Shown: in pieces, positions 1-42,295 of the stretch
How the letters are laid out: each line of letters opens with the position of its first letter
Numbering within the stretch: the stretch's first letter is position 1
Translations under genes and position numbers: made by a program
From: Bacteroidota bacterium
GTDB taxonomy: Bacteria > Bacteroidota > Bacteroidia > 2-12-FULL-35-15
NCBI GenBank assembly: GCA_947447995.1
Contig: CANFLQ010000012.1
Location: 1 to 42,295 of the forward strand
Reading direction: 5' to 3'
DNA length: 42,295 bases
Notes under the pieces: generated by a model
Database searches by the model: none
The model's input: the letters and a program-made list of their open reading frames with translations, nothing else
Told to the model about the DNA's origin: nothing

Positions 1-2301
1 TATTTAATTTCGGTACGTTCTCCTGGTTCACTTATTGTTTATGTTAGAACCCTATTTACACTAGGAATGAACTCCCCTGCAATGCTTGTATTTAATTATA
101 TGCTAGGTTTTTTTATTTTATTATTAGTTTTGCGTGTTAATCCTTGGCTAAGTATTGTGGGGGCAATAGCCTTTGCCTTTTCCTCTTATTTAATTATTAT
201 AATAGATGCTGGACATATTACCAAAGCGCTAGCTATTGGTTATATGGCACCTGTTTTTGCAAGTGTAATTTTAGTTTGCCGAAAAAGATATTTGCTCGGA
301 GGTTCTTTGTTGGCTTTATTTATGGCACTAGAACTGTATTCTAGCCACGTTCAAATTACGTATTATTTAATTATGCTATTAGTGGTATATGTAGCTTTTG
401 AATTTGTAGCATTGATTAAAGAAAAAGAATACAAATCAATAGCACAAATGCTGGGTGTTTTTGCATTGGCCGCCGTTTTAGCTTTTGGTTGTAATGCTTC
501 AAACTTATTGAATACACTTGATTATGCAAAATACACTATAAGAGGGGAGTCGGAACTTACCGAAAATGCCAAGAATAAAACATCCGGTTTGGACAGAGAT
601 TATGTGGTACAATGGAGTATAGGTAAAGCCGAGACGATGTCGTTGATGATACCTGGTTTTAAAGGACGTTCATCCTCCATGAGGATAGGGGAAAATAAAA
701 GTGCATTAAAAAATGTAGACGAGCAAATGAAAGAGCCAATAGCTGGTATTCCTCAGTATTGGGGTGATCAGCCATTTACAGCTGCTTGTTATGCCGGAGC
801 AATTGTTATTTTTTTATTTGTTTTTGGTTTATTTATTGTTGAAGGTAGAATTAAATGGGTTCTTCTCATCACTGTTATTCTATCCTTTTTATTATCATGG
901 GGCAAAAATTTGATGCCTGTTACTAATTTTTTTCTGGATTATTTGCCAGGGTACAATAAATTTAGGGCGGTATCTATGATATTGGTTCTTGCCGAATTAG
1001 GTATCCCTGTTTTAGCGGTTTTAGCAGTAGATAGGTTATTTAAAGATCCTACCATCTTAAGCAAAAAAGTGAAGCTAATCTTTTTAAAAACCGAAATATC
1101 CGTACAAAATGCATTTTTTATTTCAGTGGGATTAACTGGAGGTTTATCGTTAATCTATTATTTTATTCCAGATCTAACAAGTTTTACGGGGATAGGAGAC
1201 GATGGTATTTACGATCAGGTAGCTAAAAGTAACGGTCCTGAAATAGCACAGCGCTTTATAGATAATATTGAAATTGCCCGCATTGCTTTATTTAAAGCAG
1301 ATGCAATTCGAAGTTTTATTTTTATTGCATTGGCTGCTATTGTAATTTGGTTGTATCTGAAATCTAAAGTAAACAATGTTATTTTAATTAGCGCTTTAGG
1401 TGTTTTTATACTTGTTGATTTGTGGATGGTAGATAAAAAATATTTGAATGATAGTAATTTTGTTACCAAGCAAGATGTTAAAATACCTTTTCCAGAAACG
1501 CTTGCAGATAAAGCTATTTTAGAAGATACAGATCCGAGTTATAGAGTTTTAAATTTAGCAGTAAACACCTTCAATGATGCAAGTACTTCCTACAGACACA
1601 AATCAGTTGGCGGATACCATGCCGCTAAATTAAGACGTTATCAGGATATGATAGACCGTCATATCAATAACCAAATGCAAGATGTTATCAGAACCTTACA
1701 ATCCAATCCAACCGATTCGGCATTAAGAGAAACATTTGCGAAAGAAGGTGTATTAAATATGCTCAATACACGTTACATAATTTATAGTGCTCAGGCTGCA
1801 CCTTTGAGAAATAGATATGCTTTGGGTAATGCATGGTTTGTAAACGATTATAAATTGGTGAAAAATCCGGATGAAGAAATTGTTGCTATTGGTGAGGTAA
1901 ATCCTGTAAATACTGCGGTAGTAGACGAACGTTATAAAAATGAGTTGGAAGGCTATGTTCAAAAAAGAGATTATACGGCAGTTATAAAACTGAAAGATTA
2001 CAAACCCAATCATTTGATCTATGAATCCAATTCAAAATCGGAGCAGTTGGCTGTTTTTTCAGAGATTTATTATAAAGATGGATGGAACGCATACATTGAC
2101 GGACAATTAAAACCATATTTTGGTGTAGATTATGTTTTAAGAGGAATGCGAGTGCCAGAAGGTCAACACAAGATCGAATTTAAGTTTGAGCCTTCTAAAT
2201 ACTATGTAAGAGATAAAATTTCTTTGGTATCCAGTTGTGTACTGTTTTTGATTCTGGGTATTTCTATTTTTTATTTGTTTAACGAACAGAAAAATTCATA
2301 G
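1..2301 (+). CDS. YfhO-family multipass membrane protein (5' end cut by window)
   Basis: The reading frame is open from base 1, so this is a C-terminal fragment of about 766 residues; the methionine at 67 is internal. The sequence shows many hydrophobic helices in the first 440 residues or so, then a long soluble region, a C-terminal beta-rich block containing YKDGWNAYIDG and a GMRVPEGQHKIEF stretch, and one last transmembrane helix before a KNS end. This arrangement and the closing block are typical of YfhO (PF09586), a GT-C-like integral membrane family. In Firmicutes, YfhO is linked to glycosylation of lipoteichoic acid; in Bacteroidota the substrate is unknown. Neighbouring genes are all surface-glycan genes, so a role as a polyprenyl-linked sugar transferase or accessory in that pathway is inferred. 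It converges with the flippase gene, 27 bases away. Confidence 0.8.
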   Translation, partial: YLISVRSPGSLIVYVRTLFTLGMNSPAMLVFNYMLGFFILLLVLRVNPWLSIVGAIAFAFSSYLIIIIDAGHITKALAIGYMAPVFASVILVCRKRYLLGGSLLALFMALELYSSHVQITYYLIMLLVVYVAFEFVALIKEKEYKSIAQMLGVFALAAVLAFGCNASNLLNTLDYAKYTIRGESELTENAKNKTSGLDRDYVVQWSIGKAETMSLMIPGFKGRSSSMRIGENKSALKNVDEQMKEPIAGIPQYWGDQPFTAACYAGAIVIFLFVFGLFIVEGRIKWVLLITVILSFLLSWGKNLMPVTNFFLDYLPGYNKFRAVSMILVLAELGIPVLAVLAVDRLFKDPTILSKKVKLIFLKTEISVQNAFFISVGLTGGLSLIYYFIPDLTSFTGIGDDGIYDQVAKSNGPEIAQRFIDNIEIARIALFKADAIRSFIFIALAAIVIWLYLKSKVNNVILISALGVFILVDLWMVDKKYLNDSNFVTKQDVKIPFPETLADKAILEDTDPSYRVLNLAVNTFNDASTSYRHKSVGGYHAAKLRRYQDMIDRHINNQMQDVIRTLQSNPTDSALRETFAKEGVLNMLNTRYIIYSAQAAPLRNRYALGNAWFVNDYKLVKNPDEEIVAIGEVNPVNTAVVDERYKNELEGYVQKRDYTAVIKLKDYKPNHLIYESNSKSEQLAVFSEIYYKDGWNAYIDGQLKPYFGVDYVLRGMRVPEGQHKIEFKFEPSKYYVRDKISLVSSCVLFLILGISIFYLFNEQKNS

Positions 2302-2328
2302 CAGGAGTTCCTATCTTTTACAGTATTG

Positions 2329-3810
2329 TTATAAATCAATCGAAAATTGTTTTAAGTTTTTACGAATCTTAAAATTTAACTCTGGTGCCGCTTCTGTTTT
2401 TAAGATCAGTAAAGTAAATATTCCTGCAACAACAGTACTCCTAATTGTAATATCTACAAATACATTATTCATAAAAGGAAGATAATAGCCTGGTAAAAAA
2501 GCAATTGTTCCTATCACAATTAATTTAATACTATTGAAATTATAAGGCTGCATTTTATATTTGTTGAACAACAATATATAACGCAATACATTCCCAAACG
2601 TGACAGTAAATGCTGTAGCTATGGCAGATCCCGTTATTCCATAAATGGGGATAAGAAGCCAGTTAGACAATATGGTGATACCTACCAATAGAAAAACAAT
2701 GTACATATCAAATTGATAGTATTTTGAATTTGCTATAATAACCTGGTTGATACCAGTTGCCATTTCAACAAGGTATCCTGCTCCAATAATTAATATTATA
2801 TTTTTCCCAATCGCATATTCTTCTGGAAGCAAAAGCATAATGTTATTGATATTTGCACAAATACCAATATATAATAAAATCCCTATAGTAAGCTGTCCAT
2901 TACAACTTTGCTCATATAATTTATGGATTTCCTCTATTTTATTTGTTCTAAAATTTTCTGCAATAATGCTCGACATGATGCGGTATAAGGATCGTGCCGG
3001 AATTAAAATGATAGCACCAAAATAAAAGGCAATACCATAAATACCTGTTTGTTTTTCTCCCAATAACTGGTTAACCATTATTGCATCAATATTTAATATA
3101 ATGGCACCAGCACTGCCAGCTAAAATTGAGTAAATACTTAATTTTAATATTTCACTTCTTAATTCTTTACTCATAAAACCTTTAACAGGTTTTATATGCC
3201 ATTCATTTTTGCGGATGATAAAAAATAAGAGCATTAAGGTTGGCAAACAGATACAGCTGATATAGCCAAACATAAATACAGAAAAATTGATAAGTTTGAA
3301 AAAGTAAAAAAACAATACAATTAGAATTAGGATTCGTTGTAGTAAATCCTTTGTAAAGGATCCTATTATTGAGTAATAAGTTGCTCGTAAGTAGCTGTCA
3401 AAAAGATTAAAAAAAACAGTGAATAAAATAAGTGGCATTAAGTAAAAAAGGTAATCCACAAAAAGTTTGGACTTCTCCTGATTACTATCAATAATATGAG
3501 GTTTGATAAATATGAAAACCATCCAACATAAAAAAAATCCAATAATTGTAATAAAAATGGCATAAAATAAAAAACCATGATGACCTTTATCTTTATTTTT
3601 GAAATAAGGAAAAAAACGAATGGTAACAGAAGTAAAACCAAGGTTTGCAAATTGCGAAAATAGTGCAGCATAAGAAATTAATAATCTAACAACACCATTT
3701 TCAGCCGGACTTAATAAATGCGAAAGCCACATAATGGTTATAAACCCTAATCCTGCACCAAGATAAGAGTAAATAACATTTTTAGTGGCTTGCTTTTCTA
3801 TTATTCCCAT
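2329..3810 (-). CDS. Wzx-type oligosaccharide flippase (MOP superfamily)
   Basis: This 493-residue protein has about 12-14 hydrophobic helices and almost no soluble domain, which fits the polysaccharide transporter branch of the MOP superfamily. Such proteins flip undecaprenyl-diphosphate-linked oligosaccharides across the inner membrane. It starts with ATG (MGIIEKQATKNVIYSY). The same N-terminal pattern, MG-I-KQ--KN, opens the second flippase at 14402, and both have NKxKMQPYNF/FKMQPFDG near residue 425, so the two are paralogues. It lies downstream of pseI on the same strand, separated by a 187-base repeat-bearing gap, so it may export a pseudaminic-acid-containing unit. Substrate specificity cannot be read from the sequence. 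Confidence 0.85.
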   Translation of the reverse strand: MGIIEKQATKNVIYSYLGAGLGFITIMWLSHLLSPAENGVVRLLISYAALFSQFANLGFTSVTIRFFPYFKNKDKGHHGFLFYAIFITIIGFFLCWMVFIFIKPHIIDSNQEKSKLFVDYLFYLMPLILFTVFFNLFDSYLRATYYSIIGSFTKDLLQRILILIVLFFYFFKLINFSVFMFGYISCICLPTLMLLFFIIRKNEWHIKPVKGFMSKELRSEILKLSIYSILAGSAGAIILNIDAIMVNQLLGEKQTGIYGIAFYFGAIILIPARSLYRIMSSIIAENFRTNKIEEIHKLYEQSCNGQLTIGILLYIGICANINNIMLLLPEEYAIGKNIILIIGAGYLVEMATGINQVIIANSKYYQFDMYIVFLLVGITILSNWLLIPIYGITGSAIATAFTVTFGNVLRYILLFNKYKMQPYNFNSIKLIVIGTIAFLPGYYLPFMNNVFVDITIRSTVVAGIFTLLILKTEAAPELNFKIRKNLKQFSIDL

Positions 3811-3842
3811 TTTACTACTAAAATATAACCTCTAAATTTTTT

Positions 3843-3987
3843 ACAACTAAGACACTAAGGCCTCAAGTTTCACTAAGATTAATTTAGGTAAATTATCCAT
3901 TTGTATACAATGTCGTTGATATATTTTTAACTTACTTTTCTTTTTCTTCTTAGTGTTTTTTAGTGTTCTGAGTACCTTAGTGGTAAT
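3843..3987. repeat. Inverted ACTAAG-rich repeat element
   Basis: The left arm (3843-3880) reads ACTAAGACACTAAGG then TTTCACTAAGATT. The right arm (about 3947-3987) is the imperfect reverse complement, containing TTCTTAGTG, TTTAGTG and CCTTAGTGG. The arms bracket about 65 AT-rich bases and would let the transcript fold into a long imperfect hairpin. It fills the gap between pseI and the flippase. Tandem CACTAAG words of this kind occur as non-coding repeats in many Bacteroidota genomes (general knowledge). No protein-coding content is seen. Confidence 0.7.
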
Positions 3988-3996
3988 TTTTTTAAA

Positions 3997-5037
3997 TTAA
4001 ATCACCTCCCAACTTAATGGAGTTCCTGCTTTAATGTCTATTTTGGCTTTTTTACCGGAAACGTCATCCCAATGTTTGGGTGCTAAACCGTTTGCCGGAC
4101 GAATAACTCTTAAGTTTTCTGAACTCAATACTTCACCCGCTTTAATATCTTTCGAAACGTATATGGAACGTTTAAATAATACACTTTTTTCTTCCGCAGG
4201 TAAAATTTCCGTTTGGATTTTTCCTAATGATAAAAATGCACGCTCCGTTTCAACAACCAATGATTTTAATTCTTCCGGCTCAAGGGAAAAGGCACTATCA
4301 ACCCCGCCATCAGCTCTTCTAAGCGTAAAATGTTTTTCAATAACCCTTGCTCCTAAAGCAACGGCAGCAACGGATGCGCCAACTCCCATAGTATGATCAG
4401 ATAATCCAACAATACAATCGAATGAATTAATGAAATCAGGTATGGTACGAAGATTTGTATTTTCTGGCGTTGCAGGATAGGTGCTGGTACATTTTAAAAG
4501 AATAATATTTTTGCAACCTGCTTTTTTTAATACTTCTATACTTTCTGTTATATCCTTACGGGAAGTTACTCCACTTGAAATGATAACAGGTTTACCTGTT
4601 GCTGCAACCTTTTTTAAAAGCGGATGGTGTGTATTTTCAAAGGAGGCAATTTTATACGCCGGAACATTTAGAGTTTCCAAAAAGTCCACAGATGTTTCAT
4701 CGAAAGGAGAACTGAATGCCTCCATTCCTTTTTCTTTTGCCCTATCAAAAATTGCTTTATGCCATTCCCAAGGAGTATGTGCCATTTTATATAGGTCGTG
4801 AAGTTCTTGTCCGTCCCACAACGAATTTTTATCATTTATGGTATGAACTCCTTTCATCGTGATCGTGTCTGCTGTATATGTCTGCAATTTTAAAGCATGA
4901 GCGCCGGCTTCGGCTGCAGCATCAACCAATTCCAAAGCCCTATCTAGGGATTGGTTGTGATTGCCACTCATTTCGGCAATGATGAATGGTTTTTGGTTTG
5001 AACCTATTGTGTACTTTCCTATTTTTATGTCGTTCAT
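3997..5037 (-). CDS. pseI: Pseudaminic acid synthase
   Basis: This 346-residue NeuB-family enzyme condenses 2,4-diacetamido-2,4,6-trideoxy-L-altrose with phosphoenolpyruvate to give pseudaminic acid, in the cytoplasm. The N-terminal TIM barrel carries IAEMSGNHN (20-28), LKLQTYTADTI (49-59), KCTSTYP (182-188), and the metal-ligand histidines in SDHTMG (H215) and EKHFTL (H236). The stretch GGVDSAFSLEP (244-254) is the PseI form; sialic acid synthases have a DHKAS-type sequence there. An SAF antifreeze-like domain covers about 285-346. The start codon overlaps the stop of the pseG-pseH gene by one base, so the two are translationally linked. Family length (about 340-350) is normal. Confidence 0.93.
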   Translation of the reverse strand: MNDIKIGKYTIGSNQKPFIIAEMSGNHNQSLDRALELVDAAAEAGAHALKLQTYTADTITMKGVHTINDKNSLWDGQELHDLYKMAHTPWEWHKAIFDRAKEKGMEAFSSPFDETSVDFLETLNVPAYKIASFENTHHPLLKKVAATGKPVIISSGVTSRKDITESIEVLKKAGCKNIILLKCTSTYPATPENTNLRTIPDFINSFDCIVGLSDHTMGVGASVAAVALGARVIEKHFTLRRADGGVDSAFSLEPEELKSLVVETERAFLSLGKIQTEILPAEEKSVLFKRSIYVSKDIKAGEVLSSENLRVIRPANGLAPKHWDDVSGKKAKIDIKAGTPLSWEVI

Positions 5038-6536
5038 TACGAATCTAATTTTTTGTATAGTTTGTAACTCTGATGTCCTTGTTCTGTTATTAATTCTTCA
5101 TTTAAAAATCCAGCTTTTTTAAATATTGAATAGGAAGATTTATTATCTATTTTTATATAAGCAGTTATTATTTCAGATGGATGTTTTTTAAGGTAATCAT
5201 CAGTAGCTTGTTTTAACATTTCAGAACCAAGTGATTTGCCTCTGAATGCTTCGTCTATCGATATTCCAATCACAGCTTCATTTTCGCTTTTATCTATACG
5301 CACCTGACCGACTGGAATATTTTCTTCATTCAAGAAGAAATAAAAATAAGCATCTTTTGAATTAAGTTTGCTTGAAAACCATTTTATATGATTTTCGTAT
5401 TCTACTTTGTTTTGATTGAAGGAATTACTTCTAACCAAGTTATCGTTTGCCCATTTAAAGTATAAATCAGTATCTGATTCTTTTGCAAACCTAAAATGGA
5501 TTCTTCCCGAAATTAAATTCTTAAATATTTCTTTCAGACGCTCAGGTGATCTTCCATCAATCATTTTTTTTTGATTTTCAATTAATGAATTGATTTTTTT
5601 TTGATTTAAAATCAGGTCATTAAATTTTACCTTTATATCGGAAATTGAAATTAAATTCAAATCACCAAAATTTATAATAACGTTATTGTTAATTAATCCT
5701 TGTAAAATTCCAAATTGATTTTTTGCTGTATAGCCAGATATTAAACCAATTCCAATAGCGCAAGATTCCAGTGAAATGCTACTCGCGGGGCAAATTGAAA
5801 TATCACATATTTTTAAAAGATAAGCTAATTCTTCGGCTGAAATATCAAAATGAGTAATGATTTTAATCTTTTTATTTTGCTCAATTAAGCGCTCAATTCG
5901 TTTTAAATTGGGATTGATGGTACCAAGTATTAAATGAATCTCTTCTATGCCTTGTATTTGGATTAAAGCCTCCGTAAATTTTTGTGTAATGTTAGTTATA
6001 TCAGCGGCACCCATACTAATAAATACTTTTTTAACAGAGTTGATTTTTTTTATTGCCGAGGATGCTGTTAAGAAAGGTTTTCGTAACAAAGCGTAATTAA
6101 AACCCCAATACAATTTGCTGTATTCTTCTTTTGAATATATTGTATCATCTGCATTTGCAGCATGGTTAATGATAACATCTGCAACATGGTGCCAGTTATG
6201 CAGGTCATCAATTGCAACTAATTTGCAACCTTTGTTTTTTATGTTTTGTTGGTATTGGGTTCCGAAATTATATCCATCTAATACAACAATGTCGTTAGGA
6301 TGAATGTGTTCCAAAAAATGATATACATCTGAAATATAATCATCTGTCTGGGGCAAATAAATAATTTCATTTGTAACCGAATGAATAATTTTAACTATAG
6401 TTTCTTTAGGTTCCTGAATTGCAAAAACAATCTCAAAATCATCCCTAAGCATATCGGCTAAAGCCAAACAACGGATCACATGCCCCATTCCAATTGTGGT
6501 GCCTCCGTCGGCTCGTATGATTATCTTTGGTTTCAA
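5037..6536 (-). CDS. pseG: PseG-PseH fusion: UDP-sugar hydrolase plus GNAT N-acetyltransferase
   Basis: The first 335 residues or so are PseG, a GT-B-like hydrolase that releases UDP from UDP-2,4-diacetamido-2,4,6-trideoxy-L-altrose; the diagnostic N-terminus RADGGTTIGMGHVIRC is at 8-23. Residues about 345-499 are a GNAT acetyltransferase, with the acetyl-CoA loop RGKSLG at 432-437 and a closing SYSIFKKAGF motif. This matches PseH, which N-acetylates the 4-amino sugar made by PseC. Steps 3 and 4 of the pathway are therefore on one chain; in Campylobacter and Helicobacter they are separate proteins. The start is TTG (encoding MKPKIIIRADGG), as expected for a PseG N-terminus. The stop overlaps the pseI start, and the upstream PhyH gene ends 2 bases away, indicating one transcript. 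Confidence 0.9.
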   Translation of the reverse strand: MKPKIIIRADGGTTIGMGHVIRCLALADMLRDDFEIVFAIQEPKETIVKIIHSVTNEIIYLPQTDDYISDVYHFLEHIHPNDIVVLDGYNFGTQYQQNIKNKGCKLVAIDDLHNWHHVADVIINHAANADDTIYSKEEYSKLYWGFNYALLRKPFLTASSAIKKINSVKKVFISMGAADITNITQKFTEALIQIQGIEEIHLILGTINPNLKRIERLIEQNKKIKIITHFDISAEELAYLLKICDISICPASSISLESCAIGIGLISGYTAKNQFGILQGLINNNVIINFGDLNLISISDIKVKFNDLILNQKKINSLIENQKKMIDGRSPERLKEIFKNLISGRIHFRFAKESDTDLYFKWANDNLVRSNSFNQNKVEYENHIKWFSSKLNSKDAYFYFFLNEENIPVGQVRIDKSENEAVIGISIDEAFRGKSLGSEMLKQATDDYLKKHPSEIITAYIKIDNKSSYSIFKKAGFLNEELITEQGHQSYKLYKKLDS

Positions 6537-6538
6537 TA

Positions 6539-7378
6539 TTATCCTTGTTCAGGAACTAATTTTATGATCTGAACATGTTTTTTATTAGCAAGTTCTAATG
6601 CTGTGCTACTAAAAACAGAGGCTCTTAAATTTTCAAGTGTATCTTGTCGTTTTAATGAATATTCATTGATATACCTATCTAAATGACTTGATTTCAAAGC
6701 AAAGGTCATAAAGAGCGAAATGCGTTCATGCTCTTGGTCTTTTTTGAGGAATGCAGGTACCATTCCTTCTCTACCACCTTTGTTGATAGAAAAATTGGGG
6801 AATAATTTTAATCGAACAGCATTACCACTATGCAATGTTTTTAAATCCCAAACAACCACGTCTCCCTCTACACTTCCAACAAATACAGCCTTACCATCGG
6901 ATTTTTTATGTGTTCCAGTTTTAATTTTTAATCCTCCGCTATAATCTTTATGGTTTTGCAAATAAATCCCCATACGGATTAACGTATATTTTCCTTTCCA
7001 GTCAGGTCCATTAAAATCCGTCCTGTCAATATTATCCCGATGAAATCCTCTTATACCTGTTCCTATTTGGTAGGTGCTATCACCAAAATAAATAATGTCG
7101 TCACTTCCCAATATAGCCCTTGCAATTTTTAAAATGCGATCATCCAATAAAATAGGATGTAATTTTTCTTTACTCAACAGGTCGCCTTTGTTATATTTTG
7201 CTTTTGTTGGCATGCTAGAGATTGTAAAATCCAGTTTTTTACTTTTATCAATTTCGTATTGTTCGTATGCCAGTTTTCTGAACTGCTCAATTTCAGAAGC
7301 GCTAAATACCTTTGGTATTAATACATAGCCTTCATTATCAAAATTTTTTTTGTCGATTACTAAGTTGCTCATGGTCAT
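6539..7378 (-). CDS. Phytanoyl-CoA dioxygenase (PhyH)-family protein
   Basis: This 279-residue protein has the Fe(II)/2-oxoglutarate ligand set of the PhyH family: HRD at 113-115 (H113, D115), the distal histidine in LHSGN (H183) and a nearby arginine (R189) suited to 2-oxoglutarate. It is not a standard pseudaminic acid gene. It sits tightly inside the pse operon: the ATG at 7378 overlaps the upstream stop by four bases (ATGA), with a second possible ATG at 7372, and pseG follows 2 bases downstream. Hydroxylation or oxidation of a nonulosonate, its precursor or another sugar of the same glycan is inferred from context only. The three metal ligands are intact, so activity is likely. Confidence 0.8.
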   Translation of the reverse strand: MTMSNLVIDKKNFDNEGYVLIPKVFSASEIEQFRKLAYEQYEIDKSKKLDFTISSMPTKAKYNKGDLLSKEKLHPILLDDRILKIARAILGSDDIIYFGDSTYQIGTGIRGFHRDNIDRTDFNGPDWKGKYTLIRMGIYLQNHKDYSGGLKIKTGTHKKSDGKAVFVGSVEGDVVVWDLKTLHSGNAVRLKLFPNFSINKGGREGMVPAFLKKDQEHERISLFMTFALKSSHLDRYINEYSLKRQDTLENLRASVFSSTALELANKKHVQIIKLVPEQG

Positions 7379-8112
7379 ACTTTTTTTTGTTCAATGTGTG
7401 AGTTAATACGTATTAATTCAGGGTGTGAATTTAAAATTGTTTCTATTTCATTGTAAGAAAGTGTGTGCGCATTGTATTTTTCTATCAATGTTTTTATCAA
7501 TTCAAAATCATCCGAAGTGTCAACCGTTATTCTTAATCCACTATTATTTTCCAATTGTTTTACGTGATAAAACTCTACCGCTCCCGAACGGTTATTCCAG
7601 ATATAGGGAGTAACATGCTCCAGGTCGGATTCGCTCGTAGCATTCTTAAATGCCTCATCTAATAAGTGAAACGAGAAAATTTCAAAATCAAATCCCCTAG
7701 CAAATGTTCTTTCAATGCCATTGCTCATGTAGAGTTTAGTGTTATTCAATTTTAAATATTTTTCAATGCTGTTTCTAATCAAATGAGGGTCAATAAGTGG
7801 ACAATCAGAAGTTACACGTATAATAATGTCGTACTTAAATTTTAAAGCAGTTTCGTGGTAGCGACTCAACACGTTGTTTTCGCTTCCGCGATGAAAATGT
7901 ATTTGATTCGCTTTTGCGAACTTGGCAATGCAATCATCAGTCCTATTCGTTGTTGTTGCAATAGTAATGTCAAAACCTGTTTTTTGTAGTCGTTCGATAT
8001 GGTATTGTAAAAGAGGTTTTGTATTAATTTCTTTAAAAATTTTACCAGGCAAACGCGTGCTTGTCATCCTTGCCTGTGTAATAATTCCAATATTTAATGG
8101 TATGGTTGACAT
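7375..8112 (-). CDS. pseF: SpsF/PseF-type nucleotidyltransferase (probable pseudaminate cytidylyltransferase)
   Basis: This 245-residue protein opens with GIITQARMTSTRLPGK (8-23), the nucleotide-binding signature of the SpsF/CMP-KDO-like cytidylyltransferase family, followed by TSDCPLIDP, the metal-binding acidic site. Within a cluster carrying pseB, pseC, pseG, pseH and pseI, this is the only candidate for the last step, CMP activation of pseudaminic acid. It is the SpsF type (Bacillus spore-coat/legionaminate-like clusters), not the Campylobacter PseF type, so the symbol rests on role and context. The gene overlaps the PhyH gene by four bases and lies 1 base after the methyltransferase gene, firmly inside the operon. 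Confidence 0.78.
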   Translation of the reverse strand: MSTIPLNIGIITQARMTSTRLPGKIFKEINTKPLLQYHIERLQKTGFDITIATTTNRTDDCIAKFAKANQIHFHRGSENNVLSRYHETALKFKYDIIIRVTSDCPLIDPHLIRNSIEKYLKLNNTKLYMSNGIERTFARGFDFEIFSFHLLDEAFKNATSESDLEHVTPYIWNNRSGAVEFYHVKQLENNSGLRITVDTSDDFELIKTLIEKYNAHTLSYNEIETILNSHPELIRINSHIEQKKV

Positions 8113-8113
8113 C

Positions 8114-8917
8114 TTACTTTTTAAATTTCCAAATAATCAAATTAGTTGTATTTAAAGGGACTAATCCAAAAATGTCGATTTCCAACTCAAGGATTTCAAT
8201 ATCATTTCTTTCTTTTAATACATATAATAAATTTGTGTTGTAATCATTCAACTCCATGTATTTATTTCTCATTTTCCCAAAAGGGCTTGTGCGCTCATTT
8301 ATTACGGTAGGTTCAAAATGAATTACATAGTTGATTTTATCTTTTTGCTTTTCTAAATTGTTAATAATAACAGTCGCATCGGGAATTTGCTCTATGCTAT
8401 GTGTTGTAAAAATGGTTGTGTTTGGTTTTATAAAATTATAATCACTTTCTGTATAATAATTAAATTCACTTACGTCCAATCCAATTTTTTTTGCAATTTT
8501 TACAGCATTGCTTGAGTATTCTCCTCCATAAGTGTTACTTCCTACCAAACTAAGATTATATCCATATCCACAGCCAAGTTCGCATATATTTTCGGATGAG
8601 TATTTTTTTATTTTAGAGAGTATCAATTGGTAAAATAGATTTCTAGCATTGGACACAGAGGTTTTAAATACATCATCTCCTTTAGAAATAATAATTGTTC
8701 CTGTTATTGGATGCAGTCCAGCCTGTTCAAATTCTTTTTTTTTATAATCTTCTACGGTATCAAAATCAAATTCAAGTAATTTTGCATATTTGTCAAGATT
8801 GTATTCATTTTCAATTTGTTGTAAATCTCTTTTTTTTTTAAAATCTGTTATCCCTTGTAATCTATCCGTCCAAGGGTTTTCCTTATTCAAATATTCATTT
8901 AAAGTAATTTGTTTCAT
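8114..8917 (-). CDS. Class I SAM-dependent methyltransferase (sugar-modifying, unassigned)
   Basis: This 267-residue protein contains ICELGCGYGYN at about 130-140, the glycine-rich motif I of Rossmann-fold methyltransferases, followed by a plausible motif II acidic region (YGGEYSS) and TTHSIEQIPD further on. The N-terminal 110 residues are charged and have no recognisable fold. The protein lies between pseC (8 bases upstream) and the cytidylyltransferase (1 base downstream). Canonical Pse pathways do not include a methyltransferase, so methylation of the nonulosonate or a neighbouring residue is an inference. The target atom cannot be predicted. Confidence 0.75.
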   Translation of the reverse strand: MKQITLNEYLNKENPWTDRLQGITDFKKKRDLQQIENEYNLDKYAKLLEFDFDTVEDYKKKEFEQAGLHPITGTIIISKGDDVFKTSVSNARNLFYQLILSKIKKYSSENICELGCGYGYNLSLVGSNTYGGEYSSNAVKIAKKIGLDVSEFNYYTESDYNFIKPNTTIFTTHSIEQIPDATVIINNLEKQKDKINYVIHFEPTVINERTSPFGKMRNKYMELNDYNTNLLYVLKERNDIEILELEIDIFGLVPLNTTNLIIWKFKK

Positions 8918-8925
8918 AATTTCAA

Positions 8926-10086
8926 TTAAAATTTTAAAATTGTTTGAATAACATGCTCTTGTTCTTCATTGCTCAACGAAGGATACATCGGTATACTCAA
9001 ACACTTTTCATAATACGCTTCCACCATAGGATAGTCGCCTTTTTTATGTCCCAATTGTTGATAGTAAGGCATCAGGTGAACTGGGACATAATGTACCTGT
9101 GGAAAAATATTGTTTTCACGTAAATGGTTGTATAGATCTAACCTATTTGTTATTTGAATTACATACAAGTGATAGGCGTTTCCTTCAAAAGAGGGAGGTT
9201 TTATTATTTTGGAATTGCTAAAAGCTGTATCGTATCTTTTTGCAAGCGTTTTTCTTCTTTCCAAATTTTTATCAGCACGTGTTAGCTGAGAAATCCCTAA
9301 CGCTGCTTGAAAATCAGTTAATCTATAATTATAACCTAATTCCTGCATTTCATAATACCAACCTCCTTGCGCAATATCGTCAAAATTATTTTTGTATTTA
9401 TTTTGTTCTTTAACGATGCCATGCGTTCGTAATAAAATAAGTTTTTCGTAAAACTCTTTATTGTTGGTGGTAATCATACCTCCTTCGCCCGTAGCGATAT
9501 GCTTTACAGGATGAAAAGAGAATATTGCCAAATCGGCAAAAATGCTATTCCCGCATTTCTGTTTTTTGTTTTTACTATCGATAAAATATCCTCCGGGAGC
9601 ATGACAGGCGTCTTCAATTATCCAGCAACCAAATTCGTCTGCCAGTTTTCTGAATGCTTCCAGATCTATAGTATTTCCTGCAAAATCTACTGGTATAATT
9701 CCTTGAAAATATCCTTTCGGATGTTTTTCTAATAAGGCTCTTACTTTGTTAATGTCGAGCAAAAATGTATTCGGATCAATATCTACAAAAAATACTTCTC
9801 CGCCACAATAACGAATACAATTTGCTGAGGCTGCAAAAGTTAAAGGCGTTGTTATTACACGGGATTTATTATTTACACCAAGTGCCATCGCACATAAGTG
9901 CAACGCCGCTGTTCCGTTGGAAACAGCAACTGAATAGTTGGATCCTATATACTCTGAAAATTTTTCCTCAAATATAGGAATTGTTGGACCTTGAGTTAAA
10001 AAGTCGGATTTTAATACTGAAACAACAGCTTCAATATCAGCTTCAGAAATTGTTTGACGACCGTATGGGATTATTTTCGAGTTCAC
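8926..10086 (-). CDS. pseC: UDP-4-amino-4,6-dideoxy-N-acetyl-L-altrosamine transaminase
   Basis: This 386-residue DegT/DnrJ/EryC1 aminotransferase uses PLP and glutamate to aminate the 4-keto sugar made by PseB. The PLP lysine is in SFHPVKHIATGEGG (K195), the PLP-phosphate region is SNGTAALHL (56-64), and IIEDACHAPGG (156-166) holds the ring-binding aspartate. The N-terminus IPYGRQTISEADI matches the PseC subfamily. The start is GTG at 10086; no better ATG exists before the conserved N-terminus. It begins 3 bases after the pseB stop. The family length is normal. Together with pseB and pseI it fixes the pathway as pseudaminate rather than legionaminate. Confidence 0.92.
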   Translation of the reverse strand: MNSKIIPYGRQTISEADIEAVVSVLKSDFLTQGPTIPIFEEKFSEYIGSNYSVAVSNGTAALHLCAMALGVNNKSRVITTPLTFAASANCIRYCGGEVFFVDIDPNTFLLDINKVRALLEKHPKGYFQGIIPVDFAGNTIDLEAFRKLADEFGCWIIEDACHAPGGYFIDSKNKKQKCGNSIFADLAIFSFHPVKHIATGEGGMITTNNKEFYEKLILLRTHGIVKEQNKYKNNFDDIAQGGWYYEMQELGYNYRLTDFQAALGISQLTRADKNLERRKTLAKRYDTAFSNSKIIKPPSFEGNAYHLYVIQITNRLDLYNHLRENNIFPQVHYVPVHLMPYYQQLGHKKGDYPMVEAYYEKCLSIPMYPSLSNEEQEHVIQTILKF

Positions 10087-10089
10087 AAT

Positions 10090-11106
10090 TTATACAGTAA
10101 AATTAGCATCAACATGTTCAATAATTAATTTACGGATATCATCAATTCCAATCCATTCTTTGTTTTCACTTGAATTGTATTGAAACCCTTGTGTAACAGG
10201 CAATGCTTTAAAATGTTTGATATATTCTTGTAAATTGAATAAAGGCAATTGAGGAAGGATAGCATAATATTTACCCAAATCGTATGTAGTAAACGAATCG
10301 GAGGATGTTATCATCTCTTCATGAATTTTTTCTCCCGGACGAATACCTACAATATTTTGTTTGCAAGCTGGACCAATTGCAGTTGCAACATCAACAATTT
10401 TATATGAAGGTATTTTAGGTACAAATATTTCACCGCCCCAAGCAGTTTCCATAGCATGTAATACCATGTCCACCCCACCTTGCAAAGAAATGTTGAAGCG
10501 AGTCATATTGGGGTCAGTTATGGGTAATATACCATCTTTTTTCTTTTTCATAAAAAAGGGGATAACTGAACCATTGGAACCCATTACATTTCCGTAACGA
10601 ACAACCGAAAATTTAATATCCGCTTTTCCTCTGATATTGTTAGCAGCTACAAATAATTTGTCAGAACATAATTTGGTTGCACCATATAAATTTATAGGCG
10701 CAGCAGCTTTATCCGTGGATAAAGCAACTACATTTTTTACACCCATTTCCAAACACGCATTGATAACATTTTCTGCACCCAACACATTTGTTTTAACACA
10801 TTCCATTGGATTATATTCAGCTATTGGCACATGCTTCATAGCGGCAGCGTGTATAACATATTCAATCTCATTGAATGCTTTTTTTAGTCTGTCAAAATCA
10901 CGAACATCGCCAATAAAATAACGTATTGCAGGGTATTTATCTTTTGGATATTCTTGAGCCATTTCAAACTGTTTTTGTTCATCTCTTGAAAAGATAACAA
11001 GACGTTTTATTGAAGGAAATTTCGCCAATATATTTTTAGTAAGGTGCTTGCCCAATGAACCTGTACCTCCGGTAATTAAAATTGATTTCCCGTTTAAATC
11101 CAACAT
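10090..11106 (-). CDS. pseB: UDP-N-acetylglucosamine 4,6-dehydratase (inverting)
   Basis: This protein of about 338 residues is a short-form SDR of the FlaA1/PseB group. It dehydrates and C5-epimerises UDP-GlcNAc to the 4-keto-6-deoxy-L-arabino-hexulose, the entry step of pseudaminic acid synthesis. NAD(P) binding is shown by SILITGGTGSLGKH near the start; the active site is in STDKAAAPINLYGATK, with the variant catalytic Asp-Lys and YxxxK typical of the family. The ATG at 11106 (MLDLNGKSILI) is preferred to an in-frame TTG at 11133, because it matches the family N-terminus and the TTG lies inside the -7 promoter box at 11131-11138. It is the first gene of the pse operon. Confidence 0.93.
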   Translation of the reverse strand: MLDLNGKSILITGGTGSLGKHLTKNILAKFPSIKRLVIFSRDEQKQFEMAQEYPKDKYPAIRYFIGDVRDFDRLKKAFNEIEYVIHAAAMKHVPIAEYNPMECVKTNVLGAENVINACLEMGVKNVVALSTDKAAAPINLYGATKLCSDKLFVAANNIRGKADIKFSVVRYGNVMGSNGSVIPFFMKKKKDGILPITDPNMTRFNISLQGGVDMVLHAMETAWGGEIFVPKIPSYKIVDVATAIGPACKQNIVGIRPGEKIHEEMITSSDSFTTYDLGKYYAILPQLPLFNLQEYIKHFKALPVTQGFQYNSSENKEWIGIDDIRKLIIEHVDANFTV

Positions 11107-11130
11107 AATATATGATATTATAATAAGAGT

Positions 11131-11162
11131 CAAATTTAAGCAGAGTTTATTGAAATACCAAA
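11131..11162 (-). promoter_or_regulatory. Bacteroidota-type promoter of the pse operon
   Basis: On the minus strand the sequence is TTTG (11162-11159), a 20-base spacer, then TAAATTTG (11138-11131). This is an exact match to the Bacteroidota consensus TTTG-N19-21-TAnnTTTG. The transcript would start near 11124, about 20 bases before the pseB ATG. The match is direct; activity is inferred. It separates the pse operon from the acetyltransferase gene just upstream. Confidence 0.65.
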
Positions 11163-11213
11163 GATTAAAAAAAAACGAAGAATGATGTAAAATCTCCTTG
11201 TTTTAATGGAGTA

Positions 11214-11879
11214 TTAAGAGTTGAACTCGTTAATGTTTTTAAATTTGTGTTTATTAGCTTTGAGCCAATCCAAATTGTTGTCCCACCATTTGAAATTTTG
11301 AAGAAATTCGATTTTTTCCTTCGTAAAACGATATTTAATTATTTTAGCAGGAATACCTCCTACAATACTATAGGGTTCAATATCTTTTGTAACAACAGCT
11401 CCAGAGCCAATGATAGCACCATTGCCAATTTTTATACCATATTTGATAGTAACATTGTTGCCTATCCATACATCGTTTCCTATTTCTGTTGTAGGGAATT
11501 CATCGAATAAGTTTTTTTCAACGATTACTAATCCAGAAGATTGCCCTAAAGTAGAATAAAATAAAGGATGACTGGATACAAATTCTGAAGATGGATGCGC
11601 CCCCATTCCTGTATTTACATTGGGCCCTATACAGGTAAATTTTCCGACTTTAGTATTGTAAATTTGTGAATTGCGAGCTACATAACTAAAATCGCCCAAC
11701 TCTGAATTTAGCATACGTGTGTATTTGTATACAGTATTGTATTGATTGAATTTACAACCACTAATTTCTGTCATATATTCCAAGTACAAATGTTGCTTTT
11801 TGTATTTATACTCCAATGTCCATTTTGTGAATAGCCATCTAAGCCAATATGTAAAAGGGTTTTGAAATAGCGCTTTCAT
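11214..11879 (-). CDS. Left-handed beta-helix (hexapeptide) O-acetyltransferase, CatB/WbbJ type
   Basis: About 221 residues. From about residue 60 to 190 the protein is built of hexapeptide repeats (for example IGNDVWIGNNVTIKYGIKIG and IGSGAVVTKDIEPYSIVGG), with the TGMGAHPSSEFVSSHPLFYS loop typical of CatB-like antibiotic and sugar O-acetyltransferases. The histidine in GAHP is the likely catalytic base. It would transfer acetyl from acetyl-CoA to a sugar hydroxyl of the local glycan. The ATG at 11879 is chosen over a TTG at 11882; it overlaps the upstream stop by one base (TGATG), so the gene is coupled to the NGPSLK-motif protein gene. Confidence 0.85.
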   Translation of the reverse strand: MKALFQNPFTYWLRWLFTKWTLEYKYKKQHLYLEYMTEISGCKFNQYNTVYKYTRMLNSELGDFSYVARNSQIYNTKVGKFTCIGPNVNTGMGAHPSSEFVSSHPLFYSTLGQSSGLVIVEKNLFDEFPTTEIGNDVWIGNNVTIKYGIKIGNGAIIGSGAVVTKDIEPYSIVGGIPAKIIKYRFTKEKIEFLQNFKWWDNNLDWLKANKHKFKNINEFNS

Positions 11880-12760
11880 CAATTGTTGGGTAGTTTTATT
11901 CGTTCAAAGGCATCAATAAAAGTAACTTCGCTGGCATTATAAATCTTACATTGTTTATATTTTGAATACTCTTTAAGTGCGAAATACCCAAGAAAGACTT
12001 TACTCAAAGTTGTAAATATTTCATGCGTTTTAAAAGTTTCATCTATGTGAACTCCTTTTTTAAAGGGCTTATACGTTATCTTTTCTTCGCCATCATAAAA
12101 ATGCAAATCTTTAAAACACAATATATTGTTTTCGTCTAGAAGCATATTTTGATGCCAAGTATGATCTGCTCCTACTAAAAATATTTTTTTAAATCCTATA
12201 TTAATGGATAAAAAAATACTAGCTACTAATACGTTTTGCGATTGAGGCATAGCCATGTTTTTTGTGTAAAAAAAATGTGCGATTGAGGGAAAACCTTTAA
12301 AAACAGTATAGTTGAAATAATTTAAGTGTATGTTTTTATTGGAAGCAAACAAATCTGTAAATCGCTTACTTTTTGCAGCAATTTTTGGAACAAATAATTG
12401 AATATCCCAAGTTGTTTTTGTGCGTAAATCTTCTAAAGTATCTAACATTAACTTATTATCACTTACCCACCAACTGGGGTCACTTATTACATAATATTGA
12501 GGTTTTAACAATGTATATTCTTTAGTTGTACAATAACTATTTACACATACTAAAGAATGTTTTTTGAAAAAAAGCGGATTGTTTTGTAATGAAGTTTTTA
12601 AAGATGGCCCATTTCCTAAAATAATACATACTTCATTTTCGGCTTTAGGTAAACGAATATTAAATTTTGAAAGGATTATTATTTTAAGCAGTGAAATAAT
12701 TGTGTTCACAAACTGCTCAATCAATTGACTAAATTTTATATATATATTCTCTATCAACAT
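11879..12760 (-). CDS. NGPSLK-motif protein, GT42/DUF115-like; candidate nonulosonate transferase
   Basis: This 293-residue protein has an N-terminal hydrophobic stretch (about 15-32), then IILGNGPSLK (46-55), and SQNVLVASIFLSINIGFKKI (174-193) leading into FLVGADHTW (194-202). The same layout, an N-terminal GNGPSLK and a later helix followed by a strand and a G-x-D motif, occurs in GT42 sialyltransferases (Campylobacter Cst-II) and in the DUF115/MptE-like family that includes Maf flagellin nonulosonate transferases. No family assignment is certain. It is next to an O-acetyltransferase (one-base overlap) and directly upstream of the pse operon. A TACATTTG -7-like box lies 7 bases before the ATG. 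A pseudaminyltransferase role is inferred. Confidence 0.5.
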   Translation of the reverse strand: MLIENIYIKFSQLIEQFVNTIISLLKIIILSKFNIRLPKAENEVCIILGNGPSLKTSLQNNPLFFKKHSLVCVNSYCTTKEYTLLKPQYYVISDPSWWVSDNKLMLDTLEDLRTKTTWDIQLFVPKIAAKSKRFTDLFASNKNIHLNYFNYTVFKGFPSIAHFFYTKNMAMPQSQNVLVASIFLSINIGFKKIFLVGADHTWHQNMLLDENNILCFKDLHFYDGEEKITYKPFKKGVHIDETFKTHEIFTTLSKVFLGYFALKEYSKYKQCKIYNASEVTFIDAFERIKLPNN

Positions 12761-12830
12761 TAGTTTACAAATGTAAATAAAATAAAGATTATATATAGTC
12801 TATTTTAAAAATGGTTGGCAGCATTTTAAG

Positions 12831-12863
12831 TTTGGATAATCTCCTTTAATTTAGTTAATATTG
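12831..12863 (+). promoter_or_regulatory. Probable promoter of the FkbM-GT2-flippase unit
   Basis: TTTG (12831-12834), a 21-base spacer and TAATATTG (12856-12863) match the Bacteroidota promoter consensus with one mismatch in the -7 box. The predicted start is about 20-25 bases before the ATG at 12893. Only the sequence match supports this. Confidence 0.45.
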
Positions 12864-12892
12864 TAACACACTAATTTTATAAAGGTTACCTG

Positions 12893-13621
12893 ATGAATAG
12901 TTTTGAGCGTATAACTAAAAAAATATTTCAAAGTTTTGGAATTCTTATTCGTAAATATAATCCTGCAACAAGTGAAGAATTAAGAAGAATTAAACTTTTA
13001 GAGCATTACAATATTGATTTGGTATTTGATATTGGTGCAAATAAAGGACAATACGCTTCAGGAATTATTGATGCTGGATATAAAAATAAGATAGTTTCTT
13101 TTGAGCCATTATCGTCCGTTTATAATATTATTGAAAATGAAAGTAAAAAATACAGTAATTGGGTTGTAGCTCCACGATGTGCTATTGGGGCTAAAAAAGA
13201 AGAAATTGAAATAAATATATCCAACAATTCGGTGAGTAGCACGTTATTAAATATGATGAATTCTCATATTGAAGCAGCTCCAGATTCTAGAATTATAGGA
13301 AAAGAAAAGGTGCAGGTTTTTCCTCTTGATGAAATTTCAGTAAATTATACTAAGGGAGCGAAAAATATTTTCCTTAAAATTGATGTTCAGGGTTTTGAAG
13401 AAGAAGTGTTAAAAGGTGCAAAATTAATGATTGATAAAGCAAAAGGTGTTGAAATGGAAATTTCTTTAATTCCTTTATATGAAAATCAACATTGGTTATT
13501 ACCGCAAGTGCTTGAATATATGACTAAAAAAGGGTTTTTAATGACTAGTATCGTTCCTGCTTTCACAGATCATAAAACTGGAAAAGTTTTGCAGTGTAAT
13601 GGAATCTTTTTCCGCTCTTAA
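12893..13621 (+). CDS. FkbM-family SAM-dependent methyltransferase
   Basis: This 242-residue protein has the FkbM hallmarks: LVFDIGANKGQYA (43-55) as motif I, VSFEPLSSVY (68-77) as motif II, and IFLKIDVQGFEEEVLKGA (159-176), the strongly conserved block of the family. FkbM proteins O-methylate sugars or other small molecules, often in O-antigen and capsule clusters. It is the first gene of a plus-strand unit with a GT2 glycosyltransferase 8 bases downstream and a flippase after that. A sugar hydroxyl is the likely target, but which one is unknown. Confidence 0.88.
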   Translation: MNSFERITKKIFQSFGILIRKYNPATSEELRRIKLLEHYNIDLVFDIGANKGQYASGIIDAGYKNKIVSFEPLSSVYNIIENESKKYSNWVVAPRCAIGAKKEEIEINISNNSVSSTLLNMMNSHIEAAPDSRIIGKEKVQVFPLDEISVNYTKGAKNIFLKIDVQGFEEEVLKGAKLMIDKAKGVEMEISLIPLYENQHWLLPQVLEYMTKKGFLMTSIVPAFTDHKTGKVLQCNGIFFRS

Positions 13622-13629
13622 ATTTTCAA

Positions 13630-14382
13630 ATGCAGTTTATGCCAAAAATTAGCATTATAACTGTTGTATACAACGCGGAGGGATTGATAGAACGTACTAT
13701 AAAAAGTGTGCTTTGTCAAACATATCCAAGTGTTGAATATGTTATTATTGATGGTGCTTCTACGGATGGAACACTTAAAATTATTGAAAAATACCAATCA
13801 ACTATTAAAACCCTTATTTCTGAAAAAGATACAGGTATTTACGATGCTATGAATAAGGGGTTGGCATTGGCAACAGGCGACTATGTAATCTTTTTAAATG
13901 CCGGCGATGAATTACAATCGGAAACTACACTTGAAAATGTTTTTAAAAATGTAAAGGATGCGGATGTTTATTATGGTAATACCCAAGTGGCAGACCTTAA
14001 CGGCAATATTTTGGGCGAAAGAAGATTGAGTCCTCCAGAAAACTTAACATGGAAAAGTTTTAAGTTTGGTATGACTGTTTCACATCAATCGTTTATTGCA
14101 AAACGGACTTTATGCGAGCCATATAGTATGGATTATCGTTTGGCTTCTGATATTGATTGGATAATTAAAATACTTAAAAAGTCAAATAAGATCGTAAATA
14201 CTCATATTTATATCTCTAAATTTTTAGAAGGTGGGCTTACCAGTAAACTTAGGAAATTAGCTTGGACAGAGCGTTTTTATGTGTTAGTCAAGCATTATGG
14301 CTTTATTCAAACAGTTATAAATCACCTATTTATTGCCATTCGTTTTTTGATTCAAAAAATTACGCGTAAATCAATGACTTAA
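13630..14382 (+). CDS. Family 2 glycosyltransferase
   Basis: This 250-residue GT-A enzyme starts with KISIITVVYNAE and continues with YVIIDGASTDGT and the metal-binding FLNAGDE (DXD equivalent is A-G-D), as in WcaA/PglI-like enzymes annotated for colanic acid and O-antigen synthesis. SDIDWIIKI corresponds to the conserved ED/D-W region near the acceptor site. There is no membrane anchor except weak hydrophobicity near the C-terminus. Two ATGs fit, 13630 and 13639; the second gives the compact family N-terminus MPKISI. It likely adds a sugar to the lipid-linked unit exported by the flippase 19 bases downstream. Confidence 0.88.
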   Translation: MQFMPKISIITVVYNAEGLIERTIKSVLCQTYPSVEYVIIDGASTDGTLKIIEKYQSTIKTLISEKDTGIYDAMNKGLALATGDYVIFLNAGDELQSETTLENVFKNVKDADVYYGNTQVADLNGNILGERRLSPPENLTWKSFKFGMTVSHQSFIAKRTLCEPYSMDYRLASDIDWIIKILKKSNKIVNTHIYISKFLEGGLTSKLRKLAWTERFYVLVKHYGFIQTVINHLFIAIRFLIQKITRKSMT

Positions 14383-14401
14383 TTTTACTGTCATTTCACA
14401 A

Positions 14402-15871
14402 ATGGGATCAATAAAAAAGCAAGGAATTAAAAATGCTATTATCACCTATTCGGGTGTGATGATTGGGTTTGCGAGTCTTATGTTTATTCAACCCAACTTA
14501 TTGAACCCCGAAGAACTAGGTTTAACACGTATTTTAATTGCAGCTGCAAGTTTACTGGCAACCATATTGCCGATGGGCGTTACAGTGGTTACAGCTAAGT
14601 TTTTTCCATACTTTAGAAACAAAGAAAAAAAACACCATGGCTTTTTTGGATTAATGCTGTTGTTCCCGATTGTTGGTGCTATTTTGTGTGGCATTTTAGT
14701 ATATGCTTTTAAAGATAGTATTATACAGCAATACATTCAGCAATCGCTTTTATTCACTCAGTTTTTTGATTTTCTTTTACCTTTTGCAATCATCATAAGT
14801 TTTAATATGGCGCTTAATGCCTATTCTGCTTCACTTTTTAAAACTACGCTCACATTATTGTTTGAAGGTGTAATTACCCGAATACTATTTATTTTATTGT
14901 TGGTTATCTATTATTTACATTGGGTTGATTTGGTTCAATTTATGTATTTATTTGTTGCTATTTATTTATTGCAAGCTATAGCTATGATTATCTATATATA
15001 TGCCATTGATAAACCATCTTTAAAAATTGATTCGGGTCATTTGAGATCAATAGGTGCAGGGAAAATCATCAAATTTGGTTTGCTGTTTACACTTGCAGGT
15101 TTTTCATCCATTAGTTTAAAACATTTAGATACCATCATGATTGGGAAATATTTAAGCCTTGAAAATGTGGGTATTTTTTCTGTTGCTGCATATCTTGCCT
15201 TGGTAATTGAAATTCCATTAACTTCCTTGGAGCGCATCACTAATTTTAAAGTGTCGCAAGCATGGGCGAATAAAGATATTGAAAGTATTAAAAGTATATA
15301 TTATCAATCTGTTAAATACCTAATGCTTATAGGCGGATTGATATTGGTTGGTATTGTTTTAAATATTCACGACCTTTTAAGCTTATTGCCTGCCGCATAT
15401 CAAAAAGGAGAATCCGTTGCAATAATTGCTTGTATTGGAGGTTTTTTTAACATAGCAACGGGAGTTAATACTTCCATAATCTTTACGTCTGATAAATATA
15501 AGTATGGAACTTATTTGTTGTTTTTTTTATTCGTTCTTGCTATAGTTTTAAATATACTTTTTATTCCAAGGTATGGTATTGAGGGGGCTGCAATTGCCAC
15601 AGCTTTATCAGCGGGTATCTATAATTTTTTGAAGTATTTAATAATATTAAAAAATTTTAAAATGCAGCCTTTTGACGGTTCAAGTTTTAAAATAATTTTG
15701 ATAATTCTTATTGTATTTACGGTTTGTTACTTTTTACCATCTTTTGAAAATGTAATAGTATCCATGTTATTTAAGTCGGGCATTATTACAATTATCTATT
15801 TGGGCTTAACCTATTCGCTAAACATTGTGCCCGAGTTTCACAAATACATTCCTTTTATAAAGAGCAAATAA
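14402..15871 (+). CDS. Wzx-type oligosaccharide flippase (second paralogue)
   Basis: This 489-residue MOP-superfamily transporter has around 12-14 transmembrane helices. The N-terminus MGSIKKQGIKNAIITYSG, the KFFPYF-NKEKKHHGF stretch and the FKMQPFDG segment are shared with the flippase at 2329, so the two come from a duplication. It is the last gene of the FkbM-GT2 unit. Having two related flippases at opposite ends of the locus suggests two exported glycans or repeat-unit lipids, or an older duplication with divergent specificities. The gene converges with the M1 peptidase gene across a 44-base repeat-like gap. Confidence 0.86.
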   Translation: MGSIKKQGIKNAIITYSGVMIGFASLMFIQPNLLNPEELGLTRILIAAASLLATILPMGVTVVTAKFFPYFRNKEKKHHGFFGLMLLFPIVGAILCGILVYAFKDSIIQQYIQQSLLFTQFFDFLLPFAIIISFNMALNAYSASLFKTTLTLLFEGVITRILFILLLVIYYLHWVDLVQFMYLFVAIYLLQAIAMIIYIYAIDKPSLKIDSGHLRSIGAGKIIKFGLLFTLAGFSSISLKHLDTIMIGKYLSLENVGIFSVAAYLALVIEIPLTSLERITNFKVSQAWANKDIESIKSIYYQSVKYLMLIGGLILVGIVLNIHDLLSLLPAAYQKGESVAIIACIGGFFNIATGVNTSIIFTSDKYKYGTYLLFFLFVLAIVLNILFIPRYGIEGAAIATALSAGIYNFLKYLIILKNFKMQPFDGSSFKIILIILIVFTVCYFLPSFENVIVSMLFKSGIITIIYLGLTYSLNIVPEFHKYIPFIKSK

Positions 15872-15885
15872 TTATTGGGAAATCA

Positions 15886-15918
15886 GTTTACTATTTACTA
15901 TTTGCTATTCACTAACTA
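15886..15918. repeat. Short ACTATTT-type tandem repeat
   Basis: The gap between two convergent genes is filled by degenerate 7-base words: TTTACTA, TTTACTA, TTTGCTA, TTCACTA. Low-complexity words like this recur in Bacteroidota intergenic regions. No stem or poly-T tract is obvious, so it is not called a terminator. Confidence 0.5.
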
Positions 15919-18900
15919 AAACGCTCTGCTAACTCCAAATACAAAGCGGTATTGAACAAATCCTTTGTCTGTTGCCGGCATTTTATTAAGGAAAAATGGC
16001 ATATCAAAACGTAATATTAAGGGATTGATATTTTGTAATGCCCCAAATTTTTTGATAGTTAAAGCTGATCCCAATCCTGCATCAATGCGTACATCACTCA
16101 TTTTTAATACAGCATCATTTGCATCATTGTAGTTGATCATTCCTGCATCACCAAACAAATAAGTGGTTAGTTTAAAAGTTTTGGTTAACCAATTTTGTTT
16201 TTTTAATTTAATCAATCCACTAAATTCTAGTTCAGCATTTACGGCAGCTCCTGTTTGTCCTTTATAAGTGTATGCAACGCTACCATTACTTTGCATTTGC
16301 GGGGCAAGGTAACCGGAATATCCTCTAAGGTTTAGTCCGCCACCATATTGAAAGTAATTGGTAGTAGCGCCAATGCTTGCCCACGATGGATCAAAAGCTC
16401 CTTGGGAGCGTGTGTATTTATTGTCCATCATTTCTTCAGGATTAGCGCCTGCTAAAAATAAGGAAGATTCTTTCGCCCAATTTGTACCGGTTCCGTATTG
16501 TCCTACTAATCGGGTGTTGAGTAAAAAACGCCACAAACGCGTTCTGTTTATTACATTCAAATTAGCTGTTTGGTAATCGTAATCACTCATAAGTGCAGAA
16601 CTGCGTAATCCTAAATTGATATTTCCTGTTCCGTTTTTATAAATATAAGTATGTTCAAGCCCTATATTTAATGTATTATTCAGCTTGTCGGCTTCCCATT
16701 CTTGTGGTAATAATAAGTAATTCAAATCGTTAATCCTGCTTCTGTACATCGATTTAAAAAATAGATATACTTTATTTTTTCCGGATATGTCTTTTCTGTC
16801 AAAACCAACAGTATAACCGTTTAATCCATCCAATTTTTTTGCCGACAAATAAATAGAGGATTCTTTCATAAATTTGTCGGTAGCGGTTCTGTAATTTACT
16901 CTGAAACTAGCCTGATTGTAGCCCATCTTTGATGTAGAATGGTTCATATCATTTTGTGCTATTCCCATATTAAACCAAAGTGTTGCATCCACAATGTGTT
17001 TGTATTTCATATAGTTGCCATTGATATTTAATCCAAGTTTTATTCCATCATAACCATTGTACCAAATATCGGGGCGGGCAAAAGCTTCGTAAGCCGACCA
17101 ATTAGAAGGGTTGGAGATTTTTGAATCGAATTCAAATTTTATGGGTATGTACCTGCCATTGTTGAGCATATTTACATCTGCCAAGCGTTTACTCGGATCA
17201 ATTGTTATATCTTTTAATTTTTCAGGTAAAGTAATAGTAGTAGTATATGTTGGTTTAATTTTATCCCAGCCTATCCAGCGTGGCAATACAGTGGCGTTTG
17301 TTTTTTTTACAAACCAATTGTTTGGTATATGATAATTGTGAGCATTATCATTATTATCAATCACCGTAAAATCAATAGGCATTTGCATTCCTTTTCTTTC
17401 AAAAGTAATTTCGTATTCATTTTTAGCTTTACCGTGTTTGATGGATTTTATTTTATAGTCGATTGTTTTTGAAGATTCTATCCATTCATCAAAAAACCAG
17501 TTGAGGTCCACTTTTGTGTATTCTATTATTGAATTACGGAAATCCTCAAAATAAGGATGTGCAAATTTCCATTGATTTACATAATGTTGCATAGCACCTA
17601 AAAACAGCGAATCGCCCAAGGTATATTGAAGGTTGTAAAGCATGGTAGCCGTTTTAAAATATACCTGACGGTAACCTCCACCATGTCTTAAAGCTCCACC
17701 GTATCCATCGGAATGTACATTTATATTGGTTTCAACTTCCTTTGCAGCATCATTCATATATCCATTATATACTTCACTGTTTCTGATTAGGTCGGGATCA
17801 CTAAAATGTTCTACATATTTTGATTTTGCAGGCATCTCAATTCGGTATTTGCCATCTATTTTTTCACACGTCCATGCTGTTAAAAATTGAGTAAACCCTT
17901 CATCAAGTGCGGCTCTGTAAGTTTCGTTACTGCCCACCATTCCAAAAAACCAATTGTGGCTTATTTCATGAACCAAAAGGTCGCGGTAGCCTGGGTCATA
18001 GCCCCCATCCAGCGTAAGCATGGGATATTCCATACCATCTTGCGCATCGGCAACTATCATTTTGGGGTAACCGTACATTCCAAAATCTTCGGAATTAACT
18101 TTTATCACTTTAGCAGTATATTCAGCTGCATTTTGCCATCTGGAGGCGTGTGGTTCCTGTACCAGTGAAATACATTTGATACCATTCCATTCTGCTTCAC
18201 CAATACGGTAAGTCGGGTCTGTTGTAAGTGCAAAGTCATGCACATTTTCGGCATGGTATTTCCAGGTTTTTGTTGTGCCATCCGGTTCAATAATTACGGA
18301 AGGTTTTTCATTCCAGGGTTTATCTTTAAATTTTTTGACATCCAATTTTGCAATCAAATCAGCGGGCAACACTTCATTTTTATTTAATAAAGTTCCGGTA
18401 GCATCAACAATGTAATTGTTGGGCAATGTAAATGCAACATCGTACGTTCCAAAATCTCCATAAAATTCATGATCCAAATGCTGGTCGGTATCCCACCCAA
18501 ATTTTTTGTCATATACCGAAATGCGCGGATACCAGTGTACTACATCGTAATGTTTGTAGCCCCAAGCGTTAAAAAGTTTCATTCGGTTTCTAATTGTTCC
18601 ATTATCAAAATAGGTTTTGAAATCAATATTAAGAGTGATGCTTTCATTTGATTTTAGGGGCTTAGGCAGATATACTTTTAAAATAGTATTGTCCTGTTCC
18701 ATTTTTAACTCAACTCCATTTAAGGTGATTTTTGAAACATTGGTGCCAAGACCATCTTCCATGTATTTACCATATTTTAATTTGGTTGCATTGTTCTTAT
18801 AAAGATCCGATAAATAAGAACCTTTTGCTTGCGCATTGCTATATAAATGGAAATAAACAAAAGGCAATTCGTTTGGCGAATTGTTGGTATAGGTTAATTC

Positions 18901-19104
18901 GCTATTCCCGGTAATAATATCTGTTTTGTCGTCAAGCAAAACTATCATTTTATAATGAACATCTTGTTGCCAGTAGCCTTCATAAGGCTTTCTGTTTTTC
19001 CAATAGTATTTATTGGAAGTGCTTTGGTAATTGTTGGGAGGAAATTGAGCAAAAGCATTGGATATACATCCAATTAGCAACAGTGTAATAATTTTAGTTT
19101 TCAT
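15916..19104 (-). CDS. M1-family metallopeptidase with C-terminal Omp85-like outer-membrane barrel
   Basis: This 1062-residue protein has a signal peptide (about 1-19, ending AFAQ). Residues 40-640 are a gluzincin M1 peptidase: GMEYP (357-361, the GxMEN-like substrate site), HEISH (379-383) and ALDEG with E402 18 residues after the second zinc histidine. The catalytic set is complete. From about 685 the sequence turns into alternating aromatic/polar strands with GGLNLRGY (922-929), like the L6 RGF/Y motif of Omp85 proteins, then LFGDAG (983-988), DAGLGSAL, LRFDMPF, and a terminal phenylalanine after VFGVSRAF. That pattern fits a surface-antigen (D15-type) barrel. The length is well above stand-alone M1 enzymes (about 550-650 residues for bacterial secreted forms). 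It is 21 bases downstream of the GH39-like gene. Whether the barrel exports the peptidase is inferred. Confidence 0.85.
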   Translation of the reverse strand: MKTKIITLLLIGCISNAFAQFPPNNYQSTSNKYYWKNRKPYEGYWQQDVHYKMIVLLDDKTDIITGNSELTYTNNSPNELPFVYFHLYSNAQAKGSYLSDLYKNNATKLKYGKYMEDGLGTNVSKITLNGVELKMEQDNTILKVYLPKPLKSNESITLNIDFKTYFDNGTIRNRMKLFNAWGYKHYDVVHWYPRISVYDKKFGWDTDQHLDHEFYGDFGTYDVAFTLPNNYIVDATGTLLNKNEVLPADLIAKLDVKKFKDKPWNEKPSVIIEPDGTTKTWKYHAENVHDFALTTDPTYRIGEAEWNGIKCISLVQEPHASRWQNAAEYTAKVIKVNSEDFGMYGYPKMIVADAQDGMEYPMLTLDGGYDPGYRDLLVHEISHNWFFGMVGSNETYRAALDEGFTQFLTAWTCEKIDGKYRIEMPAKSKYVEHFSDPDLIRNSEVYNGYMNDAAKEVETNINVHSDGYGGALRHGGGYRQVYFKTATMLYNLQYTLGDSLFLGAMQHYVNQWKFAHPYFEDFRNSIIEYTKVDLNWFFDEWIESSKTIDYKIKSIKHGKAKNEYEITFERKGMQMPIDFTVIDNNDNAHNYHIPNNWFVKKTNATVLPRWIGWDKIKPTYTTTITLPEKLKDITIDPSKRLADVNMLNNGRYIPIKFEFDSKISNPSNWSAYEAFARPDIWYNGYDGIKLGLNINGNYMKYKHIVDATLWFNMGIAQNDMNHSTSKMGYNQASFRVNYRTATDKFMKESSIYLSAKKLDGLNGYTVGFDRKDISGKNKVYLFFKSMYRSRINDLNYLLLPQEWEADKLNNTLNIGLEHTYIYKNGTGNINLGLRSSALMSDYDYQTANLNVINRTRLWRFLLNTRLVGQYGTGTNWAKESSLFLAGANPEEMMDNKYTRSQGAFDPSWASIGATTNYFQYGGGLNLRGYSGYLAPQMQSNGSVAYTYKGQTGAAVNAELEFSGLIKLKKQNWLTKTFKLTTYLFGDAGMINYNDANDAVLKMSDVRIDAGLGSALTIKKFGALQNINPLILRFDMPFFLNKMPATDKGFVQYRFVFGVSRAF

Positions 19105-19125
19105 ATAATTGGGAATTCAATTTTT

Positions 19126-22100
19126 TTAATTTTTAATAATTTTGGTCAAATATATTTTAGATTCTATTTTTAATTTTAAATAATAAATTCCATTACTGAA
19201 TTCAGTAATATCAATTTCTATTTCGTTATCCAAACATAACATATTTTTTTTGAAAATTATTTTCGAATTAGAATCGTAAAGTTGGATATAACACGGATGG
19301 CTAATTTTGTTGCGTTTTGCAATTGTAAATTTTCCTGAATTAGGGTTTGGATAAATGTAAATCTCACCCCAATTTGTAGTTTCAATTATATCAGAATTGA
19401 GTAGTACAGTTATAGCCGTTGAATCACTATTTGAGCAATTATTAGTGTCAGTATATGTATATTTTAAATAGTGTGTGCCAACACCAGATATGGATGGGAC
19501 AAAATTAGTAGAATTAACACCTTTTCCAGAATATATACCTCCGCTTGGAGTGCCGAGCGGCATCGCAATTGTTTTCGAGTTGTATAATACAGTGTCAGGA
19601 AAAAATGCATCAATGTTAACTATGGGAGTTTTATTAATAATAAGTGATAAAGTTACAATGCTATCACAACCGTGAATAGATTTTAGAATATTGTTAAATG
19701 AGCCTGTCCTTGTTCGGAATTTGCCATTGATAAAAATACTATCGCCTTCACAAATTGAAACGGTGGAAATAGAACTATTAGTAACCCATGTAAATAGTTC
19801 TATTATGGATATGCTATCATTTCCTGCAACTGTTTTTAACGAATCGGTATATGTACCAGCTAAATGCCTGTATACTCCATTAATTAAGATACTATCGCCT
19901 GTGCAAATATAAATGGAAGAATAGCTGGTAAAAATAGGTTTAATTGAAAGTGTGATAGATACAATACTGTCACAATCATTTATTGTTTGTAAGGTATCGT
20001 TATACCTACCTGCTGTATACCTAAAAGTGCCATTAATTAGTATTCTATCTCCTTTATTAAGGGTTATGTTTTTAGTGGTGATAAAAGTAGGATTTATGAA
20101 AATAGTTGTTTTTACTATAGAGTCAATATGTTGATACGATTTTAATGTATCTGTGTAATTGCCAGATTTTTTGCGCCAATTATTATTAATTAAAACGCTG
20201 TCGCCCGAGCAAATTTTAAGTGTGTCAAATTTAGAAAAATGAACTTTAAAATTGGAGCAAATTGTATCACTAAAACACTTGTTTTTTGCAATTAAACAAA
20301 CAGTATATGTTGAAGATGAATAATTAAGGCTAAGCGTATCTTTATTTAAAAATGAAGAAAAATTATTAATGTTCCATCGAATTGAATCGTAATGCGTGCT
20401 GATATTTGTAAGGCTAAAAGAGTTTGGATTTAATGTATATGAAAAACCAGCAATAGGTTTAATGTTAGAGGTTGTTGCTGTTTTTGTGAGTTTAATTAAA
20501 TCCGTAAATGGAGGTTGGGCGCTTAAAGAAATAACATTATTTAGTAAATCTACTTTCCCTGAACTTATTAAAGTAAGTGAATCTGCTACTCGATATACAT
20601 TGTAAGAATAATTATCACATTGTAATAATTTATTCAAATTAATTCGATAACCTTTTGCCATTGATGAGTGGTCCGAAATTAAAATGTTTATGCTGTCTCC
20701 GGTAATTGATTTTCCTGCACAAATAGTTTTTCCTAAACTGTCGGCGCCACTTGTTGGTAATTTAAGAGGAGTTCTGTTTAGTTGATTGATGGCACGAAAT
20801 GTTGTTCCTGAATAATTGTATTTGCCATTTGATTCATCATACAATCCAAAAAGATATTCGTCTGTACGATACCAAAATATTTTATCTGGTCCATTATTTT
20901 GCCAGTAATTTAGTACGGAAGCAGCTTGCGATGCTATATATAAATTATTATGCCAAACGTTCAAATGGTTACTGTTGCCATCGTATTGCAAGGTATTTAC
21001 TTCGGTAACATATCTTTTGGTTTGCAATAGATTTCGTGTTGTAAGCATCGATTTTGCTAATGAATCGGCATACTTTAAGTGATAAGGGTTGGAGGTGTAA
21101 TAAATATGGTATGAAAAAAAATCTAATGGTAAATTACTTGTTTTAACAGAATCTAAAAATGTATTCAGAAAATTTGTATTAAATAAACTTGCGATAGCAG
21201 GTCCTCCAACAATTAATGTATTATCATAATTTTTTAATTTTTGCGATGTAATTCGGTATAACTTCACATATTGTGTTGGAGTTCCATTCCATTGTTCATT
21301 TAGGTCGGGTTCATTCCAAATCTCCCATTCTTTTATATTGTAATTGAAACCGTTATTCCAACCAGCGTTATAGTGTTTTACAATGTTTAAACACACATCG
21401 GCCCATTTGTTCATATCTGAAGGTGGTGTATTGTGCGTAGGATTAGCTTCATAGCTTTGCCCTAATCGAAACAGTATTTTACATCCTGCATTAATGGATG
21501 TTGTAATTGCTAGGTCTGTTGAACTAAAATTATATGCGTTAGGGTCAGATGCATTTTTACTCATGTCAGGAAAAATTGTTGAAATGTCGCATGCCCCGTA
21601 ATAATCATGAGTTCGAACATAGTTAATTCCTGTTTGTTTAAAATTGTTGGTTAAGTCAACACTGCCAGTTCGTTTAGGTCCAACATTTGTTCCCATATAA
21701 TTTGTTATGTTTCCCCAATTTCCTGCAATGTCAATATTGAAATTCGACCAAGTAGTATCCTTTACTTCTGTTAAGGAAAAATTATCAAAATAAGCATTGC
21801 CTCCCGTTCCTGTAAAAAAAATAAAAATGGATAGTCCTGTTGTATTTCCTGCTGGTACAGTAAATCTGGATTGAAATTTTTTCCAGTTAGTTGTTCCATT
21901 TACAGCAATTAAACCTGTTTCATAATTAACTTGATTTCCATTTGTGAAATTAAAATAGGGGAAAACATTTCCTATAAGATTATCGGTTTTAACATAATAC
22001 TCTAATAAATAATTTTTAAGTGGTTGTACAGCAACGGATTGAACAACACCTGCAGAAACAGTATTCGTATTATTTATGGTAATGTTTAAAGATGAATTTC

Positions 22101-22290
22101 CACTGTACTTTACAGTGTTTACTGTTGATACCGTAGCCCCCGTTGCATTTATTTTAGACCAATTTGTTGTTCCGTTTTCAAATCCTCTATTAAGTAATAA
22201 GTTTTGCGCTTGCATCCAGTTGGATGTAAGTAACAACGTAAATATAAAATATAATTTAGAGCTCAATTTTTTTTGTTTTTTAATTTCCAC
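19126..22290 (-). CDS. T9SS-exported GH39-like glycoside hydrolase with CBM, PKD and repeat region
   Basis: This 1054-residue protein starts with GTG. Layout: signal peptide (1-29, ending MQAQ); CBM4/9-type carbohydrate-binding module (30-175); TIM-barrel glycosidase (about 180-510) with the acid/base in WEIWNEPD (E327) and probable nucleophile in RYVTEVN (E430), closest to GH39 xylosidase/iduronidase-like enzymes; PKD-like domain (610-685); four 50-residue repeats (690-885) with the pattern C-GDS--ING--R--G-Y-D-L---CDSI; an Ig-like domain (890-965); and a T9SS sorting domain (975-1054; IYPNPNSGKFTI, NGIYYLKL). It is thus likely secreted through the outer membrane. The start overlaps the upstream GT2 gene by 11 bases. 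The sugar substrate is unknown. Confidence 0.82.
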   Translation of the reverse strand: MEIKKQKKLSSKLYFIFTLLLTSNWMQAQNLLLNRGFENGTTNWSKINATGATVSTVNTVKYSGNSSLNITINNTNTVSAGVVQSVAVQPLKNYLLEYYVKTDNLIGNVFPYFNFTNGNQVNYETGLIAVNGTTNWKKFQSRFTVPAGNTTGLSIFIFFTGTGGNAYFDNFSLTEVKDTTWSNFNIDIAGNWGNITNYMGTNVGPKRTGSVDLTNNFKQTGINYVRTHDYYGACDISTIFPDMSKNASDPNAYNFSSTDLAITTSINAGCKILFRLGQSYEANPTHNTPPSDMNKWADVCLNIVKHYNAGWNNGFNYNIKEWEIWNEPDLNEQWNGTPTQYVKLYRITSQKLKNYDNTLIVGGPAIASLFNTNFLNTFLDSVKTSNLPLDFFSYHIYYTSNPYHLKYADSLAKSMLTTRNLLQTKRYVTEVNTLQYDGNSNHLNVWHNNLYIASQAASVLNYWQNNGPDKIFWYRTDEYLFGLYDESNGKYNYSGTTFRAINQLNRTPLKLPTSGADSLGKTICAGKSITGDSINILISDHSSMAKGYRINLNKLLQCDNYSYNVYRVADSLTLISSGKVDLLNNVISLSAQPPFTDLIKLTKTATTSNIKPIAGFSYTLNPNSFSLTNISTHYDSIRWNINNFSSFLNKDTLSLNYSSSTYTVCLIAKNKCFSDTICSNFKVHFSKFDTLKICSGDSVLINNNWRKKSGNYTDTLKSYQHIDSIVKTTIFINPTFITTKNITLNKGDRILINGTFRYTAGRYNDTLQTINDCDSIVSITLSIKPIFTSYSSIYICTGDSILINGVYRHLAGTYTDSLKTVAGNDSISIIELFTWVTNSSISTVSICEGDSIFINGKFRTRTGSFNNILKSIHGCDSIVTLSLIINKTPIVNIDAFFPDTVLYNSKTIAMPLGTPSGGIYSGKGVNSTNFVPSISGVGTHYLKYTYTDTNNCSNSDSTAITVLLNSDIIETTNWGEIYIYPNPNSGKFTIAKRNKISHPCYIQLYDSNSKIIFKKNMLCLDNEIEIDITEFSNGIYYLKLKIESKIYLTKIIKN

Positions 22291-24238
22291 CTAATTTTCT
22301 CCAACATTTCCAAACAATGTTCATATCGTTTTCAATCTTGTAATTTTTGGAATATGCCAAAAGCAAACGGGTACGCGTATCCTCTGTAATTGTTAAATTT
22401 TTAATTGCATCCACCGGCGAAAGCACTGAAGTTTTTAATTTAGGTAAATGCTGTTGTTCATTATCACCATAGCCTACCCACGATTTTAGGTTAAATAAAA
22501 TAGCGAATGTGTTTTTTAGATAACCTGTTTTGTTATTTTGGAATAAAATTAAAATTGGGGAAAGTACTATAAATAAAAGGCTTGAAACAATATCAAACAT
22601 CCGTTTATTTCGTTTGTTGTTAGGTTTGCTAATTGAGTTAACATCAATAATATATAAATCACCGGCTGTGTCGATGGAGTTACTGCCAATGATAGACATA
22701 CTTTCGGGAGGAGCTATTTTAAAATCCACATTGGCCGAAATGAGGGTGTGCATATAATTGATAATATTTTGTGAAGTAATATCGCGGGAGCAAAAAATTA
22801 CTTCATTTATTTTATGGATTTTAATAATCTCTTCTATTTGATTAATTGTTCCAATATAATTTGGATAATCGTGTTCTATATCATCCGTACTTACAAACCC
22901 TATAAACCCTCCATTGATATTGGTTTGTTTTAAAAGTTCATTCACGCGTTTAAATTCTTCTTGTTTGCCTATAATGGCAATTCGTTTGCTTTTATCTGCA
23001 TTCAAATCAAAGGCTTTAAGTCCTGTAAAATGCAGTGCTAATCGTGAAATTAAATAAGATAAAATAACCCATCCCGTACCAAATAAAATTAATGCTCTTG
23101 AAAAGCGATATACTTCGGGTAATAAGGAATACCCAATTAAAATAAGACCTGTTCCTAATAAAACACCTCTTATTATCTTTAATAATTTAACGGGTTTGTC
23201 ATAACCTCCGCTAAGGTAGGTGTTGTATATCCAAATAAATGTATAGATTGTAAATGCAACTGATACTAGAGAATTAGAGTAGGAGCCACCTTCAATAAAT
23301 TTTATATTTTTTTCGTATTGATCTTTGATGAATAACAGACCTGTAAAAATTAATCCGAAGTCGAGCGCAGGCAATGCAATAGATTTGATAAATTGTATAG
23401 TAATTGCAACACCTGCACGAAAGTAAATAGCAAGGTTAATAATAATAGAAAAAAGTTTTGCATTATTTTGCGAAAAATGTTTTTGAGCAAAAATTACCAT
23501 TGCTCTGTAAAAAACAAATACATAATTAACGGTGCTTTTTTTTGTGCTTTCGCCTTTATAATGAATGATTCGGGTTTCAGGGAAATAATAATTTTTATAA
23601 CCGCCTAAAATAATTCGGTACGAAAGGTCGATGTCCTCTCCATACATAAAAAAAGTTTCATCCAGCAAACCAACTTTATCGAGGGTTGTTTTTCTTAACA
23701 ACATAAAAGCTCCGGCAAGTATTTCTACTTCGTTGATTTTATTTTCATCTAAAAAGCCTAAATGGTATTTCCCAAACGTATGTGATTTAGGAAAGATACT
23801 TGATAGTCCGCACATCTTATAAAATGCCACGGCTGGTGTTGGTAAACCGCGTTTAGATTCAGGTAAAAAGTTGCCTTTGCCATCCAACATTTTTACACCT
23901 AATCCGCCTGCATCTGGATGTGTATCCATAAAGGCAATCACTTTTTCAAATGTATCTTCTTCAACAACTGTATCGGGGTTTAAGAGTAAAATGTATTCGC
24001 TTTTTGCAATTTTTATTGCCTGATTATTGGCATAAGAAAATCCTGTATTTTTTTTATTTTCTATTAATTGAACTTCAGGGAATTTAGCCTTCAGCATTTC
24101 AATGGAGCCATCCACCGAGTTATTGTCAACAACAATTACTTCCGCACTAATGTTTTTAGTCGCCTTGCCAACAGAATGCAAGCACTGCTCTAAAAAGTGC
24201 TGCACGTTGTAATTGACAATAATGATTGTTAGTTTCAA
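22280..24238 (-). CDS. GT2 glycosyltransferase fused to a degenerate polyprenyl-phosphate sugar transferase
   Basis: This 652-residue protein has a TTG start (MKLTIIIVNYNV). Residues 1-250 are a GT2 rhamnosyltransferase-like domain: VVDNNSVDGS (36-45), LLLNPDT (84-90, DXD) and YGEDIDLSYR (199-208). Then come about four transmembrane helices (260-400), and a Rossmann-like domain (418-540; IAIIGKQEEFKRV, EVIFCSRD) as in WbaP/WcaJ-type transferases. Next is the KRMFDIVSSLLFIVLSPIL helix (545-563). The next part should be the catalytic Q-R-G...KFRTM block; it is missing, and the sequence resumes at KSWVGY (585-590) and an LSPVDA...YSKNY...DMNIVWK ending typical of that family's C-terminus. The second domain is therefore probably catalytically dead and may act as a membrane scaffold. 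Confidence 0.82.
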   Translation of the reverse strand: MKLTIIIVNYNVQHFLEQCLHSVGKATKNISAEVIVVDNNSVDGSIEMLKAKFPEVQLIENKKNTGFSYANNQAIKIAKSEYILLLNPDTVVEEDTFEKVIAFMDTHPDAGGLGVKMLDGKGNFLPESKRGLPTPAVAFYKMCGLSSIFPKSHTFGKYHLGFLDENKINEVEILAGAFMLLRKTTLDKVGLLDETFFMYGEDIDLSYRIILGGYKNYYFPETRIIHYKGESTKKSTVNYVFVFYRAMVIFAQKHFSQNNAKLFSIIINLAIYFRAGVAITIQFIKSIALPALDFGLIFTGLLFIKDQYEKNIKFIEGGSYSNSLVSVAFTIYTFIWIYNTYLSGGYDKPVKLLKIIRGVLLGTGLILIGYSLLPEVYRFSRALILFGTGWVILSYLISRLALHFTGLKAFDLNADKSKRIAIIGKQEEFKRVNELLKQTNINGGFIGFVSTDDIEHDYPNYIGTINQIEEIIKIHKINEVIFCSRDITSQNIINYMHTLISANVDFKIAPPESMSIIGSNSIDTAGDLYIIDVNSISKPNNKRNKRMFDIVSSLLFIVLSPILILFQNNKTGYLKNTFAILFNLKSWVGYGDNEQQHLPKLKTSVLSPVDAIKNLTITEDTRTRLLLAYSKNYKIENDMNIVWKCWRKLGGN

Positions 24239-24242
24239 GGTC

Positions 24243-24299
24243 GATGTGCTGATTAAATGATGTGCTGGTGTGCTAATAAAACGATGTGCTGATTAATTG
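24243..24299 (+). repeat. GATGTGCTGAT repeat array, left arm
   Basis: Four copies of the word GATGTGCT(G/A)(A/G)T or its variants TGTGCTAAT are seen in 57 bases directly after the stop of the four-helix-bundle gene (its 3' side). The right arm at 24857-24919 carries the same words in reverse complement. Together they frame the gene as an inverted repeat. Confidence 0.75.
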
Positions 24300-24304
24300 A
24301 AAAA

Positions 24305-24694
24305 CTAATTTGTAGTTGTGTTAATTTTTTGATTTTTTGTGGTTGATATTATTTTACTTAAAACTTTAATGATGCTTTCTATTTGTATTAAAAGAGTATC
24401 GCAATTAGGATAGTTTTCTGAATGTTGACAGAGTAATAACCAATATTTTGTTTCTTCTGCTTCTTTGGCAGAAATTTTTAATTTGTGGATAAAGTCGGCT
24501 TTGCTTTCTGCGTGTTGTGATTCATGTAGGTTTGCGCCAATGCTTGTACCACTTCTAAATAGTTGGTTTGATAAATTATATTTTTTTAATTTTTCTAACT
24601 CTTCTGTGTATACAATTATCTCTAACGAAAACTTAAATGTTAAATCGACAATTAAATTGCTTTTTTCGTTCTCAGATTTTTCTTTTTCAATCAT
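24305..24694 (-). CDS. Four-helix-bundle protein (S23 / bAvd family, TIGR02436-like)
   Basis: This 129-residue, helix-rich protein has the signature of the S23 four-helix-bundle family: FKFSLEIIVYTEELEKL, then LSNQLFRSGTSIGANLHES (about 42-60), then DFIHKLKISAKEAEETKYWL. Homologues are encoded within intervening sequences of 23S rRNA genes in Leptospira and others, and the DGR accessory protein Avd has the same fold; RNA binding is suspected for the family. The N-terminus MIEKEKSENEKSN is highly charged. There is no reverse transcriptase here. The gene is boxed in by inverted GATGTGCTGAT arrays and a duplicated 5' fragment lies 70 bases upstream, suggesting an element-like history. Molecular function is unknown. 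Confidence 0.85.
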   Translation of the reverse strand: MIEKEKSENEKSNLIVDLTFKFSLEIIVYTEELEKLKKYNLSNQLFRSGTSIGANLHESQHAESKADFIHKLKISAKEAEETKYWLLLCQHSENYPNCDTLLIQIESIIKVLSKIISTTKNQKINTTTN

Positions 24695-24701
24695 ATTAGT
24701 T

Positions 24702-24739
24702 GATGTGCTGATGTGCTAATTTGTTAATGTGCTGATGTT
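24702..24739 (+). repeat. GATGTGCTGAT repeats just upstream of the four-helix-bundle gene
   Basis: Three or so repeat words (GATGTGCTGATGTGCTAATT, then AATGTGCTGATG) lie immediately 5' of the four-helix-bundle gene start and in the same orientation as the left arm. They separate the intact gene from its truncated copy. Confidence 0.7.
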
Positions 24740-24763
24740 TTTTTTGTTTCCTTTTTTCTTCTT

Positions 24764-24823
24764 TTAAATTATTTTTCTAGGTCCGTTGCTTTTTTCGTTC
24801 TGAGCTTTTTCTTTTTCAATCAT
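24764..24823 (-). pseudogene. Truncated duplicate of the 5' end of the four-helix-bundle gene
   Basis: Bases 24789-24823 repeat bases 24660-24694, which are the start of the intact gene, with two mismatches. The remnant still reads MIEKEKAQNEKSN and then diverges (GPRKII) into a TAA at 24764-24766. It shares its ATG and the first 13 codons with the intact copy, so it is a leftover of an earlier or partly deleted copy. It is not expected to encode a working product. Confidence 0.75.
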
Positions 24824-24856
24824 AAAATATATTTAATTATATTAATTTTTACTTAA

Positions 24857-24919
24857 TCAGCACATCAGCACATCAACTCATCAGCACATCTTTTTATCAG
24901 CACATCAGCACATCAGCAA
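24857..24919 (-). repeat. GATGTGCTGAT repeat array, right arm (inverted)
   Basis: About six copies of ATCAGCACATC (the reverse complement of GATGTGCTGAT) run up to 2 bases before the recR stop codon. They are complementary to the array at 24243-24299, so a read-through transcript could form a long stem enclosing the four-helix-bundle gene. Confidence 0.75.
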
Positions 24920-24920
24920 A

Positions 24921-25541
24921 TTATTTAATCGATAAAGAATTTTCGTAGAGTACGCGATTAACAATAGAACGCCCCAATGTAACCTCATCTGCAAATTCTA
25001 ATTCATCGCCAATGGCAATTCCGCGCGCAATGGTGCTAATGGTAAGGTTTAATCCTTTTAATCGTTTGTAGATATAAAAATTAGTAGTGTCGCCTTCCAT
25101 GGTGGTACTCAATGCCATGATAACTTCTTTAATTTCGCCCGAACTCGCTTTTTTTACAAGTGTTTCAATGTTCAGGTCGCTTGGACCAATACCATCCATA
25201 GGGGAAATGATACCACCTAAAACATGATAAGCGCCTCTGTATTGTTGTGTGTTTTCAATAGCCATAAAGTCGCGTATGTCTTCAACAACGCAAACCGTAG
25301 AGTGATCACGGTTAGGATTGGCGCATACTTCACATAAAATTTTATCGGAAACATTGTGACACTTTTCGCAATAGCGTAATTCTGTTCTTAATTTGATAAA
25401 TGCATTGCCAAATTGATCTACATCCGTTTTGTTTTGCTTCATTAAATGCAATACAAAACGCAATGCGGTGCGCTTACCAACGCCTGGCAACTTGCTGAAT
25501 TCGTTTACCGCTTCTTCAATTAATTTAGAGGAAAAGTTCAT
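24921..25541 (-). CDS. recR: Recombination mediator protein RecR
   Basis: This 206-residue protein has all parts of RecR: an N-terminal helix-hairpin-helix with [11 protein letters not shown] (18-28), a zinc finger [16 protein letters not shown] (57-72), and a Toprim domain with [12 protein letters not shown], followed by the [12 protein letters not shown] and [15 protein letters not shown]-like region. With RecO (and RecF in many species) it loads RecA onto SSB-coated single-stranded DNA. The ATG at 25541 is 5 bases downstream of a TATTTTTG box (25554-25547, minus), so the transcript may be leaderless or nearly so. It diverges from the rRNA methyltransferase gene. Confidence 0.96.
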
Positions 25542-25601
25542 AGCTTCAAAAATACAATTATAAATGGAAGTTTAAAAGCGTGAATAAATGAAGTATTCAT
25601 G

Positions 25602-25609
25602 TATTTTTG
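25602..25609 (+). promoter_or_regulatory. -7 box for the RsmB-like gene
   Basis: TATTTTTG matches the Bacteroidota -7 consensus TAnnTTTG and ends 18 bases before the ATG at 25628. No TTTG -33 box is seen at the usual spacing, so the call is weak. Confidence 0.35.
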
Positions 25610-25627
25610 CACAATTGCAATTTAATT

Positions 25628-26881
25628 ATGAAAATTCATCGCAGTCTGGTTCAAGCAGTAATAGAAACGCTACAACATATTTTTGTTGCGGGTGTATATG
25701 CCGATAAAGCAGTAGAGCAGGTGTTGAAGCAAAATCTTCGATGGGGTTCGCGCGACAGGCGTTTTATTGCTGAAACAACTTATGAAATGGTGCGTTGGTG
25801 GCGATACATCTCCACTTCTCTTTCCCCTTCGACAAATACTCAGGATAAACTTGGAGAGGGGATTAGTATATCGCATTACTACAGACTTTTTGCTACTTTT
25901 CAAATTTTGAAAGGGTTTGATTTACCTGATTGGGAAGAGTTTTTAGATATTGATAAAGAACAAATTTTAAAAAATGCGGAACAAGCAAAACAAACACGAA
26001 AATACCGTGAATCAATTCCTGATTGGTTGGATGAGTTGGCAAGTAAAGAATTGGGAAACGATGTTTGGGAAAAAGAAGCCCATGAATTAAACAAGGAAGC
26101 GCAGGTTGTTTTGCGTGTGAATACTCTGAAAATATTACCCGAAAAATTGAAAAATTTGTTTGATGAAAAGAATCTTAATGTAGAATCATTTACAAACACT
26201 TCTCCCCTTTGGGGAGAGATAAAGAGAGGGGCTTTTATTTTATCGAAACGCCAAAACCTCCATCAACTCGACGAATACAAACAAGGCTTATTTGAAATAC
26301 AAGATGCATCCTCGCAATTGATTGCTCCCTATTTACAACTGGAGCCGGGAATGACGGTGATTGATGCCTGTGCCGGTGCCGGAGGTAAATCCTTGCACAT
26401 TGCAGCAATGATGAAAAATAAAGGCAAGATTTTTTCCATGGATGTGGGAGAACGAAAATTAATCGAACTTAAAAAACGTGCCGATAGGGCAGGGGTGAGC
26501 ATTATTAAAACTCAGTTGATAAATGATAACACAATCAATACATTTAAAAATACTGCGGATAGATTATTACTCGATGTGCCTTGTTCGGGATTGGGCGTTA
26601 TTCGTAGAAATCCGGATGCTAAATGGAAATTAAACTTAGAATTTATAAATCAAATAAAAATAACGCAACAATATATTATAAGCACCTATTCACAAATGCT
26701 AAAACCCGGAGGTATTATGGTTTATGCTACTTGCAGCATTTTACCAAGTGAAAACCAAGATCAGGTTGAAGTATTTTTAAAATCTCAAAAAAATAATTTC
26801 GAATTTATCAGCGATAGAAAAGTATTGCCTTCAGAAGGTTTTGATGGCTTTTATATGGCAGCTATAAAACGAAAAAGGTAA
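25628..26881 (+). CDS. RsmB/NSUN-type 16S rRNA (cytosine-C5) methyltransferase with in-frame insertions
   Basis: About 417 residues from the ATG at 25628 (MKIHRSLVQ); an upstream TTG at 25607 overlaps the promoter box and is rejected. The N-terminal 150 residues resemble the NusB-like/RsmB_N helical domain. The C-terminal part is a Rossmann methyltransferase: FEIQDASSQLIAPYL, VIDACAGAGGKSLHIA (motif I), LLLDVPCSGLGVIRRNPD (motif IV, releasing cysteine) and VYATCSILPSENQDQV (motif VI, catalytic cysteine). It likely methylates C5 of a cytosine in 16S rRNA. Two loop regions are encoded by GC-richer, repeat-like DNA (25815-25866 and 26200-26235) and look like in-frame insertions. Confidence 0.9.
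   Translation: MKIHRSLVQAVIETLQHIFVAGVYADKAVEQVLKQNLRWGSRDRRFIAETTYEMVRWWRYISTSLSPSTNTQDKLGEGISISHYYRLFATFQILKGFDLPDWEEFLDIDKEQILKNAEQAKQTRKYRESIPDWLDELASKELGNDVWEKEAHELNKEAQVVLRVNTLKILPEKLKNLFDEKNLNVESFTNTSPLWGEIKRGAFILSKRQNLHQLDEYKQGLFEIQDASSQLIAPYLQLEPGMTVIDACAGAGGKSLHIAAMMKNKGKIFSMDVGERKLIELKKRADRAGVSIIKTQLINDNTINTFKNTADRLLLDVPCSGLGVIRRNPDAKWKLNLEFINQIKITQQYIISTYSQMLKPGGIMVYATCSILPSENQDQVEVFLKSQKNNFEFISDRKVLPSEGFDGFYMAAIKRKR
25815..25866. repeat. GC-rich repeat element inserted in the RsmB-like gene (copy 1)
   Basis: Within the coding frame, the DNA shifts to CTTCTCTTTCCCC, then a CTTCGACAAATACTCAGGAT core, then CTTGGAGAGGGG. Such blocks are a familiar intergenic repeat type in Bacteroidota. 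Here it adds an unstructured SLSPSTNTQDKLGEGIS loop without breaking the frame. Confidence 0.5.
26200..26235. repeat. Palindromic element inserted in the RsmB-like gene (copy 2)
   Basis: TCTCCCC-TTT-GGGGAGA (26201-26217) is a perfect 7-base-pair hairpin and is followed by GAGAGGGG (26224-26231). The same CCCCTCTC/GAGAGGGG words form the intergenic hairpin at 41421-41442. In this gene it encodes the loop TSPLWGEIKRGAF, between two conserved parts of the enzyme. Confidence 0.6.
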
Positions 26882-26942
26882 CCTAAGTTAATTTTTTATG
26901 AAAAATTATGTACTATTATTGTAGTATAAAAACAGATAAACT

Positions 26943-28436
26943 ATGAAACTAGATCACGAAGTAGTTATAATTGGAGCGGGCATTAGCGGCATTGGTGCTG
27001 CTATCATGCTAAATAAGCAAGGGTTTAACAACCTTGTAATTCTTGAAAGAAAGAATGATATAGGTGGTACCTGGAGAGATAACCGTTATCCCGGTGTAGC
27101 GGTGGATATTCCATCTTTTGTATATCAGTACTCGTTTGAGCCTAACCCGCGTTGGTCGCGTATGTATGCTCAAGGGCATGAGATATTTGATTATTTGCAG
27201 CATGTTGTAAAAAAATACGATGTAAATAAATACATACGTTTTAATACAGGTGTTGATAAAATTGAATTCAATAAAGCTGATAATACCTGGACTACCATTT
27301 TAAAAGATGGAAGCAAATTGGTTTCGAGATATGTTATTGCAGCAACCGGAATTTTGTACGATCCTATAATTCCTAAAATTGCTGGTCAGGATACATTTAA
27401 AGGCGAAAGCCGACATACCATTAATTGGGACAACACCTTTGATATTAAAAATAAACGCATTGGTATTATTGGTACAGGAGCAACAGCAGTACAAGTTGTT
27501 CCAGCCATTGCACCTGATGTAAAACATTTATATGTTTTTCAGAGAACACCTATTTGGCTTGCACCGAAGGACGACTTTGTTTTTTCGGAAAAGAAAAAAC
27601 AAGAATGGGAATCGAATCCGGGTGAATACCGAAAGAAGCAAAAGAAAGTAGAATCGTGGATACAACGATCTACATGGGCAATTCAAAATTATAAATTGAT
27701 TTCTCGTTTCTATAAAAAATATTCGGAGATAGCACCACGTGAAAATTTAAAACGTCAGGTTCCAGATCCGGAACTTAGAGCTAAACTAACGCCTAATTAT
27801 TTGATGGGATGTAAACGCCCCGCTGTTTCCAGCAATTATTATAAAACATTTTTAAGAGATAATGTTTCTCTTGAAGCGGATGGGATAGAACGAATTTCAG
27901 AAAATGGTATTATTACCAAAAAGGGCAAAGAAATTCCGTTGGATATAATTGTTTACAGTACCGGATTTAAAACTACCGAAAAAGGAAACTTCCCTAATTT
28001 TAAAGTAATTGGCACACGTATCGAAGAGTTGAACGAATATTGGGATAAAAACAGGTACCAATCCTATCAGGGAGTTTCTGTTCCCGGCTTCCCTAATTTT
28101 TTCTTAACTAGCGGACCTTACACGTTTGGATTAAATTGGTACGATATGTTGGAAACCAATTTACATTTTATAATAAGGGTAATGAAAAAAGCCAAAGAAG
28201 AAGGCGCACCCCTTGTTGATGTTGATCAAAAAGCACACGATAAACACTATAAAGATCTACAAAAAAAGGCCTTGGGAGCAGTACAATTAGCGCCTGCCTG
28301 TTCAACTTCAAACAGTTATTATATCGATAAAAATGGAGAGTTTTCGTTAGGCGCAGTGTATAGTCCGCTTTACCGCAGAATAATGGCTAAAATAGCTAGT
28401 TTAAGAGGATATAAGTTTATTAAAGCGAAGGCTTAA
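26943..28436 (+). CDS. Baeyer-Villiger-type flavin monooxygenase
   Basis: This 497-residue FAD- and NADPH-dependent enzyme has the FAD dinucleotide motif GAGISGIGAA (11-20), the exact type I Baeyer-Villiger fingerprint FxGxxxHxxxW as FKGESRHTINW (152-162), and the NADPH motif GTGATAVQ (177-184). GGTWRDNRYPGVAVD (41-55) is another family block. Such enzymes insert oxygen next to a carbonyl group; related sequences also include flavin-containing N- or S-oxidases, so the substrate is open. It stands alone, 61 bases after the RsmB-like gene and before a strong terminator. A tail of SLRGYKFIKAKA follows the core. It is not linked to an obvious pathway. Confidence 0.88.
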   Translation: MKLDHEVVIIGAGISGIGAAIMLNKQGFNNLVILERKNDIGGTWRDNRYPGVAVDIPSFVYQYSFEPNPRWSRMYAQGHEIFDYLQHVVKKYDVNKYIRFNTGVDKIEFNKADNTWTTILKDGSKLVSRYVIAATGILYDPIIPKIAGQDTFKGESRHTINWDNTFDIKNKRIGIIGTGATAVQVVPAIAPDVKHLYVFQRTPIWLAPKDDFVFSEKKKQEWESNPGEYRKKQKKVESWIQRSTWAIQNYKLISRFYKKYSEIAPRENLKRQVPDPELRAKLTPNYLMGCKRPAVSSNYYKTFLRDNVSLEADGIERISENGIITKKGKEIPLDIIVYSTGFKTTEKGNFPNFKVIGTRIEELNEYWDKNRYQSYQGVSVPGFPNFFLTSGPYTFGLNWYDMLETNLHFIIRVMKKAKEEGAPLVDVDQKAHDKHYKDLQKKALGAVQLAPACSTSNSYYIDKNGEFSLGAVYSPLYRRIMAKIASLRGYKFIKAKA

Positions 28437-28449
28437 TAATATTAGTTTA

Positions 28450-28492
28450 TAAAAAAAATCCTGCTGAGATAATTCTCTGCAGGATTTTTTTT
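28450..28492. terminator. Bidirectional rho-independent terminator
   Basis: The stem AATCCTGC-T-GAGA / TCTC-T-GCAGGATT, with a TAAT loop and one T-T mismatch, is flanked by a run of A on the left and nine T on the right. It can stop the monooxygenase transcript (plus) and the tRNA-Lys transcript (minus). Confidence 0.85.
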
Positions 28493-28494
28493 TG

Positions 28495-28567
28495 TGACCT
28501 CGCGGAGGATCGAACTCCGGACCCACTGATTAAGAGTCAGTTGCTCTACCAGCTGAGCTACGAAGTC
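28495..28567 (-). tRNA. tRNA-Lys (anticodon CTT)
   Basis: The minus strand folds as a complete 73-base cloverleaf: acceptor GACTTCG/CGAGGTC with one G-T wobble, D arm GCTC-AGCTGGTA-GAGC, anticodon arm ACTGA-CTCTTAA-TCAGT with anticodon CTT, a five-base variable loop GGGTC, and T arm CGGAG-TTCGATC-CTCCG. The discriminator is A. CCA is not encoded. The terminator lies 2 bases downstream. Confidence 0.96.
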
Positions 28568-28657
28568 ATTTTTTATTGGAATGCAAAAGTACATACTTAT
28601 TTTTATAGCAGCGTGAAATTTTTATATTAATATTCAAGTTCCAATCTTATTTTATTA

Positions 28658-28665
28658 TAATTTTG
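28658..28665 (+). promoter_or_regulatory. -7 box upstream of the STAS-like gene
   Basis: TAATTTTG matches TAnnTTTG 32 bases before the ATG at 28698. A -33 TTTG at the proper distance is not visible, so this is tentative. Confidence 0.3.
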
Positions 28666-28697
28666 CTTTTGCTAATTGTAAAACTGTAACATCCATC

Positions 28698-29087
28698 ATG
28701 TTTAGTACCGATAAATTTGAAATTAGAACCATAAGTAATTCAATTTTAAGAATAGAATTTTTAAAAGGTGCTGATATTGATTTGGCTGATGCTGAATTGG
28801 TTAATGAGCAATTTATTGAAATGTCAGAAGGATTAAATTATTATATTTTGCTAGATGCTAAAAATCAATTTACAACAACGCCTGAATCAAGAGCTTTTGT
28901 AGCCAGTAAATCGTCTGGACGTATGGCATTTGCTATTGTTACTAATTCAATAGCAAATAAATTAGTAGCCAATTTTTTTATTCAGTTTAATAAGCCCAAT
29001 ACCCCTACAAAAGTTTTTACCAACGAAACTATTGCCTTAGAATGGTTGAAAGAGCAAAAAAAATTGGTTGAAGCCTCACAAAAATAA
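28698..29087 (+). CDS. SpoIIAA/STAS-like small protein (unassigned)
   Basis: This 129-residue soluble protein has no signal or membrane segment. It alternates short strands and helices (LRIEFLKGADIDLADAE, YYILLDAKNQFTTTPESR, FAIVTNSIANKLVANFF, FTNETIALEWLKEQKK). The final FxNExxALxWL motif and overall size are like SpoIIAA/STAS-like proteins of Bacteroidota. These are sometimes described as regulatory or lipid-binding, without a proven role. It ends 12 bases from the convergent lpdA gene. Function is unknown. Confidence 0.6.
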   Translation: MFSTDKFEIRTISNSILRIEFLKGADIDLADAELVNEQFIEMSEGLNYYILLDAKNQFTTTPESRAFVASKSSGRMAFAIVTNSIANKLVANFFIQFNKPNTPTKVFTNETIALEWLKEQKKLVEASQK

Positions 29088-29099
29088 TTTATTTCTTCA

Positions 29100-30509
29100 T
29101 TAAATATGTATTGCTCTATCGTAAGCCGCTTCAGCAGCCATCATAATTGATTCACTCATGGTAGGGTGAGGGTGAACCGCTTCAATTAATTCATGTCCAG
29201 TTATTTCCAATTTACGAGCAACTACCACTTCAGCTATCATTTCAGTAACATTGGCGCCTATTATATGTGCGCCAAGTAATTCGCCATATTTAGCATCAAA
29301 AATTAATTTTACAAAACCATCTTTTGCTCCGCTGGCAGTTGCTTTGCCACTTGCCGAAAATGGGAATTTACCAACTCTAATCTCGTAACCAGCTTCTTTT
29401 GCTTTTGCTTCGGTATAGCCAACAGAAGCGATCTCGGGCTGACAATAGGTACAGCTTGGAATGTTATTGTAATCCAATGGTTCAGGGTGAAGGTCGTTTG
29501 CGAAGCCATTTGACACTGCAATTTTTTCAACACAAATAATTCCTTCTGCGGATGCAACGTGTGCCAATGCTTGTCCGCCCACACAATCGCCAATAGCGTA
29601 ATATCCCAGTATATTGGTTTGATAAAAAGGATTGGTTAAAATTTTCCCTTTGTCCGTTGCAATGCCTACATCTTCTAATCCAATATTTTCTAAGTTTGCC
29701 TGAATGCCCACAGCCGATAAAACCACATCGCACTCAATTATTTCTTCTCCTTTTTTTGTTTTCACCTTTACTTTACATCCAACGCCGCTTGTATCCACAC
29801 CTTCTACACTAGCTTCGGTCATTACGTTAATGCCTGTTTTTTTGAACGAACGTTCCAATTGTTTGGAAACATCTGCATCTTCAACAGGTACAATGCTTGG
29901 CAAAAATTCTACTAAGGTTACTTTGGTTCCCATAGTTGCATAAAAATAGGCAAACTCGCTGCCAATAGCCCCTGAACCAACTACTACCATTGATTTTGGT
30001 AAAGTAGGCAACGTCATAGCTTCGCGGTAACCGATTATTTTTTTACCATCTTGTGCTAGGTTAGGCAATGCTCTGGAACGAGCACCTACTGCTAATAATA
30101 TGTGTTTCGCCTCGTAAATAGTGGCTTTCCCATCAGCAGCTGTAACTTCTACTTTTTTGCCTTGTTTTATTTTTCCGTTTCCAGAGATAACATCAATTTT
30201 ATTTTTTTTCATCAAAAAGGCAACACCTTTATTCATCCCATCGGCTATGTCTCTGCTGCGTTTTACAACAGCTCCAAAATCCGCTTCTCCGCCATTTACT
30301 TTAATACCATAATCGGCAGCATGGTTAAGGTATTCAAATACCTGTGCGCTTTTTAGCAAAGCTTTAGTAGGTATACATCCCCAATTTAAACAAATACCTC
30401 CCAAGTTTTCACGTTCTACAATGGCTGTTTTTAAACCCAATTGCGATGCTCTGATGGCTGCTACATATCCTCCCGGACCGCTACCTATAACTATTAAATC
30501 GTAAGTCAT
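29100..30509 (-). CDS. lpdA: Dihydrolipoyl dehydrogenase (E3)
   Basis: This 469-residue flavoprotein disulfide reductase reoxidises dihydrolipoamide in 2-oxoacid dehydrogenase and glycine cleavage complexes, passing electrons to NAD. The sequence shows FAD binding at GSGPGGYVAAIRA (9-21), the redox disulfide GGICLNWGCIPTKAL (C40, C45), the NAD motif VVGSGAIGSEFAYFYA, YAIGDCVGG, and the catalytic C-terminal HPHPTMSE (H448, E453). All are intact and the length is normal. It has no E1/E2 neighbours, so it probably serves several complexes. It is separated from the divergent M61 gene by 169 bases. Confidence 0.95.
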   Translation of the reverse strand: MTYDLIVIGSGPGGYVAAIRASQLGLKTAIVERENLGGICLNWGCIPTKALLKSAQVFEYLNHAADYGIKVNGGEADFGAVVKRSRDIADGMNKGVAFLMKKNKIDVISGNGKIKQGKKVEVTAADGKATIYEAKHILLAVGARSRALPNLAQDGKKIIGYREAMTLPTLPKSMVVVGSGAIGSEFAYFYATMGTKVTLVEFLPSIVPVEDADVSKQLERSFKKTGINVMTEASVEGVDTSGVGCKVKVKTKKGEEIIECDVVLSAVGIQANLENIGLEDVGIATDKGKILTNPFYQTNILGYYAIGDCVGGQALAHVASAEGIICVEKIAVSNGFANDLHPEPLDYNNIPSCTYCQPEIASVGYTEAKAKEAGYEIRVGKFPFSASGKATASGAKDGFVKLIFDAKYGELLGAHIIGANVTEMIAEVVVARKLEITGHELIEAVHPHPTMSESIMMAAEAAYDRAIHI

Positions 30510-30678
30510 ATTTTTTAATGTTGATTGGTTGAATAACCTTATAAAATCATATCATTGCGAAGGTAATAAATTATTTTATCTAAATACTGATTGAAAAATC
30601 AATTAACTTTTGGAGATAATTAAATAAAGTATATGTTTCTCTTTATTCGTAAATTCGCAAAAATATTTTTCCGCAACT

Positions 30679-32454
30679 ATGAAGTATATTATTTCTTACA
30701 AAAAACCTCACAATCATTATATTGATATAGAATTTATTGTTGATAAAATTAATCAGGATGAATTGCTAATTCAATTACCTGCATGGCGTCCCGGAAGATA
30801 TGAATTGGGTAATTTTGCAAAAAATATTCAAAAATGGACTGCATTTGATATTGTGGGAAATAGTTTGATCTCAGAAAAAATAAAAAAAGATTGCTGGAAA
30901 ATTCAAACGAAAGGCATCTCTGAAATTCATATCAAATACAATTATTATGCGGCTGAGATAAATGCGGGGTCAACTTTTTTGGACTCAACTCAACTATACA
31001 TGAATCCAGTAAACTGCTGTGTTTATATTCCTAATCGTATCAATGAAGCTTGTGAATTAATAGTGCAATTGTCATCAGATTATAACGTAGCAATTGGTCT
31101 GGAAAGGAAATTAAGCACGTCGGATAATACACATACATTTCTAGCAAATAATTTTCATGAACTAGCCGATTCTCCTTTTATAGCAAGCAATACACTTCAA
31201 CACAGTTTGTTTGTTTGTGCTGGTGTAACATTTAATTTGTGGTTTCAAGGTATATGTAAACCTGATTGGACAAAATTAAGATCTGACTTTACCAAATTTG
31301 TAAACGAACAAATGGCAATGATGAAAGCCTTTCCTGCTAAACAGTATCATTTTTTGTTTCAAATATTGCCTTATAAAACCTATCACGGTGTAGAACATAT
31401 TACATCAACGGTAATAGCTTTAGGTCCCGGATATAGCCTAATGCATAATAATCTGTATGAAGATTTATTAGGAGTTAGCTCTCATGAATTATTTCATGCT
31501 TGGAATATCAAAACCATTCGTCCTATTGAAATGCAGCCTTACGATTATACCAAGGAAAATTATTCCAAACTTGGATATGTGTGCGAGGGACTTACCACTT
31601 ATTATGGCGATTATCTGCTGTTTCGCAGCGGTGTTTTTAATCAGGAACAGTATTTTAAAACCTTTGACGAACGCTTGCAAAAACACTTTGATAATTTCGG
31701 ACGATTTAATTTATCCGTTGCCGAATCATCATTTGATACTTGGCTGGATGGCTACAATCCTGGTATACCCAACCGCAAAACATCTATTTATGACGAGGGT
31801 TGTTTGTTAGCTTTTATTACCGATATATTCATCCGAAAAAACAGTAATAATAAATATTCTTTAGATGATGTAATGCGCTATTTATATACCGAGTTTGCCT
31901 TAAAAAATAAAGGCTATGCTGCCGAAGATTACAAAGGTATTGTAGAGCATTTTGCAAATACATCTTACGATAATGTATTTAATAATTACATAAATAAAGC
32001 TGCTGATTATGAAGTTGTTTTGAAGGATGCCTTGGCATATATAGGCTGCAAGCTTTCAAAAAGCACATCTGCAAAAGCTTACGAACACGCTTTAGGGATT
32101 AAGATTGCTCTAATAAACAATGCTTGTAAGGTTATTGCCGTATATCCCAATTCGGTAGCGGACATTGCAGGGGTGTCCATTAATGATGAATTACTTTCAG
32201 TAAATAATATGCAAATAAAATCAGAAGGTACAATAAGCAATTTCGCTGACTGGTGTAATTATTTTGTAAATGCCGATTCCTCGAAAGATAATATACCTTT
32301 GCACCTTATTGTTTCATCTCAAGGAATTGTTAAAACTATTGAGATACAACCAAACGTAAATGCGTACTATAAAATTTTTGGTATCAAGAAGAGTAACAGT
32401 GTGGACGAAGCTAAAAAAAATAATTTTGAAAACTGGAGCAAAAATAAATTTTAG
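30679..32454 (+). CDS. M61-family glycyl aminopeptidase-like peptidase with PDZ domain
   Basis: This 591-residue protein has the M61 N-terminal beta domain (MKYIISYKKPHNHYIDIE and LPAWRPGRYELGNFAKNI), a zinc site SHELFHAWNIKTIRP (H269, E270, H273) and E303 in YVCEGLTTYYGD as the third ligand, and a PDZ-like domain near 470-560 (VIAVYPNSVADIAGVSINDE). There is no signal peptide, so it is expected in the cytoplasm, unlike secreted M61 enzymes. M61 members prefer N-terminal glycine or alanine. The small membrane protein gene begins 14 bases downstream and is probably co-transcribed. Confidence 0.9.
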   Translation: MKYIISYKKPHNHYIDIEFIVDKINQDELLIQLPAWRPGRYELGNFAKNIQKWTAFDIVGNSLISEKIKKDCWKIQTKGISEIHIKYNYYAAEINAGSTFLDSTQLYMNPVNCCVYIPNRINEACELIVQLSSDYNVAIGLERKLSTSDNTHTFLANNFHELADSPFIASNTLQHSLFVCAGVTFNLWFQGICKPDWTKLRSDFTKFVNEQMAMMKAFPAKQYHFLFQILPYKTYHGVEHITSTVIALGPGYSLMHNNLYEDLLGVSSHELFHAWNIKTIRPIEMQPYDYTKENYSKLGYVCEGLTTYYGDYLLFRSGVFNQEQYFKTFDERLQKHFDNFGRFNLSVAESSFDTWLDGYNPGIPNRKTSIYDEGCLLAFITDIFIRKNSNNKYSLDDVMRYLYTEFALKNKGYAAEDYKGIVEHFANTSYDNVFNNYINKAADYEVVLKDALAYIGCKLSKSTSAKAYEHALGIKIALINNACKVIAVYPNSVADIAGVSINDELLSVNNMQIKSEGTISNFADWCNYFVNADSSKDNIPLHLIVSSQGIVKTIEIQPNVNAYYKIFGIKKSNSVDEAKKNNFENWSKNKF

Positions 32455-32468
32455 ATAAAATTAATGTA

Positions 32469-32933
32469 ATGGAAAATTCAGAAAATAATAATAGAGTTAC
32501 AACCGTTGAACGTCCTGGCTTTTTAACATTTTTGTGCATCCTTACCTTTATTTCTTCTGGTATGGGAAGCATATCCGCTTTTTTTATGGGAATTTCACAA
32601 GATCAGTTGAAACAATCGTTCAACGAGATAATGGCTATACTTATTAAAATTAATCCCAAGGTGGATGAAACTATGAAAACAGAATTGATGAATATGTTTC
32701 AGGCTGGGTGGACATACTTTTTACCAACACTGCTTTTTTCGGCAGGTTCGGTTGCTGGAGCTGTTTTAATGTGGAACATGAAAAAAACAGGATTTCATGT
32801 ATACGCACTTTCAAACCTGGGTTTGTTATTTGTACCAATATTAGCTTTGGGAGTACAAGTTAATTTAGCCAACATTATACCTACTTTATGTTTTATAGGT
32901 ATGTACGGGGTATATTTAAAAGATATGAAGTAA
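32469..32933 (+). CDS. Small four-helix membrane protein of unknown function
   Basis: This 154-residue protein has a soluble polar N-terminus (MENSENNNRVTTVERP) and four hydrophobic stretches: about 17-38, 78-100, 108-128 and 131-150. Between the first and second lies a charged loop of 40 residues (SQDQLKQSFNEIMAILIKIN). No catalytic motif is seen. Similar small proteins with a PGFLTFLCILTFI start are common in Bacteroidota, without known function. It follows the M61 peptidase gene by 14 bases, so co-expression is likely. Confidence 0.7.
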   Translation: MENSENNNRVTTVERPGFLTFLCILTFISSGMGSISAFFMGISQDQLKQSFNEIMAILIKINPKVDETMKTELMNMFQAGWTYFLPTLLFSAGSVAGAVLMWNMKKTGFHVYALSNLGLLFVPILALGVQVNLANIIPTLCFIGMYGVYLKDMK

Positions 32934-32935
32934 TT

Positions 32936-33030
32936 CGTCATTAGTCTGGAGTCGTTAGTCTTTAGAGGAATAGCCGTTTGGACTATATGCTCTTAACTAC
33001 GCCTAATGACTTGAGACTAGTGACTTCAGA
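32936..33030. repeat. Inverted AGTCATTAGTC repeat between convergent genes
   Basis: GTCATTAGTCTGGAGTCGTT (32937 onward) is echoed in reverse complement by AATGACTTGAGACTAGTGAC (33004 onward), with about 45 bases between the arms. It can form a cruciform or a hairpin between the stops of the small membrane protein gene and ridA. No T-run follows the stem, so it is not a classic terminator. Confidence 0.6.
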
Positions 33031-33408
33031 TTACTTCACCGCAACCACACTAATTTCTACATTTACATTTAATGGTAATTTAGAAACCTGAACAGTTTCG
33101 CGTGCCGGAAAATCACTTGTAAAATAGGAACCATAAATTTCATTTACAGACGCAAAATCATTAAGGTCTTTCATAAATATAGTTGATTTGCAAACATTGT
33201 TAAAGTCAAATCCGGCATCTGTTAAAATTCCTTTAAGGTTTTCCATAACTTGTTTGGCTTCCGTTTTAATATCACCAACCATTAATTCGCCCGAAGCAGG
33301 ATTGATAGCAATTTGCCCGCTAACAAAAAGCATGTTGCCTGTTAATACTGCCTGACTGTATGGCCCAATTGGGTTAGGAGCATTTTTTGATGTGATTATT
33401 TTTTTCAT
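33031..33408 (-). CDS. ridA: RidA/YjgF-family enamine/imine deaminase
   Basis: This 125-residue protein is a normal-length RidA: NAPNPIGPYSQAV (9-21), LFVSGQIAINPASGEL, and the C-terminal FPARETVQVSKLPLNVNVEI with the carboxylate-binding arginine. RidA hydrolyses reactive 2-aminoacrylate and related enamines from PLP enzymes, protecting them from damage. It forms trimers in the cytoplasm. It is followed upstream by a repeat-containing gap and then lptD on the same strand. Confidence 0.95.
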   Translation of the reverse strand: MKKIITSKNAPNPIGPYSQAVLTGNMLFVSGQIAINPASGELMVGDIKTEAKQVMENLKGILTDAGFDFNNVCKSTIFMKDLNDFASVNEIYGSYFTSDFPARETVQVSKLPLNVNVEISVVAVK

Positions 33409-33475
33409 ATTTAAAATAGTTTTAAGTCTTGAGTTAATTGTTAACTGTACAAAATTATATAATTATTTAATCTTT

Positions 33476-33512
33476 TTATCAGCACATTAGCACATCAATT
33501 AATTAGCACATC
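33476..33512 (-). repeat. GATGTGCTAAT-type repeat, copy outside the four-helix-bundle element
   Basis: TATCAGCACATTAGCACATC and ATTAGCACATC lie between ridA and the lptD stop codon. These are the same words (reverse orientation) as the arrays at 24243-24919, with no adjacent four-helix-bundle gene. It may be a solo remnant. Confidence 0.6.
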
Positions 33513-36113
33513 TTATTGATAATCCTGCCACTGTCTTCTTCTGGTCAATTTCAAATCTCTTAACACAGATGATTTAACATTGATATTAAGCGAATAACTT
33601 TGCCGAAATCCAAATGGAATCCAGTTAAAACTCATTTCCCAACAATGTAGGTCGCGATAAATATCAATAGAAGTTAAACTTAATTTTTTTGTTTCAAAAT
33701 CAAAACCAGAACTTACACTGATTTTCCATTTTTGTGTAAGACTTAAATCTCCACTAAAACGTGCAGTTTGTGTTACTGTTTTTTGAAATCCATCTAAAGT
33801 ACTTGCTTGTGTTTTTGAATACTGCAAATTGTAGGATACTGTTAAATTCCAGGGTACATTAAAATCAATATACGCATTCGGATGGGTATTAATATAATCT
33901 ATTTGATCTTGATCTTCAGGACTTGCATCTTTTTTTGTTTTAGTTGTTGTTTTGCTGTGAAGGCTAGTTCCCAACGCTGCAGATGCTGAAGTTAATCGCC
34001 CTATTTTACCCTTACTCCATTCAAGGCGATCAATACGCTTACCTTGTTGGCTAGTTTGATAAGGATCTATTATAGCGTTGGTATTTACATCTAATAACTT
34101 AAATAATTTGGTACGCGCAGCCAAATTAACAGATTGCCATTTGAATGTTTTTGCAGCAATATTGTAAGATGTATTTGCACTAAAATTATCAATCAGCATT
34201 ACTTTTTTTATAGTTGCCCCCGAATCACTTTGTTGTTTTACTTTGGCTTCTAATGTATTATTTAAACCAAAAGAGATAACGCCAGATTTGCCAGCCCCAG
34301 GCCCCCCATATATACCATTTTGAAACATGGAATATTGATGAGTAGCACCTGTCGAACTCGATATGGTTTTATAATACCCATATTTACTTTCACTAAAATC
34401 AGGACGAAAACTAGCACCAATGCTGGGCGTTATAACATGCCGAATTTGTTTTAAATAGTTAGACTTGAAAAAATAATTACCATATACTATCGTATTTAAG
34501 TTAGCTGATAAACTAAAGTCATTTGCCATTTTTACTCCCTGTAAAGTGTCAGTTAGTATGGAGTCTTTTTTTGAGTCTTTACTTAAACCATAATGTTTCT
34601 CTACGGTTTGATAATAAATTCTGCTGGATGTAGTGATACCTGGACTAAAGTTAAAGTATTTTAAAAAATTAAAGGAAGCATTTATGGGTGCATTAAATTG
34701 TAATCCATTTTGCATTTTTTTTAATGTTTGCGGTTTAAAAAGAGTGGAGTCACCTGAACTTATTTGGTTTTTTGCATTTGCAGTTGGAGTTATAAAAATT
34801 TTATCATACCATTTCACACCCACTCTGTTTTTATTTTTAAAAGGTGAAATACGGTTCATTGTTAAAGCTAGCTCTGGCAGGGTGATATCTACCCTTTTAT
34901 TAATAGTGCTTTGGCTATGTCGTGCATTGGCCGAAAAATTAAATGGCGTTCCGATAAATGTTTTTCTATATGAAATACTGGATTGATAGGTGTTTTGTAA
35001 ATAAGATCCAGTAGGGTTTCCATTAATTTTATTATTTGAGCTGCTCCCGGCATTAACATTTGCCGAAAACAGGCTGCTTGGATTCGCTTTCGAATCCTGT
35101 GAATGATTCCAATTAATAGCAAAGTTGGTCTGTTTTATAGCGTTTGCAAATGCCAGACTCCCTATTACTGTATGGGAATAAGATAAGTTAACAAGTCCGT
35201 TATAATGATATCGGTTTTTGTAATTGCTGTTTGTTCTAATTGCAAAACCACTATTTGCGTATACATCTCCCGTCAACGCTAAATCAATATATTCGTTTTT
35301 ACCAATGTAAAAACCTCCGTTTTTTAAAAAGAAACCCATTTGTTGTGATTCCCCATAGGTAGGCATGAGTAGCCCAGAAGCCCTGCCTTTTTTGTTTGGG
35401 AAAAATCCAAACGGAATTGCCAATGGAGTAGGTATATCAGCTAGATATAATTGAGCCGGCCCGGTAATAATTTTATCATCTTGTATTACTTTTATTTTTT
35501 TTGCTCCAATATAAAAGTGGGGATCTTCTTTATCACAGGTAGTATACTTTCCATGTCCAACATAAAAAACGCCACTACTGTCCTTTTTTATATCCCTGCC
35601 AAGTATAAAACCTTCCCCTTGTTGTGTAATCACATCTTTAATTTTTCCTTTTTTTGTTTTAAAGTTATAGGTAATTTCTCCAGCTTTAAATTTTTCGGTT
35701 CCTTGTTCCGAAACAGGTTTCTGTACAATTTTTCCGGAACTGTCCTTTATTCCCCTTGAATAAATCATGTTTCTCCCAAAATCCAGTTCTATATAACCAG
35801 CCTGTAATTTCATATCACCATAAACCACAACAGCATTATTATAGAGATATGCTTTTTTATTTGTCATGTCCAGCACTAGGGAATCAGTGGCACTATAGGT
35901 AACTTTTTCATCTAAAAAGTTATTTTTTTCTTCCGGTTTAGTGATGGTGTCACCAATAATAAAATGGCTTTTAAAAGCGTTATTGAAACTTTTAAACCCT
36001 TTGTTATGATGGGAAAGCGTGTGTAACGAAACAGAAACACTGCTAGCAAAGTTTGATGTAGTTATTAACATACAAACAAGGATAAAAAGTGTTTTAATAG
36101 AAAATGCTTGCAA
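33513..36113 (-). CDS. lptD: LPS-assembly protein LptD (outer-membrane barrel)
   Basis: This 866-residue protein places lipopolysaccharide in the outer leaflet of the outer membrane. A signal peptide (SIKTLFILVCMLITTSNFAS) is followed by an OstA/LptA-like periplasmic domain (about 60-230: SATDSLVLDMTNKKAYLYNN, GEITYNFKTKKGKI), then the diagnostic region from KYTTCDKEDPHFYIGAKKI through FGFFPNKKGRASGLLMPTYG and a long barrel rich in short beta strands. The start is TTG at 36113, which gives a complete signal peptide; an ATG at 36071 would cut it. A TAGTTTTG -7-like box lies 41 bases upstream. It is divergent from the amidase gene, and an OstA-like protein lies at the right edge. Confidence 0.9.
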   Translation of the reverse strand: MQAFSIKTLFILVCMLITTSNFASSVSVSLHTLSHHNKGFKSFNNAFKSHFIIGDTITKPEEKNNFLDEKVTYSATDSLVLDMTNKKAYLYNNAVVVYGDMKLQAGYIELDFGRNMIYSRGIKDSSGKIVQKPVSEQGTEKFKAGEITYNFKTKKGKIKDVITQQGEGFILGRDIKKDSSGVFYVGHGKYTTCDKEDPHFYIGAKKIKVIQDDKIITGPAQLYLADIPTPLAIPFGFFPNKKGRASGLLMPTYGESQQMGFFLKNGGFYIGKNEYIDLALTGDVYANSGFAIRTNSNYKNRYHYNGLVNLSYSHTVIGSLAFANAIKQTNFAINWNHSQDSKANPSSLFSANVNAGSSSNNKINGNPTGSYLQNTYQSSISYRKTFIGTPFNFSANARHSQSTINKRVDITLPELALTMNRISPFKNKNRVGVKWYDKIFITPTANAKNQISSGDSTLFKPQTLKKMQNGLQFNAPINASFNFLKYFNFSPGITTSSRIYYQTVEKHYGLSKDSKKDSILTDTLQGVKMANDFSLSANLNTIVYGNYFFKSNYLKQIRHVITPSIGASFRPDFSESKYGYYKTISSSTGATHQYSMFQNGIYGGPGAGKSGVISFGLNNTLEAKVKQQSDSGATIKKVMLIDNFSANTSYNIAAKTFKWQSVNLAARTKLFKLLDVNTNAIIDPYQTSQQGKRIDRLEWSKGKIGRLTSASAALGTSLHSKTTTKTKKDASPEDQDQIDYINTHPNAYIDFNVPWNLTVSYNLQYSKTQASTLDGFQKTVTQTARFSGDLSLTQKWKISVSSGFDFETKKLSLTSIDIYRDLHCWEMSFNWIPFGFRQSYSLNINVKSSVLRDLKLTRRRQWQDYQ

Positions 36114-36153
36114 TTTTAACCACTATTTTTGTGAATACTTACCTTTAAAGGCT

Positions 36154-36161
36154 CAAAACTA
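36154..36161 (-). promoter_or_regulatory. -7 box for lptD
   Basis: On the minus strand TAGTTTTG matches TAnnTTTG in the 92-base gap between the divergent lptD and amidase genes. The -33 element is poor, so this is a weak call. Confidence 0.33.
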
Positions 36162-36205
36162 ATTAAAAAAACTGTGGCAATTAATAATTTAAGAATTTGA
36201 TACTC

Positions 36206-37543
36206 TTGAAAAAATATAGTTATATGCCAATATTGTTGGTATTCTGTTTTTTAGAAACGTCGTTTACTTCAAAGTTCGTACCCTTTTATGGTGTTAAAAC
36301 CATTGTTATTGATGCTGGCCATGGTGGTAAAGATCCCGGTTGCCACGGAACCAAGCATAAAGAAAAAGATGTAGCATTGGCCGTAGCCCTTAAATTTGGT
36401 AAGTATATCGAAGAAAATTTAAAGGATGTAAGAGTAATTTATACCAGAAAAACCGATGTTTTTGTTGAACTACAAGAGCGTGCCGAAATTGCAAACAGGG
36501 CTAAAGCCGATCTTTTTGTATCCATTCACTGTAACTCAGCTTGTGCTAGAGATAAAAAATTGAAACGCGATGTTTGTCGCGACCAGGTACACGGTGCCGA
36601 AACGTATGTGATGGGTATCAAAAATGAAAACGGTAAACTCAACATCGCCAAACGCGAAAACTCTGCCATCCTTTTAGAAGATAATTATGTAAAAAAATAC
36701 GAAGGTTTCGATCCTAATTCCGATGAATCTTATATCATCATGAGTATGTTTGCAGATACTTATTTGGATCAAAGTTTAAATTTTGCGTCCAAGGTTCAGA
36801 AACAATATTGTGAAAAAATTGGAAGAACTGATAAAGGAGTTAAACGCGCCAGTTTGTGGGTGTTGTGGCGTACGTACATGCCAAGTTTATTAACAGAGAT
36901 AGGCTATTTGACCAATTTGCAGGAAGAGCATTTCTTAGGCTCGGTAAAAGGGCAAGAGTATATAGCTTCTGGATTGTTTCGTGCTTTTCGCGAATATAAA
37001 GATGAACTGGAAGGTACTGTAAAAAAATACGATGATGAGTTTGAGCGTCAGATACGTTATACCTTATGCAAAGCCGATTCATTGGAAATTGAAAACGCTC
37101 GAAAAGAACAAAATTCGGTTAAACCTGATACCACATCCGTAGTGAAAGAAACTACAAATGTGAAAGACACCGTAAAAAAAGACACCGTAAAAAAAGTTGC
37201 CACTACCGAAAGTCCGACAGTTACCTCCCCCCCCGTTCAGGAAAAAAAGCCAGATACTCCGACAGCTCCGCCTGTAAAAACCGATGAAATAAAAAAACAA
37301 CTGCTTGTTTATAAAGTACAGTTATTATCGTCCGATAAAAAAATATCCATCAACTCTGAACAATTTAAAAAAGTTGAAACACTTGGCGAATACATAGAAA
37401 ACGGAGTTTACAAATATACTTCGGGACAATTTTTAAGTTTTGAAGAAGCCAATATAATTAAACAAAAATTGCGTAAATTGGGCTTTAAAGACGCGTTTGT
37501 AATAGGTATGCAAAACGGAAAAAGAGTGCCAATTAAACAATAA
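36206..37543 (+). CDS. N-acetylmuramoyl-L-alanine amidase (Amidase_3) with SPOR domain
   Basis: About 445 residues. The catalytic domain (about 25-280) carries the zinc ligands: VIDAGHGGKDPGCHG (His), ERAEIANRAK (Glu) and FVSIHCNS (His), plus the catalytic glutamate in LLTEIGYLTN. This enzyme cuts the amide between MurNAc and L-Ala, allowing cell separation. A Thr/Lys/Pro-rich linker (about 300-365) leads to a C-terminal SPOR-like domain (LLVYKVQLLSSD...YKYTSGQF...FKDAFVIGM), which targets denuded glycan at division sites. The TTG at 36206 gives MKKYSYMPILLVF, a good signal sequence; an ATG at 36224 is an alternative. Next downstream is the MlaD-like gene. Confidence 0.9.
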   Translation: MKKYSYMPILLVFCFLETSFTSKFVPFYGVKTIVIDAGHGGKDPGCHGTKHKEKDVALAVALKFGKYIEENLKDVRVIYTRKTDVFVELQERAEIANRAKADLFVSIHCNSACARDKKLKRDVCRDQVHGAETYVMGIKNENGKLNIAKRENSAILLEDNYVKKYEGFDPNSDESYIIMSMFADTYLDQSLNFASKVQKQYCEKIGRTDKGVKRASLWVLWRTYMPSLLTEIGYLTNLQEEHFLGSVKGQEYIASGLFRAFREYKDELEGTVKKYDDEFERQIRYTLCKADSLEIENARKEQNSVKPDTTSVVKETTNVKDTVKKDTVKKVATTESPTVTSPPVQEKKPDTPTAPPVKTDEIKKQLLVYKVQLLSSDKKISINSEQFKKVETLGEYIENGVYKYTSGQFLSFEEANIIKQKLRKLGFKDAFVIGMQNGKRVPIKQ

Positions 37544-37545
37544 GG

Positions 37546-37574
37546 TTTAGCGTTTGATTTAAAGCTTAATTTTG
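37546..37574 (+). promoter_or_regulatory. Probable promoter of the MlaD-like gene
   Basis: TTTA (37546-37549), a 17-base spacer and TAATTTTG (37567-37574) approximate the Bacteroidota consensus. A start near 37580 would give a leader of about 58 bases to the GTG at 37638, which supports that start over the TTG at 37572. Confidence 0.38.
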
Positions 37575-37637
37575 AATACATTAGGATTTCAGAATAAATT
37601 ATTAAATTTGTCAGAATCTAGAACAAAGTATAAAATA

Positions 37638-38615
37638 GTGAAGATATCAAAAGAAGTAATAATAGGCATAGCCTTTTTAGTAGCCATCGGTTGTTTTATT
37701 TTTGGGTTTAACTTTTTAAAGGGTAAAAACTATTTTTCTAATCAACGTAAATTTTACGCTGTTTATAAGGATATTGATGGTTTAGTTGAAGCCAATCCTT
37801 TAATTATTAATGGTTATAAAGTGGGAATAGTTGGCGCTATTAAACTATCTTCCGATACTAGCAGAAGCGTTATAGTTACTCTACTTTTAGATGATGAAGT
37901 GAAGGTTCCCCGTAATTCAATTGCAAAAGTTGTGAGTTCCGATATATTAGGTTCAAAAGCAGTGCGCTTAGAATTAGGTACAGGTATTGTGTATGCCAAT
38001 GATGGTGATACATTACAGTCAGATCAGGAAGATAATTTAAAGCAAGCTGTTAATAAAACCATCGCTCCATTGCAAAAAAAAGCAGAAGGTTTAATATCGT
38101 CAATAGATTCCGTAATGATTGTAGTACAAGCTGTGTTTAATTCAAAAGCTCAGGAAAATCTGGCTAAAAGTTTTGAGCATATAAGTTTGGCCGTGTCCTC
38201 TCTTCAAACTACTTCTTATAGGTTAGATACCTTGGTAGTAAATGAAAAAGGAAAGATTTCTAGTATTTTAAGTAAAGTAAATGTACTTACAACAACATTG
38301 GCCAATAATAGTGAAAAGCTATCCAATGTTATCACTAATTTTTCTGCCATCAGTGACTCTATTGCCAAGTCTAAATTAACATCCGTTATTAGTAATGCCG
38401 ATGTTGCATTAACGCAGGTATCTCAAATAATGAATAAAGTAAATAAAGGTGAAGGCTCTTTGGGTATGCTAGTCAATAGTGATAGTTTGTATCGTAAGCT
38501 GGATAAATCGGCAGATGATTTGGATAAATTGTTAATAGATTTACGTATGAATCCTCATCGTTATGTACAAGTTTCGGTATTTGGAGGGAAGGATAAAAAT
38601 AAGCCAGCTAAATAA
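37638..38615 (+). CDS. MlaD/MCE-family lipid-transport protein
   Basis: About 326 residues from a GTG start (VKISKEVIIGIAF), which matches the family pattern of a short cytoplasmic tail before one transmembrane helix (about 7-29). The MCE domain follows (FYAVYKDIDGLVEANPLIINGYKVG to VVSSDILGSKAVRLELG). A long helical, coiled-coil region continues to the end. MCE proteins bind phospholipids as a hexamer and pass them between inner and outer membranes with an ABC transporter; no MlaE/F partner is in this window. An in-frame TTG at 37572 would add 22 residues but overlaps a -7 box. The amidase gene ends 94 bases upstream. Confidence 0.85.
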   Translation: MKISKEVIIGIAFLVAIGCFIFGFNFLKGKNYFSNQRKFYAVYKDIDGLVEANPLIINGYKVGIVGAIKLSSDTSRSVIVTLLLDDEVKVPRNSIAKVVSSDILGSKAVRLELGTGIVYANDGDTLQSDQEDNLKQAVNKTIAPLQKKAEGLISSIDSVMIVVQAVFNSKAQENLAKSFEHISLAVSSLQTTSYRLDTLVVNEKGKISSILSKVNVLTTTLANNSEKLSNVITNFSAISDSIAKSKLTSVISNADVALTQVSQIMNKVNKGEGSLGMLVNSDSLYRKLDKSADDLDKLLIDLRMNPHRYVQVSVFGGKDKNKPAK

Positions 38616-38617
38616 TA

Positions 38618-38640
38618 GCCCTATTAATCAAGGCTTTTTT
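38618..38640 (+). terminator. Possible weak terminator after the MlaD-like gene
   Basis: AGCC-CT / AAGGCT pairs around an ATTAATC loop and is followed by TTTTTT. The stem is only four to five pairs, so efficiency is doubtful. Confidence 0.35.
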
Positions 38641-38669
38641 AGTACGTAAATGTATTTTTTTTATATTTG
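38638..38669 (+). promoter_or_regulatory. Probable promoter of the Fe-S/HAD/CCG operon
   Basis: TTTA (38638-38641), a 20-base spacer and TATATTTG (38662-38669) match the Bacteroidota consensus with one -33 mismatch. The leader to the ATG at 38772 would be about 95 bases, unusually long for this window. Confidence 0.4.
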
Positions 38670-38771
38670 TATTTTTAAATATTTTTTCCAATTTACAGAT
38701 TTTGGAATCCGTTTTTTTTGTAAGTATTTTATTTTTTAGATGACTATATATTATTAAACACTGTTAAAATT

Positions 38772-40097
38772 ATGATTGCAAGCATTATTTTTATTTTATT
38801 AATTGTTGCGGGAGTTACTTTTTCTACTATTAATGCCCGTAAAATTATTCGTAATATCGGCTTAGGTAAGGATGTTAATATGACAGACCAACCCAGTCAA
38901 CGTTGGAAATTAATGACGCTTGTAGCTTTAGGGCAAAAGAAAATGTTTGCACGTCCTATTCCTGCAATCTTGCACATATTTTTATATGCTGCTTTTGTTA
39001 TTACCCAAATAGAGTTGATAGAAATTTTTGTTGACGGTATTATCGGGACTCATCGTGTTTTTCGTCCTGCTTTGGGAGGTTTTTATACCTTCATGGTAAG
39101 TTTTATTGAAATATTGTCGGTATTGGCAATGATTGGAACCATTGCATTTTTATCGCGACGAAATTTGTTAAAGATACCGCGTTTGGTAAAAAGCGAATTA
39201 AATGGTTGGCCAAAATTGGATGCTAACTTTATTTTAATTGCTGAGTTTGTTTTGATCTGTTTCATTTTTATGATGAACGGGGCAGACGAAGTACTTTATT
39301 CAAGAGGTATGTCGCACGCAACCGATTTAGGTGATGGTTCATTAGGTTTATCTATCAGCAGCAAATTAGGTCCATTGCTTTTTGGTGGAATGTCTGACCA
39401 TACATTGCATATAATAGAGCGTATAGGATGGTGGGGACATATCATATTAGTTTTTGGATACTTAAATTATTTACCTTACTCCAAACATTTACACATCTTA
39501 TTGGCATTCCCTAATGTGTATTTCTCCAACTTAAATCCTAAAGGGCAATTTACCAATTTAGAATCGGTAACCAACGAGGTAAAAGCAATGATGGATCCTA
39601 CATTTACTCCGCCACCTCCTGCAAATCCTGATCAACCAATGCGTTTTGGTGCAAAAGATGTAACTGACCTGAGTTGGAAACAATTATTAAATGCTTATAG
39701 CTGTACAGAATGCGGACGTTGTACTTCCGTTTGTCCTGCTAATACAACAGGAAAATTATTATCACCACGTAAGATCATGATGGATACCCGCGACCGTTTG
39801 GTAGAAGTAGGTGAGAACATTGATAAAAATGGTGGAACATTTGTGGACGATGGAAAAACATTGGGTTCATATATTACCAAAGAAGAATTATGGGCTTGTA
39901 CATCTTGTAACGGATGCGTTGAAGCTTGCCCAATAAACATTGATCCATTAAGCATCATTATGGATATGCGTAGGTTCTTAGTAATGGAAGAAAGTTCAGC
40001 ACCAACCGAATTAACAGGCATGTTCACCAATATTGAAAACAACGGTGCGCCTTGGCAATTCCCTCCTTCCGACAGATTGAACTGGAAAAACGAATAA
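38772..40097 (+). CDS. Membrane (Fe-S)-binding oxidoreductase subunit, HdrC/HdrE-like
   Basis: This 441-residue protein has about five to six transmembrane helices in the first 250 residues, resembling a nitrate-reductase-gamma/HdrE-type cytochrome b region with several histidines (LHIFLYAAF, GMSHATDLG, DHTLHIIERIGWWGH, KHLHILLAFP). Two 4Fe-4S motifs follow: CTECGRCTSVCP (about 311-322) and CTSCNGCVEACP (about 376-387), like HdrC/GlpC. It likely moves electrons between quinones and a soluble partner. The CCG protein gene two positions downstream would be the HdrB-like partner, with a small HAD gene between. The physiological donor is unknown. Confidence 0.85.
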   Translation: MIASIIFILLIVAGVTFSTINARKIIRNIGLGKDVNMTDQPSQRWKLMTLVALGQKKMFARPIPAILHIFLYAAFVITQIELIEIFVDGIIGTHRVFRPALGGFYTFMVSFIEILSVLAMIGTIAFLSRRNLLKIPRLVKSELNGWPKLDANFILIAEFVLICFIFMMNGADEVLYSRGMSHATDLGDGSLGLSISSKLGPLLFGGMSDHTLHIIERIGWWGHIILVFGYLNYLPYSKHLHILLAFPNVYFSNLNPKGQFTNLESVTNEVKAMMDPTFTPPPPANPDQPMRFGAKDVTDLSWKQLLNAYSCTECGRCTSVCPANTTGKLLSPRKIMMDTRDRLVEVGENIDKNGGTFVDDGKTLGSYITKEELWACTSCNGCVEACPINIDPLSIIMDMRRFLVMEESSAPTELTGMFTNIENNGAPWQFPPSDRLNWKNE

Positions 40098-40101
40098 GCC
40101 T

Positions 40102-40169
40102 AAATTGCAGATTACAAATTACAGATTGCAAATTGCTTGCAACTAATAACTAATAACTAATTAACTATT
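40102..40169. repeat. Tandem AAATTGCAGATTAC / TAATAAC repeats
   Basis: The 74-base gap between two operon genes is filled by two word repeats: AAATTGCAGATTACAAATTA with CAGATTGCAAATTGC, then CTAATAACTAATAACTAATT. These are low-complexity Bacteroidota-type intergenic words. No stem or promoter is evident. Confidence 0.55.
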
Positions 40170-40171
40170 AA

Positions 40172-40597
40172 ATGACTGAACCAAATTTAATACCGGCTGA
40201 AGAGAATGGAAAACATATCAGTCCTATTTTGCCTGCCGATGTAAAAAATTATTTAATTGATATCGATGGAACCATTTGTGATGATATTCCTAACGAAGAA
40301 CCGGAACGTATGGCGACAGCTGCATTGTATCCAGATGCGTTGACTATTTGCAATAAATGGTACGACGAAGGTCATATCATTACTTTTTTTACTTCACGTA
40401 CCGAAGCGCACAGAGAGGTAACTGAAAAATGGTTGAAAGCCAACGGTTTTAAATATCATGGATTATTAGTAGGTAAACCAAGAGGTGGAAATTACCATTG
40501 GATAGATAATCACATTGTACGTGCAACACGTTACGAAGGTAATTTTACTGATTTGGTAAAACAAGAAGTTACCATCGAAGTTTTTAAAAATAAATAA
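40172..40597 (+). CDS. Small HAD-superfamily phosphatase
   Basis: This 141-residue HAD protein has all four catalytic motifs: DIDGT (D30 nucleophile, D32 acid/base), FFTSRTE (T74/S75, motif II), K102 in VGKPRGG (motif III) and WIDNHIV (D112, motif IV). It is short, with no cap domain, like phosphatases acting on phosphorylated sugars or larger substrates. Some databases call similar proteins phosphoheptose isomerase; the motifs are those of a phosphatase. It is between the two redox genes of the operon, 74 bases after the first and 13 before the second. Its substrate and its link to Fe-S redox chemistry are unknown. Confidence 0.8.
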   Translation: MTEPNLIPAEENGKHISPILPADVKNYLIDIDGTICDDIPNEEPERMATAALYPDALTICNKWYDEGHIITFFTSRTEAHREVTEKWLKANGFKYHGLLVGKPRGGNYHWIDNHIVRATRYEGNFTDLVKQEVTIEVFKNK

Positions 40598-40610
40598 AGA
40601 TTATAGAATT

Positions 40611-41402
40611 ATGAGCGAAGCTTTGAAAGTACCGACAATGGCGGATTATATGGCAACCGGAGAAACTCCCGAAATTTTGTTTTGGGTAGGTTGTGCTGGA
40701 AGTTTTGATGATAGAGCAAAAAAAATTACAAAAGCATTGGTGAAAATTTTAAATCATGCCAATGTTAAGTTTGCAGTATTGGGTACTGAAGAAAGTTGTA
40801 CCGGTGATCCTGCAAAACGAGCAGGGAATGAGTTTTTGTTCCAAATGCAGGCAATGACCAATATTACGGTAATGAACGAATATCAGGTAAAAAAGATAGT
40901 AACGGCTTGTCCGCATTGTTTTAATACCTTGAAAAATGAATATCCTAACCTTGGGGGTAATTACCAAGTAGTACACCATACTGAGCTTTTGCAAGATTTA
41001 CTTAGCAGTGGCAGAATTAAAATTGAAGGTGGTAGCTTTAAAGGTAAAAAAATTACTTTTCACGATCCTTGTTATTTGGGACGTGCAAATGATGTTTACG
41101 AAGCACCTCGTGAGGTAATGGTAAATTTAGATGCTGAGTTAATGGAAATGAAACGTAGCAAAGCCAATGGTTTTTGCTGCGGAGCAGGTGGAGCGCAAAT
41201 GTTTAAAGAGGCAGAAAAAGGAGATAGAGAAGTAAACGTAGAACGTGCAGAAGAAGCGTTGGCATTAAATCCGGATATTATTGCCGTAGGTTGTCCGTTT
41301 TGCAATACCATGATGACTGATGGAGTTAAATTCTTTAATAAAGAACACCAAGTTAAAGTATTGGATGTTGCCGAAATGATTGCGCAAGCCCAGGATTTGT
41401 AA
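40611..41402 (+). CDS. CCG-domain (Fe-S)-binding oxidoreductase, HdrB/LldE-like
   Basis: This 263-residue cytoplasmic protein has two cysteine-rich CCG-type halves: ILFWVGCAGSFDDRA with ESCTGDPAKR and TACPHCFNTLKN, then ITFHDPCYLGRANDVYEAPR with FCCGAGGAQMF and VGCPFCNTMMTDG. These ligate 4Fe-4S or the noncubane cluster known from heterodisulfide reductase subunit B. It likely forms a complex with the membrane Fe-S protein encoded at 38772, which supplies the ferredoxin-like domains. The GAGGAQMF variant is typical of the Bacteroidota family. Nothing shows whether the substrate is a disulfide, lactate-like acid or another donor. Confidence 0.88.
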   Translation: MSEALKVPTMADYMATGETPEILFWVGCAGSFDDRAKKITKALVKILNHANVKFAVLGTEESCTGDPAKRAGNEFLFQMQAMTNITVMNEYQVKKIVTACPHCFNTLKNEYPNLGGNYQVVHHTELLQDLLSSGRIKIEGGSFKGKKITFHDPCYLGRANDVYEAPREVMVNLDAELMEMKRSKANGFCCGAGGAQMFKEAEKGDREVNVERAEEALALNPDIIAVGCPFCNTMMTDGVKFFNKEHQVKVLDVAEMIAQAQDL

Positions 41403-41420
41403 GCCTTACTACTTCTTAAT

Positions 41421-41443
41421 CCCCTCTCCTAAAAGAGAGGGGG
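41421..41443. repeat. CCCCTCTC/GAGAGGGG palindromic element
   Basis: CCCCTCTC and GAGAGGGG form an eight-pair stem around a CTAAAA loop, between the CCG protein gene and the next gene. No T-run follows, so it may stabilise or process the transcript rather than end it. It shares words with the elements inside the RsmB-like gene. Confidence 0.6.
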
Positions 41444-41456
41444 CTATAATTAAATA

Positions 41457-41942
41457 ATGAACTCTATAAAAAACATGCCTTCCAATGCCCGTGTATGGGT
41501 ATACCAAAGCAACAGAATTTTGTCTGAAATTGAGCTAAAGGCAATTGAAAACTCGGGACTTACTTTTATTAATAAATGGACTGCTCATGGAGCAAGTCTT
41601 AAAGCTAGTTTTGATGTGCTTTACAATCGTTTTGTTGTTATAGCTGTAGATGAGGCTCAGGCATTGGCAAGTGGTTGTAGTGTAGATAAATCTGTTCATT
41701 TTGTAAAAGAGTTGGAGCAACAGTTACAACTCAATTTCTTTGACCGCATGCAGGTAGTTTACCGTAAAGGAAATGAATTAGCATCTTGCAGTTTATCTGA
41801 ATTTGAAAAGTTAGCATCTCAAAATTTAGTAAATGAATCCACCATTGTTTTTAATAACATGGTAAATAATAAAACTGCTTTTGATACCGAATGGGAAGTG
41901 CCGCTGAAACAAAGCTGGCAAAGTAGGGTGTTAGTTTCTTAA
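41457..41942 (+). CDS. Conserved Bacteroidota protein of unknown function
   Basis: This 161-residue soluble protein has no signal, membrane segment, Walker motif or cysteine cluster. It reads VWVYQSNRILSEIELKAIEN near the start, then WTAHGASLKASFDVLYNRF, and FVVIAVDEAQALASGCSVDKS about the middle. It matches a group often labelled ABC transporter ATPase in Bacteroidota annotations, but the label is unsupported because no P-loop or signature exists. It lies 54 bases after the CCG protein gene and likely belongs to that operon. Since the same neighbour pair is, to my recollection, common in the phylum, an accessory role for the redox complex is possible. Confidence 0.7.
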   Translation: MNSIKNMPSNARVWVYQSNRILSEIELKAIENSGLTFINKWTAHGASLKASFDVLYNRFVVIAVDEAQALASGCSVDKSVHFVKELEQQLQLNFFDRMQVVYRKGNELASCSLSEFEKLASQNLVNESTIVFNNMVNNKTAFDTEWEVPLKQSWQSRVLVS

Positions 41943-41947
41943 TTCTA

Positions 41948-42295
41948 CTACCAAATAAAAATATCCTCAATTTTATGAGGTCTGAATTGTTCTCTCCAAC
42001 TAAAATCTTTTAGTTTTAATTCATTTATATCAATTTTATTTAAAGGATACAGAGTTGCTTCAGGTTTGGTTATGAAATTGATACGGTCTATCGTTTTGTT
42101 TTTTAAGTATATTTTAAGATCACTACAATCAGCACGATTAACAGCTTTTACAACATCTTTATCTTTTGCATAATAAATTGTTTGTCCGTTACCTTCCACA
42201 TTTATAAGATACAATTCATTTTTTTTGAAAAATCCTTTCATGTATTTGCCTCGTATTTGGTTAAAGCGCAAGCTATCTTCTTTAGATACAATAAA
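41948..42295 (-). CDS. OstA-like protein, C-terminal fragment (5' end beyond window)
   Basis: The frame is open to the right edge, so this is the last 115 residues or so of a larger protein. Its sequence (DSLRFNQIRGKYMKGFF, then LYLINVEGNGQTIYYAKDKD, YPLNKIDINELKLKDFSWRE) is typical of the OstA-like (PF13100) family in Bacteroidota. In these beta-jellyroll proteins the strand repeats bind LPS-like lipid as in LptA. The protein would work with LptD, encoded about 6 kb to the left. It is convergent with the gene at 41457, 5 bases apart. The N-terminal domains and start cannot be seen. Confidence 0.75.
   Translation of the reverse strand, partial: FIVSKEDSLRFNQIRGKYMKGFFKKNELYLINVEGNGQTIYYAKDKDVVKAVNRADCSDLKIYLKNKTIDRINFITKPEATLYPLNKIDINELKLKDFSWREQFRPHKIEDIFIW

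Follow-up and report, generated by a model that had tools for sequence, protein, structure and literature searches.

An M1 aminopeptidase module fused to a POTRA-less Omp85-type barrel in Bacteroidota, probably anchored at the outer membrane and facing the periplasm

Computational analysis of a 42,295-nucleotide stretch of DNA from a Bacteroidota bacterium (hereafter, the window) established that a single open reading frame, running from position 19104 to 15916 on the minus strand (15916..19104; 1062 amino acids plus stop), combines the architecture and catalytic set of an M1 aminopeptidase with an Omp85 fold bearing the lid-lock motifs, without any POTRA domain. From these features we infer the topology, the activity and the substrates of the protein, which is probably an aminopeptidase anchored in the outer membrane by its barrel and facing the periplasm.

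The polypeptide begins with a signal peptide (MKTKIITLLLIGCISNAFA, residues 1-19; 19048..19104, on the minus strand like all features given below unless specified), of type I by appearance, with cleavage between A-F-A and Q. A lipobox-like sequence (LIGC) ending at C13 made a lipoprotein a candidate, which was rejected because this cysteine varies among homologues. The M1 module follows (residues 20-650; 17155..19047). It is matched by PF01433 (E=5e-13, above the Pfam cut-off), and comprises an N-terminal beta domain, a thermolysin-like catalytic domain and a beta-sandwich domain III. Foldseek searches with the full-length model returned M1 proteins only, among the matches listed, with insulin-regulated aminopeptidase (IRAP), ERAP1 and ERAP2 at E about 1e-21 to 1e-18. 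The full M1 active site noticed in the earlier sequence-only reading is present and invariant: the HExxH-(18)-E zinc site is complete, and H379, E380 and H383 of the HEISH motif (379-383; 17956..17970) as well as the third zinc ligand E402 (17899..17901) are found in 52/52 relatives. G357, E359, P361 and K484 are also invariant among these 52, the first three belonging to GMEYP (357-361; 18022..18036), the equivalent of the GxMEN exopeptidase motif in which Asn is replaced by Tyr. Y482 (17659..17661; 52/52) is presumably the transition-state tyrosine, an assignment made by motif, VYFK resembling the Y-x-K-G of M1 enzymes. Given the invariance of the catalytic and zinc-binding residues, the M1 module is expected from its sequence to be an active aminopeptidase.

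The C-terminal half is an Omp85-type barrel, on the agreement of fold, profile match, motif position and invariance. AlphaFold, fed with a 52-row alignment and modeling a single chain that ignores membrane, lipid and partners, predicted the entire protein with a pLDDT of 88.6 and a pTM of 0.83 and the isolated barrel with 86.1 and 0.82, and folded residues 672-1062 (15919..17091) into 16 strands, the first at 672-683 and the last at 1055-1058. The barrel had been proposed to span residues 685-1062; its existence stands, while its start is moved to about residue 672. A 76-residue loop (876-951; 16252..16479), the most conserved long loop of the barrel, connects strands 11 and 12, which is the position of L6 in Omp85 proteins, and carries LRGY (926-929; 16318..16329), so that the model has the 16 strands and the RGY motif within L6 that had been predicted. 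FGDAG (984-988; 16141..16155) lies on strand 13 (977-991). In the alignment of homologues R927, F984, D986 and G988 are present in 52/52, R927 of LRGY and D986 of FGDAG being the Omp85 lid-lock pair. The two motifs correspond to the halves of the lid-lock seen in Omp85 structures, where (V/I)RG(Y/F) at the L6 tip is paired with (F/G)xDxG on strand 13 (PMC4490367), and BamA of F. johnsoniae likewise has LRGY (PMC12611786). LFGDAG (983-988), FDMPF (1033-1037) and the terminal residue Phe1062, which together with LRGY had drawn attention to this region, are where they were reported to be, and D1034, P1036 and F1062 are invariant across the 52 homologues as well. The invariance of all these positions, from the zinc site to the last residue, argues that the motifs of the protein are not chance matches.

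Comparisons beyond the family point the same way. The 50 top PDB matches to the barrel alone were all BamA or TamA (Foldseek; E-values start at 2e-10, the probability is 1.00 and TM-scores, about 0.24-0.56, are moderate); a viral structure library yielded a single significant match, a protein without a name, and a PDB sequence search with the barrel gave no matches. A profile of 42 homologous C-termini aligned by hhalign with 30 PF01103 barrels of Bacteroidota (P=1.6e-6, probability 90), LRGY falling on the Omp85 LRGY and FGDAG on an F-x-D-x-G-like stretch, whereas TonB barrels (P=0.45), PorP/SprF (P=0.83) and a reversed profile (P=0.13) failed to match. The PF01103 search suggested along with the sequence-only reading came out negative: neither this model nor any other in Pfam matches the barrel, PF01103 also misses the 42 barrel homologues, and homology was recovered by profile-profile comparison and fold only. 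The miss reflects how far a single model can detect and is no defining biological feature, the defining feature of Omp85/TpsB proteins being a 16-stranded barrel of the Omp85 type (PMC4104836). It is also what could be held in favor of a different kind of 16-strand barrel carrying an RGY motif by chance, which is highly improbable given that fold, profile, motif position and invariance concur on Omp85 and that the control barrels do not match. The core of the earlier proposal, an M1 peptidase fused to an Omp85-like barrel, is thereby strongly upheld: the strand number, the motifs of L6 and strand 13, the BamA/TamA hits and the specificity of the profile comparison all speak for it.

No POTRA domain separates the two modules. 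Residues 651-671 (17092..17154) form the junction from M1 domain III to strand 1 and would not accommodate one, and no Pfam POTRA model matches the 1062-residue protein. One POTRA contains two helices; none of four residues or more occurs at 543-671 in the AlphaFold model. Free-standing M1 homologues (about 630 amino acids), which together with PF01433 and Foldseek delimit the M1 module, mostly stop at the equivalents of residues 659-669, and in free-standing barrels the barrel sequence starts straight after the signal peptide, at the equivalent of about residue 669. Since the free homologues end and start at a common junction, the M1 and barrel modules must abut. The predicted confidence of the junction depends on the M1 module (pLDDT 91-95 in the whole protein vs about 58-70 in the barrel-only model), and this fall when M1 is absent suggests that the junction packs on M1 and is not threaded through the lumen.

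The M1 module lies N-terminal to strand 1. In the usual orientation of Omp85 barrels, L6 faces the exterior and both termini of the barrel face the periplasm, which would place M1 in the periplasm. Most long loops follow odd strands (19, 20, 76, 14 and 15 residues), as this orientation would predict, and the opposite turns are mostly short. The periplasmic turns do not exceed the outer loops in conservation (p=0.52), hence conservation lends no independent support to docking at the periplasmic face. Among Omp85 structures, the FxDxG lid-lock is that of the closed BamA and TamA barrels, and GxDxG that of FhaC translocases, whose barrel is wider (PMC4490367); the fusion has the FxDxG form. Finally, a 2024 study located the patatin domain of the type Vd prototype PlpD in the periplasm (PMC11116518). 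A periplasm-facing M1 module is preferred for these reasons, namely its position, the ordered junction, the FxDxG lid-lock and the PlpD precedent.

The sequence-only reading had instead raised the possibility of a self-exported surface peptidase, by analogy with type Vd secretion. Passage of M1 through or with its own barrel to the cell surface would agree with the older view of PlpD, with the many surface enzymes of Bacteroidota and with the T9SS-secreted glycosidase encoded next door. The type Vd precedent has since been overturned by the periplasmic location of PlpD's own enzyme domain (PMC11116518), and the remaining features do not support export either: strand 1 comes after M1, the lid-lock of L6 has the FxDxG form found in closed barrels, and the model predicts a globular M1 of roughly 630 residues joined to the barrel by an ordered junction. 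The glycosidase (19126..22290), a GH39-like protein with a carbohydrate-binding domain and a Por_Secre_tail, is indeed adjacent, upstream on the same strand across a 21-bp gap; a comparison of 55 related loci shows no conservation of this neighbor, and we regard it as incidental and outside the system. A T9SS operon was dropped on the same ground. A Pfam profile search found no Por_Secre_tail on the fusion itself. Altogether, self-export appears distinctly unlikely.

The other neighbors can be described briefly. Near the fusion gene, the rest of the window encodes glycosyltransferases, a flippase-like protein, recR and an RsmB/F methyltransferase. On the opposite strand, 12893-15871 carries an FkbM methyltransferase, a glycosyltransferase and a MatE/polysaccharide flippase; the flippase recurs close to the fusion in as many as 12 related loci and the glycosyltransferase in as many as seven. 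In 20 close relatives among the 55 loci, the next gene downstream encodes a TPR-like protein that bears a signal peptide (L002:9327-10157, with equivalents in L001-L023); such a protein was not found in the genome of the 15916-19104 gene by a search run without a positive control.

The preferred, periplasm-facing reading entails a simple route. The fusion polypeptide would cross the inner membrane via Sec, as its signal peptide suggests, and BAM would put the barrel into the outer membrane. M1 would fold in the periplasm and likely remain docked on the periplasmic mouth of the barrel, which the L6 lid would shut, leaving the barrel to act mainly as an anchor and platform. An active aminopeptidase would thereby be held on the periplasmic side of the outer membrane, where candidate substrates are peptides entering through that membrane or released in envelope protein turnover.

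A homologue search of genome contigs, with the best 80 of 140 candidate stretches kept, located the fusion in 80 genomes or more, almost all of them labeled Bacteroidota, and as a single open reading frame in dozens of independent assemblies; a few genomes labeled Phycisphaerales or Sphingomonadales may be misbinned. The genome under study encodes a second M1-barrel fusion of a different class (L082:187-3210, minus strand, 1007 amino acids), with an intact HEVGH site and a barrel that lacks RGY but keeps F-x-D-x-G. Also present in this genome is L086, a fusion of a WD40/PD40 propeller-like protein with a PF01103 barrel, which looks like a member of the known WD40-Omp85 subfamily. A rapid maximum-likelihood phylogeny of the M1 modules groups class A, which includes the 15916-19104 gene, in one clade (100) and class B in another (100), and nests the free M1 group in a clade with other fused forms. 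Free barrels are sister to class A barrels in the barrel tree (SH-aLRT 95). A free M1 and a free barrel are both present in 14/14 comparable genomes of family f24. Fused and free barrels both occur in family f22, so that the two are not a clean split pair, which weakens a simple split-pair (Rosetta stone) history. No M1 gene was seen beside free barrels among the free-barrel loci read. These patterns are most simply explained by an ancient fusion that subsequently lost one module or the other, with the rooting of the trees uncertain. The free barrels themselves (L088-L116, from f24 and f22 genomes) consist of a signal peptide and a barrel with LRGY kept and FxDxG mostly kept, and most f24 free-barrel loci read lie between acetate kinase and NUDIX/GreA genes.

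Class B fusions from genomes of families f4 and f5, which share the taxonomic class of the genome under study (L207 and L273-L282; 937-975 amino acids), lack HExxH in 11/11 full frames; the GxMEY stretch is gone too from the aligned frames, and the barrel is retained. These proteins are apparently pseudo-peptidases, judging from their residues, that a flavobacteria-like lineage has retained in fused form. In most class B barrels D-x-G is preserved at the strand-13 position, and most miss RGY in L6. The maintenance of the barrel where the active site is lost indicates that the use of the M1-barrel scaffold outlives catalysis. It would also fit a barrel that is still a BamA/TamA-like assembly factor or translocase, with the peptidase in the place of POTRA processing or quality-controlling clients at the periplasmic mouth, as would the invariant insertase-type lid-lock of the fusion and the conservation of L6 above the strands. 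POTRA domains are absent, however, PlpD illustrates an Omp85 barrel reused without an assembly function, and no BAM gene was found among the neighbors at related loci, which leaves such a role unlikely. Spelled out further, and with the same small probability, a POTRA-less Omp85 machine could insert or pass polypeptides while M1 trims client N-termini at the barrel mouth, and the same module could be purely peptide-binding, hence POTRA-like, in the flavobacteria-like lineage with the dead site.

Until PlpD's enzyme domain was located in the periplasm, enzyme-Omp85 fusions were regarded as autotransporters. The occurrence of another, unrelated enzyme on an Omp85 scaffold, POTRA-less and widespread in Bacteroidota, suggests that this scaffold is repeatedly reused as an outer-membrane anchor for periplasmic enzymes, and offers a concrete system in which to study the role of an Omp85 barrel that lacks POTRA. 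Annotation hides the fusion, for its barrel is under Pfam detection and its M1 relatives are labeled only 'M1 family metallopeptidase'. The natural series of fused active, fused inactive, free peptidase and free barrel forms makes the question experimentally tractable.

Each half of the fusion has well-known counterparts. M1 aminopeptidases such as ERAP1, IRAP, LTA4H and PepN share with it domains I-III and the catalytic set, but they display GAMEN where the fusion has GMEY, and end in a C-terminal helical domain where the fusion has its barrel. BamA and TamA have the same barrel fold, an L6 with RGY and FxDxG on strand 13, whereas the fusion has no POTRA, bears an enzyme and possesses a barrel that Pfam does not detect. 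In overall design the fusion resembles the patatin-Omp85 proteins PlpD and FplA (type Vd), in which a signal peptide, an N-terminal enzyme and a C-terminal 16-strand Omp85 barrel also form one chain; their enzyme is a patatin instead of an M1 zinc aminopeptidase, and the fusion has no POTRA between enzyme and barrel. PlpD forms a dimer. Of the traits that define type Vd, the patatin-like passenger is replaced here by M1, and surface export of the passenger is lacking in the PlpD prototype itself (PMC11116518). The PlpD paper is worded so as to require at least one POTRA for Omp85/TpsB membership, which PMC4104836 does not. The 'noNterm' Omp85 proteins, barrels without an N-terminal domain, are matched by the free-standing sister barrels, and differ from the fusion by its M1 module. 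Omp85 'Metallo' proteins (PF00149 plus barrel) resemble the fusion in carrying a metal-dependent enzyme on a barrel without POTRA, but this enzyme is not an M1 peptidase. PF00149 is the calcineurin-like metallophosphoesterase family, so that the 'Metallo' label may mislead on peptidase-Omp85 fusions. It was from PF00149 that these proteins were called metalloproteases (PMC4104836). Our search of the open-access literature found no description of a fusion between M1 (PF01433) and Omp85 (PF01103). Heinz and Lithgow (2014) listed ten Omp85 subfamilies, including patatin, WD40, 'Metallo' and noNterm, none of them with M1 (PMC4104836), and M1-Omp85 apparently constitutes an undescribed subfamily outside that published list.
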